DNA of 53,546 bases from Peptococcaceae bacterium (lineage in GTDB: Bacteria > Bacillota > Desulfitobacteriia > Desulfitobacteriales > Syntrophobotulaceae): assembly GCA_012517475.1 (NCBI GenBank), contig JAAYUV010000109.1:1-53546 (forward strand), read 5' to 3'. How positions within the stretch are numbered: the first letter of the stretch is position 1; every line of letters starts with the position of its first letter. The notes beneath the pieces were generated by a model that was not told the origin of the DNA, did not search any database, and was given only the letters and a program-made list of their open reading frames with translations. This document shows, piece by piece, positions 1 through 53,546 of the stretch. Made by a program: the position numbers and the translations under genes.

Positions 1-1
1 A

Positions 2-199
2 ACATTAAACACGCTTGACCCAGCAGAAAGGCAAAAAAATTACGATAAGGTCTTCAAATTTATTAGTGAAGAGGCTATAACGATTCCTATCTACTATCCG
101 ATCACTTCATTTGCCGTAAATACAAATAAAATTCAAGGGTTTGAAATCGGTGTTAACAACTATGCCCCTATTGAATGGCAGAAGCTGGATGTAAAATAA
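2..199 (+). CDS. Peptide/nickel-type ABC transporter substrate-binding protein, C-terminal end (partial)
   Basis: The reading frame is open from the left edge to a TAA at 197-199 and gives 65 residues. The stretch IPIYYPITSFAVNT followed by a conserved-looking GFEIGVNNYAPIEW tail is typical of the extreme C-terminus of family 5 extracellular solute-binding proteins (OppA/DppA/NikA type), lipoproteins that deliver peptides or nickel complexes to an ABC permease. The start and nearly the whole protein lie outside the window, so substrate cannot be read here. A nickel role is only suggested by the nickel-binding CooT genes about 2 kb downstream. The next gene, a broken methyltransferase, begins about 70 bases later in the same direction. 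Confidence 0.7.
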   Translation, partial: TLNTLDPAERQKNYDKVFKFISEEAITIPIYYPITSFAVNTNKIQGFEIGVNNYAPIEWQKLDVK

Positions 200-272
200 T
201 TCTTTGAAAGAGACAGATACATTGCCTTTTTGCAGCGATGTATCTGTCTGATTATAAACAGAGGTGAAACAA

Positions 273-1015
273 GTGAATCCTCAACAAAAGCTAATTAAAA
301 ATTGGACGGACGGCTCCGCCAATTACAGCAATATCGTCAAAGAAGAACTAAACAGCTTCAAAAAACAGGCCTGGACGGATATCATCCTCGAAAATGCCGG
401 AAAAAGAACCAATATGGAAGTTCTGGATGTCGGCACAGGTCCGGGTTTTTTTGCCATCATTCTGTCCCAGGCAGGGAATAAGGTACGGCGATTGATTGTA
501 CTGAAGCCATGATCAACGAAGCGAAGGCAAATGCTGAAGATGCAGGCATCACTGCCGACTTCAGGGTATCCGACGGACAAAACCTGGAATTTGACGACGA
601 GAGTTTTGACCTTATTATCAGCCGCAATGTTACCTGGACATTGATAGATGCCAGAAGGGCATACAGCGAATGGAAAAGGGTACTAAGGCCCGATGGCAAA
701 ATAATTGTATTCGATTCGAACTGGAACATCAGATTATTCAATGAAGAATATATGAAAAAATACGAGGAGGACCAGCAGGAATGCCAAAGATTGTTCGGAG
801 AAGACCCTCCTCATTACACGGAAGAAATGATCGACTACAGAAAAAGTATGCCAATGTGCCGGAGAATCCGGCCGCAATGGGATTTTGATACACTTGTGCA
901 GCTGGGTTTTAAAAAAATCTACTGTGAAACAAGTATAGGAGACAGGGTTTACGATGAAAAACAAAAGATCAGATATCGTTCTACTCCTATGTTTATGCTG
1001 GTGATCGAAAAATAG
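273..1015 (+). pseudogene. Class I SAM-dependent methyltransferase, frameshifted
   Basis: Two overlapping frames together make one methyltransferase. The first part carries motif I (LDVGTGPGFFAIILSQAG, about residues 52-69), and the second resumes with AIDCTEAMINEAKANAEDAG and the post-I, SFDLIISRN and VLRPDGKIIVFD motifs of the Methyltransf_11/25 families. The join is near 481-490, where inserting one base would restore AGNKV-TAIDCTEAMI. The start is taken as GTG 273, with GAGGTG at 261-266 as ribosome site; GTG 264 is possible but would sit inside that site. Substrate is unknown. Similar small methyltransferases often follow peptide/nickel ABC transporter genes. It is either a true pseudogene or a sequencing error; decay of the next genes favours the former. 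Confidence 0.75.
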
Positions 1016-1064
1016 CCTTAATCCAGTAAAAGTTACACAAAAACTGGGGTGTTCTTGCACCTAA

Positions 1065-1229
1065 TGCCTCTGTGCTTTGAAAAACAGAATCGGCGCGTAC
1101 AGCAGGCATGCGAAGGATACGGAGGTCGAGTTAATCGGATTTGTCGATTGTTCGGGGTGTCCTTCGGAGATTGGACCGGAGAGACTGGCGAAGCAAATCA
1201 AGAATTTGACAGTTAAAAAAAGAAAATGA
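1065..1229 (+). pseudogene. CGGC-domain protein remnant (3' end only)
   Basis: In one frame ending at TGA 1227-1229 the translation contains KNRIGAYSRH and then ELIGFVDCSGCPSEIGPERL, which resembles the metal-binding-type cysteine region of CGGC-domain proteins of anaerobes. The frame has a stop at 1062-1064 and no start codon or ribosome site, so only about 54 residues of a formerly longer protein remain. It lies in the same direction as the broken methyltransferase and the DUF3842/CooT genes and is part of the same decaying stretch. Assignment rests on the Cys-containing motif and is moderate. Confidence 0.5.
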
Positions 1230-1474
1230 ATTTAATCCCCCCTGCCCGGATAGCAAAAATTGTGCAAAAGTATAATAATTATAAAGTAGCATACATTTCC
1301 GATGTTATCGAAAGTTGGCCGGATTTTCTGTTGGCTACAATCATTTGTTTCTTACGAAGTTACATATTCTTAATAAAACTAAGTGAAAAACTCGTCAAAC
1401 AACATTTATTTATAGCCTAAGCGGAGCATTTTTGTTGGAAAGATGATTAGTATAACTGTGTTAAGGGGGACGGT

Positions 1475-1897
1475 ATGCACATAGCTGTAATAGATGGTCA
1501 GGGAGGAGGAATCGGCAAGGCAATTGTCGATAAGCTCAGGAAAGAATTGCCTGAAGAAACGGAAATTACTGCATTAGGCACAAACGCACTTGCCACATCT
1601 GTTATGCTGAAAGCCGGTGCTAACGAAGGAGCTACAGGAGAAAATGCAATAGTGTATAACGCGACTAAATTTGATGTAATCATTGGAACTATAGGAATTA
1701 TAACGGCAAATTCAATGTTAGGAGAAGTAACTCCGGCAATTGCCAAGGCAATTGCTGAAAGTTCTGCAAAAAAAATACTTCTTCCGCTTAACCGAAGCAA
1801 TATAGAAATAGTGGGAGTAGATAAAAGTCAACCACTGCCCCATTTGATAGATAGTGCTATTCAAAGTTTGAAGAGATATAATATCCAGGTTATTTGA
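1475..1897 (+). CDS. DUF3842 family protein
   Basis: A 140-residue protein starting at ATG 1475 behind AAGGGGG. It opens with a glycine-rich nucleotide-binding-like loop (IDGQGGGIGKAIVDKL, residues 6-21), then GTNALATSVMLKAGANEGATGENA and a central hydrophobic strand FDVIIGTIGIITANS. This is the pattern of the DUF3842 family, short proteins of unknown function found mainly in anaerobic Firmicutes. The GxGGGxG loop suggests binding of a nucleotide or dinucleotide, which is inference. It is followed after seven bases by a frameshifted CooT gene; a second, intact CooT gene lies 0.7 kb further on. The pairing with CooT suggests a link with nickel handling. Confidence 0.8.
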   Translation: MHIAVIDGQGGGIGKAIVDKLRKELPEETEITALGTNALATSVMLKAGANEGATGENAIVYNATKFDVIIGTIGIITANSMLGEVTPAIAKAIAESSAKKILLPLNRSNIEIVGVDKSQPLPHLIDSAIQSLKRYNIQVI

Positions 1898-1904
1898 GGT
1901 AAAA

Positions 1905-2094
1905 ATGTGTGAAGCAAATGTGTATTTAATTGATGAAAAAGGTGAAGAAAGACTGTTTTTGAATCAGTGGATATAGTAATTCCTGAAGAAGAACAGTTAA
2001 TTGTAGAAAATATCTTTGGACATAAGAAAATATTTAGGCCAGGATTAAAAAAATGAAACTGCTTGAACATAGAATAGTTTTGCAGAAAGACTAA
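1905..2094 (+). pseudogene. CooT family nickel-binding protein, twice frameshifted copy
   Basis: ATG 1905, preceded by GAGGT, starts MCEANVYLIDEKGEERLFL. Continuing in shifted frames gives SVDIVIPEEEQLIVENIFG and then RIKKMKLLEHRIVLQKD ending at TAA 2094. One missing base near 1963 and another near 2036 would restore a 62-residue protein closely similar to the intact copy at 2572-2760. CooT proteins are small homodimeric nickel-binding proteins with an essential N-terminal Cys2, linked to CO dehydrogenase maturation. This copy cannot make the full protein as sequenced. Confidence 0.75.
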
Positions 2095-2571
2095 AGGTTA
2101 TATTCCTGTTATGACATGATTAAATATCAGTACCATGGAAGGCGCTTTACCTTTACTATTGAACTCAATCAGCGAAAACTAAAAATATAAATATGACCAT
2201 GAAGGTCTTGCCAAATGAATTGGAGGATTTCATGGTTATTTTTATGTAAGAAAATATGTTTCCCAAATTGAAAAAGGTAATAACATTGAGCAGGATCTTG
2301 CCTTAGTATAATAATTATTTTGATGTAATCATTAGAACTGTAGGAATAATAAAGAAGAATGCTAGAGTTAAGTTTTATTGACACGTTTAAAAAAATATCA
2401 TATAATTTCCTCGTTAATTGAGCCACGAAGACTCAACGAACTTCCGGGTGAATCATATTATAAAAGATAAAAATTGACCACGAAGGTTGAAAAATCTGCA
2501 GGAGCGGCATTTGACTTTTGTGGTTTTTTAGTTATTAAAGTTAAAATCAATAAAATCCTGGAGTGAGAAAA
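2095..2571. other. Gene-free stretch with decayed DUF3842 fragment
   Basis: No intact gene is visible. At 2318-2351 the sequence matches the intact DUF3842 gene (about 1669-1702) over about 34 bases with three mismatches, in the same relative order ahead of a CooT gene. Between about 2210 and 2308 one frame reads HGYFYVRKYVSQIEKGNNIE without a start codon, which looks like a coding remnant that I cannot assign. The rest is AT-rich and featureless. Confidence 0.5.
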
Positions 2572-2760
2572 ATGTGTGAAGCAAACGTTTATGTGATTGA
2601 TGAAAATGGTGAAGAAATGTTATACCTTGAATCTGTTGACAAGATATTTCCTGAAGATGAAAGATTGATATTAGAAAATATCTTTGGGGAGAGAAAAATA
2701 ATTAAAGCAAAAATTAGTAAAATGGAGTTAGTGAACCATCGGATCGTTTTACAAAAATAG
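2572..2760 (+). CDS. CooT family nickel-binding protein
   Basis: A 62-residue protein beginning MCEANVYVIDENGEE and ending ISKMELVNHRIVLQK. The start is ATG 2572, with GGAG at 2561-2564 as the ribosome site; upstream GTG 2563 is inside that site. The family (CooT of Rhodospirillum and its Firmicutes relatives) forms a small dimer that binds one nickel ion through Cys2, supplying nickel-enzyme maturation. The conserved Cys2, the ESVD segment and the internal NIFGERK turn are all present, so it should be functional. It is the intact counterpart of the broken copy at 1905-2094, and a degraded DUF3842 fragment lies just upstream. Confidence 0.8.
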   Translation: MCEANVYVIDENGEEMLYLESVDKIFPEDERLILENIFGERKIIKAKISKMELVNHRIVLQK

Positions 2761-2961
2761 GTTATACGCAAGGGGAGATTAAAGCCAATATTATTTTGCT
2801 AACCAAGTGCGATCTAAAATGCCTTGTCGATTTTGACGATGAATTTTTTCTATAGGAATTAAAGTTCGAATAAAGATGTACCCGTTTTTGTAAAACTTAA
2901 AAGAACTTGTGCAATAAAAAAATTCGGAAATATCATATACCCCTCAAGTATTTATGATATT

Positions 2962-3002
2962 GGAGCCGTCTTTGTAGTTCGAAAAAGCTAAGAGACGGCT
3001 TC
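2962..3002 (+). terminator. Inverted repeat, possible terminator
   Basis: AGCCGTCT at 2964-2971 pairs exactly with AGACGGCT at 2993-3000, extendable by one G-U and one G-C pair, around a 21-base loop. Only a weak T-rich run (TTCTTC) follows, so termination downstream of CooT is possible but not certain. Confidence 0.4.
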
Positions 3003-3021
3003 TTCTATGCTATTGTCCATT

Positions 3022-3175
3022 CAAGACATGATAAAACAACTTAATCCCAAGATTATTGGTATGATAAATTACTACAGTTGTAGGTTTGCTCACAGAAAAT
3101 TAGGTTAGATTGACTTATATATTATTAAGAAATTTACTAAAAGGTATAACCTAAAAAGGCAACGAAATATAGTTT
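3022..3175 (+). pseudogene. Group II intron maturase remnant
   Basis: One frame reads QDMIKQLNPKIIGMINYYS, then after an in-frame stop at 3105-3107 IDLYIIKKFTKRYNLKRQ. This is the pattern of the maturase (X) domain of group II intron reverse transcriptases: LNP-I-GW-NYY, then a short linker, then LD-YI-KL--R. No RT core, start codon or domain V hairpin is visible, so it is a short fossil of an intron. It is not the same segment as the intron at the right edge of the window. Confidence 0.55.
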
Positions 3176-3339
3176 AGGTAACATAAAGTAATAGAGTAAT
3201 ACTTTATTCCCATAAGGTATCGGCTGATTTTCCTAATTCATAATTTTTTAAGTCCTAAAGTAGGAAATATTGAGAAGATGTCGAATGTGATAGGAGTAAA
3301 AAGATTCTTATTCTTTCTATATTTGAGGGAGTCAAAATT

Positions 3340-4461
3340 ATGGATCGTTTGTCGGATGTTTTCGAAGCAACGCTCAGAGCTGTTGAAGACGGGAAAGAAG
3401 AAATATTTAATATTTATGAAATTACGAGATCCGAAATACAAAGGCTAAAAAAAGAGCTGGAATTTTTGTCTGCGGAAATTGCTCAAACCATTAAAAGAGT
3501 GGATGATCAACAACGGGATGAAAAACGCTTAAGACAAAAGTTAATGGAAGTTAACCGGAATTTCAATAACTATAACGAGAAGCAGATGCTGGATATTTAT
3601 ACCCAGGCCAAAGATGCTCAGGTGGAATTGCAGCTGCTCCAGGCTAAAGAACTTCAGCTCCGAACAAGAAGGGATGAAATAGAAAGATCGTTAAAAAATT
3701 TAGACAGCACCGTACAAAGAGCGGAGAATCTGATGAATCAGGTAGGCCTTGCCATCCGTTTATTAAAAGAAGGAATTACCGAGATTTCTCAGCTTCACAA
3801 TAATGACCAAAGAAAAGAGATTGCTTTTCGGATCATAAAAGCCCAGGAAGAAGAAAGAAGAAGAATTGCCAGGGAAGTGCATGACGGACCGGCTCAAAGC
3901 CTTGCCAATATCGTTCTTCGATTGGAAATAGCCGAAAAACTCTTAATGATAGATCATGAAAAGGTGAAAAAGGAAATCCAGGAGTTAAATAATCTGGTTC
4001 GGGAAAACCTCCGGGATATCCGAAGAATCATTTTTGATTTGCGTCCTATTCAGCTGGATAGCTCAGGAATCATAGAGACCATTAAAAATTATATCAGTAA
4101 TTATAAAAAGGCATATGGAATCGAATGTGAATTGATGGTAGACGGTACGGAAAAGCAGCTTAATCCATCCCTTGAGGTGGCGTTATTCAGACTTGTTCAG
4201 GAAGGAATGACCAATGTCGCAAAACATGCGGACACTGCAAAATGTGAGGTTTACCTTCAATTTCTGGATGACTGGATTATAGGCCAAATCATTGATGAAG
4301 GGAAGGGTTTCAACACCAAAGAGGTTTTGGCAAATCCCGGAGAACATTTTGGCTTGATAGGGATCCATGAACGGGTAGAAATGTATTCCGGAAGATTAAC
4401 CATAAAATCTGTTCAGGGAAAAGGGACCGTATTTGAGTTTGGTTTACCATACTCTAAGTAA
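3340..4461 (+). CDS. degS: DegS-like sensor histidine kinase
   Basis: A 373-residue cytoplasmic kinase with no membrane segment. Residues about 10-150 form a long coiled coil typical of the DegS sensory domain. The HisKA_3 dimerisation box is at about 175-195 (RRRIAREVHDGPAQSLANI, phospho-acceptor His in EVHD), and a HATPase domain follows with FRLVQEGMTNVAKHA (N box), DEGKGF and FGLIGIHERV (G boxes). It should autophosphorylate and pass phosphate to the DegU-like regulator beginning 13 bases downstream. In Bacillus this pair controls exoenzymes, motility and biofilm formation; the targets here are unknown. The start ATG 3340 has GAGGGAG about 8 bases upstream. Confidence 0.93.
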   Translation: MDRLSDVFEATLRAVEDGKEEIFNIYEITRSEIQRLKKELEFLSAEIAQTIKRVDDQQRDEKRLRQKLMEVNRNFNNYNEKQMLDIYTQAKDAQVELQLLQAKELQLRTRRDEIERSLKNLDSTVQRAENLMNQVGLAIRLLKEGITEISQLHNNDQRKEIAFRIIKAQEEERRRIAREVHDGPAQSLANIVLRLEIAEKLLMIDHEKVKKEIQELNNLVRENLRDIRRIIFDLRPIQLDSSGIIETIKNYISNYKKAYGIECELMVDGTEKQLNPSLEVALFRLVQEGMTNVAKHADTAKCEVYLQFLDDWIIGQIIDEGKGFNTKEVLANPGEHFGLIGIHERVEMYSGRLTIKSVQGKGTVFEFGLPYSK

Positions 4462-4474
4462 GGAGGACAGCCAC

Positions 4475-5113
4475 ATGATCAGGGTAGTTATAGCCGACGA
4501 TCATCCCCTTCTAAGGGAAGGGTTAAGAAGAATCCTGGAATTTGAAGAAGGAATCCGTGTAATATCCGAAGTAGGAGATGGTCAAGGAGCTATTAATATC
4601 GCCAGGAGCACCCCGTTTGATATCTTATTAATGGATCTGAACATGCCTGGCGTGAACGGTTTGGAAGCATGCCGGGTTATTCGCAGGGAACGCCCGGAGA
4701 TCGGAATTATTGTTTTAACCGTAGATGATTCGGATGAGAAGATTTTCCAGGTTTTACAGTTAGGGGTTGCGGGATACCTGTTGAAAGATGTTATTCCCAA
4801 AACGCTCGTGGATTCGATTCGAAAGGTTTATGCAGGGGAGCCGATTCTTGCCCCGTCTGTCACCGGCAAACTCCTGGGACAGCTTACAAACTCCAATACT
4901 CCAAAGAACAATTTTGGATTAAGCAACAGAGAAATGGAAATCCTTACATATGTCGTAAAAGGATCATCGAACAGGGACATTGGCATATCTCTTTTTATCA
5001 GCGAAAAGACAGTAAAAAACCACCTGTCCAATATTTTCCGGAAACTTGAGGTGGAAGACAGAACTCAGGCGGCTCTTAAAGCGGTCAAGTTAAAGTTGAT
5101 CCAATTAGATTAG
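4475..5113 (+). CDS. degU: DegU-like NarL/LuxR response regulator
   Basis: A 212-residue regulator. The receiver domain (1-120) has the acidic pair D8-D9, phospho-acceptor D54 in LLMDLNMPG, T in LTVDD and K in YLLKD. The C-terminal LuxR-type helix-turn-helix spans about 148-208 (LSNREMEILTYVVKG, ISEKTVKNHLSNIFRKL). Start ATG 4475 is preceded by AGGAGG at 4461-4466; an upstream in-frame GTG at 4433 would overlap degS and lacks this site. It forms an operon with degS. The beta-CASP gene follows 31 bases later and may be co-transcribed. Confidence 0.93.
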   Translation: MIRVVIADDHPLLREGLRRILEFEEGIRVISEVGDGQGAINIARSTPFDILLMDLNMPGVNGLEACRVIRRERPEIGIIVLTVDDSDEKIFQVLQLGVAGYLLKDVIPKTLVDSIRKVYAGEPILAPSVTGKLLGQLTNSNTPKNNFGLSNREMEILTYVVKGSSNRDIGISLFISEKTVKNHLSNIFRKLEVEDRTQAALKAVKLKLIQLD

Positions 5114-5144
5114 TGAAAATAAATGTTTCAGAGGGGTAAGAGGT

Positions 5145-6845
5145 ATGAAAATATGTTTTAATGGGGCAAGTGAAACTGTAACCGGGTCATCCTATCTCGT
5201 TCAAACAGAAAATTTTAAACTGTTGATTGATTGCGGGATGTTCCAGGGATCTAAAGCCGTAAAAGAATTGAATTACGGCGATTTTCCCTTTGATCCCCAA
5301 ACGGTTGATGCCATGATATTGACTCACGCCCATATTGATCATTCCGGATTAATACCCAAACTCATCAAAAATGGTTTTCATGGTCCGATTTACACGACAA
5401 AAGAAACCATTGATTTTTGTTCTGTGCTTTTACCTGACAGCGGGCATATTCAAGAAATGGAGATTGAAAGAAAGAACCGGAAAAGGACGAGAGCAGATCT
5501 TCCCTTATTAAAACCAATTTACACGGCACAGGATGGATACGATGCAGTAAAAGCCTTTGTCCCCATAAAATATGAAGAAAGTTTGCTCCTTTCCCCCGGG
5601 ATCTCCGCGCAATTCTACGACGCCGGCCATATTCTCGGTTCTGCACACGTTGTTCTCAGTATTGATGAAGGGGGAACCACGAAAAGAATTCTCTTTTCCG
5701 GTGATATAGGAACTGCAAACCAGCCTTATATCGAGGACCCGACAACGATTCAAGAAGCAGATTTTATCATCATGGAAACAACCTATGGTGACCGGGTTCA
5801 TACCGATAAAGAAAAGCGAATGGAAATTTTAGCTGATATTATTAATCAGGCGCATGCCAAGGGCGGGAATATTATCATTCCGGCATTTGCCTTGGAAAGA
5901 ACACAGGATATCTTATATTTTTTGCAAAAACTGCAGTCAGCAGGAAAGATTCCCGTTTTACCTGTTTATATTGACAGTCCTCTGGCTGTCGCCGCTACAA
6001 AGATATTTATTAAAGACACTGAAAACTTTGATGATGAAAGTTCCGACCTGATTGAAAAAGGCATTAATCCTCTGACCATGGAAAACCTGCATTTCAGTGA
6101 AACGACGGATGAATCTATCCAATTAAATCAAATATCCGGCGGCGCCATCATCATTTCAGCAAGCGGTATGGCGGACGCAGGCAGAATCAAGCACCACCTG
6201 AAGCATAATCTATGGAGGCCAAATGCCACAGTGATTTTCGTAGGATATCAGGCCGAAGGGACACTTGGCAGAAGGCTGATTGAGGGAGCAAAAGAAGTAA
6301 CCATCCATGGGGAGACGATTTCGGTAAATGCCCAGATAGCAAGACTCCCGGGATTTTCTGCTCATGCCGACCAGACTGAGCTCCTGAATTGGGTAAAGAC
6401 TGCCGGGGCGAAGGCTCAACAAATTATCCTTGTTCACGGGGAAGAAAGTTCAATCGACCAATTCTCATTATTGATCGAGAATAATCTTGGGAAAAAACCC
6501 ATTGTTCCGGTTCTCGGTGAATGCATCGAATTCAAAGGTCAGGACGTGATCCGGACCCAGCCGGAAAAACCGTGGCTGGAAGCCATGCAGGAAAAAGTTG
6601 CGCAAGCCGCGCAAAAGCCTGCCGAAGATCAAGGCGCGAAGCACACGGACCGCAAGTATACTTCTCCGAGACTTGCCCGTACCAGAAGAATATCGCTGTC
6701 TGAGGTTAACCATTCGTATAACAAACTGCGGAAAAATCTTAAGAACTTTATGGACGGCGCCAGAAGTGAAAGGGACTATAACCTTTTAATTGATACCTTT
6801 GAAAAAATATCTAAAATGCTGCAGGAAGCTTCAAACAATAAATAA
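5145..6845 (+). CDS. MBL-fold / beta-CASP RNA metallo-hydrolase
   Basis: A 566-residue nuclease-type protein. The metallo-beta-lactamase domain has THAHIDHSG (about 60-68) for the two zinc ions, DAGHILGSAH and FSGDIG. The beta-CASP insertion follows, with PAFALERTQD, SASGM and the final GFSAHADQTEL signature. This layout matches bacterial homologues of eukaryotic CPSF-73/Ysh1 (YhfI/TTHA0252-like), single-strand RNA endonucleases, rather than RNase J. The last 100 residues are a charged linker and a helical tail (about 515-566) not usual in the core family; their role is unknown. The start ATG 5145 follows GAGGGG. It sits between degU and a convergent HD-domain gene. Confidence 0.88.
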   Translation: MKICFNGASETVTGSSYLVQTENFKLLIDCGMFQGSKAVKELNYGDFPFDPQTVDAMILTHAHIDHSGLIPKLIKNGFHGPIYTTKETIDFCSVLLPDSGHIQEMEIERKNRKRTRADLPLLKPIYTAQDGYDAVKAFVPIKYEESLLLSPGISAQFYDAGHILGSAHVVLSIDEGGTTKRILFSGDIGTANQPYIEDPTTIQEADFIIMETTYGDRVHTDKEKRMEILADIINQAHAKGGNIIIPAFALERTQDILYFLQKLQSAGKIPVLPVYIDSPLAVAATKIFIKDTENFDDESSDLIEKGINPLTMENLHFSETTDESIQLNQISGGAIIISASGMADAGRIKHHLKHNLWRPNATVIFVGYQAEGTLGRRLIEGAKEVTIHGETISVNAQIARLPGFSAHADQTELLNWVKTAGAKAQQIILVHGEESSIDQFSLLIENNLGKKPIVPVLGECIEFKGQDVIRTQPEKPWLEAMQEKVAQAAQKPAEDQGAKHTDRKYTSPRLARTRRISLSEVNHSYNKLRKNLKNFMDGARSERDYNLLIDTFEKISKMLQEASNNK

Positions 6846-6850
6846 GACCG

Positions 6851-7441
6851 TTAAATCCAGGTGTACTCCGCTGTTTGACGTTTAATTCCGGAAAGAAAAC
6901 GCATAATTTCTTCTCTTCTTTTTACGGCAATCCGGCGGCCGGTTTTGGAGTAGACTTTTTTAGGCAGTGCTTCCGCAAAGGTCTGAATTCTGATCAGTGC
7001 CTCCTCAGGACTTGAGATTAACTCGTCATGCCCGACCAGGCTGAACAGCTTCATTAAACCAATATTGCCAAGGTTATCAAGGATATTTGCATCTCTGAGA
7101 TAGACCGATTCATCGCTATTACCCGGTTCCGAATAGTACATGTGACATTCTATGGCCTCAAGGATAACGGTGAGTTTCTCCTGATCCATTTCATATTTTT
7201 TGAGCAAATTCATGGCGATTCCTTTGGAGCGCAAAGCATGATCCACATTGGGCAAGGCGTAGACCGGGTACTTCCCGGTGTCATGAAGCATTGCTGAAAT
7301 GTAAAGAATTTCATCATCCAGTGTGAGATGGTAGGAAAGTTCTTTGGCCAGGTGATAGACTCTCTGGCAGTGTTTCCAGCCAAGAGCCGGATGTGCTCCG
7401 GATTTTTGGAGGATATTGTAGAGTTCTTTTGTAATATCCAT
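6851..7441 (-). CDS. HD-domain phosphohydrolase
   Basis: A 196-residue soluble protein with an HD metal-binding domain in the first 150 residues: His24 in WKHCQRVY, the HD pair H53-D54 in MLHDTGK, a following histidine in ECHMYYSE and an aspartate in RDANILDNLG. Such proteins are metal-dependent phosphohydrolases acting on nucleotides or phosphoesters; the substrate cannot be read. The last 60 residues are basic and helical. Start ATG has GGTGGGG about six bases upstream on the minus strand. It converges on the beta-CASP gene with only five bases between stops. Confidence 0.8.
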   Translation of the reverse strand: MDITKELYNILQKSGAHPALGWKHCQRVYHLAKELSYHLTLDDEILYISAMLHDTGKYPVYALPNVDHALRSKGIAMNLLKKYEMDQEKLTVILEAIECHMYYSEPGNSDESVYLRDANILDNLGNIGLMKLFSLVGHDELISSPEEALIRIQTFAEALPKKVYSKTGRRIAVKRREEIMRFLSGIKRQTAEYTWI

Positions 7442-7636
7442 ATTTACCCCACCTTTCGTCTATTAATTTAGGCAATACGAGAAAAAAATCCTTCCATAAA
7501 AAGGAAAAGATGTCGTCATCATTTTCGATTTTTTCTCAAGAAGATTGTTTTTTTTTCACTTTTCATTCCTTACTAGATAAGATAATATGTAATATGTGAA
7601 AATGAGTATTCTTATTTCTGCAATGAGGTGGTTGTT

Positions 7637-8383
7637 TTGACCAATAATAATGTCTATGGGGGCTTTTCACAAGCTCTTTTCTTTTCCGGTTCCGTATCTA
7701 TCCCCAGCTTGCTGCTGGATCATTACAGTGACCTGGGAATGACAGACAGGGAAATGATGTTTGTTATACATATCATCCTCGAATCCGGCAGGACTCAAGA
7801 TGAACAGATTGACGTGCAAATTATGAGAAAGATGGGTATCTCATCCACGGACTGCAAGAATTTGATTCAATCTTTAAAACAAAAAGGATTACTTATGGTT
7901 CATACCAAAACAAAGAAGAACGACAACAGACCGGTCTACGATATCAGCGGTTTAATCGATCAACTTTTTGAGTTATGGGGAATAAACCAATACAGACAAT
8001 TAGAGGCATCCGGACAGGGTGTGAAGGAAAACAACAATCTTGCCGCTGTAAGCTCATCTTCTTCCAAGCTTATTTCCCTGTTTGAAAAAGAACTGGGTCG
8101 TCCATTAACAGGATTTGAGTGTGAGCACATCGAAAAATGGATACTTGCAGGCCACTCGGAAGAACTGATTATTGAAGCATTAAGAAGAGGGGTGAGTGCA
8201 GGGATCAGAAGTTTTCGCTATCTCGATTCGATTTTAAGGGAGTGGGAAAAGAAGGGGATCCAAACACTTCCGGAAGTAGAAGCTGAGGATCAGAACTTCC
8301 AATCCCGGCAAACCAAAAAAGGGGAAAAACAAACCAGATCCTCTGTTCTCAACAAGAATAAATACGATAATATTTATCTTTAA
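7637..8383 (+). CDS. DnaD-domain replication protein
   Basis: A 248-residue protein with an N-terminal winged-helix-like region (about 25-110) and a C-terminal DnaD/DnaB2 domain (about 135-205: FEKELGRPLTGFECEHIEKW, then RSFRYLDSILREWEKKG). DnaD-type proteins remodel DNA at oriC or at PriA-restart sites and help load the replicative helicase. Start TTG 7637 is chosen because AGGTGG lies eight bases upstream; GTG 7628 is inside that site. The DnaI/DnaC-type ATPase gene follows 38 bases later, the usual primosome pairing in Firmicutes. The tail after residue 215 is charged and probably disordered. Confidence 0.88.
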   Translation: MTNNNVYGGFSQALFFSGSVSIPSLLLDHYSDLGMTDREMMFVIHIILESGRTQDEQIDVQIMRKMGISSTDCKNLIQSLKQKGLLMVHTKTKKNDNRPVYDISGLIDQLFELWGINQYRQLEASGQGVKENNNLAAVSSSSSKLISLFEKELGRPLTGFECEHIEKWILAGHSEELIIEALRRGVSAGIRSFRYLDSILREWEKKGIQTLPEVEAEDQNFQSRQTKKGEKQTRSSVLNKNKYDNIYL

Positions 8384-8421
8384 GATATTTCGCTTCCATC
8401 AAATAGAGAGGGGATATAGGA

Positions 8422-9240
8422 TTGGAGAGTTCAGAGAGCATTCTGAAAAGAGTTATGGATAAAACAACTACGGCTCGGGATGAAAGTTCGGCTGCTTTGC
8501 CGGGGCAGCCTGACCGTGTTTCTATCTGTCCTATATGCAATGACCGGGGAATTATACTGCAGGGGGATACGGCAGTTCCTTGTTCCTGTATGGAACAAAG
8601 AAAAATAGAAAACCGTTTCAGATATGCGCGTTTATCCAGAGAGCTGATGAATTGTCGTTTTGAAAGGTTTAATCTGGATTACTACCGGTCTTCAGACGGA
8701 ATGGATCATATCAATAACGCCAAAAGAGCGCTTGCCGCTTCCAACGATTTTGCCCAAAAAGTCTTGGAGAACCCCCATGAAGTGGGATTGCTTTTCACCG
8801 GTCCGGTGGGAAGCGGAAAGACTTTCCTGGCTGCTTCCATTGCCAATCTGCTTATCGAAAACCAGTGCAGTATTCTTTTTCTGATTGTACCCGATCTGTT
8901 GGACGAGCTTAGGGCATCATACTCCAATAAAAACGAAACTTCAGAATTTGACCTGCTGGATATTGCCCGAACCATTCCGATTTTGATCCTGGACGATCTG
9001 GGAGCGCATAATTATACCGAGTGGTCCCGGAACAGGCTTTACACCATTTTGAATTACCGTATGAATGAACAGCTGCCGACCATTATTACCACCAATTTGA
9101 ACTTTGAAGAAATCGAACACTATCTTGGAGAGAGAACCTGTTCCAGGCTCCTCCAAATGTGCAGGGTATTCCGCTTATCGACCGAACAGGATATCCGGAT
9201 GCAAAATTATATCAAAAGGGAAAAACTAAAAGAGAAATAG
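8422..9240 (+). CDS. DnaI/DnaC-type helicase-loader ATPase
   Basis: A 272-residue AAA+ protein. An N-terminal zinc-binding segment (CPICNDRG at about 37 and CSC at about 57) precedes the ATPase domain with Walker A GPVGSGKTF (about 130-138), Walker B PILILDDLG (about 187) and sensor residues in TIITTNLNFEE and RLLQMC. This is the IstB/DnaC branch; with the DnaD-domain gene upstream, a helicase loader role (DnaI-like) is the best reading rather than a transposon IstB. Start TTG 8422 follows GAGGGGA at 8408-8414. A strong terminator follows. Confidence 0.88.
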   Translation: MESSESILKRVMDKTTTARDESSAALPGQPDRVSICPICNDRGIILQGDTAVPCSCMEQRKIENRFRYARLSRELMNCRFERFNLDYYRSSDGMDHINNAKRALAASNDFAQKVLENPHEVGLLFTGPVGSGKTFLAASIANLLIENQCSILFLIVPDLLDELRASYSNKNETSEFDLLDIARTIPILILDDLGAHNYTEWSRNRLYTILNYRMNEQLPTIITTNLNFEEIEHYLGERTCSRLLQMCRVFRLSTEQDIRMQNYIKREKLKEK

Positions 9241-9288
9241 AATGGATAAAGGGTAAAAGATAAGAAAAATTATATAGAAATAAAGTAC

Positions 9289-9329
9289 AAACCTATGCAT
9301 GTCCCGGTTGGGATCTGCATAGGTTTTTT
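9289..9329 (+). terminator. Rho-independent terminator
   Basis: ACCTATGCA at 9291-9299 pairs with TGCATAGGT at 9316-9324, extended by AA/TT, and ends in six T. It closes the DnaD/DnaI-like operon. Confidence 0.88.
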
Positions 9330-9362
9330 AGTAGGAATTGTGTAATCGGAGGTGTATATAAA

Positions 9363-9917
9363 TTGGCGAAATTCATTACCATTAAAAGAAAGTATTTTAT
9401 GTATGGCGGTTTGGTATTGGCTGTTGCTGTAATGAGTCTATTGGGGTTCAATTTGTTTGGCAGCTTAAAAACAAATTCTGTTCCGGAACAAGTCGAACCG
9501 GAAATGAAAATTCTCAGCATTGAATTTGATCCGCAGATCGTGATAAAAGATTTGTCGTATGGAAAGGATGTCTTCAAGGGAATTCAAACCATGTCCAAGA
9601 GCAGTTTCAAAGTTTCGGCAGTGGTACAAAATATGACGGAAAAAACAATGAATAATGTTCCCATCAAAATAACCGTTACTTCGCTTGAGGATAAAACCAA
9701 ACAATTGACGAAAGAAGGCAGGATTCCAACCTTAGAACCCGGGGCAACCGCGAAAGTAGCCTTCGAAAATATCAAAGCTTTAGGGGATGGCAAGGGCAAA
9801 AGCGCGACTGCAGGCCAGCATGAAATGACTTTGTCCATAAAAGCCAATACTCAGGACGGAATGACACAAAATACGGAAGCAAGGGTTGTGTTTAACGTAG
9901 ACACATCGGTGAAATAA
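9363..9917 (+). CDS. Membrane-anchored extracellular protein of unknown function
   Basis: A 184-residue protein with one N-terminal hydrophobic segment (about 12-32) and a beta-rich outside domain (about 45-180) in which SSFKVSAVVQNMTEKTMNNV and LEPGATAKVAFENI resemble FxLYD/CARDB-like immunoglobulin-fold modules. No catalytic motif is visible, so a structural or binding role at the cell surface is inferred. Start TTG 9363 follows GGAGGTG at 9347-9353. It is a single gene, bounded by terminators on both sides. Confidence 0.6.
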   Translation: MAKFITIKRKYFMYGGLVLAVAVMSLLGFNLFGSLKTNSVPEQVEPEMKILSIEFDPQIVIKDLSYGKDVFKGIQTMSKSSFKVSAVVQNMTEKTMNNVPIKITVTSLEDKTKQLTKEGRIPTLEPGATAKVAFENIKALGDGKGKSATAGQHEMTLSIKANTQDGMTQNTEARVVFNVDTSVK

Positions 9918-9947
9918 TCAATAAGAAAGGTAATCTTTATCAAAAAC

Positions 9948-9998
9948 GGAGCTATTGCACAACGAATCACAAAAATTCGTAGGCAACGGCTCCTTTTT
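9948..9998 (+). terminator. Rho-independent terminator with long stem
   Basis: GGAGC at 9948-9952 pairs with GCTCC at 9989-9993. Inside it TTGC pairs with GCAA and ACGAAT with ATTCGT, and five T follow. The arm with GCACAACGA resembles the outer arm of the nested repeat near 13100. Confidence 0.75.
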
Positions 9999-10030
9999 CT
10001 GCCGGGAAATACGTAAAAGACCACAGATTA

Positions 10031-10070
10031 AGTCTCCGAAACGTATAGACAGCGTTAAGCGGAGCACGAT
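10031..10070 (+). repeat. Short fragment of the palindromic repeat family
   Basis: The segment with GTATAGACAGCGTTAAGCGG is nearly the reverse complement of the arm at about 12824-12848 (CTTGACGCTGTCTATAC). It looks like a truncated member of the repeats at 12794-12859 and 12858-13100. It lies between a terminator and the promoter of the ANTAR gene. Confidence 0.5.
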
Positions 10071-10108
10071 TTTGCAATACTCTCATTTTGTTTTTTGTCC
10101 GCTGATAG

Positions 10109-10114
10109 TATAAT
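10109..10114 (+). promoter_or_regulatory. Probable -10 element for the ANTAR operon
   Basis: A perfect TATAAT, about 40 bases before the chosen start. No strong -35 is visible (T-rich TTTTGTTTT only), so this is a moderate call. Confidence 0.45.
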
Positions 10115-10153
10115 ATGATTTGAAGTACAATGGGATGGAGCAAAAGAGGAAAA

Positions 10154-10723
10154 ATGAAAAGGGCTATTTTGATTCTGAAAGACAAGCTATACAATGAAAT
10201 AAATCCAATTTTGCCATTAGCAAACTACCAGGCTATATCCAAAACGGATAACGGGATAGAGGCGCTCAGAATGGCACAGAGAGTAGAACCGGATCTAATC
10301 CTGTGCGGATGGGATGTGAGCGGGCTATCAGCCTTGGACCTGGTTCAAAACCTTGTCCATTCTAAAATTTGCCCGGTAATACTCACCCTTGATCCCAAAG
10401 AATTTGGAAATCTCCCGCTTGCGGTGAAAACCGATGTGCACCATATTCTATCCACCCCTGTCAGAGCCGGGGATGTGATTGCAGGGATTATTCAGGCGGA
10501 ATACCGGTTTGAACGTGACTTGCAATTCAATAAAGAGATGGGAAAACTGAATGATGAATTAAAAACCAGGAAATTGGTTTACCAAGCCGTACTAATCCTT
10601 GTTTCTTCCGGAATGGCTGAAGAAACGGCGTACGCAGCCATTCGCTCCGAAGCAATGACCTCAAGAAAGACACTCCGTTCTGTAGCCAACGATGTCATTA
10701 AGGGGACGTGGAGACCTGCATGA
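10154..10723 (+). CDS. ANTAR-domain regulator with degenerate receiver
   Basis: A 189-residue protein. Residues 1-120 have the fold pattern of a CheY-like receiver (EPDLILCGWDVSGLSALDLV), but the position of the phospho-acceptor aspartate is occupied by Gly52. The C-terminal ANTAR domain (about 135-187: KLVYQAVLILVSSGMAEETA, then SEAMTSRKTLRSVANDVI) binds paired-hexaloop RNA to prevent transcription termination in known examples. The start is ATG 10154 after AGAGGA; ATG 10130 is an alternative. The stop overlaps the next start in an ATGA arrangement, so the two are translationally coupled. With an altered receiver it may act without phosphorylation, which is inference. Confidence 0.82.
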   Translation: MKRAILILKDKLYNEINPILPLANYQAISKTDNGIEALRMAQRVEPDLILCGWDVSGLSALDLVQNLVHSKICPVILTLDPKEFGNLPLAVKTDVHHILSTPVRAGDVIAGIIQAEYRFERDLQFNKEMGKLNDELKTRKLVYQAVLILVSSGMAEETAYAAIRSEAMTSRKTLRSVANDVIKGTWRPA

Positions 10724-11703
10724 GCAAAAAGACTGTTGTCTTCTTTATCGTCTTCAATATGATTCTTAGTCTTCTTTCTGCCCCTTTGGTGATTTTTTAT
10801 GGTCCTTATGAATCTCTCAGGCTTTTTACGGTAGGGACGATCGTCACTTCCAGACATCCTCAAATTGCCCAATTCTTTTTGCCTCAGACCAAGATTGATG
10901 AAATTGCCCAATCCTATGGACAAAAGACGATGTCCGTTGAACCCGTGATCATGAACAAAGGAAATGTCGTGATTGATCAAAAAAACTGCCTTCAAATTGA
11001 AGAAATACAAGGAAAATATTTTAAGGGAAAGGTCATGCTGGTACGGGACCCCCACCAGGTGCAAGTCGCTGCGACGAGGGAACTGGGGACGGCAGGACAG
11101 CGCTTATCACAGATTGTCAGCGAAAATGGCGCCATTGCCGGAATCAATGCCGGAGGATTTTATGATCCGAATGCGCAGGGCAATGGGGCTTATCCGGACG
11201 GAATAACCGTAGTAAATCATCAGGTTATTCATAACCGCTCGGGAAACGATCCGGTGGATTTGATCGCTTTCGATTCTCAGGGCAAACTGGTTCTGGAAAA
11301 AATGAATATTTCGGAGGTTGTTTCCAGGAATATTCAAAACGCTGTGAGTTTTTACCCGAACCTGGTAGTGGAAGGAAAGCCGCAGATTAATGGAGACGGG
11401 GGTTGGGGGTTAGCCCCCAGAACCGGGGTCGGGCAGAAAGCAGACGGAACGGTCATCTTTGTAGTGATAGACGGAAGGCAGCCCGGCCGGAGTATGGGAG
11501 CAACGTTAAGGGACCTGATGAATGTTTTCATTGAATATGGAGCAGTCAATGCGGCGAATTTAGACGGCGGTTCATCCACCGAAATGGTCTATAACGGCCA
11601 GATCGTAAATCGTCTTTGGAATCTGTTCGGGGAACGATATATCCCCACAGCATTTATTGTTATACCGAGTAAAGCTGCGGAGTTAAACCTTGAAAAATAC
11701 TAA
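10720..11703 (+). CDS. Phosphodiester glycosidase (NAGPA-domain) family exoprotein
   Basis: A 327-residue protein with an N-terminal membrane segment (about 5-27) and an extracellular NAGPA/DUF2233 domain (about 120-322): GAIAGINAGGFYDPN, YPDGITVV, APRTGVGQKADG and the NAANLDGGSSTEMVYNG signature. Members cleave sugar-phosphodiester links such as N-acetylglucosamine-1-phosphodiester, and occur in bacteria near cell-wall or exopolysaccharide genes. The start is ATG 10720, GGAG at 10709-10712 as ribosome site, overlapping the ANTAR stop. It is the second gene of a three-gene operon and overlaps the third by 14 bases. Confidence 0.85.
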   Translation: MSKKTVVFFIVFNMILSLLSAPLVIFYGPYESLRLFTVGTIVTSRHPQIAQFFLPQTKIDEIAQSYGQKTMSVEPVIMNKGNVVIDQKNCLQIEEIQGKYFKGKVMLVRDPHQVQVAATRELGTAGQRLSQIVSENGAIAGINAGGFYDPNAQGNGAYPDGITVVNHQVIHNRSGNDPVDLIAFDSQGKLVLEKMNISEVVSRNIQNAVSFYPNLVVEGKPQINGDGGWGLAPRTGVGQKADGTVIFVVIDGRQPGRSMGATLRDLMNVFIEYGAVNAANLDGGSSTEMVYNGQIVNRLWNLFGERYIPTAFIVIPSKAAELNLEKY

Positions 11704-12748
11704 GAAAATTATTTTGATTATCATTTTTTCCCTTGCTTTTCAGTGGATGGTTTATGCTTTACTCAACTGGAAGGCGGATGAACTGCTGAACCCTTTTTTT
11801 CGCCTGAATCGTTCCTATTCTGTTGATGCGGAGCTAAAGAACGCTCATCGTTTTACCTTATCCTATAACAATAAATTTTTGAGTTGCATTTCGGATAACG
11901 AACTCTGTATTATCAATCTTACTTCAAATAAGAAAATAAAATATAAAGAAGATCCCGTTATTGCGGAAGGCATTATCCTAGGGTACAAGTGGCTTCCCGA
12001 CAGAAACAGCCTTCTTTATGTCAAGAAAAACCCTCTTACCGGGGTGAGTTCTGTTTATTCATTGGATCTTGATGAGATTTCAGTTTCCGGTTCCGGAGCG
12101 GGTTTTGATGCAACATTGGAGAGAACAATCAATTTCCCCATGGAACAAATCTTTGATATTCAGATCTCCACCTACACCAACAACTTATATTTTCTGTATA
12201 AGGATCAAGAGGCAAAACATAAAATTCTAAAAATGGATATTATGAAAAATATCAATCGAATGGATAATCCCAATGAAGAAATCAACAAAATTTTTGTTTC
12301 CAATCGATTCGGGAATCTATTCCTTGAAAGCCGGGAAGGGACAATCAAAACAATCCTCTCCCAGTTGGACAGGGAGAGAACTGTTTTAACGGAGGGAGAA
12401 AAAAATATCCTCCTGGGATGCGAGGACAATAAGGTGTATATAGGAAAGTTAAAAGACAGCCTTTTAGAAGGTATCTTTTCTATTCTGGTTGATCCTAACG
12501 GAAAAAAACTTCAAACACAAGAAATCTGGCAGGGGGAGATTCCCTACGATCCTGTTTATGTCCGGGTCAGCGCAGATGATAAAGTCATGATACAAAATAC
12601 CCGGAGATTGGATATTATCCGGGCTGACGGGAAACATGATTCGCGGAATATGCCGGAAGGGACGGTTGTGCTTTCGGATACGGGAAAAACGTTTATGCAG
12701 ATTATCCCTGGAAGAGACAGTTTGGTTTATTACTGGCGTTCGATTTGA
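11690..12748 (+). CDS. Membrane-anchored propeller-like protein of unknown function
   Basis: A 352-residue protein with an N-terminal hydrophobic segment (about 7-27) followed by repeated short beta-strand segments (FTLSYNNKFLSCISDNELCI, YKWLPDRNSLLYV, YTNNLYFLYK, VRVSADDKVMIQN) like the blades of a WD40/TolB-type beta-propeller. No enzyme motif is visible. The start TTG 11690 has GCGGAG about eight bases upstream and lies inside the previous gene, so it is translationally coupled to the phosphodiester glycosidase and probably works with it outside the membrane. Confidence 0.6.
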   Translation: MKNTKKIILIIIFSLAFQWMVYALLNWKADELLNPFFRLNRSYSVDAELKNAHRFTLSYNNKFLSCISDNELCIINLTSNKKIKYKEDPVIAEGIILGYKWLPDRNSLLYVKKNPLTGVSSVYSLDLDEISVSGSGAGFDATLERTINFPMEQIFDIQISTYTNNLYFLYKDQEAKHKILKMDIMKNINRMDNPNEEINKIFVSNRFGNLFLESREGTIKTILSQLDRERTVLTEGEKNILLGCEDNKVYIGKLKDSLLEGIFSILVDPNGKKLQTQEIWQGEIPYDPVYVRVSADDKVMIQNTRRLDIIRADGKHDSRNMPEGTVVLSDTGKTFMQIIPGRDSLVYYWRSI

Positions 12749-12793
12749 TAGACTAGGCACTAAAAAGGAGCTACGCAAAACTACTTAAGAGAG

Positions 12794-12859
12794 GTCTCCG
12801 CAATGTATAGCCGCGCTCCGCATCATGCTTGCTTGACGCTGTCTATACATTACGTAGAC
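12794..12859 (+). repeat. Palindromic repeat, short form
   Basis: The 17-base arms at 12794-12810 (GTCTCCGCAATGTATAG) and 12843-12859 (CTATACATTACGTAGAC) are inverted with two mismatches, around a GC-rich core CCGCGCTCCGC...GCTTGACGC. The arms and core match the inside of the longer repeats at 12858-13100 and 45551-45735, with internal deletion. Confidence 0.7.
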
Positions 12860-13100
12860 TAGTAGACTGATTCGTAAATTCCGCTAACACCAGAGATTTA
12901 GTCATCGTAATGGATGGCTGGCGTCAAGCGGAGCATGGAGGCGGAGCGCGGCTGTTTCAACGGCCATGGAAGGCCTAGTGCCGCGGATGCCATGGATGGC
13001 AATGAGCGGCCGACAAAGGAGGTCGCAACCTGCCGAAAGCGGCTATCCATTACGGTGACTTTGCCCCATATTATTTGAATTTACGAATCGGTCTACTAGT
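12858..13100 (+). repeat. MITE-like palindromic repeat, copy A
   Basis: A 243-base element with 23-base terminal inverted repeats (12858-12880 and 13078-13100; ACTAGTAGACTGATTCG at the left) that differ at one position. A second inverted pair lies inside (CGTAATGGAT near 12906 and ATCCATTACGG near 13045). The reverse complement matches the repeat at 45551-45735 almost base for base, except for about 54 extra bases in its middle (about 12956-13012). It has no reading frame. Confidence 0.85.
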
Positions 13101-13136
13101 CGTTGTGCAACAGCCCCTCGCTTCAATTCTTTAGGT

Positions 13137-16013
13137 TTATTGCGTTTTTCCGGGCAGCAGGCTTGACGTATTGTTCATGTTTTGAATATTGCCTGTGTTT
13201 TGAGTATTATTGGTACTTTGCGTATTGCCGGTGCCTTGCGTATTGTTGGTGTTTTGGTTATTACCCGCCGGAGCATTCGTACCATTCAGGTTCGTTAACT
13301 GATTCTCCAATGAATCCAGCATTTCCTTGATACGTTTAATCTGATTCAATATTTCAGTTACATCGGGTTTCGCAGTTCCTGTTGGATTCTGAGACTCCGC
13401 AGCTTCTTCCTGCTGAATATCCTGAAGGGTAGAAAGAGCAGGGGCATTTCTGCCGAATATCTCTTTTAAACCTGCTTCCAGGGTTTCCGCCATGGCCAGC
13501 TTATCTTCAAATGCAACAATCACCCTTTTCATCTCAGGAATGCTGCCGCTGGTTGTTGACTGAAGGTATATCGGCTCAACAAAGAGGAAGTTGCCTGAGA
13601 TCGGCAGCACCAGGAGATTTCCCCGGATAACACTGGAACCTTTTTGATTCCAGAGGGCTAATTGGCGCGAAATATCCGGGTCCTGGTCAATTCTGGACTC
13701 AACCTGGAACGGACCGTCGATTTCAATATTCTTGGGAAGCTTGTATAATACAAGTTTTCCGTAATTATCGCCATCCATCCTTGCGGCCAACCAGGCAATC
13801 ATATTGTTGCGTGTATTGGTTTGACTCGATGCCGGTGTAAAGGGCAGCATCAGAACAAACTCAGGCTTTGTCTCCCCGGGAAGTTTCATGATGATATAAT
13901 AAGGTTCCACATTCTGCGGGTTTGAACCATAGATCTCTTTGGCAACGTTCCAGGCGTCTTCTTTGTTATAGAAGACCTTGGGATTGGTCATATGGAAGTT
14001 ATTTAACATGTTGCTCTGAATCTGGAAGAGCATTTCCGGGTACCGGAGGTGGGCTTTGAGCGAGTAAGGCATATCGGAAATATTTTTGAATACTCCCGGG
14101 AAGATTTTCATAAAGGTTTGAAGGATGGGATCTTCAAAATCTACCGCATAAAAATCAACCGTTCCGTCATAAGCGTCGATCACAACCTTCACGGAGTTTC
14201 GAATATAGTTAAAGTTCTGGTTGGTGTATTTGCTGGAATAGGGAATCGTACTTGCGGTTGTGTACCCGTCAAGGATCCACTTGATTTTGCCGTTATCGAT
14301 AATGGCATAGGGGTCACTGTCATATTTAAGGAATGGGGCCAATTTCTGTACTCTTTCAAATACATTGCGGTAGAGCAATAGCCTGCTCTCAGAGGTTACT
14401 TCCCTTGCCAGGTAGAAGCGGGGAGTTGCCCGGTGAAGGGATAACATCAGCTTGTTAAAAGGAGTAAAGGTAATCCCTGTTTTCCCCTGGTAGCTGTTTT
14501 CAGCATTCTCATTTCCTTGCGGATAATCCAACTCTTTAAATTTGGTGTTGACCACAACCCAATCATTGGTCAGTTCCCCAAAATAAATCCTTGGTTCGTT
14601 TATACTTAATTCGGCAAAATTGGTCTGGGGAGGGATATTGCTCACCGCAAAAGACGGAAGGCCCTTGGACGTAACCGCATTGGCAAAAGAAGCAGCCAAT
14701 CCGAATCCATGGGTATACTTAAAGCGGGTGTTTATAAAAGTCTGGGCTTTGGGGTCAAGGTCCTGGACGGAAATTTCCCGCGCAGAAATCATCACCTGCC
14801 GGTATTCCCCATTGACCATGTACCGGTCGATATCAATGTCATTAAATTTATAATAAAGGCGGATCCCTTGTTTCTGTGTATAGATCTGCATCATGGGGCG
14901 CGGATCATTCAATCTGACATTATTCAGCGTATCCGTCTCTTTTTTCAGATCGGCGGCAGTGACCGTTTGGGTGCCGGGGTAGTCTTTTTCTTCAATTTTA
15001 TCCAAACCATAGGCGAACCGGGTTAATCGAATCTCATTTTCGATATAGGGTGTTTCTTTTTGCAGTTCATTGGGAATAACTACTAGTGATTGGATTAAAG
15101 ACGGAAAAATCCCGTAAAAAAGAATGGAGATTAAAATCAGGGAGGGTACCGGAATTGTCATCAGACGGACTTCTTTAAAAAATACCCCCAGAACGGAAAG
15201 GATAAAACTGACAATGCAAAGAATCGTGAGAACCCTCAGAACAGGAAGAGAGGCATAGATGTCCCTGTAACCTGCACCCGCCACGTGACCGTTCTGAGAA
15301 TACACTAAACTGAAGGCTTCCAGGTAATAGCCGAAGGCCTGAAGAAGAAACAGGATGGTGAGTAAAACGCCGATATGTTTCCTCGCCCTGTCACTGATTT
15401 CAATGGCATCTTTCCTCCAGATACGGATGGAATTGAATCGGATCACTCCGGTAATGACATAAAAGAATACGGTAAAGAAGGTAAGAATAAGGACGGGGGA
15501 AAAGAAAGCTTTATAGATCGTTAACAGGAAAGGAAGTTTAAAGACGAAGAAGCTCAGATCTTTATTAAACAGGGGGTCTGAATAATGAAAAGGGGAAGAA
15601 TTGAAAAATGAAATAACATCCATCCATCCGGTAAATCCTACAATAAAGCTTACGACGACACTGATTCCAGCGGAAATTAACAGAAGAGTTACGGTAACCT
15701 TACGCTGGCTGATGGCAACCAGGGGACGGTTGATTTCCTCTACAAGCCGGATTCTTTTCCTGAATCTTTCATTATAGAAGGTCGCGAATGCATGCCGGCC
15801 TGAAAGGAGAGTTGCCGAGATAAGGAGAAAGAGTATGGTGCCATTAATTAATTGAATTAAGAATTTGCTTAAAAATGGTGTCCAAAATAAGGTTTCATAG
15901 CCGAGGTCTTTATACCATAACCAATCTTCGTACATTCCGCTGCCGGCAGAAAGTACGCCGATGACAATAACAAGCAGTGCAAGAATTTTCAAAATCGGCT
16001 TCATTGGCTTCAA
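13137..16013 (-). CDS. UPF0182 family large membrane protein
   Basis: About 958 residues. The N-terminal third has seven or so membrane segments, starting with ILALLVIVIGVLSAG, and the conserved YEDWLWYKDLGYETLFWT that marks UPF0182. A large extracellular domain follows, then a coiled coil (about 905-925) and a low-complexity Asn/Thr/Gly/Gln-rich tail (about 930-970). The function of the family is unknown. The start is taken as TTG 16013, eight bases after AAGGGGG on the minus strand; ATG 16004 and TTG 16049 are alternatives. It is divergent from trxB, with about 190 bases between. No overlap with any other gene. Confidence 0.88.
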   Translation of the reverse strand: MKPMKPILKILALLVIVIGVLSAGSGMYEDWLWYKDLGYETLFWTPFLSKFLIQLINGTILFLLISATLLSGRHAFATFYNERFRKRIRLVEEINRPLVAISQRKVTVTLLLISAGISVVVSFIVGFTGWMDVISFFNSSPFHYSDPLFNKDLSFFVFKLPFLLTIYKAFFSPVLILTFFTVFFYVITGVIRFNSIRIWRKDAIEISDRARKHIGVLLTILFLLQAFGYYLEAFSLVYSQNGHVAGAGYRDIYASLPVLRVLTILCIVSFILSVLGVFFKEVRLMTIPVPSLILISILFYGIFPSLIQSLVVIPNELQKETPYIENEIRLTRFAYGLDKIEEKDYPGTQTVTAADLKKETDTLNNVRLNDPRPMMQIYTQKQGIRLYYKFNDIDIDRYMVNGEYRQVMISAREISVQDLDPKAQTFINTRFKYTHGFGLAASFANAVTSKGLPSFAVSNIPPQTNFAELSINEPRIYFGELTNDWVVVNTKFKELDYPQGNENAENSYQGKTGITFTPFNKLMLSLHRATPRFYLAREVTSESRLLLYRNVFERVQKLAPFLKYDSDPYAIIDNGKIKWILDGYTTASTIPYSSKYTNQNFNYIRNSVKVVIDAYDGTVDFYAVDFEDPILQTFMKIFPGVFKNISDMPYSLKAHLRYPEMLFQIQSNMLNNFHMTNPKVFYNKEDAWNVAKEIYGSNPQNVEPYYIIMKLPGETKPEFVLMLPFTPASSQTNTRNNMIAWLAARMDGDNYGKLVLYKLPKNIEIDGPFQVESRIDQDPDISRQLALWNQKGSSVIRGNLLVLPISGNFLFVEPIYLQSTTSGSIPEMKRVIVAFEDKLAMAETLEAGLKEIFGRNAPALSTLQDIQQEEAAESQNPTGTAKPDVTEILNQIKRIKEMLDSLENQLTNLNGTNAPAGNNQNTNNTQGTGNTQSTNNTQNTGNIQNMNNTSSLLPGKTQ

Positions 16014-16203
16014 GAGAATGGCCCCCTTAGGAAAAAGATGGATAAACAACTATAGTATATGCAAAGATGCTTAAAATTAGATTGGAATAATCTTTATATA
16101 TTCTTTGATTTTGGTAAAAACCCTTCCGGTTTACTTCCTGAAAATAAAATTCTGAGTTATACTTTGGATATTACAGAAAATACTGCAAAGGTTGGTGTTC
16201 TTC

Positions 16204-17127
16204 ATGTACGATCTGATTATTATCGGTGGAGGCCCTGCCGGCCTGACGGCAGCCCTGTATGCTGCCAGGGGCGGTTTGAAAACCGTTGTACTGGAATCAA
16301 TGATGCCGGGAGGACAAGCGGCTTCAACGGAAAAAATCGATAATTTTCCCGGTTTTCCGGAAGGGGTATCGGGATTTGACCTCATGAATTCTTTTTATAA
16401 ACAGGCGCTCAATCAGGGAGCGGAATTTATTTTTCAACAGGTAGAAAGTATGGAACTGTCGGATCCCGTTAAAAAGATTATAACGACCGAACAAACTCTG
16501 GAGGCTAAAGCGGTCATTATTGCTGCCGGGTCAAAACCTACATTTTTAGGTGTCAAAGGGGAAGATACATTTCACGGGCGGGGCGTTTCCTACTGCGCTA
16601 CCTGTGACGGTGCTTTTTATAAAGGGAAAAAAGTGGCTGTTGTCGGCGGTGGGAACGCTGCACTGGAAGAAGGGGTTTACCTGACAAAGTTTGCATCTCA
16701 GGTTTATATTATTCATAGACGGGACGAATTTCGGGCTTCTCATATCGCTGTGGAAAGAGCAAAGGAAAATCCGAAAGTTCAGTTTATCCTTAACACGGTT
16801 GTAGAAGAAATTATCGGCAGCGATAAAGTGGAGAAACTCAGTTTAAAAAATGTAAAGACACAGGAAAAAGAAGATTTGCCTGTTGACGGTATTTTTGTTT
16901 ACGTTGGAACCCAGCCAAATACCCAATTTGTATCCGGCTATTTTAAAACGGATGAAAGAGGGTATATCATTACGGATGAACTCCTGCGAACCAACATTGC
17001 CGGAGTGTTTGCGGCAGGGGATATCCGCAATACCCCTTTAAGACAGGTGGCTACGGCAGTGGGAGACGGAGCGTTGGCTGCGGTTCAGGTTGAAAAATAC
17101 TTGTCAGAAACAGAAAAACAAAAATAA
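16204..17127 (+). CDS. trxB: Thioredoxin-disulfide reductase
   Basis: A 307-residue flavoprotein. The FAD-binding loop GGGPAGLTAALYAARGG is at 8-24, the redox-active CATC at 131-134, the NADPH-binding GGGNAALEEGVYL follows at about 150, HRRDEFRAS recognises the NADPH phosphate, and GVFAAGDIRNTPLRQVATA closes the FAD site. It transfers electrons from NADPH to thioredoxin in the cytoplasm. The length is normal. ATG 16204 is chosen by homology; GTG 16192 is in frame and a little closer to the AAAGG at 16186. The promoter must lie in the region between this gene and UPF0182. Confidence 0.95.
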   Translation: MYDLIIIGGGPAGLTAALYAARGGLKTVVLESMMPGGQAASTEKIDNFPGFPEGVSGFDLMNSFYKQALNQGAEFIFQQVESMELSDPVKKIITTEQTLEAKAVIIAAGSKPTFLGVKGEDTFHGRGVSYCATCDGAFYKGKKVAVVGGGNAALEEGVYLTKFASQVYIIHRRDEFRASHIAVERAKENPKVQFILNTVVEEIIGSDKVEKLSLKNVKTQEKEDLPVDGIFVYVGTQPNTQFVSGYFKTDERGYIITDELLRTNIAGVFAAGDIRNTPLRQVATAVGDGALAAVQVEKYLSETEKQK

Positions 17128-17203
17128 TTATATACATTTATTACCATGTACAGGCACTTTCTCTCCTTTACTCCATACCATATATCAAAAAGGAGGTATG
17201 GAA

Positions 17204-17653
17204 ATGTTCTTTGGGAAAAAACAAACTGGCTTTATGACACAACCGCCAGCAATAAATATGGTTCAGCCCGGTATCGTGGATGGAATGCAGGCGCCTGGTA
17301 TGATGGATGGAATGCACACACCGGGAATGATGGATGGAATGCAAACAGCAGGTATGCCTTATGAAGGTTTTGGCGCTGAACAAGTTGGCCCGGACGGCGT
17401 TTATTCAGTAACGCAAACTGAAACGGGCTATGCTTGCGACCCATGCGGCTACTGTGAACCTTATTATGAGCATACCGAAATAGAAGTGGAAAAACCACTG
17501 CCGCAAGTATATGTTGTTAAAAAAGGTGATACAGTTTATAAGATTGCAAAGCGGTATGGATTGGATTGGCGTGAATTAGCCGGATATAATCATCTCGGAA
17601 ATCCGAATCTTATTTATCCCGGCGAAAGACTCTTTATTCCTCCTCGCTACTAA
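17204..17653 (+). CDS. LysM-domain protein with Met-rich repeats, spore-coat-like
   Basis: A 149-residue protein. The N-terminal half has three nearly identical nine-residue repeats (DGMQAPGMM, DGMHTPGMM, DGMQTAGMP) encoded by 27-base units at 17278-17358. A Cys/Tyr segment follows (YACDPCGYCEPYYEH), and a single LysM domain ends the protein (about 102-147: VYVVKKGDTVYKIAKRYGLDW, then LIYPGERLFIP). LysM binds peptidoglycan. The layout recalls SafA/CotD-like spore-coat proteins of clostridia; this is inference. Start ATG 17204 is seven bases after AGGAGG; ATG 17198 is too close. No signal peptide, in line with a spore-coat protein. Confidence 0.75.
   Translation: MFFGKKQTGFMTQPPAINMVQPGIVDGMQAPGMMDGMHTPGMMDGMQTAGMPYEGFGAEQVGPDGVYSVTQTETGYACDPCGYCEPYYEHTEIEVEKPLPQVYVVKKGDTVYKIAKRYGLDWRELAGYNHLGNPNLIYPGERLFIPPRY
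17278..17358 (+). repeat. Three tandem 27-base units
   Basis: Units start GGATGGAATGCA at 17278, 17305 and 17332 and encode the DGM-x-x-(P/A)-GM repeats of the LysM protein. The length is a multiple of three, so copy number can change without frameshift. Confidence 0.8.
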
Positions 17654-17723
17654 TTCTTGACGTGAACGTAGGTTCATTGCGTACTTGATCTTGCTAATCT
17701 TTTAATTAATCCTTTATGTATAT

Positions 17724-17770
17724 TGAGAATTGAAATGCAAATGGAGACGGACATTTGCATTTCAATCTCA
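17724..17770. other. Strong hairpin of unknown role
   Basis: TGAGAATTGAAATGCAAATG at 17724-17743 pairs with 17752-17770 over 19 pairs with one bulged base, around an 8-base loop GAGACGGA. No T-run follows on either strand, so it is not a classical terminator. It lies between the LysM gene and the rhomboid gene and may be an RNA-processing or regulatory structure. Confidence 0.6.
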
Positions 17771-17853
17771 TTGATTAAATTGAATATTTAAATAATCACT
17801 AAATTTAACAGATAGATAAAATAAATTAGTGTGAAGACGGGCAGGGCGGTTTC

Positions 17854-18435
17854 GTGAAAGGGATTTATAAAAAAGAATTTAAGGAATACTTTGTTACATA
17901 CAGCTTGATCATTGTTATATTTATTGTTTATATTCTAATGACCAATGCAGGGGGCTCCGCAAATTACCGGAATCTCATTCTTTTTGGGGCAAAAGTTAAT
18001 CCGTTGATTGATAATGGCCAGTATTGGCGGTTGCTTACCTGTATTTTTATTCACATCGGATTTACACACTTATTCTTTAACATTTATTCCTTGTTGGTTA
18101 TGGGGAAATTTTGCGAGGACATTTTTGGTCACGGTAAACTCCTTCTGATTTTTCTTTTCAGCGGGATTATGGGATCTTATGTCAGTTACTTATTGAGCCC
18201 TAAAATTTCCGCGGGGGCATCCGGAGCTATTTTTGGACTTTTGGGAGCACTCGTAGCCTATGGCTGGAGCAGCAAGGCCTTCTGGCGCAGCGGACTCATT
18301 ACGAATTTACTGGTCGTCCTGGGAATTAACCTCTTTATGGGCTTTGCTTCCACAGGGATAGATAATTATGGCCACTTGGGCGGTCTCCTCGGAGGGATAC
18401 TTCTGGGAATTCTGTTCCGGTCATTTCAACGTTAA
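17854..18435 (+). CDS. Rhomboid-family intramembrane serine protease
   Basis: A 193-residue membrane protein with about six membrane segments. The catalytic serine is in GASGAIFGLLGALVA (about 122-136), the catalytic histidine in DNYGHLGGLLGG (about 171), and the structural WRLLTCIFIHIGFTHLFFN motif of the first helices at about 59-77. Rhomboids cut within or near transmembrane segments. The start GTG 17854 has a weak GGGCGG upstream. It stands alone, with a hairpin on each side, and its substrate cannot be read. Confidence 0.9.
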   Translation: MKGIYKKEFKEYFVTYSLIIVIFIVYILMTNAGGSANYRNLILFGAKVNPLIDNGQYWRLLTCIFIHIGFTHLFFNIYSLLVMGKFCEDIFGHGKLLLIFLFSGIMGSYVSYLLSPKISAGASGAIFGLLGALVAYGWSSKAFWRSGLITNLLVVLGINLFMGFASTGIDNYGHLGGLLGGILLGILFRSFQR

Positions 18436-18486
18436 TATACAAATTTTTCTTCGAATCCTTTTGCTTAAAAAGGGGAAAATAAAAAC

Positions 18487-18558
18487 AAGCTCACAGATCT
18501 TAGCGAGGTGGTTTTCGAATCGTTAATGCCATCGATAGTTAGGATTTTGTGAGCTTTT
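18487..18558 (+). terminator. Terminator-like long hairpin
   Basis: AAGCTCACA at 18487-18495 pairs with TGTGAGCTT, and GATCTTAG continues the stem with wobble pairs, around a 34-base loop; four T end it. It probably closes the rhomboid gene. The long loop is unusual for a simple terminator. Confidence 0.5.
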
Positions 18559-18560
18559 CA

Positions 18561-18588
18561 TTGATGATCTAAGATCATATGCTAAAAT
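18561..18588 (+). promoter_or_regulatory. Probable sigma-A-type promoter of the SpoVD-like gene
   Basis: TTGATG at 18561-18566 and TAAAAT at 18583-18588 with 16 bases between, and an extended -10 TG at 18580-18581. It starts about 40 bases before the chosen GTG. Confidence 0.5.
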
Positions 18589-18627
18589 GTATAGAGAGAA
18601 GGTTTGATCCATGAAAGGAAAAGCAGC

Positions 18628-20643
18628 GTGAAAAGAATTAAGCGGTATTTCTTCAGGGAATGGGTTATTTATATTTGTCTCATGATCATTGCCCTTTTGA
18701 TCATGGGTAAGTTAGTTTATCTTCAGATTATTAATGCTTCCGAATTGAGTGCCAGGGCAGCCACTTTCAAAACAAATAACCAGGAGATGGTATACGAGAG
18801 AGGGTCGATTGCTGATGCTCAGGGAAACATCCTGGCTAAAAGCGTTCCGGCCAAAGATATTTACGCCGATCCAAAATCTTTAAAGAAGGCAATACAAAAA
18901 AGCGAAAAAAATATTTCCGACGAAAAAGTGAACCTGAAAATTCAGGAAATTGCTCAAAACCTTGCTAACATTTTAGGCAAAGATCCCAAAGAAGTATTCA
19001 ATTTGCTTTCCAAAGACCTTTCCTGGGTGAGTCTTGCAAGGCAAATTGATTTGGATAAAGTAAAACAAATCAATGAATTGAATATTCCGGGAATCGGTTT
19101 TACAGATACATATAAAAGGGTTTATCCGACAGGCACAATGGCTTCTTCTATCCTGGGGATTGTCAATATGGCCGGGGACGGGGTTGAAGGGGTTGAGTAT
19201 TCCTATAACGCAGAGCTAAAGGGACAAAAACAACTTAAATCCCAAGGCCCAACCCAAAATGAACAGGAGAATACAAATATCCAGTCGGGATATAATTTAA
19301 CGCTGACCCTGGATTCAACCATTCAACATTTGGTAGAGCAGGAACTGGATAAAATTATTGCAGAATCACAACCTAAAAGTGCTGTAATTTTAGCGATGGA
19401 TCCAATGACCGGAAAAATATTGGGAATGGGCTCAAGGCCTAATTTTGATCCGAATTTGTATGGGTCATCCAAAGCCAGCGACCGGAAAAATCTTGCGATC
19501 AGTATGATCTATGAACCGGGATCTACATTTAAAGTCATTACGGGAGCCGCAGCATTGGAAGAAAATGTGGTTACAGCCAATACCGTATTCAGTGATCCCG
19601 GTTATTTAAATGTCGGCACGAGAAAAATTACAAACTGGGATTCGGATAAAAAAGCCCACGGGGATATTTCCTTTGCCGAAGGGATGAAATTATCGTCCAA
19701 TGTTGTGCTGGCCCAGGTAGGCAAAGCACTTGGAAAAGACGTATTTTATACCTATTTGAAATCCTTTGGCTTTGGAAGCAAAACCAAAATCGATATTGCG
19801 GGAGAGGAACAGGGACTCCTTGTGGATAAGAATATGGTGAAAGACATAGAACTTGCCACCATGTCTTTTGGTCAGGCCAACCTCGTAACTCCTCTTCAGC
19901 TTCTCACAGCCATCAGTGCCGTAGCCAATGGCGGGAAACTAATGCAGCCTTACGTCGTTGAAAAGATTACCAACAAGCAAAATGAACTGCTCGTAAAAAA
20001 TGACCCGAAGGTAGTGCGTGAGGTTATTTCCAGGACAACCAGCGAAGCGTTGACCAATATCTTGGCAGAGGTTGTAGATAAAGGGACCGGCGGCAGAGCC
20101 AAGGTTCCCGGAATTAGGGTAGCGGGAAAAACAGGGACAGCGCAAAAGATCAATCCGGATACCGGGCGTTATTCTGAAACGGATTATATTGTTTCCTTTG
20201 TTGGGTATGCTCCTGCAGATAATCCGAAAATCGCCGTACTGGTAGTGGAAGATACCCCGCATGGCGAGGTTATTCAAGGGGGAACTCTGGCAGGGCCTCA
20301 TGTCAAAACCATTATTGAAAGTACTTTACAATACTATGGAATTCCCGTTGCGGCAAGCACACCGAGTAAATTAAGCGATCTAAGCAACATGAGTGTTCCT
20401 TCTGCCAAGGAAACCGGCTCGTCCAGCACCAATTCTCCTGCCAGGACTCCGGGCAAGGGAGAAGTTCTTGTGCCTGATCTGAAGGGATTAACCATCAGAC
20501 AAGCGGGAGAAAAGCTGGGGAAACTAGATTTGCACTATCGTTTCCAGGGCAGCGGCCTGGCTTCCAAACAGCACCCGGAACCGGGAAGCATTGTAAACCA
20601 AGGGGATACGATTGATGTAATCTTTAGCTGGGAGAATAACTAA
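18628..20643 (+). CDS. SpoVD/FtsI-type penicillin-binding transpeptidase with PASTA domain
   Basis: About 671 residues. A single N-terminal membrane segment (about 15-35) is followed by the dimerisation domain (from VYERGSIADAQGNILAKS), the transpeptidase domain with the catalytic serine in EPGSTFKV (S-T-F-K), SSN in KLSSNVVLAQV and KTGTAQK, and a C-terminal PASTA domain (about 612-670: VPDLKGLTIRQAGEKL). The length and PASTA domain match SpoVD, which makes spore cortex, more than FtsI; a division role cannot be excluded. Start GTG 18628 follows AAAGGA by eight bases; TTG 18604 is an alternative. It is away from the usual division and cell-wall cluster, and M42 genes follow 28 bases later. 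Confidence 0.9.
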   Translation: MKRIKRYFFREWVIYICLMIIALLIMGKLVYLQIINASELSARAATFKTNNQEMVYERGSIADAQGNILAKSVPAKDIYADPKSLKKAIQKSEKNISDEKVNLKIQEIAQNLANILGKDPKEVFNLLSKDLSWVSLARQIDLDKVKQINELNIPGIGFTDTYKRVYPTGTMASSILGIVNMAGDGVEGVEYSYNAELKGQKQLKSQGPTQNEQENTNIQSGYNLTLTLDSTIQHLVEQELDKIIAESQPKSAVILAMDPMTGKILGMGSRPNFDPNLYGSSKASDRKNLAISMIYEPGSTFKVITGAAALEENVVTANTVFSDPGYLNVGTRKITNWDSDKKAHGDISFAEGMKLSSNVVLAQVGKALGKDVFYTYLKSFGFGSKTKIDIAGEEQGLLVDKNMVKDIELATMSFGQANLVTPLQLLTAISAVANGGKLMQPYVVEKITNKQNELLVKNDPKVVREVISRTTSEALTNILAEVVDKGTGGRAKVPGIRVAGKTGTAQKINPDTGRYSETDYIVSFVGYAPADNPKIAVLVVEDTPHGEVIQGGTLAGPHVKTIIESTLQYYGIPVAASTPSKLSDLSNMSVPSAKETGSSSTNSPARTPGKGEVLVPDLKGLTIRQAGEKLGKLDLHYRFQGSGLASKQHPEPGSIVNQGDTIDVIFSWENN

Positions 20644-20671
20644 ACCGCGGAAAAAGGAGATTCATGCGGCT

Positions 20672-21730
20672 ATGAATTCATATGATCTTGCCAAAAAAGT
20701 GATCTTTAGCTTATCGGATGAAGCGGGAGTATCTGGATATGAACACCCATTGTTCCCCGCGCTGCAAGGGATTTTTACTTCATTGGCTTCTGAAACGCGC
20801 CGGGACTTTATCGGTAATTTTTACGCCGTAAAAAAAGGGCTGGACGGGAAATCCGGAATCATGCTCGCGGCTCATATGGATGAAATCGGTTTGATTCTTA
20901 CCCACATCGATGACCGGGGATTTTTTCACTTCTCGGCAGTCGGAGGGATTGACGACAGGACTCTCCTTTATCAGGAAGTAATCGTCCACGGTCAGGAGGA
21001 TATCCGAGGAATCATTTGTTCCGTACCTTCCAGGGTTCACCAGGAAGTTCAATCCAAGAAATCCATTGATATGACCCAATTGGTTATCGATGTCGGTTAT
21101 CCGCGGGAAACCGTAATGAACCTGGTAAAACCGGGGGATATCATCAGTCTGATAAGGAAACCCTTCTCTATCCTGAATGACAAAATCGTAGCCAAGGCTC
21201 TTGACGACCGGGCAGGTATCGCCGTATTGGCAATCTGCCTGAATGAATTAGGCAGGCTATCCCACAGGCACAATGTATATGCAGTGGCTACCGTTCAGGA
21301 AGAAGTAGGGCTCAGAGGGGCAATAACAAGCTCTGACGGGCTGCAGCCTGATCTTGCTGTGGCAATTGATGTAACCCATGCCCAAACCCTGGATACCAAA
21401 AATCAGGTCTCGATTCAGCTTGGCAAAGGGCCGGCCATAACAGTAGGTCCCAACATTCATCCCCGGATTTTCACAGATTTAACCAGGTGTGCCAAAGAAT
21501 CACGGATTCCTTATCAGATCCAACCGATTGCCGGAGAAACTGGTACAGATGCGAGGGTAATTCAATTAACGGGGTATGGAATTCCAACCGGGCTTATTTC
21601 CATTCCTTTGCGCTATATGCATACCTCGGTAGAAACCGCCTCACTCCAGGATATTGTAGACAGCGGGAAACTTCTGGCTGATTTTATTGCCGGGTTGCCA
21701 GAGAATCTGGAGGAACTACTATGCTGCTAA
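20672..21730 (+). CDS. M42 family metallopeptidase, first of three
   Basis: A 352-residue cytoplasmic aminopeptidase of family M42. The metal ligands and catalytic residues are all visible: AAHMDEIGL (His68, Asp70 region), KALDDRAG (shared metal Asp), VQEEVGLRG (catalytic Glu-Glu), a further Asp in AIDVTHA, and the last His in YMHTSVE. M42 enzymes form large tetrahedral dodecamers and trim peptides; substrate type cannot be read. The ribosome site AAGGAG is about 14 bases from ATG 20672, rather far. The stop overlaps the start of the next M42 gene by 10 bases. Confidence 0.92.
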   Translation: MNSYDLAKKVIFSLSDEAGVSGYEHPLFPALQGIFTSLASETRRDFIGNFYAVKKGLDGKSGIMLAAHMDEIGLILTHIDDRGFFHFSAVGGIDDRTLLYQEVIVHGQEDIRGIICSVPSRVHQEVQSKKSIDMTQLVIDVGYPRETVMNLVKPGDIISLIRKPFSILNDKIVAKALDDRAGIAVLAICLNELGRLSHRHNVYAVATVQEEVGLRGAITSSDGLQPDLAVAIDVTHAQTLDTKNQVSIQLGKGPAITVGPNIHPRIFTDLTRCAKESRIPYQIQPIAGETGTDARVIQLTGYGIPTGLISIPLRYMHTSVETASLQDIVDSGKLLADFIAGLPENLEELLCC

Positions 21731-22740
21731 AAGAACTGTGTGAACTCAACGGGGTTTCCGGGAATGAAAAAAAGATCAGGGAATTTATCCTTACACAGAT
21801 TCAGGAAAAAGTTGACACGTTTCAGGTAGATAAAATCGGCAATATCGTGGCCGAACAGAAACCTGCCTCCCCAAACCTGCCCAAGGTATTGCTCTGTGCC
21901 CATATGGATGAGGTGGGGCTTTTCATCACAGAAATTACGGCGGATGGTTACTTGAAGTTCCAGCCAGTTGGCGGAATAGACCCTCAAATTTTGATTTCCA
22001 AGCCCATCGCTATCGGAAATATTCAAGGGATTATCGGGACCAAAGCCATTCACTTGCAAAAAAAGGAAGAAAGAAAACAAATTCTAAATATTGAGGATTT
22101 GTATATTGATATAGGAGCCAATACCAAAGAAGAAGCGGAAAAAGAAGTGAAAATAGGGGACTATGCGGCTTTTATCGGCACCTGCGATACCATAGGGAAG
22201 GAATATGTGAAAGCCAAAGCCTTGGATGACCGTGCCGGATGTGCTCTTATTCTCGAAACCCTTGCCGACAGGTATCCCTGTCATCTTCTTGCAGCGTTTA
22301 CGGTTCAGGAAGAGGTGGGTTTGCGGGGTTCCAAGGTCATCAGCAATTACCTGCAGCCGGACCTCGCTATTGTTGTGGAAGCAACCAGGGCGGCGGATGT
22401 CCAGGAATGCGATGAGGAAGATTGGAATGTAACGCTGGGAAAAGGTCCGGCCTGCTCCTTAATGGATTCCTCAACGATTTACCCGCCTGAGCTGATCCGC
22501 AAGGTTTCGGATCTTGCCCGTATCAGCAATATTCCGCTCCAGTTCAGAAAAAGCACTGCCGCGTCCAATGACGCCGGCAATATTCATAAGGCGGGTTCCG
22601 GCGTTCCCACCATTACACTCAGTATACCCTGCAGAAACATTCATTCCATGAGTTCTATGATTTGTAAAACGGATTATGAAAATTGTTTAACTCTATTGAG
22701 AACAATTCTATGTCATATCGGAGAATTCTGCTCTGAATAA
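21721..22740 (+). CDS. M42 family metallopeptidase, second of three
   Basis: A 339-residue M42 aminopeptidase. The ligand motifs are CAHMDEVGL (about 61-69), KALDDRAG (about 165-172), VQEEVGLRG (about 197-205), VEATRA in place of the usual ID-x-T, and NIHSMSS for the last His. Asp is replaced by Glu at the fourth ligand (VVEATRA), as seen in some M42 members, so it is probably active with a changed metal preference. The start ATG 21721 overlaps the preceding gene; GGAGGA is about nine bases upstream. The third M42 gene starts 17 bases after its stop. Confidence 0.92.
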   Translation: MLLKELCELNGVSGNEKKIREFILTQIQEKVDTFQVDKIGNIVAEQKPASPNLPKVLLCAHMDEVGLFITEITADGYLKFQPVGGIDPQILISKPIAIGNIQGIIGTKAIHLQKKEERKQILNIEDLYIDIGANTKEEAEKEVKIGDYAAFIGTCDTIGKEYVKAKALDDRAGCALILETLADRYPCHLLAAFTVQEEVGLRGSKVISNYLQPDLAIVVEATRAADVQECDEEDWNVTLGKGPACSLMDSSTIYPPELIRKVSDLARISNIPLQFRKSTAASNDAGNIHKAGSGVPTITLSIPCRNIHSMSSMICKTDYENCLTLLRTILCHIGEFCSE

Positions 22741-22757
22741 ACTTGTAGAGGGGGTTT

Positions 22758-23765
22758 ATGATGTCCGGTCAGAATCTTGATTATGATTTGTTGAAACAGC
22801 TTACCCAATGCTTCGGACCGTCCGGGAATGAACGGGAAGTCGCTGATCTTATAGCTCGTGAAGTGAATTCTCATGTCATGGATTCCCGGTTCGATGTACT
22901 GGGAAATCTCATTGTAAGAAAACCCGGCAAAGGGAAAAAGATCCTTATCGCTTGTCATATGGATGAGGTTGGTGTGATCATCACCGCGATTGGGGAGCAG
23001 GGCTACCTGTACTTTGCCCCTGTCGGCGGCATTAAGAATTCCGATCTCTCTGCAAAACGGGTACTGTTTAAAAACAGGCGGATGGGTGTTGTCAATCAGG
23101 AAAAAAATCCGCTGGAAGAAGGGAAGCCATCGGGCAAGTTCTATATTGATATCGGAGTAAGTTCCGAAGAAGAAGCCAGAAAAATTGTCAGGGAAGGGGA
23201 TATGGCAGTACTGGTCGGCGATTATCAGGAGACACCCAGTCATATCCTTTCCAAAGCCTTAGATGACCGACTGGGGTGCTTTATTGCTGTTGAACTGATT
23301 AAACAGATCCAATGTGAACAGGATTTGTATTTCGCCTTTACCGTTCAGGAGGAAGTAGGTTCCCGCGGAGCGAAAACCGTCGTACACGGAATTGAACCCG
23401 ATCTGGCCTTGATTCTGGATACCACACTAAGCTTTGACTCGCCAAAAGAAAAAAACCGTACTTCACTGAACCGCGGAGCCGCCGTGAAAGTGATGGACAG
23501 AACCATTGTTGTATCCCCCCTGATTAAGAACTGGATGGCGGAGGTTGCTGCTCAACAGGACATTCCTTTCCAGTGGGAAATTATTACGGCCGGCGGCACG
23601 GATTCCGGACCTATCCACCTTACCGGAAGCGGAATTCCAACAGGAGGGATAGCCATCCCGGTCCGCTATCTTCATTCCGGAAATGAGATTGCCGCCAAAT
23701 TTGATATTGTATCCGCTTTTCAACTCTTATCTGCTTTGCTGCAAAATCCTTTCCAGGAAATCTGA
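22758..23765 (+). CDS. M42 family metallopeptidase, third of three
   Basis: A 335-residue M42 aminopeptidase with ACHMDEVGV (about 71-79), KALDDRLG, VQEEVGSRG, LDTT and YLHSGNE. The start ATG 22758 follows AGAGGGGG. The three copies differ widely in sequence, so they are old paralogues, not recent copies. All are in one operon with larB and cbiET following. Related enzymes in other organisms form mixed oligomers, so the three gene products could form one heteromeric particle; this is inference. Confidence 0.92.
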   Translation: MMSGQNLDYDLLKQLTQCFGPSGNEREVADLIAREVNSHVMDSRFDVLGNLIVRKPGKGKKILIACHMDEVGVIITAIGEQGYLYFAPVGGIKNSDLSAKRVLFKNRRMGVVNQEKNPLEEGKPSGKFYIDIGVSSEEEARKIVREGDMAVLVGDYQETPSHILSKALDDRLGCFIAVELIKQIQCEQDLYFAFTVQEEVGSRGAKTVVHGIEPDLALILDTTLSFDSPKEKNRTSLNRGAAVKVMDRTIVVSPLIKNWMAEVAAQQDIPFQWEIITAGGTDSGPIHLTGSGIPTGGIAIPVRYLHSGNEIAAKFDIVSAFQLLSALLQNPFQEI

Positions 23766-23788
23766 ATTATTTGAAGAAAGGATAAATC

Positions 23789-24538
23789 ATGAAAGACAAA
23801 CTCAGAGACATTTTGGTGAATATCCAAAAAAATGAAATAAAAATTGAAGAAGGTCTCCAAGAAATCGAGAAAATGTATTATTATGATCTGGGGTATGCTG
23901 TTCTGGATACGCACCGCCAGTTCCGCAAAGGATTTCCGGAGGTCATTTTCTGCCAGGGAAAAACGACGGATCAAATCATCTCGATTGCCAGGAAACTGGA
24001 TGAACTGTCTTCCCAAAATATCCTGGCTACCCGGGCTAATCGGGAAATTTATTTCTCATTGCAAAAAGAAATTCCTTCTGCCGAATTCAATGAAATTGCC
24101 CGTACCATCGTCATCCGGAAAGGCAAACAACAGGAGGCGGGAAACATCCTGGTTGTTTCGGCGGGGACATCAGACTTGCCGGTGGCCGAAGAAGCTGCGG
24201 TTACCGCGGAAATTATGGGAAATAAAGTGGAACGGATGTACGATACAGGAGTAGCAGGTCTCCACAGGCTTTTATCCCAATCCGAGAGGCTGCTTCAGGC
24301 ACGGGTCGTGATCGTCGTGGCCGGAATGGACGGTGCCCTTCCCAGCGTGGTAGCGGGGCTCATTTCCAAACCTGTTGTCGCCGTCCCCACAAGCGTCGGA
24401 TATGGCGCCAATTTTGGCGGTCTTTCCGCTTTGCTTACCATGTTGAACAGTTGTTCCGCCGGTATTGGAGTGGTCAATATTGATAACGGCTTCGGGGCCG
24501 GGTATCTTGCTTCTCTGATTAACCAACCTGAAAATTAA
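23789..24538 (+). CDS. larB: LarB-type pyridinium-3,5-biscarboxylate synthase
   Basis: A 249-residue protein. The C-terminal 130 residues have the PurE-like fold signature: VVSAGTSDLPVAEEAAVTAE, then MYDTGVAGLHRLL, VVAGMDGALPSVVAGL and TSVGYGANFGGLSALLTML. LarB carboxylates and hydrolyses nicotinic acid adenine dinucleotide, the first step of the nickel-pincer nucleotide cofactor of lactate racemase and related enzymes. Its partners larC and larE are not in this window, so they must be elsewhere or it acts in another setting. The ATG has GAAAGGA about seven bases upstream, and 23 bases separate it from the M42 gene. Confidence 0.9.
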   Translation: MKDKLRDILVNIQKNEIKIEEGLQEIEKMYYYDLGYAVLDTHRQFRKGFPEVIFCQGKTTDQIISIARKLDELSSQNILATRANREIYFSLQKEIPSAEFNEIARTIVIRKGKQQEAGNILVVSAGTSDLPVAEEAAVTAEIMGNKVERMYDTGVAGLHRLLSQSERLLQARVVIVVAGMDGALPSVVAGLISKPVVAVPTSVGYGANFGGLSALLTMLNSCSAGIGVVNIDNGFGAGYLASLINQPEN

Positions 24539-24579
24539 ATACGGACAAAAAATGTCAATCAGCAGGAGGACAGTTATTA

Positions 24580-25800
24580 ATGATCCATATCATAGGGGTA
24601 GGACCCGAGGAAAAATGCTGGCTGCCACCTATTATGCAGGAAATAGCTGCTGCTTGTGATTTGCTTATCGGAAATTCCAGAATGCGCAATCTGTTTCCTG
24701 AGTGCAAAAAGACGAAATACCTACTTTCTGCGTCTTTTATTCAAACCATAGAACTGCTTAAAAATCATATAAAGGATTATACCAATATTGGTGTTTTAGT
24801 TAGCGGAGACCCTGGTTTTTTTGGGATTGTGCCTTTGATCAAAGAAGAATTTCCTTTGGAAGAAACGAAAATTTATCCGGCGATCAGTTCCCTGCAGCTT
24901 TTGTTTGCCAGGGCCGGTATTTCCTGGAATAACGCTTCGTTCATCGATCTTGAAGGGCAGGACCTTTCCACATTGCCCAGAGCAATTTTTAAACCTCTTG
25001 CAGTCCTTTTGGGTGAAGATATTACAGCCCAGCAGGTTGCCCAGCTTTTACTGGAAAGAGGGCAAAATCCCCAAATATCGATTGGCTTCTCATTAGGCCG
25101 GAGCAATGAATATTTTGAAACGGTAAACGCCGTAAAATTGGCTCATAGTCCCCGAAAGCTCAACAATGTTATTCTCCTGATTTATCCGATCCGCCACCAG
25201 AATTCCTGGCAAAGCCTCGGGTTACGGATTGGGATACCGGATAAGGATTTTATCAGGGGAGAAGCTCCGATGACCAAAGCTGAAATTCGGGTTCAGGTTC
25301 TGGCCAAGGCCCAAATATCCCTTTATGACCATATCCTGGATGTAGGTTCCGGTACGGGGAGCATCAGTATCGAAGCCGCTGCAATTGCCAATGAAGGAAT
25401 GGTTTATGCCATAGAAAATAATGCGGAGGCCCAGCAATTAATCAGGGCCAATATGAGAAAATTTGCAGTTCCTAATTTAAAACTGGTATCCGGTACAGCT
25501 CCGGAGGTTTTTACAAAAATCCCGCCGGTTAATGTCTGTCTCATTAATGGGACGCAGGGACGTCTCAAGGAAGTTTTGGAAGAAGCGCCCCTGGTGCAGG
25601 GAGGAAGGATTGTAGTCACGGCAGTCAGCATGGAAAAAGCATCCAGAGGGCTTGAACTGTTAAAGTCTTTAGATTATGAGGATATTGAAGTGGTATCCCT
25701 GCAAGCCGTACGCTGGCCGGAAGTGAACAGTTTCCATATAGCCCAGGCTTTAAATCCGGTCTTTATTCTTTCAGCACGAAAAATTGTACATACTTCTTAA
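24580..25800 (+). CDS. cbiET: Cobalt-precorrin-6B/7 methyltransferase-decarboxylase fusion
   Basis: A 406-residue fusion. Residues 1-195 are a CbiE-type tetrapyrrole methylase (MIHIIGVGPE, LVSGDPGFFG, SSLQLLFARAGISW), and 210-400 are CbiT with a class I SAM motif (HILDVGSGTGSISIEAA). Together they methylate C5 and C15 and decarboxylate C12 of the corrin ring in cobalamin synthesis. It is the only corrin gene in the window. It follows larB by about 40 bases with AGGAGG at 24564; a terminator follows. Confidence 0.92.
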   Translation: MIHIIGVGPEEKCWLPPIMQEIAAACDLLIGNSRMRNLFPECKKTKYLLSASFIQTIELLKNHIKDYTNIGVLVSGDPGFFGIVPLIKEEFPLEETKIYPAISSLQLLFARAGISWNNASFIDLEGQDLSTLPRAIFKPLAVLLGEDITAQQVAQLLLERGQNPQISIGFSLGRSNEYFETVNAVKLAHSPRKLNNVILLIYPIRHQNSWQSLGLRIGIPDKDFIRGEAPMTKAEIRVQVLAKAQISLYDHILDVGSGTGSISIEAAAIANEGMVYAIENNAEAQQLIRANMRKFAVPNLKLVSGTAPEVFTKIPPVNVCLINGTQGRLKEVLEEAPLVQGGRIVVTAVSMEKASRGLELLKSLDYEDIEVVSLQAVRWPEVNSFHIAQALNPVFILSARKIVHTS

Positions 25801-25830
25801 GAAAAAGCAAAAAATATAATAGCCAAATCG

Positions 25831-25873
25831 GGATGATGTCTGAATATAATGTTTTGGGCATCATTCTGTTTTA
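25831..25873 (+). terminator. Probable terminator after cbiET
   Basis: GGATGATG at 25831-25838 pairs with CATCATTC (one G-U), and a short T-run CTGTTTT follows. Moderate strength. Confidence 0.5.
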
Positions 25874-25888
25874 TAACTTCAAAAAAAT

Positions 25889-25956
25889 GTGCAAATAAAC
25901 ATTTTTTTAGGAGGATTATGTTTATTTGCACAGAATATATATGTTTAAATAAACAT
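25889..25956 (+). promoter_or_regulatory. Inverted-repeat operator candidates upstream of gapA
   Basis: A 14-base arm GTGCAAATAAACAT (25889-25902) is exactly inverted at 25918-25931, and a separate palindrome ATGTTTAAATAAACAT lies at 25941-25956. All three contain the TAAACAT/ATGTTTA core. The spacer of the first pair holds AGGAGG. TTGCAC at 25926-25931 could be a -35. These sites look like repressor operators for the gapA-pyk operon; the DeoR-family regulator at its end is one candidate ligand. Confidence 0.6.
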
Positions 25957-25981
25957 ACACCAATTAAGGAGGAATAAAATA

Positions 25982-26995
25982 ATGACAGTAAAAGTAGCGA
26001 TTAATGGATTTGGGAGAATTGGCAGATTATGTTTAAGAGCCTTCCTGGAATCGGATCCGGGGCAGTTAGAAGTTGTTGCCGTAAACGATTTGGGTAAACC
26101 GGATATGCTGGCACATTTGTTCCAGTACGATTCAATTCATGGAACTCTTCCTTATAATGTCCAGATAGACGGAGATATCATGAAAGTCAAAAACAGTTCC
26201 ATCAAACTGCTGGCTGAAAAAGATCCGTCCGCTTTACCCTGGAAAGAATTAAACGTGGATGTAGTAATTGAATCAACCGGTAAATTCGTGGACAAAGCTT
26301 CTGCCGGCAAGCATATCGAAGCCGGTGCGAAAAAAGTTGTCATTTCTGCTCCCGGAAAAGATGAAGATATCACCATTGTCATGGGTGTGAATGATAACCT
26401 GTATGATCCGAAAGCTCATCATGTTATTTCCAACGCATCCTGCACCACAAACTGTTTGGCACCGGTTGCCAAAGTAATCCTAAAAGAATTTGGCATTGAA
26501 CAGGGGATGATGACAACAACCCACTCAGTTACCAATGACCAGAGAATTCTGGATTTTGAACATAAAGATTGGCGCCGGGCGAGAGCGGCATTCCAATCCA
26601 TGATCCCGACAACAACCGGAGCTGCCAAAGCTGTAGCCCTTGTACTGCCCGAACTCAAAGGCAAACTCAACGGCCTGGCAGTAAGGGTTCCAACCCCGAA
26701 TGTTTCCCTGGTTGATTTTGTTGTCAACGTAAGCAAAGCGACGACCAAAGAGGAAGTGAACGCCAAGCTGAAGGAAGCTGCAGAAGGGGAACTCAAGGGG
26801 ATACTTCAATTCAGCGAGCTTCCGCTTGTCTCCATAGACTATAACGGTAATGCCAACAGTTCCATCGTCGATGGCCTGTCGACCATGGTGATTGGAGATA
26901 AAATGGTAAAAGTCCTTGCCTGGTATGACAATGAATGGGGTTACTCCAACCGGGTTATCGACCTGGTTAAACTCATTGCTTCCCGTGGGCTTTAA
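25982..26995 (+). CDS. gapA: Glyceraldehyde-3-phosphate dehydrogenase, type I
   Basis: A 337-residue enzyme with the NAD-binding [10 protein letters not shown] (about 6-15), [17 protein letters not shown], the catalytic cysteine in [12 protein letters not shown] (about 152-163) and [11 protein letters not shown] near the end. It oxidises glyceraldehyde-3-phosphate to 1,3-bisphosphoglycerate. ATG 25982 follows AAGGAGG. It is the first gene of gapA-pyk-deoR; pgk and tpi, often next in Firmicutes, are not here. Confidence 0.97.
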
Positions 26996-27017
26996 TTTAC
27001 ACGAGAGGACGGTAGCC

Positions 27018-28745
27018 ATGAGAAGAACCAAAATCATTTGTACGATTGGTCCTGCTAGTGAATCTCCGGAAAGAATTAAACAACTTCTCGATGCCGGCAT
27101 GAACGTGGCAAGACTCAACTTTTCACACGGTAGTCATGAAGAGCATGGTATTCGAATCAAAAACCTTAAGGCCGTCGCCGAAAAGGAAGGAGCAAACCTA
27201 GGGATCCTGTTGGATACGAAAGGACCGGAAATTCGTACAGGATTGGTTCCTGATGGGGGAGTTACCCTGGAAAACGGTCGTCAATTCATCCTGGATCAAA
27301 ACGACAGTCTCGGTTCTTCCGAAAGGGTATATGTTACGTATGAGAATCTTTGGAAAGAAGTTCATCCCGGTACACATATCCTTTTGGACGACGGATTAAT
27401 GGATTTAGAAGTGATTTCCGCCGGTGATGGCAAGATTGTTACAACCGTTAAAAACGGGGGAGTCCTGAAATCCAGAAAAGGAGTTAACGTACCCGGAATT
27501 TCCATTCAATTGCCTGCTTTAACGGAAAAAGATATAGAAGATATCAATTTCGGTCTTCGTAACGATATTGACTTTATCGCCGCTTCTTTTGCCCGAAAAG
27601 CTTCGGATATCCTGGAAGTAAGAAAATTGGTAGAGGAAGCGGAAGCAGACGTAAAGATTATTGCCAAGATCGAAAACCAAGAAGGAATTGCCAATGTGGA
27701 CAGCATCCTCGATGTAGCCGACGGGATTATGGTAGCCAGGGGTGACCTGGGTGTGGAAATCCCGGTCGAGGATGTTCCGATGCATCAAAAAGAAATCATA
27801 TCGAAGTGCAATGCCCTCGGGAAAATCGTCATCGTCGCTACCCAGATGCTGGATTCCATGATCCGTCAGCCCCGTCCGACCAGGGCGGAAGCAAGTGATG
27901 TGGCCAACGCTATCCTGGATGGAACGGATGCGATCATGCTTTCAGGGGAAACGGCAGCCGGTTCGTTCCCGGTGGAAGCAGTGCAAACCATGGACAAGAT
28001 TGCCCGGAAAACAGAGAGTATATTTTTTAAAACAAATATCTCTCCTAAAAAAGGTCAGAATATTGCAGAAGCAATCGGTCATGCAAGTCATACCATTGCC
28101 AACGATATCAACGCTTCGGCAATTATTACCCCCACACAGTCCGGTGTTACCGCCAGAATGATTTCGCGTTACAGGCCTAAAGCGCTGATTGTGGCGGCAA
28201 CTCCTTTTGAGACGATTGCCAGAAGCCTTTCTCTTAACTGGGGTGTCCATTGCATCATCGTTCCTGAAAGTACCGGAACAGACGAGCTGCTTTCCATGGC
28301 CGTAACCAAATCCCTGGATCAGAATTTGGTAAAAACGGGGGATATCGTGGTTTTGACTGCCGGGGTTCCGGTCGGAAAGGTAGGAACAACCAATCTGATA
28401 AAAGTCCAGGTTATTGGAACTGTCCTGACACGCGGCACAGGAATTGGGAGAAAATCCTATTCAGGTATAGCCAGAACTTTACAAAACCCGAATGAATTTA
28501 GAAAAGGGGATATTTACATCGCCAATACCACAGATGTAGAAGATCTCCCTCTCATAGAAAAAGCAGGGGCTATCGTAGTAGAACATGGAGGGCTTACTTC
28601 TCATGCCGCCATTGTTGCCCTGGAATATGGCATCCCTGCTATTGTCGGAGCGAGAGAAGCCCTCCAGAAAATTAAAAACGGGTCCGTAATTACTGTCGAC
28701 GCTTCCACCGGGGTAGTATATGAAGGTTCGGTAGCAATGCTATAA
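27018..28745 (+). CDS. pyk: Pyruvate kinase with C-terminal mobile domain
   Basis: A 575-residue enzyme. The first 470 residues are the classical enzyme (RRTKIICTIGPAS, NFSHG, DTKGPEIRTG, catalytic lysine region AKIENQEG, MVARGDLGVEI). The last 100 residues form a PEP-utiliser mobile domain (EKAGAIVVEHGGLTSHAAIV, with the T-S-H motif) as in Bacillus and Geobacillus enzymes. Start ATG 27018 follows GAGAGGA; upstream in-frame codons overlap gapA. It lies 22 bases after gapA and is surely co-transcribed. Confidence 0.96.
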   Translation: MRRTKIICTIGPASESPERIKQLLDAGMNVARLNFSHGSHEEHGIRIKNLKAVAEKEGANLGILLDTKGPEIRTGLVPDGGVTLENGRQFILDQNDSLGSSERVYVTYENLWKEVHPGTHILLDDGLMDLEVISAGDGKIVTTVKNGGVLKSRKGVNVPGISIQLPALTEKDIEDINFGLRNDIDFIAASFARKASDILEVRKLVEEAEADVKIIAKIENQEGIANVDSILDVADGIMVARGDLGVEIPVEDVPMHQKEIISKCNALGKIVIVATQMLDSMIRQPRPTRAEASDVANAILDGTDAIMLSGETAAGSFPVEAVQTMDKIARKTESIFFKTNISPKKGQNIAEAIGHASHTIANDINASAIITPTQSGVTARMISRYRPKALIVAATPFETIARSLSLNWGVHCIIVPESTGTDELLSMAVTKSLDQNLVKTGDIVVLTAGVPVGKVGTTNLIKVQVIGTVLTRGTGIGRKSYSGIARTLQNPNEFRKGDIYIANTTDVEDLPLIEKAGAIVVEHGGLTSHAAIVALEYGIPAIVGAREALQKIKNGSVITVDASTGVVYEGSVAML

Positions 28746-28761
28746 GGCAGGGGGGATAAGG

Positions 28762-29520
28762 GTGACTGCTGCAAGACAAGAAAAAATCAGGTTTTTACTT
28801 CAAAAACACGGGAATCTAACCGTTTCCGAACTCGCCGAGCAATTCGGAGTTTCTGAAATGACGATTCGCAGGGATTTGAAAGAGCTGGCCTCCATGGGTT
28901 TGGTTCAGAGAGAGCACGGAAAAGCGGTTTATCCTCAAAACCCGCAGGTTAGAAATGCTGTTTTTATCACCCGTCTTGGGGAAGCTCATAAGGAAAAGCT
29001 GGCAATTGGCAGAACCGCAGTCGGTCTCATCCATGAAGGGGAATCTATTATCCTGGATGCGGGGACAACTACCTTAGCAGTCGCCTTAGCCCTTACCAAA
29101 AAGTGTATCGTCGTGACCAATTCACTTCCCGTTGCCGATGTTTTGGGGATGAGGCCGGAAATCAGCACCATACTCACCGGCGGAGAGGTGCAAAGGACTA
29201 CTTATTCTCTGATGGGGCCAATGACCCGGGAGAGTCTGGCCGGTTTTAATGCCGACAAATTGTTTCTCGCTGCAACAGGGGTTAATGTGGAAAAAGGACT
29301 TTCCACCACCAGTATGGCTGAATCCGAGGTGAAACAAGCCATGATCAATTCGGCTAAGGAAGTCATTCTTGTAGCCCATAGCGAGAAACTGGGTCAGGTT
29401 TTCTACCATACATTCGCCAAGTGGGAGAAGATCCATAAATTTATCACGGATAGCGGTGCTTCACCGGAGATTATTAAAGAAATACAAAAAAATGGAGTAG
29501 AAGTCATTGTGGCTTCATAA
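28762..29520 (+). CDS. DeoR/GlpR-family transcriptional regulator
   Basis: A 252-residue regulator with an N-terminal HTH (about 15-50: LTVSELAEQFGVSEMTIRRD) and a C-terminal DeoRC sugar-phosphate sensor (about 75-235: GTTTLAVALALTKKCIVVTNS, GGEVQRTTYSLMGP). DeoR proteins respond to phosphorylated sugars. It starts with GTG 28762, 16 bases after pyk, with GGGGGG as ribosome site, and is the last gene of the operon. The inverted repeats before gapA are a natural target, though this is inference. Confidence 0.9.
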   Translation: MTAARQEKIRFLLQKHGNLTVSELAEQFGVSEMTIRRDLKELASMGLVQREHGKAVYPQNPQVRNAVFITRLGEAHKEKLAIGRTAVGLIHEGESIILDAGTTTLAVALALTKKCIVVTNSLPVADVLGMRPEISTILTGGEVQRTTYSLMGPMTRESLAGFNADKLFLAATGVNVEKGLSTTSMAESEVKQAMINSAKEVILVAHSEKLGQVFYHTFAKWEKIHKFITDSGASPEIIKEIQKNGVEVIVAS

Positions 29521-29555
29521 TCTTTTAAACATAAACATAATTACTTAAAACATAA

Positions 29556-29586
29556 AAAGAAGGTCCCAATTCCGGGGCCTTCTTTA
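29556..29586 (+). terminator. Rho-independent terminator
   Basis: AAAGAAGGTCCC at 29556-29567 pairs with GGGGCCTTCTTT at 29574-29585. A-rich on one side and T-rich on the other, it may serve both the deoR operon and the convergent gene. Confidence 0.8.
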
Positions 29587-29623
29587 CTTGTTGGATTTGA
29601 ATTCTACATGGTAATCACATGCA

Positions 29624-30085
29624 TTATGTATTTTTATTAGCAGGTATGCCATGTTTTTTAATAAACCACGATGTAATCAGTCCTAACATAATATGAGTAG
29701 ACAGGTGGACTAAGTTTGTACCGGCATCAATCGGATCAATTCTGGCAATCTTTAACCGTAAAATTATACCGTAAATAAACAGCCAAAATACCAATACAAC
29801 GATTAGACCCTTTAGGTAAAAGTAATCAGTCCCTGTAACGAATAGAATATAAACAATGAGTATTCCAAGAAAAGCTGCTATAGTAAAGTCGGATATAATA
29901 CCGACAATTAATGCAGGTAGAGTATGAACATCAGATTCAAGAAAATAGGCAGATGCGGCAATGTGAAAATGAATATATTTATTTACATTGAGCTTATAAA
30001 AAATAATATCAATAACTGAGACAATAATATTGGCAAGTGTACCTGCTGCAATGCCTAAGATTACTTTGTCTTTGATTCTTATCAT
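29624..30085 (-). CDS. Four-helix membrane protein of unknown function
   Basis: A 153-residue protein with four hydrophobic segments (about 8-28, 58-80, 88-110 and 128-145) and short loops. The loop between the first two has HFHIAASAYFLESD, and the last segment has HLSTHIMLGLITSWFI, with several histidines that could bind metal or haem. I do not recognise the family; the layout is like small conserved membrane proteins of Peptococcaceae. ATG has GGGG about 11 bases upstream on the minus strand. It is convergent to deoR and divergent to the MinD-like gene. Confidence 0.6.
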   Translation of the reverse strand: MIRIKDKVILGIAAGTLANIIVSVIDIIFYKLNVNKYIHFHIAASAYFLESDVHTLPALIVGIISDFTIAAFLGILIVYILFVTGTDYFYLKGLIVVLVFWLFIYGIILRLKIARIDPIDAGTNLVHLSTHIMLGLITSWFIKKHGIPANKNT

Positions 30086-30249
30086 GATTTCTTTACCCCA
30101 AAAGAATGCTTTAAATTATTATTGTCTTCAAAACTTTATAATATTCAAATATCAATCATGGTTTTTTTATTTTCATTTATATTTTTAGAAGGGAACAAGG
30201 TCATCCGTGTAGAAAAATATATATTACCAGAGAATTCAGGAGGAAATTG

Positions 30250-31335
30250 ATGGATCATCCACAATTTTACGAAGGTCAAAAAATCAATTTTGCTACAGAT
30301 TCCGAACTTTATCATGATATCTATGTAACCGAAATCAAAAAAGTTTATCCTGATCGTTTGGAATTAGCCCTCACTTTACATAAAGGATATTTATTGCTCA
30401 TACCCATAGGAACCGGTATCCGCTGGCTGCTGCCGGATTCCAGCAAGGTTTATATATCAAAGGTAATTTCTCGTCAACCGGCCCAACAAACGTGGAGTGT
30501 AACCATCCCCACAGGGAACAAACAGGAAAAAAAATCCCGGGTCATGGCCATCGGAAGCGGAAAAGGCGGGGTCGGAAAAACTACACTGGCGATTAATCTG
30601 AGCCTGGCCTTAAGTGAGCTGGGGAAAAGAGTTATTATTCTGGATGCCGATATCGGAATGGCCAATGTGGAGCTGCTATTAAAGCTCAACACCCCCTTAA
30701 ATTTAACCAATGTGCTAAAAGGAGAATGCAATCTTAGGGATATCCTGACCCCGGGTCCTTCCGGAATTAAGCTGCTGCCGGGATCCAGCGGGATATCGTC
30801 TCTCACCAACCTGAATGCCATCCAGTTTAACCGGATTATTTCCGGTTTCGCAGATCTGGAAGATGAATGTGATATTTTTATGATTGATACCGGGGCAGGA
30901 ATTTCTGAAGTAGTTTTAAAGTTTTTGGAAGCAGCAGATGATCTCATGTTAATTACAACCACTGAACCTCATGCCCTGATGGACACCTATGGCTTGACGA
31001 AAGCCCTGGCATACCGGAATGCGGATTTAAAGCCGCAACTCATTATTAATCGCTGCGAGACGGAATCCGAAGCCCTGAAATGCAGCGAAACTTTTAATAA
31101 GGCTGCTTCTAAGTTTTTAAAGCTTGAACCGGAGCTAATTGGCTGGATATATGATGATAAACGGGTAACCAAATCTTTAAAAAGCCAAAAACCATTATAC
31201 TTAACCCATCCGACTTCGGAGTATTCCGTTCAGGTGAGTACCATTGCGAAAAAGTTAACCGGCAAAAAACTGGTCCAAGACCGGCCTTCGGGAATTGTAT
31301 CGTTTATTAATAAATTAAAGAGAAATTTTGGCTAA
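30250..31335 (+). CDS. PilZN domain fused to FlhG/MinD-type ATPase
   Basis: A 361-residue protein. Residues about 1-90 look like the N-terminal domain of YcgR flagellar brakes (YEGQKINFATDSELYHDI, then RLELALTLHKGYLLLIPIG). From about 97 a deviant-Walker P-loop ATPase begins (AIGSGKGGVGKTTLAINLSL), with ILDADIGMANVELLLKL and MIDTGAGI, closest in pattern to FlhG/YlxH, which set flagellar number and place. FlhG normally lacks such an N-terminal domain and lies beside flhF; neither flhF nor flagellar genes are here. The start is ATG 30250, five or so bases after AGGAGGAAA; TTG 30247 is possible. Confidence 0.8.
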   Translation: MDHPQFYEGQKINFATDSELYHDIYVTEIKKVYPDRLELALTLHKGYLLLIPIGTGIRWLLPDSSKVYISKVISRQPAQQTWSVTIPTGNKQEKKSRVMAIGSGKGGVGKTTLAINLSLALSELGKRVIILDADIGMANVELLLKLNTPLNLTNVLKGECNLRDILTPGPSGIKLLPGSSGISSLTNLNAIQFNRIISGFADLEDECDIFMIDTGAGISEVVLKFLEAADDLMLITTTEPHALMDTYGLTKALAYRNADLKPQLIINRCETESEALKCSETFNKAASKFLKLEPELIGWIYDDKRVTKSLKSQKPLYLTHPTSEYSVQVSTIAKKLTGKKLVQDRPSGIVSFINKLKRNFG

Positions 31336-31407
31336 TATCTTTTTCTTATCCAGAAATGAGTTATTCTAGAAATGTTGTATTATTTTATATCTTTATAAAG
31401 CAATAAA

Positions 31408-31416
31408 TGGTATAAT
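31408..31416 (+). promoter_or_regulatory. Extended -10 promoter element
   Basis: TGGTATAAT fits the extended -10 consensus (TGnTATAAT) 35 bases before the M23 peptidase start. No good -35 is seen, as expected for this class. Confidence 0.55.
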
Positions 31417-31451
31417 CTAATAGTACGGTTTTCATAGTAAAGGGGGTGAGA

Positions 31452-32918
31452 ATGATTTACTGGGAAAAAGCTAAGGAATATCTGTCTCTTTTTTTGACTC
31501 AGGCGCAAAAGTACATCAATAAGGACACATTCGCTAAGGTTGAGAAGTGGTTAAAATCAGTCTCTTGGAAATCCCCCAAGGCAATAGGGGCTTTAGCACT
31601 GGCTCTGGTGATTGTTTGCGGAGGAATTTTCTACCTAAGCACAACGACTTCAGCAGTTGGGATTGTTGTAAACGGTAAGACGATTGGTTATGCTCCTAAC
31701 ATGACGGAAGCCAAGCAATTTGTTCAGGCAATCCTGAGCAAGCACGGCGAAGTTGCGGGTACTGTCGCTCAGACCAGCGATCAAATTGAATATGACCGGG
31801 TCAGAGTGAGTAAGGAAAAATTCGCAGCAAGTGCGATTTCCACGGAAGTACTGGCAGGATCCATTACCCCGTTTATTCAGGGTTACGGTTTACAGGTTGG
31901 TGAGAAGATCGCAGTCGTTATGGCTAATGAGCAGGATATCGATGCCGTATTAGCCAAGTATAAAGATTATTTTGCCAAACCTTCGGACAAGAACTCTGTT
32001 AGTTCGGCTGAAATTGTTGAAAGTTTCACAAAAGTACCAATCAAGGCCAATCCTAGCGATGTGAAAAATGTCGATCAGGCTTTAGACATTTTGGTTAAAG
32101 GTGATGTAGCTGAAAAAAAATATACTGTCCAGCAAAATGATACGCTTTGGGCCATAGCCAGGAAGAATGACATGTGGGTAGAAGAGCTGCTCGCAGGAAA
32201 TAAAGGCTTAACCGAAGACAGTGTTATCCAGCCGGGACAAGAAATCAAAATTGTAAAAACTCAGCCTTATCTCACTGTAATCGCCAAAGGAACAAAAGTT
32301 GTCGACGAGGTTATCCCGTTTGATGTAGTAACCAACACAGATTCGAAATTAGCCACCGGTAAGAGTGTTGTGAAACAAGAAGGAAAAGATGGAGAAAAAA
32401 TAGTTACATATAACTATGTTGAAAAGAATGGCTCCATCGTTGATAAGCAAGTCGTAAAAGAAGAAGTAGTTACTCAACCGGTAAAACAAATTATTGCCAA
32501 AGGCCCTGCCCGTGCTCCTGTATATGTGGGGACATCCCGTGGCTCCGGAAGTGTTTCCGGACTCATTTGGCCTATTAGTGGCTCCATTACCTCGTATTAC
32601 GGGTACCGTCATGGAGGTTTCCATACGGGACTCGATATTGATGGTGTCACTGGTCAACCCTATACGGCAGCAGCTGCAGGAAAGGTAACTTTTGCGGGTT
32701 GGGATGGGGGCTACGGTTATTGTATCATCATTGACCACGGAAACGGGGTTGCGACCCGATATGGTCATTCCTCCAAACTGCTGGTGCATGTTGGTGATAC
32801 TGTAAGCCGGGGTCAAACGATTGGGCTAGTAGGCTCCACAGGGAGATCTACCGGATCTCATCTTCACTTTGAAGTGATTATTAACGGCAGCACTGTCAAT
32901 CCTTTAAGTTATTTATAA
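31452..32918 (+). CDS. Membrane-anchored LysM-G5-M23 peptidoglycan endopeptidase
   Basis: A 488-residue protein with an N-terminal membrane segment (about 43-62: IGALALALVIVCGGIFYL), a spacer domain, a LysM (about 222-267: KYTVQQNDTLWAIARK), a G5 domain (about 273-345: LTVIAKGTKVVDEVIPFDV) and a C-terminal M23 peptidase. The zinc motifs are HTGLDID and HLHFE, with GYGYCIIIDHG between. M23 enzymes cut the peptide cross-links of peptidoglycan. The layout is common for cell-wall hydrolases of clostridia, including sporulation ones. Start ATG 31452 follows GGGGG; GTG 31446 is in frame. Confidence 0.92.
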   Translation: MIYWEKAKEYLSLFLTQAQKYINKDTFAKVEKWLKSVSWKSPKAIGALALALVIVCGGIFYLSTTTSAVGIVVNGKTIGYAPNMTEAKQFVQAILSKHGEVAGTVAQTSDQIEYDRVRVSKEKFAASAISTEVLAGSITPFIQGYGLQVGEKIAVVMANEQDIDAVLAKYKDYFAKPSDKNSVSSAEIVESFTKVPIKANPSDVKNVDQALDILVKGDVAEKKYTVQQNDTLWAIARKNDMWVEELLAGNKGLTEDSVIQPGQEIKIVKTQPYLTVIAKGTKVVDEVIPFDVVTNTDSKLATGKSVVKQEGKDGEKIVTYNYVEKNGSIVDKQVVKEEVVTQPVKQIIAKGPARAPVYVGTSRGSGSVSGLIWPISGSITSYYGYRHGGFHTGLDIDGVTGQPYTAAAAGKVTFAGWDGGYGYCIIIDHGNGVATRYGHSSKLLVHVGDTVSRGQTIGLVGSTGRSTGSHLHFEVIINGSTVNPLSYL

Positions 32919-32936
32919 TAAAATATAGAAATCATT

Positions 32937-32961
32937 AGCGCTAACAAGCGCTTTTTTTTTT
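32937..32961 (+). terminator. Rho-independent terminator
   Basis: AGCGC at 32937-32941 pairs with GCGCT at 32948-32952, followed by ten T. It closes the M23 gene. Confidence 0.85.
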
Positions 32962-33082
32962 GTGAAAAAATTCCGAATCAAGGAGTCATCACTTTGGCGA
33001 TAAAAAAGGTTATTTATAGAAAAATACCGAAATTTAAAGAAAATACGGCTAAAAGAAATTGGAACATATTAGATTTTTCTTG

Positions 33083-33121
33083 TTGACAAAAAGTATTTAA
33101 TTCGCAAGAATTATGTATAAT
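33083..33121 (+). promoter_or_regulatory. Promoter region of degV-family gene
   Basis: TTGACA at 33083-33088 is perfect; the best -10 at normal spacing is AAGAAT (33106-33111, 17 bases). A perfect TATAAT is at 33116-33121 but 27 bases away. One or two overlapping promoters are likely; which -10 is used cannot be decided. Confidence 0.45.
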
Positions 33122-33146
33122 ATCTTTAAACGCTTGGGAGGATTAT

Positions 33147-33992
33147 ATGGTTTTAAAAATCGTAGTGGATAGTTCTTCGGACATCCCTAAAGATCTATCC
33201 TCCAAATTGGATATTGTGACTGTCCCGATGCCGGTTTATATTGAAGGAAATACCTATCTGGAAGGAGTAGACATATTTCCGGATCGGTTTTACGGAGAAT
33301 TTCCTAACTATAAGGATCTTCCGAAGACATCCCAGCCGAATCCGAGCGCACTGAAAGAGACTTATGAACGTATCCTTGCCGAAGGTTTTGATGTACTGGC
33401 GATCCATCTCTCTTCCGGTTTAAGCTCTACGTATCAGAGTGCGATGATGATCCGCGAGATGTGCAGTTCACCCCAAAGGATCCATATCCTTGACAGTTTG
33501 GGCGCTTCTTTCGGTTTTGGTCTTCAGGCTGTTTTGGGAAGTGAAGTCATTAAAACGGAAAAAGATATCGATCTGGCCGTAAAGAAAGTGACTGAAATCA
33601 GAGACAGGATGGGGTACATTTTTACCCTTGATACCCTGGAGTATCTGGTAAAGGGCGGCAGAGTGAGCAAAACTGCGGGATTTGTCGGCGGTCTTTTGGA
33701 CGTTAAACCGATTCTTCATATTACCCCTGAGGGGAAAATTGAAGTTTTCGGCAAAATAAGGTCCCGGAAAGGGGCTATCCGCAAGCTGATTGACATCATG
33801 GAACAGGAAATTATCAACTCTGAGGAACAAACCATCGGGATTTCCCATTCCGCTTGTTTGGATGACGCTGTTTATATGGCTGAGGAAATAAAGAAGAGGA
33901 TGAAAGTGAAGGAAGTGCTCATCAGTGATATCGGCTGTGTCGTAGGAAGCCATGTCGGCCCCGGAACTTTAGCTTTATTCTACCAAAGATAA
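33147..33992 (+). CDS. DegV family fatty-acid-binding protein
   Basis: A 281-residue cytoplasmic protein with the family start VLKIVVDSSSDIPKDL, the TSQPNPSA segment (about 66-73), HLSSGLSSTYQSA (about 92-104) and LEYLVKGGRVSKTAG (about 164-178). DegV/FakB-type proteins hold a single fatty acid chain and present it to the FakA kinase for phosphorylation. No fakA is in the window. ATG 33147 follows GGGAGG. A hypothetical gene follows 29 bases later in the same direction. Confidence 0.92.
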   Translation: MVLKIVVDSSSDIPKDLSSKLDIVTVPMPVYIEGNTYLEGVDIFPDRFYGEFPNYKDLPKTSQPNPSALKETYERILAEGFDVLAIHLSSGLSSTYQSAMMIREMCSSPQRIHILDSLGASFGFGLQAVLGSEVIKTEKDIDLAVKKVTEIRDRMGYIFTLDTLEYLVKGGRVSKTAGFVGGLLDVKPILHITPEGKIEVFGKIRSRKGAIRKLIDIMEQEIINSEEQTIGISHSACLDDAVYMAEEIKKRMKVKEVLISDIGCVVGSHVGPGTLALFYQR

Positions 33993-34021
33993 TACTCGGA
34001 ACAGGAGAAAAGACTTTATAC

Positions 34022-34846
34022 ATGGAAATACGGATTAACCAATTTGCAATTGATAAACTGGTCAACGAATGGAAAAATAGGAGATTACCCTGGGCGGTTT
34101 ACGATACCCCTCTTTTTCAGGCAGATGCCTTTTCGGACAGTGTCCAATACTTTTTTCTGGGAAGTGTAATTCATTACCGGTTTTACGGAATCTTTGACAA
34201 CGGTGTTGCCGGATGCTATGAAAACCAAAATGCCGAAGGAAGTATTGCCTATTGGAGAACCTTGAAAGTAAATTGGTCTGCATTATTCGATCACAAGCTG
34301 AAATACACCACCTTCGAGAACGTTTTTTCCGGATTAACTTTTCTGCCGGAAAGATATGACCATTTCATGGAGACATTAAGAATTCTGAAACAACAATATT
34401 CCGGGGAAGTGAAAGTATTTTTAGAAAGCTGTCAATGGGATATTGCCAGGATATTAGACCGGATCAACGTCGAATTTCCTGCCTTCAGGTCAACCCATGA
34501 CGATTATTCCGAAAGATCTTATTTGTTTTTGTATCTTGTACAGGGTAAGTTCGCCAGTACAAACCTTTTTAACCATATTGAATTAATCCTTCCTTACCTT
34601 GATCAAATTCTGCTGGCATCGTTAATTCAAACCAATGTGCTGGAATTGCCGCCTGAGATAAGTCTTCTCCACAGTGAAGATATCCCGGCTTTGAGGAATG
34701 CGGCGCGCCAGGCCCTGGATGAAATACTGGAAAAATGGAGCCAGGTTTCCAAGAGAAAGATTCTTCCGGCGGATTTGAATCTTCCCCTGCGCAATCACGG
34801 ATTGGTCAGTATCTGGAGAAAGAGAGTTCCTTTGATGTTTGCCTAA
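34022..34846 (+). CDS. Hypothetical protein upstream of miaB
   Basis: A 274-residue soluble, helix-rich protein. Recognisable stretches are QYFFLGSVIHYRFYGIFD (about 42-59), EGSIAYWRTLKVNWSALFD (about 72-90) and RSYLFLYLVQGKFAS (about 166-180). The pattern of a YFF-x-x-x-x-I-x-YRF strand, a YW-x-L turn and a late Y-LYL-V helix faintly recalls the DUF2419 queuosine-salvage hydrolase family (Qng1), but I cannot confirm it. The neighbourhood, next to the tRNA A37 modifier miaB, would fit a tRNA-modification role. Only 15 bases separate the genes. Family and function remain open. Confidence 0.5.
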   Translation: MEIRINQFAIDKLVNEWKNRRLPWAVYDTPLFQADAFSDSVQYFFLGSVIHYRFYGIFDNGVAGCYENQNAEGSIAYWRTLKVNWSALFDHKLKYTTFENVFSGLTFLPERYDHFMETLRILKQQYSGEVKVFLESCQWDIARILDRINVEFPAFRSTHDDYSERSYLFLYLVQGKFASTNLFNHIELILPYLDQILLASLIQTNVLELPPEISLLHSEDIPALRNAARQALDEILEKWSQVSKRKILPADLNLPLRNHGLVSIWRKRVPLMFA

Positions 34847-34861
34847 AAAGGACTGAATGAG

Positions 34862-36181
34862 ATGAACAATAAAAAAGTATGCACGATTTCTTATGGCTGT
34901 CAAATGTCGGAACGGGATTCGGAAACCCTTACTGCGATCTCCAATAATATGGGGTATTCCCGGACAAACGATCCGGCTGAGGCAGACCTGGTGATTATTA
35001 ATACCTGCTGCGTGCGCGAGAGCGCCGAAAATAAAATTATCGGGAAAATAGGCCAGTTAAAACACATGAAGGATAAAAAACCTTCATTAATTATTGCCGT
35101 AGCGGGTTGTATGGTTCAGCAGCCCGGAATTTTGGAGAAATTGCAGAAAAGAGCTCCGCACGTAGATATTTGGACCGGTACGTTTGATTATCACAAATTC
35201 GAAGAATTGCTGCAGACCTCTCAGGAAGGGAAAAAAATTGCGTGTATTTCCGAGAAAGAAACTGAAGTTTCTGAGGCCGTCCCCTTAGCGGAAAAAGGGA
35301 AGCTCCGCGTTAATGTCAATATTATGTATGGCTGCGATAATTACTGTGCTTATTGTATTGTCCCCTATGTCCGGGGAAGGGAGCGCAGCCGTCCAAAACA
35401 AATCATTCTGGATGAAATCAAATCGTTGGTAGACAGCGGCTGCCGGGAAGTAACCCTTCTCGGGCAAAATGTAAATTCTTACGGGAAAAAGGACGGTTTT
35501 GATTATGATTTTTCCGATCTGCTCCAGGAGATTGACAAGATAGACGGTTTGTTCAGGGTTCGGTTTATGACCTCTCATCCCAAGGACCTGAGTGATCAAT
35601 TGATTGCCGCGGTTGCAGGGGGAGAGCACCTTTGCGAGCACTTCCATTTGCCTTTTCAGGCAGGGAGCAATCATATTCTGGAGGCAATGAACCGTAATTA
35701 TACACGAGAATACTACCTCGAGAGGGTTCACCGCATCCTGGAAGAAATTCCGGCGGCAAGGCTTACTACGGATATTATTGTAGGGTTTCCCGGAGAAACG
35801 GAAGAGGATTTTGAACAGACCCTGGATCTTGTCAGGACTGTTCCATTCACCCAGGCCTTTACGTTTATGTACTCCAAAAGATCCGGCACGGCGGCAGCCG
35901 GGCTTCCTGATCAAATCCCGCTCGAGGTCAAAAAACGCAGGTTGCAGAAACTGATGGAAGTACAGAATGCCAGAAGCCTGGCCTGGAGAAATAACATGCT
36001 GGACCAACACTATGAAATTCTTGTAGAAGGTCAAAGCAAAACAAATCCGGAGTCATTAACCGGCAGAACCAGAGGGAATGAAATAGTGGTCTTTAAAGGC
36101 AGTGAAGATTTGATTGGGAAACTTATAAATGTTAGAATAGATTCAGCGAATTCCTGGACTCTTTTTGGTACAATGATGTAA
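34862..36181 (+). CDS. miaB: tRNA-2-methylthio-N6-dimethylallyladenosine synthase MiaB
   Basis: A 439-residue radical-SAM enzyme. The N-terminal methylthiotransferase domain has three cysteines (Cys13 in SYGCQMS, Cys50 in NTCCVRE and one in VAGCMVQ), which bind the auxiliary cluster. The radical-SAM cluster is in MYGCDNYCAYCIVPYVRGRE (about 155-174). A TRAM domain ends the protein. It adds the methylthio group to i6A37 of tRNAs reading UNN codons. MiaA, which makes i6A37, is 12 kb away. ATG 34862 follows the hypothetical gene by 15 bases. Confidence 0.96.
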   Translation: MNNKKVCTISYGCQMSERDSETLTAISNNMGYSRTNDPAEADLVIINTCCVRESAENKIIGKIGQLKHMKDKKPSLIIAVAGCMVQQPGILEKLQKRAPHVDIWTGTFDYHKFEELLQTSQEGKKIACISEKETEVSEAVPLAEKGKLRVNVNIMYGCDNYCAYCIVPYVRGRERSRPKQIILDEIKSLVDSGCREVTLLGQNVNSYGKKDGFDYDFSDLLQEIDKIDGLFRVRFMTSHPKDLSDQLIAAVAGGEHLCEHFHLPFQAGSNHILEAMNRNYTREYYLERVHRILEEIPAARLTTDIIVGFPGETEEDFEQTLDLVRTVPFTQAFTFMYSKRSGTAAAGLPDQIPLEVKKRRLQKLMEVQNARSLAWRNNMLDQHYEILVEGQSKTNPESLTGRTRGNEIVVFKGSEDLIGKLINVRIDSANSWTLFGTMM

Positions 36182-36251
36182 TGTTTTTGTATGATATGAA
36201 GGAATCGGACGGAAAATGTAGAATTTCCCCAAATAAGAGGAGGTAATGAGG

Positions 36252-36671
36252 ATGGATTCAGAAGTTTATATTAAAGCCTGTGAACTTGCACAAGCGATAG
36301 CCAATAGTCCCGAGGCAGTGGAACTAAAAAGAGCCGAACAGGAAATCCGTAAAGATAAGGTAGCCAATAATCTGACGGAACGTTGGAAAAAAGTATATGA
36401 AAAGGTTTCGGAGCTGCAAAGAAACGGTCAGCCTCTTACCGAGCAGGATGAACGTTCGATTGAATTTATTGAAGCGAAAGTTGAAAATCATCCTTTGATT
36501 CTTGAATTTATTGATGCTCAGCATAAATTTACAGAAATGTTGGAAGGGATCAATGAAGTGCTTAGCGGTGCACTGACTTTTGATACTGACGATCAGGCGG
36601 ACCCTTGTATCACCTGTCCTTCCCGCGGAGGCTGTGATCCGACTGCCGGAAGCTGCGGGACAAAGAACTGA
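36252..36671 (+). CDS. YlbF/YmcA-family RicA-like protein
   Basis: A 139-residue protein. Residues 1-110 are the helical YlbF/YmcA core (ELAQAIANSPEAVELKRAE, then EKVENHPLILEFIDAQHKF). The C-terminal tail has four cysteines, CITCPSRGGC and then C in GSCGT. In Bacillus the miaB neighbour ymcA (RicA) forms a complex with YlbF and YaaT that carries two 4Fe-4S clusters and helps RNase Y process mRNA; cysteine-rich tails in this family are metal ligands. Start ATG 36252 is eight bases after GGAGGT; ATG 36246 is too close. Confidence 0.82.
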   Translation: MDSEVYIKACELAQAIANSPEAVELKRAEQEIRKDKVANNLTERWKKVYEKVSELQRNGQPLTEQDERSIEFIEAKVENHPLILEFIDAQHKFTEMLEGINEVLSGALTFDTDDQADPCITCPSRGGCDPTAGSCGTKN

Positions 36672-36706
36672 CCTTATTGTAGTTCTCAAAATAATTTTAC
36701 TGACCA

Positions 36707-36733
36707 GGAAGAGCTATGTGCTCTTTCTTTTTT
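36707..36733 (+). terminator. Rho-independent terminator after ricA
   Basis: GAAGAGC at 36708-36714 pairs with GCTCTTTC at 36720-36727 around TATGT, and a T-rich run follows. Confidence 0.7.
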
Positions 36734-36763
36734 AAAAGGCTCTTTCTAATCCGATGCTGAGGC

Positions 36764-36937
36764 ATATTTGAGTAATTACCCGCTCACCACGCGCCGAAGC
36801 TACTCGTTTGCTGATTTCGCTAATGCGCAAAACCTCAGCGTAATACCTGATGTGAACCGTTGCGCATCTTAACGCTCATCAAGCTGCACTCGTATCGCTT
36901 CTCTGCTCCACGGTTCGCTTGGTAATTACTCAAATAT
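36764..36937. repeat. MITE-like element with 17-base terminal inverted repeats
   Basis: ATATTTGAGTAATTACC at 36764-36780 is exactly inverted at 36921-36937. Inside is a second pair, GTGAACCG at 36852 and CGGTTCGC at 36911, with one mismatch. The 174-base element holds no reading frame. Flanks carry AAAAGGCT before and AGCCTTTTT after, as if it had split an older hairpin. It fills most of the 338-base gap between ricA and mutS. The sequence differs from the 12.9 kb repeat family. Confidence 0.7.
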
Positions 36938-37009
36938 TGCTATGAAGATAACTTAGCCTTTTTAAAAAGATCGATTTTGAATATAAATTTTATGGTTGTG
37001 GGGATAAGT

Positions 37010-39559
37010 ATGTCTACACCGATGCTCGAGCAATATTACGAAATTAAACAAAGGGTGCCGGATACCATTGTCTTTTTCAGGCTGGGCGATTTTTATGAAA
37101 TGTTTGATCAAGATGCCCGGATGGCTGCGCCGATACTGGAAATTGCCCTGACGGCACGCGATGCGGGGAAGGGGAGTAAAATCCCCATGTGCGGGGTTCC
37201 CTACCATGCCGTGGACGGATATTTAAACAAACTGGTTTCTGCGGGGTATAAAGTAGCGATCTGTGAACAGATTGAAGACCCGGCAATGAGTAAGGGGATT
37301 GTGAAACGGGATATCGTCAGGATCGTTACTCCGGGTACCTTGGACATCGTCGGGAACCAAACCAAAAATAATTATTTGGCTTGTGTTTATAAAGAAAAAG
37401 ACTGGGGTTTAGCCTATATTGATATCACTACGGGGGATTTTCGTATTGTACAGACTTCACTCCTGGAAACCCTTCAGGCTGAACTAAACCGGATTTCGCC
37501 TTCGGAACTGATTCTTACGGAGGATCTTGCGCTCATACCCAAGTTATTTTCGGATTATTATATCAGTCATATCGAGAAGGGATGGTTTCGGAAAACCAAA
37601 GAGCTGACTGAAAGGTTTCCTGAACAGGATGACCTTCTTCAGCAAATGCCGGTTGCCTGCAGGGCTGCTTCGGGATTATGGCAGTATGTGCTGCATAATA
37701 TCCCGAACTCGGAACAAAATCATATTTTCAGAATTTCTGCCATTGAGCAAAACAATACCATGATCCTGGATAAATGGACGGTTAGAAACCTGGAACTCAT
37801 AGAATCGTTAAGGACCAACGATGAAAAGGGAACCCTTTACTCCATTATCAATCTGACAAAAACAGCATTCGGGGCACGATTACTGCGAAGCTGGATTCAG
37901 CAGCCTTTGATTAATAAAACCATGATCGAGGAACGTCTGGATACCATTGAAGAATTGACCTTGAATACTTTTCTCAGAAAAGATATGCAAAAAGCGCTGG
38001 AGGCTGTTTATGACCTGGAGCGTTTGTTAGGCAAGATCTCTTTGGGAAAAGCGAACGCCAAAGAAGTTTATTCCCTGGCCTCTACTTTGTGCGCGTTACC
38101 CCATATCCGAAATGTCATTATGGAAAATGGCTCGGTCAAATTGCAGCCCTATCTTTCTTCTTTGCTGAGTCTTGATACGCTGGCTTCAGAACTCATCAAG
38201 GCCATTAACCCGGACGCGTCGTATTCCTTAAAGGAAGGGAATCTTATTCAAGACGGCTATTCGCCGGAAGTGGACCATTTACGTTCGATTTCATCCGGAG
38301 GGAAGGAATGGATTGCAAAACTGGAAAATCAGGAAAGAGAGCGCACCAAAATCCGTTCTCTCAAGGTTGGGTTCAATAAAGTATTCGGTTATTTTATTGA
38401 GGTTACCCATGCCAACGCCCATCTTGTTCCTGACGACTACCAGCGGAAACAAACCCTGGTGAATGCGGAACGCTTTATTACCCCTGAATTAAAAGCCTAC
38501 GAAGAGAAAGTTCTGTCTGCACAAGACCGCTTGATTGATCTGGAATATAATCTTTTTATGAATCTCAGGCAGCAGGTATTGGACCGTTCCCTGGAAATCA
38601 TGAAGGCTTCCCAGGCTTTGGCGGAAATTGATGTGTTTTCTTCGTTGGCTGAAGTTGCGGTCCGGAACCACTACATAAAACCCGAAATAAAAACCGACGG
38701 CACAATTCATATTGTAGAAGGCAGACATCCCGTCGTGGAAACGATCTCGGAACATTTTGTCCCCAATGATGCCTTGTTGACGCGAAATAAGCATCTGGCC
38801 CTGATCACAGGGCCCAATATGGCGGGAAAATCAACGTATATGCGGCAAATTGCGTTAATCGTCCTGATGGCTCAAATCGGATCTTTTGTGCCGGCTCAAA
38901 AAGCCTCCATATCCGTGGCGGATTGTATTTTTACCCGGGTAGGAGCGGCGGATAATTTAGCCTCCGGACAAAGTACCTTTATGGTGGAAATGAATGAAGT
39001 CGCCCATATCCTGAAATATGCCACCAAAGACAGTCTGGTTATCTTAGATGAGGTAGGCAGGGGAACTGCGACCTTTGACGGGCTTAGTCTCGCCTGGGCC
39101 ATCGCCGAATATCTGATTGAAAATAAAGACTTAAAGGCCAAGACTCTTTTTGCCACACACTATCACGAGTTAACCCAATTGGAAGAAAAGTATCCCGAGG
39201 TTTTTAACCTGCATGTCGCCGTCAAAGAACACGGGGATGATGTCGTTTTCCTTCATAAAATCCTGCCCGGCAGGGCGGACCGGAGTTACGGACTCCATGT
39301 GGCAAAAATTGCCGGGCTTCCGCTTACTCTTCTCAAAAGGGCTGCCCTGATTCTAGATGAACTCGAGGATTCCTCCCAGCAAAAGAAACTGACCGATGTG
39401 AATGCCGGGATGATTCAGCAATCCTTGTTCGAAATTCCCAAGGTTCATCCCTTGCTCAAGGAAATCAGTGAAATCGATCTCGATAGCCTTTCACCCCGTC
39501 AGGCTTTAGATTACTTGTATGACCTGGCAAACCGGATTCACGCTTCTCAGGTCATTTGA
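37010..39559 (+). CDS. mutS: DNA mismatch repair protein MutS
   Basis: An 849-residue MutS1. The mismatch-reading motif is FFRLGDFYEMF (about 25-35), followed by the connector and lever domains. The ATPase has Walker A GPNMAGKSTYMRQ (about 604), DEVGRGTATFDG (Walker B and signature) and FATHYHELTQLE. MutS finds mismatches and recruits MutL. Start ATG 37010 with GGGG eight bases upstream is preferred over in-frame TTG 36977, because the standard N-terminus begins at STPMLEQYYEIK. The next gene starts 41 bases later. Confidence 0.97.
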   Translation: MSTPMLEQYYEIKQRVPDTIVFFRLGDFYEMFDQDARMAAPILEIALTARDAGKGSKIPMCGVPYHAVDGYLNKLVSAGYKVAICEQIEDPAMSKGIVKRDIVRIVTPGTLDIVGNQTKNNYLACVYKEKDWGLAYIDITTGDFRIVQTSLLETLQAELNRISPSELILTEDLALIPKLFSDYYISHIEKGWFRKTKELTERFPEQDDLLQQMPVACRAASGLWQYVLHNIPNSEQNHIFRISAIEQNNTMILDKWTVRNLELIESLRTNDEKGTLYSIINLTKTAFGARLLRSWIQQPLINKTMIEERLDTIEELTLNTFLRKDMQKALEAVYDLERLLGKISLGKANAKEVYSLASTLCALPHIRNVIMENGSVKLQPYLSSLLSLDTLASELIKAINPDASYSLKEGNLIQDGYSPEVDHLRSISSGGKEWIAKLENQERERTKIRSLKVGFNKVFGYFIEVTHANAHLVPDDYQRKQTLVNAERFITPELKAYEEKVLSAQDRLIDLEYNLFMNLRQQVLDRSLEIMKASQALAEIDVFSSLAEVAVRNHYIKPEIKTDGTIHIVEGRHPVVETISEHFVPNDALLTRNKHLALITGPNMAGKSTYMRQIALIVLMAQIGSFVPAQKASISVADCIFTRVGAADNLASGQSTFMVEMNEVAHILKYATKDSLVILDEVGRGTATFDGLSLAWAIAEYLIENKDLKAKTLFATHYHELTQLEEKYPEVFNLHVAVKEHGDDVVFLHKILPGRADRSYGLHVAKIAGLPLTLLKRAALILDELEDSSQQKKLTDVNAGMIQQSLFEIPKVHPLLKEISEIDLDSLSPRQALDYLYDLANRIHASQVI

Positions 39560-39600
39560 GATAAATTTAATCCGTAAACATGATTCTAGGGGGAATATGA

Positions 39601-41283
39601 ATGGAGAATAAAATAGGGATCGATGTAGGGGGAACCTTTACCGACGTTGTCCTGATCCGTGGTGACGAAGTCATGAAGAAAGGGAAAATCCCTACCCGGC
39701 AGGAGGACCTGTTGAACACCATCCTCAATGCGCTGGACTTTATCGAGCTTTCCGGTACACCGTCCATCGGGCATATTACTGTCAGTACGACCTTGGTCAC
39801 CAATGCGATTCTCCAGAAAAAACTCCCCCCGGTAGAGCTTGTCCTGTTTCCCGGTTCCGGAATGCAGCTTTCCTCTTTACACTGGCCTGTTTCCTACCGG
39901 GTTCTAGCCGGTGAATTGGATTTCCGGGGAAGGGAAGTCAGGCAGGCCAACCTGAAAGAATGGGAAACCCTTGCTAAGGACTTAAAACAATCTGAGGCAA
40001 AGTCTGTAGCCATTGTAGGCAAATTTTCTCACCGGAATCTTGTCTTTGAGGAAAAACTGGCGGCTTATCTCGCCAAAGAGGTGACGGGACTCTCTATTGC
40101 TTTAGGAAGCGAGTGGGGCCAATCCAATTTCTACCGGAGAAGCTTGACAACTTACCTGAACCTGGCATGCAGCGGCCTGTTATCCAATTTTGCCTCTCAA
40201 CTGCAGAATGCGGTAAAGGCCCGGGGATGCAATGCTCCCATCAGGGTGCTTAAAGCCGACGGCGGGGTACTGCCGCTGGAGAAAGTCAGGCCGGTCGAAT
40301 CCATTTATTCAGGTCCGGCGGCAAGTGTTTTGGGTGCGCTGGCCCAAAGTGACGGGCAGGAATCCTATGTTGTGGTCGATATTGGCGGAACGACAACGGA
40401 TATTGGTCTGGTATTGTCCGGAAACCCGTTAATGAGTTCACACGGGGCCAAGATCGGTTCGTTTCTGACAAATGTCCGGTCCCTGGCAGTCCGTTCAATT
40501 CCCGTAGGCGGGGATTCCGCAGTCCTCATGGAGAATGGTGAAGCCAGTCTGGCCTCATACCGTCTTGGCCAGGCCTACTGTATCGGGGGTAACCATCCGA
40601 CTCCTACCGACGCCATGCGTTACTTGAATCTTACGGATTACGGCAGTATGAGCAGGGCGGAAGAGGGTTTGGCTTTACTGCTGCCGGAGAATGAAAGAGA
40701 GCCTCAGTCAATTCAACAAATTGCAGAAACCATTGTCCATAAAATGGCCGATCAAATCGGTCTGGCGATAGAACAGCTCCTGATGGAATGGAAAGCTGAA
40801 CCGGCATATAAAGTGTGGGAAGTCTTGCATCACCAATCGGATTTTAAATTTTACATTCAGCTCAGCGGGGGAGGAGCCCCGGGAATAGCTTCCGCCCTTG
40901 AGCGGCGGATGAATACCAAAACGATTCTCATGGATTTGTCCGATGTCTCCAACGCGATCGGGGCGGCTATGGCCAAACCGACTTTCTCCTGGACATTAAA
41001 CCTGGATACCTCTCTTTCCAGGTACCGGATTGAGGAAACCGGGGAACAGGGGAGCTGGGAGGGTTCCAAAAAACCGCATAAAGAAGTGGAAGAATTTCTG
41101 AAGAATCTGGCCTTACGTCAGGCGCAGTCCATGGGAATAGAAGCAAAAACCTTACAAACAGAACCTTTTGATTATTTCCCCTTAGTAGAAAATTACCACA
41201 CGGTTGGTCAGATTATCCGGGGTTCAATGCATGTGCCTCCGGGGGTGTTACGCAGTGTGACTGGAGGGTTAAAGGATGAATAA
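39601..41283 (+). CDS. Hydantoinase/oxoprolinase (HyuA) family protein
   Basis: A 560-residue protein with two actin-fold ATP sites: GIDVGGTFTDVVLI (about 6-19) and VVDIGGTTTDIGLVLSG (about 259-275). TTLVTNAILQ and SIPVGGDSAV are typical of HyuA, which hydrolyses hydantoins or other cyclic amides with ATP. It is shorter than typical 650-720-residue HyuA and has no HyuB partner beside it, so substrate is open. It is in the same direction as mutS and overlaps the next gene by eight bases. Confidence 0.85.
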   Translation: MENKIGIDVGGTFTDVVLIRGDEVMKKGKIPTRQEDLLNTILNALDFIELSGTPSIGHITVSTTLVTNAILQKKLPPVELVLFPGSGMQLSSLHWPVSYRVLAGELDFRGREVRQANLKEWETLAKDLKQSEAKSVAIVGKFSHRNLVFEEKLAAYLAKEVTGLSIALGSEWGQSNFYRRSLTTYLNLACSGLLSNFASQLQNAVKARGCNAPIRVLKADGGVLPLEKVRPVESIYSGPAASVLGALAQSDGQESYVVVDIGGTTTDIGLVLSGNPLMSSHGAKIGSFLTNVRSLAVRSIPVGGDSAVLMENGEASLASYRLGQAYCIGGNHPTPTDAMRYLNLTDYGSMSRAEEGLALLLPENEREPQSIQQIAETIVHKMADQIGLAIEQLLMEWKAEPAYKVWEVLHHQSDFKFYIQLSGGGAPGIASALERRMNTKTILMDLSDVSNAIGAAMAKPTFSWTLNLDTSLSRYRIEETGEQGSWEGSKKPHKEVEEFLKNLALRQAQSMGIEAKTLQTEPFDYFPLVENYHTVGQIIRGSMHVPPGVLRSVTGGLKDE

Positions 41284-42622
41284 AACAGGAATAATCTTTT
41301 TCCCGGCATTCGACTGGTCCTTAGGGGAATCACATCCGGAAAGAGAAGAACGCCTCCTGTATACGCAGGAACAGATATTTGAAGAAGGAATTATGGATCT
41401 TCCTCAGGTGAAACAATATTCGCCCGGCGTAGCCAATCTTACCGATGTATTGAGAACGCAGGCTATTTTTCCCCGTTTGGAACAGCATCAACTGGATGCG
41501 CATCTGATTGCCGTCGGAAGCTCCATTATTCTGGGAAAAGCCATTATGGATAAGGAAATTCATAACGGATTTGCCCTGATCAGGCCCCCGGGCCATCATT
41601 CCGGGGCAACGGTGTGGGGGAATCGCGGATTTTGCACCTTAAATAATGAAGCGATCCTGGTCAACCATTTGAGGGCGAATTATGGAATCAAAAAGGTTGC
41701 CATTATTGATACCGATGTTCACCATGGCGACGGGACACAGGATATATTCTGCTATGATCCGAATGTCCTTTGTATCTCCATCCACCAGGACGGCAGGACG
41801 CTTTATCCCGGAACAGGATTTACCGATGAAAAGGGCGGCCCTAATTCCTGGGGATGTACGCTCAATATCCCCCTGATTCCCGGAGTTGGGGATGAGGGTT
41901 TCATTTATGCGTTGGAAAACTGGGTTCTCCCCCGGGTGGAAGAATTCAAACCGGACATCATTATTAACTCCGCCGGTCAGGACAACCATTATACCGACCC
42001 TCTGGCCTCTATGAATGTTTCCGCGAGAGGGTACGGGAAAATTACGGAAATCATCAAGCCGGATTTGGCCGTACTGGAGGGAGGGTACTCCATTCAGGGC
42101 GCTTTGCCCTATGTCAATATGGCGATTCTTTTGGCCTTAGCCGGAGAGGATTATTCCGGTGTCATCGAACCACAAAAACCGGAGCGCAAAGAGATTGGGG
42201 GAGACACTTTCCGTTCCTACCTTGTAAATTTAAAAAGACAGAACGAAAATATCAGACCCAATTGGACCCTGAAAAAAGAAACGTTTCTTCCGGCAGGAGA
42301 ATGGGTCATTCAGGAGAAGAACATTTTCTATGATACGGATTGGTTTAAAGAACACCGCAAGGATTATGTCCGGAAATGTGATCATTGCGGGGGGACGGTT
42401 CTTATCATTTCCCAGAACCAGCTGACCTTTGAAAAGGCTGTTCTGGTCAGGATACCGTTTGAGGCCTGCGAGTCCTGCCGGCAGGCAGGGTATGATTTAA
42501 TCGAACATTTTAAGAATACCGAAAAAACGTTATTACTGCAGAATCAATATAAAAATGAAGTGCGGTTTTGGAACGACGGCAGGGAAGTGAATTTCGTTGA
42601 ACAGAAGAATCAAACTGCTTGA
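41276..42622 (+). CDS. Histone-deacetylase-fold protein with C-terminal zinc ribbon
   Basis: A 448-residue protein. The first 300 residues are an arginase/deacetylase fold: RPPGHHSG (about 102-109), [13 protein letters not shown] (metal ligands, about 144-156), [12 protein letters not shown] (third metal Asp) and LEGGYS with the catalytic tyrosine. Bacterial members remove acetyl or longer acyl groups from polyamines, acetoin-pathway enzymes or proteins. A tail of 110 residues has CDHCGGTVL and CESCRQAG, a likely zinc ribbon not usual in the family. It overlaps hyuA (8 bases) and mutL (26 bases), so it is translationally coupled to both. Confidence 0.9.
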
Positions 42623-44582
42623 TCCGCATTGTGTCAATCAGATTGCAGCCGGGGAGGTCGTGGAAAGGCCTCTTTCCGTTGTGAAAGAACTGATTGAAAA
42701 TTCGTTGGATGCAGCTGCAAAAAAAATAGAAATCCAAATTGAAGGCGGAGGCACTTCTCTGATCCGGGTTAAGGATGACGGGACGGGCATTCTTCCGGAT
42801 GATTTGCATCTGGCTATTTTACCGCATGCAACCAGTAAGATTACATCCCTGGAAGATTTAAACCAGCTCCGGACACTGGGCTTTAGAGGGGAAGCTTTGC
42901 CCAGTATTGCTTCCGTCTCTAAGGTAAGTATTTTATCAAGGCCCCCTGAAGAGATATCCGGGTATGAAATCCGGATAGAAGGCGGGACTCTGATCGGAAC
43001 CTCGGAAACAGGCTGCCCTCATGGAACTGTCGTTACAGTCCGGGAGCTGTTTTTTAATACCCCGGCCCGTCATAAGTTTCTTCGTTCCAATACCACGGAG
43101 TTCGGCTTAATTTCAGACATGGTGGGCCGGATTGCGCTCGCCAGGCCGGATGTGGCATTTACTTTGCGCCATCCGAATAACATCATTTTAAATACACCGG
43201 GAAAAGGAGATCTTCTGGAGGCCATTGCCACCATTTACGGCAATGATACCGCCCGCAGGCTGATCCCTGTTTCCCTGACAGAAGGAGATTTAAGCCTTAC
43301 CGGATATCTTAGTCCCCCGGAAATGGTCCGGTCTTCCAACGCGGGAATTACTTTCCTTGTCAATGGCAGGGTGATTCGTTCCCAACTCCTGAACCAGGCC
43401 CTAAAGGACGGGTATCATACCCTTATCCCCTCCGGGAGCTATCCGCTTGCCGTCATCTCTTTGACCATGCCTCCCTCCAATTATGATGTAAATATTCACC
43501 CGGCAAAACTGGATGTCAAGTTTAAAGCAGAAAAGGAACTGAGGGATTGTCTTGCCAATCTGGTAAGGAATACCCTGCTGAACGCCAGGCCGGTAAGAAA
43601 TATTACCCCGGCAAATTTGAACAAGCCGAACAGTATTTCTTCAGAGAAATCGGATACTTCTTTTTCGGACCATTCAAAATCGAGCTGGGAACAATTAAAG
43701 ATCCTTTACAAACCTGCTTCTGGTCCGGCGGAGGCTCAAGAAAAACCGGAAACAGAAAAAGGACACAAGGATCTTGTCAAGCATGTGGATGAGACCGCGA
43801 AAGATCATCTGATCAAGGAAAAATTACTGTCTAGATATGCTTTGGACAAACCATTTGAAAATTCATTTGGAAAACCCTCAGAACAATCTTTAGACAAATT
43901 TATAGAAAAACCCATAGAAAAACCTATAGAAAAGCCTATAGAAAAGCCTATAGAAAAATCATGGGCACAATCCGATGTGAATAGAGAAAATAAGAACATT
44001 GTATTATTTGAAAGGTTAAGACCAATCGGGCAAATATTCTCCACTTATCTTCTCTGTGCGGATGATGACCGGCTTTACATTTTGGATCAGCATGCCGCGC
44101 ATGAAAGGATTCGCTATGAAGAATTACTGGGGAAATTAAACCAGGACAAAATTGCCAGTCAAACCTTGCTCATTCCTGAGACCTTTGATCTGACCATCCA
44201 GGAGGAACAGGTTCTTCTGCAGTATTTGCCCGAACTTCAGGAAATAGGTTTTATCGTAGAGCACTTTGGGGAACGGACCTATTTTTTACGAGGAATCCCT
44301 GTCCTCAGTCATCTCGAAAATCCGGCCAAAATTTTTCTTAAGTTTTTAGACGAAGTTATTTCCAAATCCTATCCGCCGGCCAAGGATAAACTGCTGGAAG
44401 AATGGGTGTTTATGCTTGCCTGCCGGACCGCCATCAAGGGGAATGATCAATTATCCATACAGGAAATGGAGGAACTGATACAGAGATTGGGACAAACCGC
44501 TAACCCATTATCCTGCCCCCACGGCAGGCCGACCATCATCACCATGACCAGAGAAGAACTGGAAACCCGGTTTAACCGTTAA
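42597..44582 (+). CDS. mutL: DNA mismatch repair protein MutL
   Basis: A 661-residue MutL. The N-terminal GHKL ATPase has [16 protein letters not shown] (about 32-47), DDGTGI and [11 protein letters not shown] long linker (about 330-470) ends in five IEKP repeats. The C-terminal domain has the endonuclease motif [16 protein letters not shown] (about 497-512) and CPHGRPT, so it nicks DNA itself, as in all species lacking MutH. Start TTG 42597 has AGGGAAG about ten bases before. It is the last gene of the mutS group and overlaps the M14 gene tail to tail by 11 bases. Confidence 0.97.
43902..43961 (+). repeat. Five tandem 12-base units in mutL
   Basis: ATAGAAAAACCC, ATAGAAAAACCT, two of ATAGAAAAGCCT and a last ATAGAAAAATCA encode IEKP units in the MutL linker. 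Copy changes would keep frame but vary linker length. Confidence 0.85.
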
Positions 44583-45495
44583 ATTCCTGGACGAACAGCA
44601 TGCTTGCCAGCATGATATTTTTGACCTTCGGCCATATCGACCAGAATTGTTTAACGGGCAGGGGATTCTGTCCCTTGCCGCACTCTACGGTAAATCCCGG
44701 TCTTTGGCATTGATAAATAAACCAGTCTTTATAACCCGCATCACTGTCAACATATTGAATCGCTTTATACCCGCTGACTTTTTCAAATTGCCGGACGATA
44801 TTTTTCGATTCGGGCGGTTCCAGTTTTCTGTAGCCCCAATAGATTTCCTCCCCCTGGGTATGGAAAGCAATCACCAGCTCGAAGTCATGTTCCAGCGTAA
44901 AGTTGGCCATTGCCTGAGCCTCCGGTTCCGATAAAGGGAAGGGACCCGGAAAGTTTAACGGGGCAGGGCCGTCGGTATCCCTTCTGCGGTATTCCTCTTC
45001 CCAGTACGCCGGGAATTGATCATTGAGGTCTACTCCGCGGATATTGGCTTTCCAGTTTTGAAAATTGGTTGATCCCTTGTTGGCTTCCAACACTGCTCTG
45101 TAGTAGGGGTTATTATCAGCCAGAAATCCATATTGAACAAGTTCAACGCCGTCAGGATTGACCATGGGGACGATCCAAAGGGTAATTTCCTTTAAAACCT
45201 TTTCTATATCCATCCCATCCAAAGGAGTTTTTGAATGGGAGGCCTGAAGAACCCTTTCCATGAATACCATTAATAGAAGGGTCGTTATCCATTCATTGGC
45301 ATGAAAAGCACCATTGAAATGGATTTCCCTGGGACCCGTACCGATCCGAACCGCGGGAATTGAACGACCAAGGACACTTCTGCCGATATGGATCACGCCC
45401 ATTTCAGGATAAGCCTGCTGCATAAGATCCAGATCATTCATCATCTTACCGTGATTATATCCGCCCTGAACCCTGACAATATCATGGTCTTGCAT
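44572..45495 (-). CDS. M14 family zinc carboxypeptidase, cell-wall type
   Basis: A 307-residue peptidase. The zinc ligands are His65 and Glu68 (FHANEW) and the later His in [13 protein letters not shown]; Arg and Asn of the substrate site are in [12 protein letters not shown], and the catalytic Glu is in FTVECGKG. The pattern is that of the D-glutamyl-diaminopimelate peptidase branch (MpaA/PgdS/ENP1), which cuts the gamma-D-Glu-mDAP bond of wall peptides. No signal peptide is visible, so it probably works on imported peptides. ATG has GGAAAGGA upstream on the minus strand. The last bases overlap the end of mutL. Confidence 0.9.
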
Positions 45496-45550
45496 AGAAC
45501 CATTCCTTTCCCCAATATGGTTTTTCTCTTTATTCTTTCGTCAATACTAT

Positions 45551-45735
45551 GTGTAGACCGATTCATAAATTTAAATAATATGGGGCAAAGTCACCGTAAT
45601 GAATAGCCGCTTTCGGCAGGTTGCGACCTCCTGTCGCAAACAGCCGCGCTCCGCCTCCATGCTCCGCTTGACGCCAGCTATCCATTACGGTGACTAAATC
45701 TCTGGTGTTAGCGGAATTTACGAATCAGCCTACTA
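45551..45735 (-). repeat. MITE-like palindromic repeat, copy B
   Basis: A 185-base element, the reverse complement of copy A (12858-13100) without its 54-base centre. The ends are imperfect inverted repeats (GTGTAGACCGATTCATAAAT at the left, AATTTACGAATCAGCCTACTA-like at the right, 45715-45735). CACCGTAATGAATAGC near 45592 is inverted as GCTATCCATTACGGTG near 45677, and TTGCGAC pairs with GTCGCAA in between. The right end abuts TATAAT (45734-45739), a possible -10 for the next gene. Confidence 0.8.
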
Positions 45736-45763
45736 TAATTATCTTGTTTTAAGGAAACTGATC

Positions 45764-46582
45764 ATGACAGAAACAAAGGATAGCAGCCTTTTAACCGTAG
45801 CCTATAAGCTTTACGCTCCTGAGCTGAGGCCCGAGATAGACCGTTTGGCCATAGAATACGGGCTCCATTTGATTCCTGCAGAAATGGTGTCTTTGGACGA
45901 AAATCTGCCTATACTGAAGATTACAAAGAATCAGCTGATTTTAGAACACAATGACCAAATGTTCTTTTTTCATCCCAGTATGTCTCTTTTACGGATGATT
46001 AATATCCTGAGAGGGGAGGGGGACCGCTTTCTGCAGGCTTCCGGGATAACAGCAGGGGATCGTTTCCTGGATGCAACCATGGGGCTTGCTTCCGATGCAC
46101 TCCTTGCATCCTGGGCTGTAGGGGAAAAAGGAAAAGTGACGGCTGTGGAATCGTCACTTCTCATTTATATTCTGGTCAAGGACGGTCTCGCCAGGTTGGA
46201 GGAAAACCGGCCTGCTTCCATAAAAAATAAAGAAAAAGATGAAGCCTGGAAGAAACTTTGCGAAGCCTCTTCCCGAATTCAGACAGTGTGCATGGATCAC
46301 GCACGTTTTCTGGAAGAATTGCCTGACTCTTCCTACGATGTGATTTATTTTGATCCGATGTTTCGAACCACCGTCAGGAAATCCGCATCCATCAAACCCT
46401 TGAAAAACCTGTCTCACCCGGAACCTTTAACGAAAGAGACGATTCGCCAGGCCAGAAGGGTTGCCCGCAAAAGACTGGTTCTGAAAGAAAAAAGAAACGG
46501 CGGGGAATTTGAAAGATTAGGCTTCACCATGGTAGAAGGAAGTAAATATAATCCGATCTGTTTTGGGGTTATAGAGCTTTAA
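45764..46582 (+). CDS. RsmJ-like class I SAM-dependent methyltransferase
   Basis: A 272-residue enzyme. The SAM motif is FLDATMGLASDALLASWAVG (about 104-123), then VTAVESS, and the catalytic loop YDVIYFDPMF (about 195-204) is the DPMF pattern of RsmJ (YhiQ), which makes m2G1516 of 16S rRNA. The Firmicutes version is often next to miaA, as here (18 bases apart). Exact target is unproven. The first 70 residues are a small extra domain. ATG 45764 has AAGGA about ten bases before. A possible -10 lies at the edge of repeat B. Confidence 0.8.
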   Translation: MTETKDSSLLTVAYKLYAPELRPEIDRLAIEYGLHLIPAEMVSLDENLPILKITKNQLILEHNDQMFFFHPSMSLLRMINILRGEGDRFLQASGITAGDRFLDATMGLASDALLASWAVGEKGKVTAVESSLLIYILVKDGLARLEENRPASIKNKEKDEAWKKLCEASSRIQTVCMDHARFLEELPDSSYDVIYFDPMFRTTVRKSASIKPLKNLSHPEPLTKETIRQARRVARKRLVLKEKRNGGEFERLGFTMVEGSKYNPICFGVIEL

Positions 46583-46600
46583 GAAAAAGGGGGGATCACC

Positions 46601-47548
46601 TTGCAGCCCCTGATCATTATCATTGGACCGACCGCAGTTGGAAAAAGCGCCTTGGGAGTAGAGCTTGCGTTACAAATTCAGGGTGAAATCATTTCCGGAG
46701 ATTCCGTTCAAGTCTATCAGAAACTGAACATTGGTTCGGCCAAACCTTCTGCCGAAGAACAAAAAGGTGTGCCGCATCATCTCATTGATTTTTTAGATCC
46801 CACGGAACCGTTTACCGTTGCCCGCTTTCAAACCATGACCCGGGATCTGATCACCGAAATCAGGGCAAGAGGAAAAACCCCGATTATTGTAGGCGGGACA
46901 GGTCTGTATATCCGTTCTATCCTGGATGATTATTCTTTTCCCGAGGAAGGCTCCGATCTCATTAAAAACAAGTGGCTGGAGTACGCCCGGACCCATGGAA
47001 ACCTGCAGCTGCATGGGATATTGGCTGAATGCGATCCTGCTTCTGCGCAAAAGCTTCATCCCAATGATACATCCAGAATCATCAGGGCTTTAGAGGTATA
47101 TGAACTTACCGGGAAACCGTTATCTGCACAGCGGGACTACCTGGAAAAGGAATATTCTCATTTGGATGAGTCCATCCTGTACGTTGGACTGACCGCCCCG
47201 AGGAGTTTGCTCTATGAACGGATTAATCAGCGATGTGAGCTGATGATAGAGGCCGGTTTTATCCGGGAAGTTTCATCGTTATTGCAGGAGGGATATTCTC
47301 CCCAATTAAAAGCCTTTCAGAGCATCGGTTACCGCCATGTCGTTAATTATCTCAGGGGAATACTCACGTTTGAAGAAATGATGCGGTTGTTTAAAAGGGA
47401 TACCAGAAGGTTTGCCAAAAGGCAGCTGACATGGTTTAGAAGAGACCCCAGAGTAAAATGGTACGACATTACAAATATTGGAATTAATCGTATCGCAAAT
47501 GAGCTCAGCGATACTTGCAGAGAGATTCAATCTCGTGTACAATTATAA
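46601..47548 (+). CDS. miaA: tRNA dimethylallyltransferase MiaA
   Basis: A 315-residue enzyme with the P-loop IIGPTAVGKSALGVELA (about 7-23), ISGDSVQVYQKLNIGSAKP, HHLIDFLDP and VGGTGLYIRS, and the C-terminal RDTRRFAKRQLTWFRRD. It transfers an isopentenyl group to N6 of A37. Start TTG 46601 follows GGGGGG. It precedes hfq by 33 bases, as in Bacillus and many other bacteria. Confidence 0.96.
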   Translation: MQPLIIIIGPTAVGKSALGVELALQIQGEIISGDSVQVYQKLNIGSAKPSAEEQKGVPHHLIDFLDPTEPFTVARFQTMTRDLITEIRARGKTPIIVGGTGLYIRSILDDYSFPEEGSDLIKNKWLEYARTHGNLQLHGILAECDPASAQKLHPNDTSRIIRALEVYELTGKPLSAQRDYLEKEYSHLDESILYVGLTAPRSLLYERINQRCELMIEAGFIREVSSLLQEGYSPQLKAFQSIGYRHVVNYLRGILTFEEMMRLFKRDTRRFAKRQLTWFRRDPRVKWYDITNIGINRIANELSDTCREIQSRVQL

Positions 47549-47581
47549 AATAGTATATAAAATGGTGATGGAGGTAAATAA

Positions 47582-47827
47582 ATGAATAAATCACCTATAA
47601 ATCTGCAGGATCTTTTTTTGAACCAAATCCGTAAAGAAAACATACCGGTGACGATCTATCTGGTCAACGGGTTTCAGCTTAAAGGTCTGGTAAAGGGTTT
47701 TGACAACTTTACAGTTATCCTTGAGTTCGAAGGCAAACAGCAAATGGTTTACAAGCATGCGATTTCGACGATTATGCCCCTCAGACAGATAAATCTGAGT
47801 GCAGGGGCTCTTGATACGGGCGAATAA
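47582..47827 (+). CDS. hfq: RNA chaperone Hfq
   Basis: An 81-residue Sm-like protein. Sm1 is [21 protein letters not shown] and Sm2 has [10 protein letters not shown] (about 56-65), the key His-Lys region for U-rich RNA. It forms hexamers and helps small RNAs meet targets. The tail after residue 70 is short, as is normal for Firmicutes. ATG 47582 follows GGAGG. A terminator lies 33 bases after the stop. Confidence 0.97.
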
Positions 47828-47860
47828 AATTTCTCATTCCACAACATATTCCTGCAATCA

Positions 47861-47898
47861 AACTGGTCAGGGTTACAATAACCTCTGACCAGTTTTTT
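47861..47898 (+). terminator. Rho-independent terminator after hfq
   Basis: AACTGGTCAGGGTT at 47861-47874 pairs with AACCTCTGACCAGTT (one bulge) and ends in six T. Confidence 0.9.
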
Positions 47899-47975
47899 AC
47901 GTATATAGGGCTTGGACTGTTGGTCACCTTTTGTCGTTCCAAGCGTATATTAAAAGTAGCAGGGGGTGCATCTTC

Positions 47976-48932
47976 ATGTCTGTTAAAATAACATTCAGAA
48001 ATAATCTGCCTCCATTAATCCGAAGGTCTTTGCCAAGTACCGAAAATGAATACTTTAAAGGGATTGCCAAACCTCTTCAGAAGAAAGGGAAAAACGTACA
48101 TAACCAGGAGAATGGCAAAGAGAAGATCGAAGATATCTTAAAAGAACTGAATGATATGATAGGCCTGAATAAGGTTAAAAAGTTTGTCCATGAGCTGCAG
48201 GCCTTCGTCGAGATTCAAAAGAAACGGGAGAAGGAGAATTTGATCACTGATCCCATGGTTCTGCATATGGTATTCAGCGGAAACCCCGGTTCCGGTAAAA
48301 CTTCCGTGGCCAGACTGGTCGGCAAGCTGTTTAAAGAATTGGGAGTGCTGCAAAAAGGTCATATTATTGAATGCGAGAGGGCCGACCTGGTAGGGGAATA
48401 TATTGGACACACCGCCAATAAAACAAGGGATATGGTGAACAAAGCGCTCGGAGGAGTCCTGTTTATTGATGAAGCGTATTCACTGGCCAGGGGAGGGGAA
48501 AAGGACTTCGGCAAAGAGGCGATTGATGTCCTGGTAAAAGCCATGGAAGATCATAAATCGAACCTCATCCTGATTCTCGCCGGATACAGAATTGAAATGG
48601 ATCATTTTATCCAGGCTAACCCCGGTCTGCGCTCCCGTTTTCCCATCCATATCAATTTCCCGGATTATTCCGTCGAGGAACTCATCCAAATCGGCGAGTT
48701 AATGCTTGTTAAGAAACAATATGAATTAACACCCCAAGCTAAAGTCGCGTTTCGAAACATGCTGCAAAACATGAATCTTGTGCATCCTTATTCGGGCAAT
48801 GCCAGGATGGTAAGAAATATCGTGGAAAAAACAATCCGCAAGCAGGCGGTAAGACTGTATCAACAATCAAATCCGTCCCGTGAAGAACTTATCAGCATTA
48901 CGGAAACGGACTTGTGCAACGATGATATATAA
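47976..48932 (+). CDS. spoVK: SpoVK-type AAA ATPase
   Basis: A 318-residue CbbX-like AAA+ protein. Walker A is VFSGNPGSGKTSVARL (about 108-123), the pore-type LVGEYIGHTA follows, Walker B is VLFIDEAYSLA (about 168-178), and LRSRFPIHINFPDYS and GNARMVRN are sensor regions. In Bacillus spoVK is near miaA-hfq and is needed for late spore development. Start ATG 47976 is seven bases after AGGGGGTG; an earlier in-frame start at 47931 lacks a good site. Confidence 0.9.
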   Translation: MSVKITFRNNLPPLIRRSLPSTENEYFKGIAKPLQKKGKNVHNQENGKEKIEDILKELNDMIGLNKVKKFVHELQAFVEIQKKREKENLITDPMVLHMVFSGNPGSGKTSVARLVGKLFKELGVLQKGHIIECERADLVGEYIGHTANKTRDMVNKALGGVLFIDEAYSLARGGEKDFGKEAIDVLVKAMEDHKSNLILILAGYRIEMDHFIQANPGLRSRFPIHINFPDYSVEELIQIGELMLVKKQYELTPQAKVAFRNMLQNMNLVHPYSGNARMVRNIVEKTIRKQAVRLYQQSNPSREELISITETDLCNDDI

Positions 48933-48934
48933 AA

Positions 48935-50485
48935 TTATTCTCCTACGGCGGTACGGACAGCGTTGCGGCCGTTTTCCTTTGCTTCATATAAAGCGCTGTC
49001 TGCTTTCCGCAGAAAGTCATTGATTTGTTCATTGATCACCTTATCAACCCCGGTAACTCCAAAACTGGCGCTGACCTTAATGAAAAACCCTTCATATTCA
49101 ATTTGGGATGATTCAATAGCCGTGCGGATTCGGTTGGCAATCAATGCGGCATCTTTCCAGTTGGTTTCAGGGAGCAGGATCACAAACTCTTCACCGCCCA
49201 TCCGGGCAAGGATGTCAATGGTGCGAATATTAATCAGGCAAAGAGCGGATATCCGCTTTAAAACATAATCTCCGGCCTCATGACCAAACTTGTCATTAAT
49301 ACGCTTGAAAAAATCGATGTCGAGAATGATCAATGAGATGGGGCTTTGATTTCTTTTGGCCCGTTCCAGCTCAAAGCTGCTCTGACCGTAAAAAAATCTC
49401 CGGTTATAAACACCGGTCAGTTCATCTCTGGTTGCCAGCGTATTTAACTTTTCCATCATATCCACATATTTGCTTACATCGGAAATCGTAACAATCCTGC
49501 CTATGACCGTGTTACTTTCCGCCAGGATGTCGGAGGTAATGACGGAGTAATAATATTTTATACCTTCTCTGACTACATCGTAGTGGATATGTTTTTCTTC
49601 AAGAATGGACTGGAGCAAAATTTGATTTTCGGAGAGCACATCCTGAATTTTTTTGCCCAGGGATTTCGGGGTAAGAAAGGGCAGGACCTGAGAAGCCGCA
49701 GGATTAAATTCAATGATCTGGTAATTGGCATTTAGAATGAGAATCCCGTCCGCCGTACACTCAAAGATTTTGTCTTTGGCAAGTGGTTTTAGATTGAATA
49801 ATTCCAGTTTAAACAAACCGAATAAAAAAAGTATACAGGCAATCGTTGTTGTAAATGACCCGTAATCAATGCCAAAAGGAGAAAGGTTTAACAAATCAAG
49901 GAATAATGATGTCCAGGGCAAAATGGAAGCAATAAATAATATTATGCATTGTTTGCGGATAATCCCTGTAGATTTTTTATACTGCGAGAAAAACAAGAAA
50001 TTAGCTAAGAGGAAACAAGCGCAGGCAAAAATAAAATTGACCAGATACCAGGGTCCCTTTTCGAGGCGCATAACAGGAATGAGCGTACCGGGATCATAAA
50101 TCATAGCTGCATAAAAAAGGTGATGATAATCATTTGTATATCTTAAAATAAAAGTTAAGCAGGGAATTATAAATAAACCAATCATAAATGCCCGGGATTT
50201 TAAAATATTGTCTTTTCCGGTATATTTTAAGGCAAGAATGAACCAGGATAGGGAAAGAAACGGGAGCCCCAGATATTGTACCTTATTCCAAAAAATCATT
50301 GCGGACAGGCTCTGACTGTAAAGTTCCATGGCATAACCAAAATTATAAAAAACAATAGTGAAACAAGAAAAAGCAAAAAATTTAGAAATAGAAGTTTTCT
50401 TGTGCAATGAAAAGAAGATTATATATATCGTCATCATAGAAGAAGCAAGCAAAATTCCAGTAAATAGAACTTTAAAATTAATCAT
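48935..50485 (-). CDS. 7TM-PAS-GGDEF diguanylate cyclase
   Basis: A 516-residue membrane protein. Residues about 1-225 form seven or so membrane segments of the histidine-kinase N-terminal 7TM type. A PAS domain follows (about 240-340: IFECTADGILILNANYQIIE), then a GGDEF domain (about 350-515) with TRDELTGVYNRRFF and the active-site GGEEF. The RTID five residues ahead of it is an RxxD inhibitory site, so product control is likely. It should make cyclic di-GMP. ATG 50485 is preferred; TTG 50488 is next to it. It is convergent with spoVK (2 bases apart). Confidence 0.9.
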   Translation of the reverse strand: MINFKVLFTGILLASSMMTIYIIFFSLHKKTSISKFFAFSCFTIVFYNFGYAMELYSQSLSAMIFWNKVQYLGLPFLSLSWFILALKYTGKDNILKSRAFMIGLFIIPCLTFILRYTNDYHHLFYAAMIYDPGTLIPVMRLEKGPWYLVNFIFACACFLLANFLFFSQYKKSTGIIRKQCIILFIASILPWTSLFLDLLNLSPFGIDYGSFTTTIACILFLFGLFKLELFNLKPLAKDKIFECTADGILILNANYQIIEFNPAASQVLPFLTPKSLGKKIQDVLSENQILLQSILEEKHIHYDVVREGIKYYYSVITSDILAESNTVIGRIVTISDVSKYVDMMEKLNTLATRDELTGVYNRRFFYGQSSFELERAKRNQSPISLIILDIDFFKRINDKFGHEAGDYVLKRISALCLINIRTIDILARMGGEEFVILLPETNWKDAALIANRIRTAIESSQIEYEGFFIKVSASFGVTGVDKVINEQINDFLRKADSALYEAKENGRNAVRTAVGE

Positions 50486-50670
50486 CAAGTTTTTCTCCTG
50501 GACTTTGTTCCTATTTTAAATAATACCATATTTTTTTTATTAATATGGAAAAAATTTTTAAAAAGTCCACCAGAGGCGGATACGTAAAACGGCAAGTTGA
50601 AAAAATATCCAAGTGGTTGTAACATGGAAATGGTTCTATAAATTTTTGATGTTTATTGGAGGATTTTATT

Positions 50671-51930
50671 TTGCCATATTCCAACTTGCCGGCAAAAATT
50701 GCCGGAGCCATAGCTTATGCCGAAGAAATACTTGTGAAACAAAGCCCGTATCTAAACAGGATTGCGGAAAAAAATCATCAAAAAGTACTGAAGGCTTTTC
50801 AAAATGCTCAGGTTTCATCTTATCACCTGCACGGAACTACCGGTTATGGATTGGGTGACACGGGCAGAAACAAACTGGATGAAATCGTAGCTGCCATCAT
50901 GGGAACGGAGAAAGCGATCATTCGGCATCAATTTGTGTCGGGAACGCACGCCATCGCTTCAGCTCTTTTTGGAATATTAAGACCGGGAGATCATTTTATT
51001 TCTGTTACAGGAACACCTTATGACACCTTGCAGCAGGTGATTGGTTTAAAAAATAATATTTCCGGAAGTCTGGCCGATTTTGGGATTACCTGCGATATTC
51101 TTCCGCTGGATGAACAGAACCAAATCCAGCTTTCCCGTCTGGAACAATTGGTAAATTCCCGGACCAAATTATTTATCCTGCAGCGCTCCAAAGGGTACGA
51201 GTGGAGAAATTCCCTCACCATGTCCCAGATTGCACAATTTGCGGACTACGCGAAACAAAAATATCCCCGGATTCATATCTTTGTTGACAATTGTTACGGG
51301 GAACTGGTGGAAGAAAATGAACCCGGACAGGTTGGGGTAGATTTAATGGCCGGGTCACTGATTAAGAATCTGGGGGGAACACTTGCTCCAACCGGCGGAT
51401 ATATTGCCGGGAGAGCCGACCTTGTAGAAAAAGCGGCCACTCGCTTTACTGCTCCCGGTATTAATATGGAAGTGGGAGCCACTTTGGATCATCTCCGTTT
51501 ATTGTATCAGGGATTATTCTTTAGCCCCATGACAGTAAGCGAAGCGCTGAAAGCCGCAGTTTTCTCCTCAGCCTTTTGGCGGAACCTGGGATTTGAAGTC
51601 CACCCTGAGCCCGAGGATCATCGTACGGATATTATCCAGGCCATCAAGTTACAAACCCCGGAAAAGATGATTGCTTTTTGCCAGGGGCTGCAGAAGGGTT
51701 CTCCGATTGACTCCCATGTTTTACCGTTGCCGTCGGAAATGCCGGGTTATACGGATGAAGTGATTATGGCGGGAGGAACGTTTATTCAGGGAGCAACAAG
51801 CGAATTTTCCGCTGACGGGCCGTTAAGAGAGCCGTATGCTGTCTATATGCAGGGAGCTATTTCCCATATGTATGTAAAGAATGCCAATATTTCAGCTGCT
51901 CTGGAACTCCTGAAAAAGGAATTGCTGTAA
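50671..51930 (+). CDS. YnbB-type PLP enzyme (methionine gamma-lyase family / aluminium resistance protein)
   Basis: A 419-residue fold type I PLP enzyme. Recognisable are GYGLGDTGRNKLDEI (about 62-76), IVRHQFVSGTHAI-like SGTHAIASALFG, DNCYGELVEENEP (about 207-219) and the PLP lysine in AGSLIKNLGGTLAPTGGYI (about 227-245). The family is close to cystathionine gamma-lyase/methionine gamma-lyase and was named for aluminium resistance; the true substrate is unsettled. Start TTG 50671 is eight bases after GGAGG. In Bacillus ynbB lies near miaA-hfq, so the neighbourhood is conserved. Confidence 0.9.
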   Translation: MPYSNLPAKIAGAIAYAEEILVKQSPYLNRIAEKNHQKVLKAFQNAQVSSYHLHGTTGYGLGDTGRNKLDEIVAAIMGTEKAIIRHQFVSGTHAIASALFGILRPGDHFISVTGTPYDTLQQVIGLKNNISGSLADFGITCDILPLDEQNQIQLSRLEQLVNSRTKLFILQRSKGYEWRNSLTMSQIAQFADYAKQKYPRIHIFVDNCYGELVEENEPGQVGVDLMAGSLIKNLGGTLAPTGGYIAGRADLVEKAATRFTAPGINMEVGATLDHLRLLYQGLFFSPMTVSEALKAAVFSSAFWRNLGFEVHPEPEDHRTDIIQAIKLQTPEKMIAFCQGLQKGSPIDSHVLPLPSEMPGYTDEVIMAGGTFIQGATSEFSADGPLREPYAVYMQGAISHMYVKNANISAALELLKKELL

Positions 51931-51945
51931 AATGAGGATAGTTAG

Positions 51946-52470
51946 GTGTGGTATGTGAAACCATTGAAGGACAAAGCTAAATTTATTGCGGAATTACTGG
52001 AAATCATGTTATTCGTCTTTGCATTTTCATGGTTTGCCCAACACTATGTGCTTGGTTTTGCCGCTGTAAAAGGGGATGGGATGTTACCTTTACTCGGTAA
52101 GAACAACCAGGTGTTTGTAATGAAACTTTTCAAAAATGCTTCCGCCTTAAGCAGGGGAGATATTGTTATCTTCACGGACAAAAATAACAATGACAACACC
52201 GTAAGGCTGATTGGGCTGCCCGGAGAGAAAGTAGAGATCAAAAACGGCTTAACATTTATTAACGGGAAACCAATCTATGAACCCTATGCCCATACCCCTT
52301 TGACCTATGAGATGGCACCGGTCATTGTTCCCAAAAATAATATTTTTGTTCTGAATGACAACCGTTCGGATCAAAAGGATTCAAGGGAATATGGAAGTGT
52401 TCCTTTTGAATGGCTAAAGGGAAGAGCCGTCTTTTGTTATTGGCCCTGGACAAAAATTCAGGTCCTATAA
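51946..52470 (+). CDS. Signal peptidase I homologue lacking the catalytic Ser and Lys
   Basis: A 174-residue S26-family protein. One membrane segment is at about 15-36. The usual catalytic motif G-E-S-M-x-P-T-L reads GDGMLPLL (43-50), with Gly45 in place of Ser. The usual K-R-V-I-G-L-P-G reads VRLIGLPG (86-93), with Val86 in place of Lys. The structural motifs are intact: RGDIVIF (70-76) and LNDNRSDQKDSREYGSVP (136-153). So the fold is kept but the Ser-Lys dyad is gone. Start GTG 51946 follows GAGGA at 51934-51938. It lies 15 bases after the PLP-enzyme gene, probably in the same operon. Role is unknown. Confidence 0.85.
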   Translation: MWYVKPLKDKAKFIAELLEIMLFVFAFSWFAQHYVLGFAAVKGDGMLPLLGKNNQVFVMKLFKNASALSRGDIVIFTDKNNNDNTVRLIGLPGEKVEIKNGLTFINGKPIYEPYAHTPLTYEMAPVIVPKNNIFVLNDNRSDQKDSREYGSVPFEWLKGRAVFCYWPWTKIQVL

Positions 52471-52561
52471 TGATTGATGAATGACTTCATTTCAAGCGAA
52501 TATATTTAAACTAAACTCAGGAATGAAATAGGCGGATTAGCAAAGTAACCCGCCCCTTCCC

Positions 52562-52595
52562 GAACCGTACAAGCGACTTTCACCGCATACGGCTC
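52562..52595 (-). ncRNA. Group II intron domain V
   Basis: On the minus strand the 34 bases read GAGCCGTATGCGG, then TGAAAGTCGC, then TTGTACGGTTC: two pairing arms, a GAAA tetraloop and a dinucleotide bulge. This is the conserved catalytic hairpin of bacterial group II introns. Confidence 0.88.
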
Positions 52596-52612
52596 TCCAT
52601 ATTCCAAATGAG

Positions 52613-53546
52613 TTATCGTCGTTTTAACTGATTTAGCTGAAACCTGTCGGCTTCGACATTGGCAAAGCAGTGTTCGCATAAGGGTATCTGACGCCGGTTG
52701 ATGGCCAGCATGACAGTGACAATCGGTGAATAGGGCTTGTCGAGCTTCTTCTTCGTTTTCCTGTGATACATGCTGACATGAAAATGCGGATTGCCGCAAA
52801 TGTAGCAGACACGGGAAAGAGGGTCCATCAAGTTGTACTCAGGCAGGCAAAATGATTGAACTGCCGACTTGATTTTAGCGAAGAAGTCCTTGTGTCTCGA
52901 AAAAGATTTGTACAGTGCCAGACTGACTGAGCAGGCTTTGCCCTTGGCGTTCTTGTAATTGACCAAGAGAGATCTGCCGTAACGTGCGAACACTTTCTTC
53001 ATGCTGATGTCGAATTTTCGCGCCAGGGTTTTAGCTATGGAAAACTGCACAATGTATTGGATGCGCGAACCCTTGTAGAAGTTGACGCAACCACGTTGCT
53101 GAGTCAGGAGTCCACGGAGTACCTGGTTGCCGTACTTGATGATTTCTTCCGGAGATTCTCTAAGGAGACGAGTGATACCGACGGGATAACCGTTACCTTT
53201 ACACAAACCGTTTTCACGTAGCTTTTTCAGAATACCATCCGTATTCATGTAGATACGGATGGTTGGGTCAAAAGGGTGGCTTTGAAATTTGCTGTGTTTG
53301 CCGGTGCCCTTGCGGATGATATATCCGAGAAAGGCCACTTCATTCTCTGGGGCATGTGTGATTTTGGTTTTCTCGTCGCTTAATCTCAGGCAGAGCTCGT
53401 TTTTTAGGAACTCCTTGATTTTCTGTTTCAAGTCGATTGCATAGGCCTTGGGAGCAATCACACCAATCAGAAAATCGTCGGCGTAGCGCACATACTTCAC
53501 TCTGCGGAAATTGGGGTCGTATCTGTCTGAAGTCGGGAGGTTTTCC
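52613..53546 (-). CDS. Group II intron reverse transcriptase/maturase, partial
   Basis: The frame is open from the right edge, about 311 residues, so the start is missing. The RT catalytic box is RYADDFLIGV, preceded by YDPNFRRVKYV. The thumb follows, then an X domain (LRGLLTQQRGCVNFYKG, then RKFDISMKKVFARYG). A C-terminal zinc/HNH-like segment has CYICGNPHFHVSMYHRK and INRRQIPLCEHCFANVEA; the usual His-His of the HNH endonuclease is Tyr-His, so cleavage may be lost. It helps the intron splice and insert. It reads toward the signal peptidase homologue. Confidence 0.88.
   Translation of the reverse strand, partial: ENLPTSDRYDPNFRRVKYVRYADDFLIGVIAPKAYAIDLKQKIKEFLKNELCLRLSDEKTKITHAPENEVAFLGYIIRKGTGKHSKFQSHPFDPTIRIYMNTDGILKKLRENGLCKGNGYPVGITRLLRESPEEIIKYGNQVLRGLLTQQRGCVNFYKGSRIQYIVQFSIAKTLARKFDISMKKVFARYGRSLLVNYKNAKGKACSVSLALYKSFSRHKDFFAKIKSAVQSFCLPEYNLMDPLSRVCYICGNPHFHVSMYHRKTKKKLDKPYSPIVTVMLAINRRQIPLCEHCFANVEADRFQLNQLKRR

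What the first reader, a model, noticed from the sequence alone, without database searches (positions are those of the whole stretch)
51946..52470. Signal peptidase I homologue without catalytic Ser-Lys
GDGMLPLL has Gly instead of Ser, and TVRLIGLPG has Val instead of Lys, while structural boxes are conserved and the frame is intact. A kept but non-catalytic signal peptidase could act as a chaperone, inhibitor or regulator of the true enzyme. It is placed after a PLP enzyme gene, possibly in one operon.
Basis: seen in the sequence. Interest (0 to 1): 0.65.

Follow-up and report, generated by a model that had tools for sequence, protein, structure and literature searches.

The report
Signal peptidase relative without catalytic residues
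A gene that once made a protein-cutting enzyme of the secretion pathway has lost its cutting residues, yet it has been kept under selection across a bacterial family that includes Dehalobacter and Syntrophobotulus, so it probably now binds exported proteins instead of cutting them.

Summary
The 174-codon frame at 51946-52470 is a full type I signal peptidase (S26) with Gly45 (GGG) at the Ser site and Val86 (GTA) at the Lys site. The genome has two other S26 genes with intact dyads, one a standard lepB. The gene sits in a conserved row, miaA-hfq-spoVK-Met_gamma_lyase-SIP-ddl-lexA. In sister families all 24 syntenic orthologues keep Ser, Lys and the box E motif GDNR..S. In the window's own family, 17 syntenic orthologues form one fast-evolving clade: Ser is gone in 12 (G, E, A, T or D) and Lys in 3. 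All 16 readable box E motifs have Gly->Asn and have lost the serine that supports the Lys. [quoted passage not shown] The clade is under purifying selection (omega 0.124 without Ser, 0.130 with Ser), so selection does not depend on the nucleophile. Most likely this is a membrane-anchored pseudo-peptidase that binds signal or exported peptides without cutting (SipA/SpsA-like, probably of separate origin). No partner is known. The gene is absent in two sister genera. New variant of a known kind; moderate interest.

The parts
51946..52470 (+). Non-catalytic type I signal peptidase homologue (S26), likely start GTG 51955; one N-terminal helix (model residues 8-35, membrane anchor) then the S26 beta domain
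52078..52080 (+). Gly45 codon GGG at the position of the Ser nucleophile (box B)
52201..52203 (+). Val86 codon GTA at the position of the general-base Lys (box D)
52354..52356 (+). Asn137 codon AAT at the position of the box E Gly (E. coli Gly272); Asn in 16/16 of the clade, Gly in 24/24 sister orthologues
   Evidence: PMC4049620
52372..52374 (+). Gln143 at the position of the Lys-supporting Ser (E. coli Ser278); Ser lost in 16/16 of the clade
52435..52437 (+). Cys164, a clade-specific conserved residue (15/16; Arg in 23/24 sister orthologues)
50671..51930 (+). PLP enzyme, Met_gamma_lyase family, directly upstream; likely same transcript
47931..48932 (+). SpoVK-like AAA protein of the conserved gene row (named from its sequence, not scanned against a library)
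47582..47827 (+). Hfq of the conserved gene row (named from its sequence)
46601..47548 (+). MiaA of the conserved gene row (named from its sequence)
52523..53546 (-). 3' part of an antisense group II intron (RF00029 at 52523-52597, maturase fragment 52613-53500) lying between this gene and ddl, which is on contig C19

Best explanation
The gene encodes a membrane-anchored pseudo-signal-peptidase: an S26 protein that keeps the fold and probably the peptide groove outside the membrane but cannot cut. Shown: Ser and Lys are replaced; the box E Gly and the Lys-supporting Ser are replaced across the whole family-level clade; the gene descends vertically at a fixed locus; it is under purifying selection of equal strength with or without Ser; an intact lepB is present. 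Inferred: the ancestor became redundant beside lepB, lost catalysis on the stem branch, and was retained because it binds signal peptides or exported segments of some client without cutting them, holding or positioning them at the membrane as SipA is proposed to do. Ser, then Lys, were lost afterwards in separate genera. I put about 0.85 on 'selected and non-catalytic' and about 0.5 on 'peptide-binding chaperone or adaptor' as its specific role.
For: Ser/Lys replaced. Syntenic orthologues in sister families intact, 24/24. The family clade is monophyletic (100/99) with a stem of 0.78, nested in the syntenic orthologues. Gly272-equivalent -> Asn in 16/16 and Ser278-equivalent lost in 16/16, against 0/24 in sisters (Fisher 1.6e-11, which ignores relatedness). 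SipA has Gly272->Asn140, said to be incompatible with the Lys, and Ser278->Arg145 (PMC4049620). Omega: clade 0.138, sister orthologues 0.064, the family's lepB 0.069; without Ser 0.124, with Ser 0.130; omega=1 is rejected (lnL -4277.5 vs -4078.7). Close pairs with dS under 0.4 give dN/dS 0.13-0.19. A neutral simulation gives an internal stop in 84% of runs at 0.077 substitutions per site, and no stop is seen in 17 genes. Model pLDDT 85.5; best structural match SipA 4n31, Z 16.6, E. coli SPase Z 15.3. Intact lepB in the own genome.
Against: No partner, expression or binding data. Selection is about twofold weaker than on lepB, and the gene is absent from genera g4 and g11, so its function is dispensable in some lineages. 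Five members keep Ser and Lys, so activity in those is not excluded. Binding of peptides by SipA itself could not be shown in pull-downs (PMC4049620). Conservation of individual groove residues was not mapped.
Confidence: 0.72

Rival explanations
1. It regulates or competes with LepB: by occupying preproteins or pairing with LepB in the membrane it slows or tunes signal-peptide cleavage.
For: An intact paralogue is present in the own genome and in most relatives; the fold is kept.
Against: Two draft relatives (G003, G023) show no lepB beside it, though a gap is likely. No evidence of interaction could be sought here.
Confidence: 0.2
2. It is a decaying redundant copy on its way to loss, with no function of its own.
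For: Fast stem, relaxed omega, several separate Ser losses, gene absent in g4 and g11.
Against: omega=1 rejected by about 199 log units; no stop codon in 17 genes across a family; new residues became fixed (Asn137 16/16, Cys164 15/16, Pro109 and Tyr111 17/17).
Confidence: 0.1
3. It is still a peptidase using another nucleophile or a rearranged site.
For: Thr at the Ser site in g10; Lys kept in 14/17; Ser kept in 5/17.
Against: The replacements are chemically unrelated (G, E, A, T, D). In the window protein both sites are non-reactive (Gly, Val). The support residues of the Lys are lost in all.
Confidence: 0.06
4. The changes are sequencing or assembly errors.
For: The assembly is a draft of 115 contigs.
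Against: The congener shares GGG at the Ser site, and complete genomes (D. restrictus, S. glycolicus) have their own replacements.
Confidence: 0.01

Closest known systems
SipA of Streptococcus pyogenes (pilus assembly, PDB 4n31)
   Same: S26 fold without Ser/Lys; same box E Gly->Asn and loss of the Ser278 equivalent; best structural match of the model (Z 16.6, close to the SPases at 15).
   Different: SipA lies in pilus operons with a class B sortase; this gene lies in a housekeeping row between Met_gamma_lyase and ddl. Dyad replacement is Asp/Gly in SipA, Gly/Val here. Descent from an intact syntenic orthologue points to a separate origin (SipA was not put in the tree).
SpsA of Staphylococcus aureus
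   Same: Inactive paralogue lacking both catalytic residues beside an essential active SpsB (PMC12445088).
   Different: Its sequence was not compared here; it lies at a different locus (next to spsB, from general knowledge).
SipS/LepB type I signal peptidases, including the syntenic orthologues of sister families
   Same: Fold, membrane anchor, locus, boxes B, D and E in outline.
   Different: Those keep Ser, Lys, box E Gly and Ser; this clade has lost them wholly or partly.

Membership tests
Type I signal peptidase (S26A), as an enzyme | S26 domain over curated cut-offs | tested here: met
   PF10502 102 bits, TIGR02227 124 bits
Type I signal peptidase (S26A), as an enzyme | Ser nucleophile in box B | tested here: not met
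   Gly45
Type I signal peptidase (S26A), as an enzyme | Lys general base in box D | tested here: not met
   Val86
Type I signal peptidase (S26A), as an enzyme | Box E Gly and Ser that support the Lys | tested here: not met
   Asn137, Gln143
Type I signal peptidase (S26A), as an enzyme | Cleaves signal peptides | not testable with these tools
   needs an assay
SipA-like non-enzymatic SPase homologues | SPase fold with dyad missing | tested here: met
SipA-like non-enzymatic SPase homologues | Location in a sortase/pilus operon | tested here: not met
   Neighbours are Met_gamma_lyase, and ddl and lexA in relatives
SipA-like non-enzymatic SPase homologues | Common descent with SipA | tested here: inconclusive
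   Clade is nested in syntenic intact orthologues, but SipA was not in that tree; profile score 56 bits to SipA against 106 to a true SPase
SipA-like non-enzymatic SPase homologues | Retained peptide-binding cleft | not tested
   Fold match only; cleft residues not mapped on the model

The most novel reading that the evidence does not exclude
A family-wide switch of a housekeeping-locus signal peptidase to a non-cutting binding protein occurred on one stem branch, marked by box E Gly->Asn as in SipA. Even members that still carry Ser and Lys are then already non-enzymatic, giving a natural series of stages in pseudo-enzyme evolution with a new cellular role.
Probability: 0.5. Interest if true: 0.65.

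Novelty: new variant of a known kind. Interest (0 to 1): 0.5.

Why it matters
Non-catalytic signal peptidases are known from a few Gram-positive pathogens and are poorly understood; how SipA works is still open. Here the loss is seen in environmental anaerobes, including Dehalobacter restrictus and Syntrophobotulus glycolicus, with a fixed locus, intact orthologues in sister families, and members at several stages of active-site loss. That makes the question of what a dead signal peptidase is for testable by comparison. It also warns that automatic annotation as 'signal peptidase I' (the TIGR02227 equivalog cut-off is passed) is misleading for these genes.

Tried and rejected
One search suggested Lys was lost in many relatives; a proper alignment shows that was a gap artefact, and Lys is lost in only 3 of 17. 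The parsimony count of Ser changes is 4 on both trees but allows Ser to be regained. If regain is barred, I count 7 losses by hand on the MGL tree; Gly GGC to Ser AGC is a single-base change, so regain between G003 and g6 is possible. A class-wide profile search ranked the family's genes first and then sister-family and other S26 genes; those beyond the 24 syntenic ones were not all read. No paper on signal peptidases of Dehalobacter was found. Promoter scan: no site between MGL and this gene, and counts near chance.

Full report
OBSERVATION. The open frame 51946-52470 (+) is complete and scores above curated cut-offs for Peptidase_S26 (PF10502, 102 bits) and signal peptidase I (TIGR02227, 124 bits). 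In an alignment of 82 S26 proteins, the Ser column holds Gly45 (GGG) and the Lys column Val86 (GTA). The start is more likely GTG 51955, as in the congener's 171-aa protein (inference).

THE INTACT PARALOGUES. The same genome holds two other S26 genes with intact Ser and Lys: a standard lepB on contig C51 and a more distant type on C112. In most relatives a standard lepB is likewise present. Two drafts (G003, 77% complete; G023, 210 contigs) show none. I take these as gaps, but this is not proven.

LOCUS. Gene order SAM-methyltransferase-like, miaA, hfq, spoVK-like, Met_gamma_lyase, S26, ddl, lexA is kept across the order, with small interruptions in some genomes. In the window the S26 gene begins 15-24 bases after the PLP gene's stop, so one transcript is likely. 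Downstream in the window lies an antisense group II intron (RF00029 at 52523-52597). ddl and lexA are on the 3.6-kb contig C19, whose end upstream of ddl carries sequence that looks like the intron's 5' end (the join is inferred).

RELATIVES. In other families of the order, all 24 syntenic orthologues examined keep Ser, Lys, box E Gly and box E Ser. In the window's family, 17 genomes have the syntenic gene. Ser is kept in 5 and replaced in 12: Gly in 3, Glu in 4, Ala in 2, Thr in 2, Asp in 1. Lys is replaced in 3 (Val, Glu, Arg), all of which also lack Ser. Box E could be read in 16: Gly->Asn in all 16, and the Ser is lost in all 16, including the five with Ser and Lys. New residues have become fixed: Cys164 in 15/16, Pro109 and Tyr111 in 17/17. 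By exact genome length, G002 is Dehalobacter restrictus PER-K23 (2,943,336 bp, PMC3910700; Glu at the Ser site) and G007 is Syntrophobotulus glycolicus (3,406,739 bp, PMC3156405; Ala).

TREE. With the trait columns left out, the 17 form one clade (100/99) on a long stem (0.78), nested among the syntenic intact orthologues. So the gene descends from an intact signal peptidase at the same locus. On an independent tree of the neighbouring PLP gene, Ser-keeping and Ser-lacking genera are interleaved. The fewest changes are 4 if Ser may be regained; by hand I count 7 losses if it may not. In g11 genomes G011 and G016 the PLP gene is followed directly by ddl, so the S26 gene is gone; it is also not found in g4.

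SELECTION. Omega by a codon model is 0.138 for the clade, 0.064 for the sister orthologues and 0.069 for the family's own lepB. Splitting the clade gives 0.124 without Ser and 0.130 with Ser, so constraint is unrelated to the nucleophile. Omega of 1 is rejected for the Ser-lacking set (lnL -4277.5 against -4078.7). Close pairs with dS under 0.4 give 0.13-0.19. These say the protein is kept for something, under looser constraint than lepB. The Fisher values ignore relatedness and are only descriptive.

STRUCTURE. The AlphaFold2 model (36-sequence alignment) has pLDDT 85.5 and one N-terminal helix followed by the SPase beta domain. The best structural match is SipA of S. pyogenes (4n31_B, Z 16.6, rmsd 2.1 over 129), with E. 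coli signal peptidase at Z 15.3; these are close. Sequence profiles match true SPases better (106 bits) than SipA (56 bits).

WHAT IT WORKS LIKE. SipA lacks the dyad, has no detectable peptidase activity and is essential for pilus polymerisation. [quoted passage not shown] The clade here shares exactly the Gly->Asn change and the loss of that Ser. I therefore infer that catalysis was lost or strongly altered on the stem, before Ser and Lys themselves were lost. The likeliest function is non-cutting binding of signal or exported peptides at the membrane. Client and purpose are unknown. The SipA authors could not show peptide binding either.

NOVELTY. Inactive SPase homologues are known (SipA; SpsA, PMC12445088). 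What is new here is a family-wide case in environmental anaerobes at a housekeeping locus, with intact syntenic orthologues in sister families and graded loss, and with the same box E mark as SipA. SipA was not put in the tree, so independent origin is inferred from synteny and nesting. Verdict: observation confirmed, interpretation supported in outline, new variant of a known kind.

Noticed in passing
window 52490-53546 and L195 (contig C19, 3645 bases): An antisense group II intron appears to sit between this gene and ddl, close to the ddl ribosome-binding site, so ddl may be cut off from the upstream transcript.
   Followed up: partly
L104 (G010, contig C2): G010 carries an extra intact S26 gene that groups with the sister-family syntenic orthologues but has no PLP gene found beside it: horizontal gain or contamination.
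   Followed up: no
G023 and G003: No standard lepB found beside the pseudo-peptidase in these drafts; probably assembly gaps, but G023 is rated 99% complete.
   Followed up: partly
window 48935-50488 (-): A GGDEF protein gene on the opposite strand interrupts the gene row between spoVK-like and the PLP gene; among the loci checked it was seen also in G001 and G014 only.
   Followed up: no
window 52435-52437: Cys164 replaces an otherwise conserved Arg in 15 of 16 clade members; a lone extracytoplasmic cysteine of unknown role.
   Followed up: no
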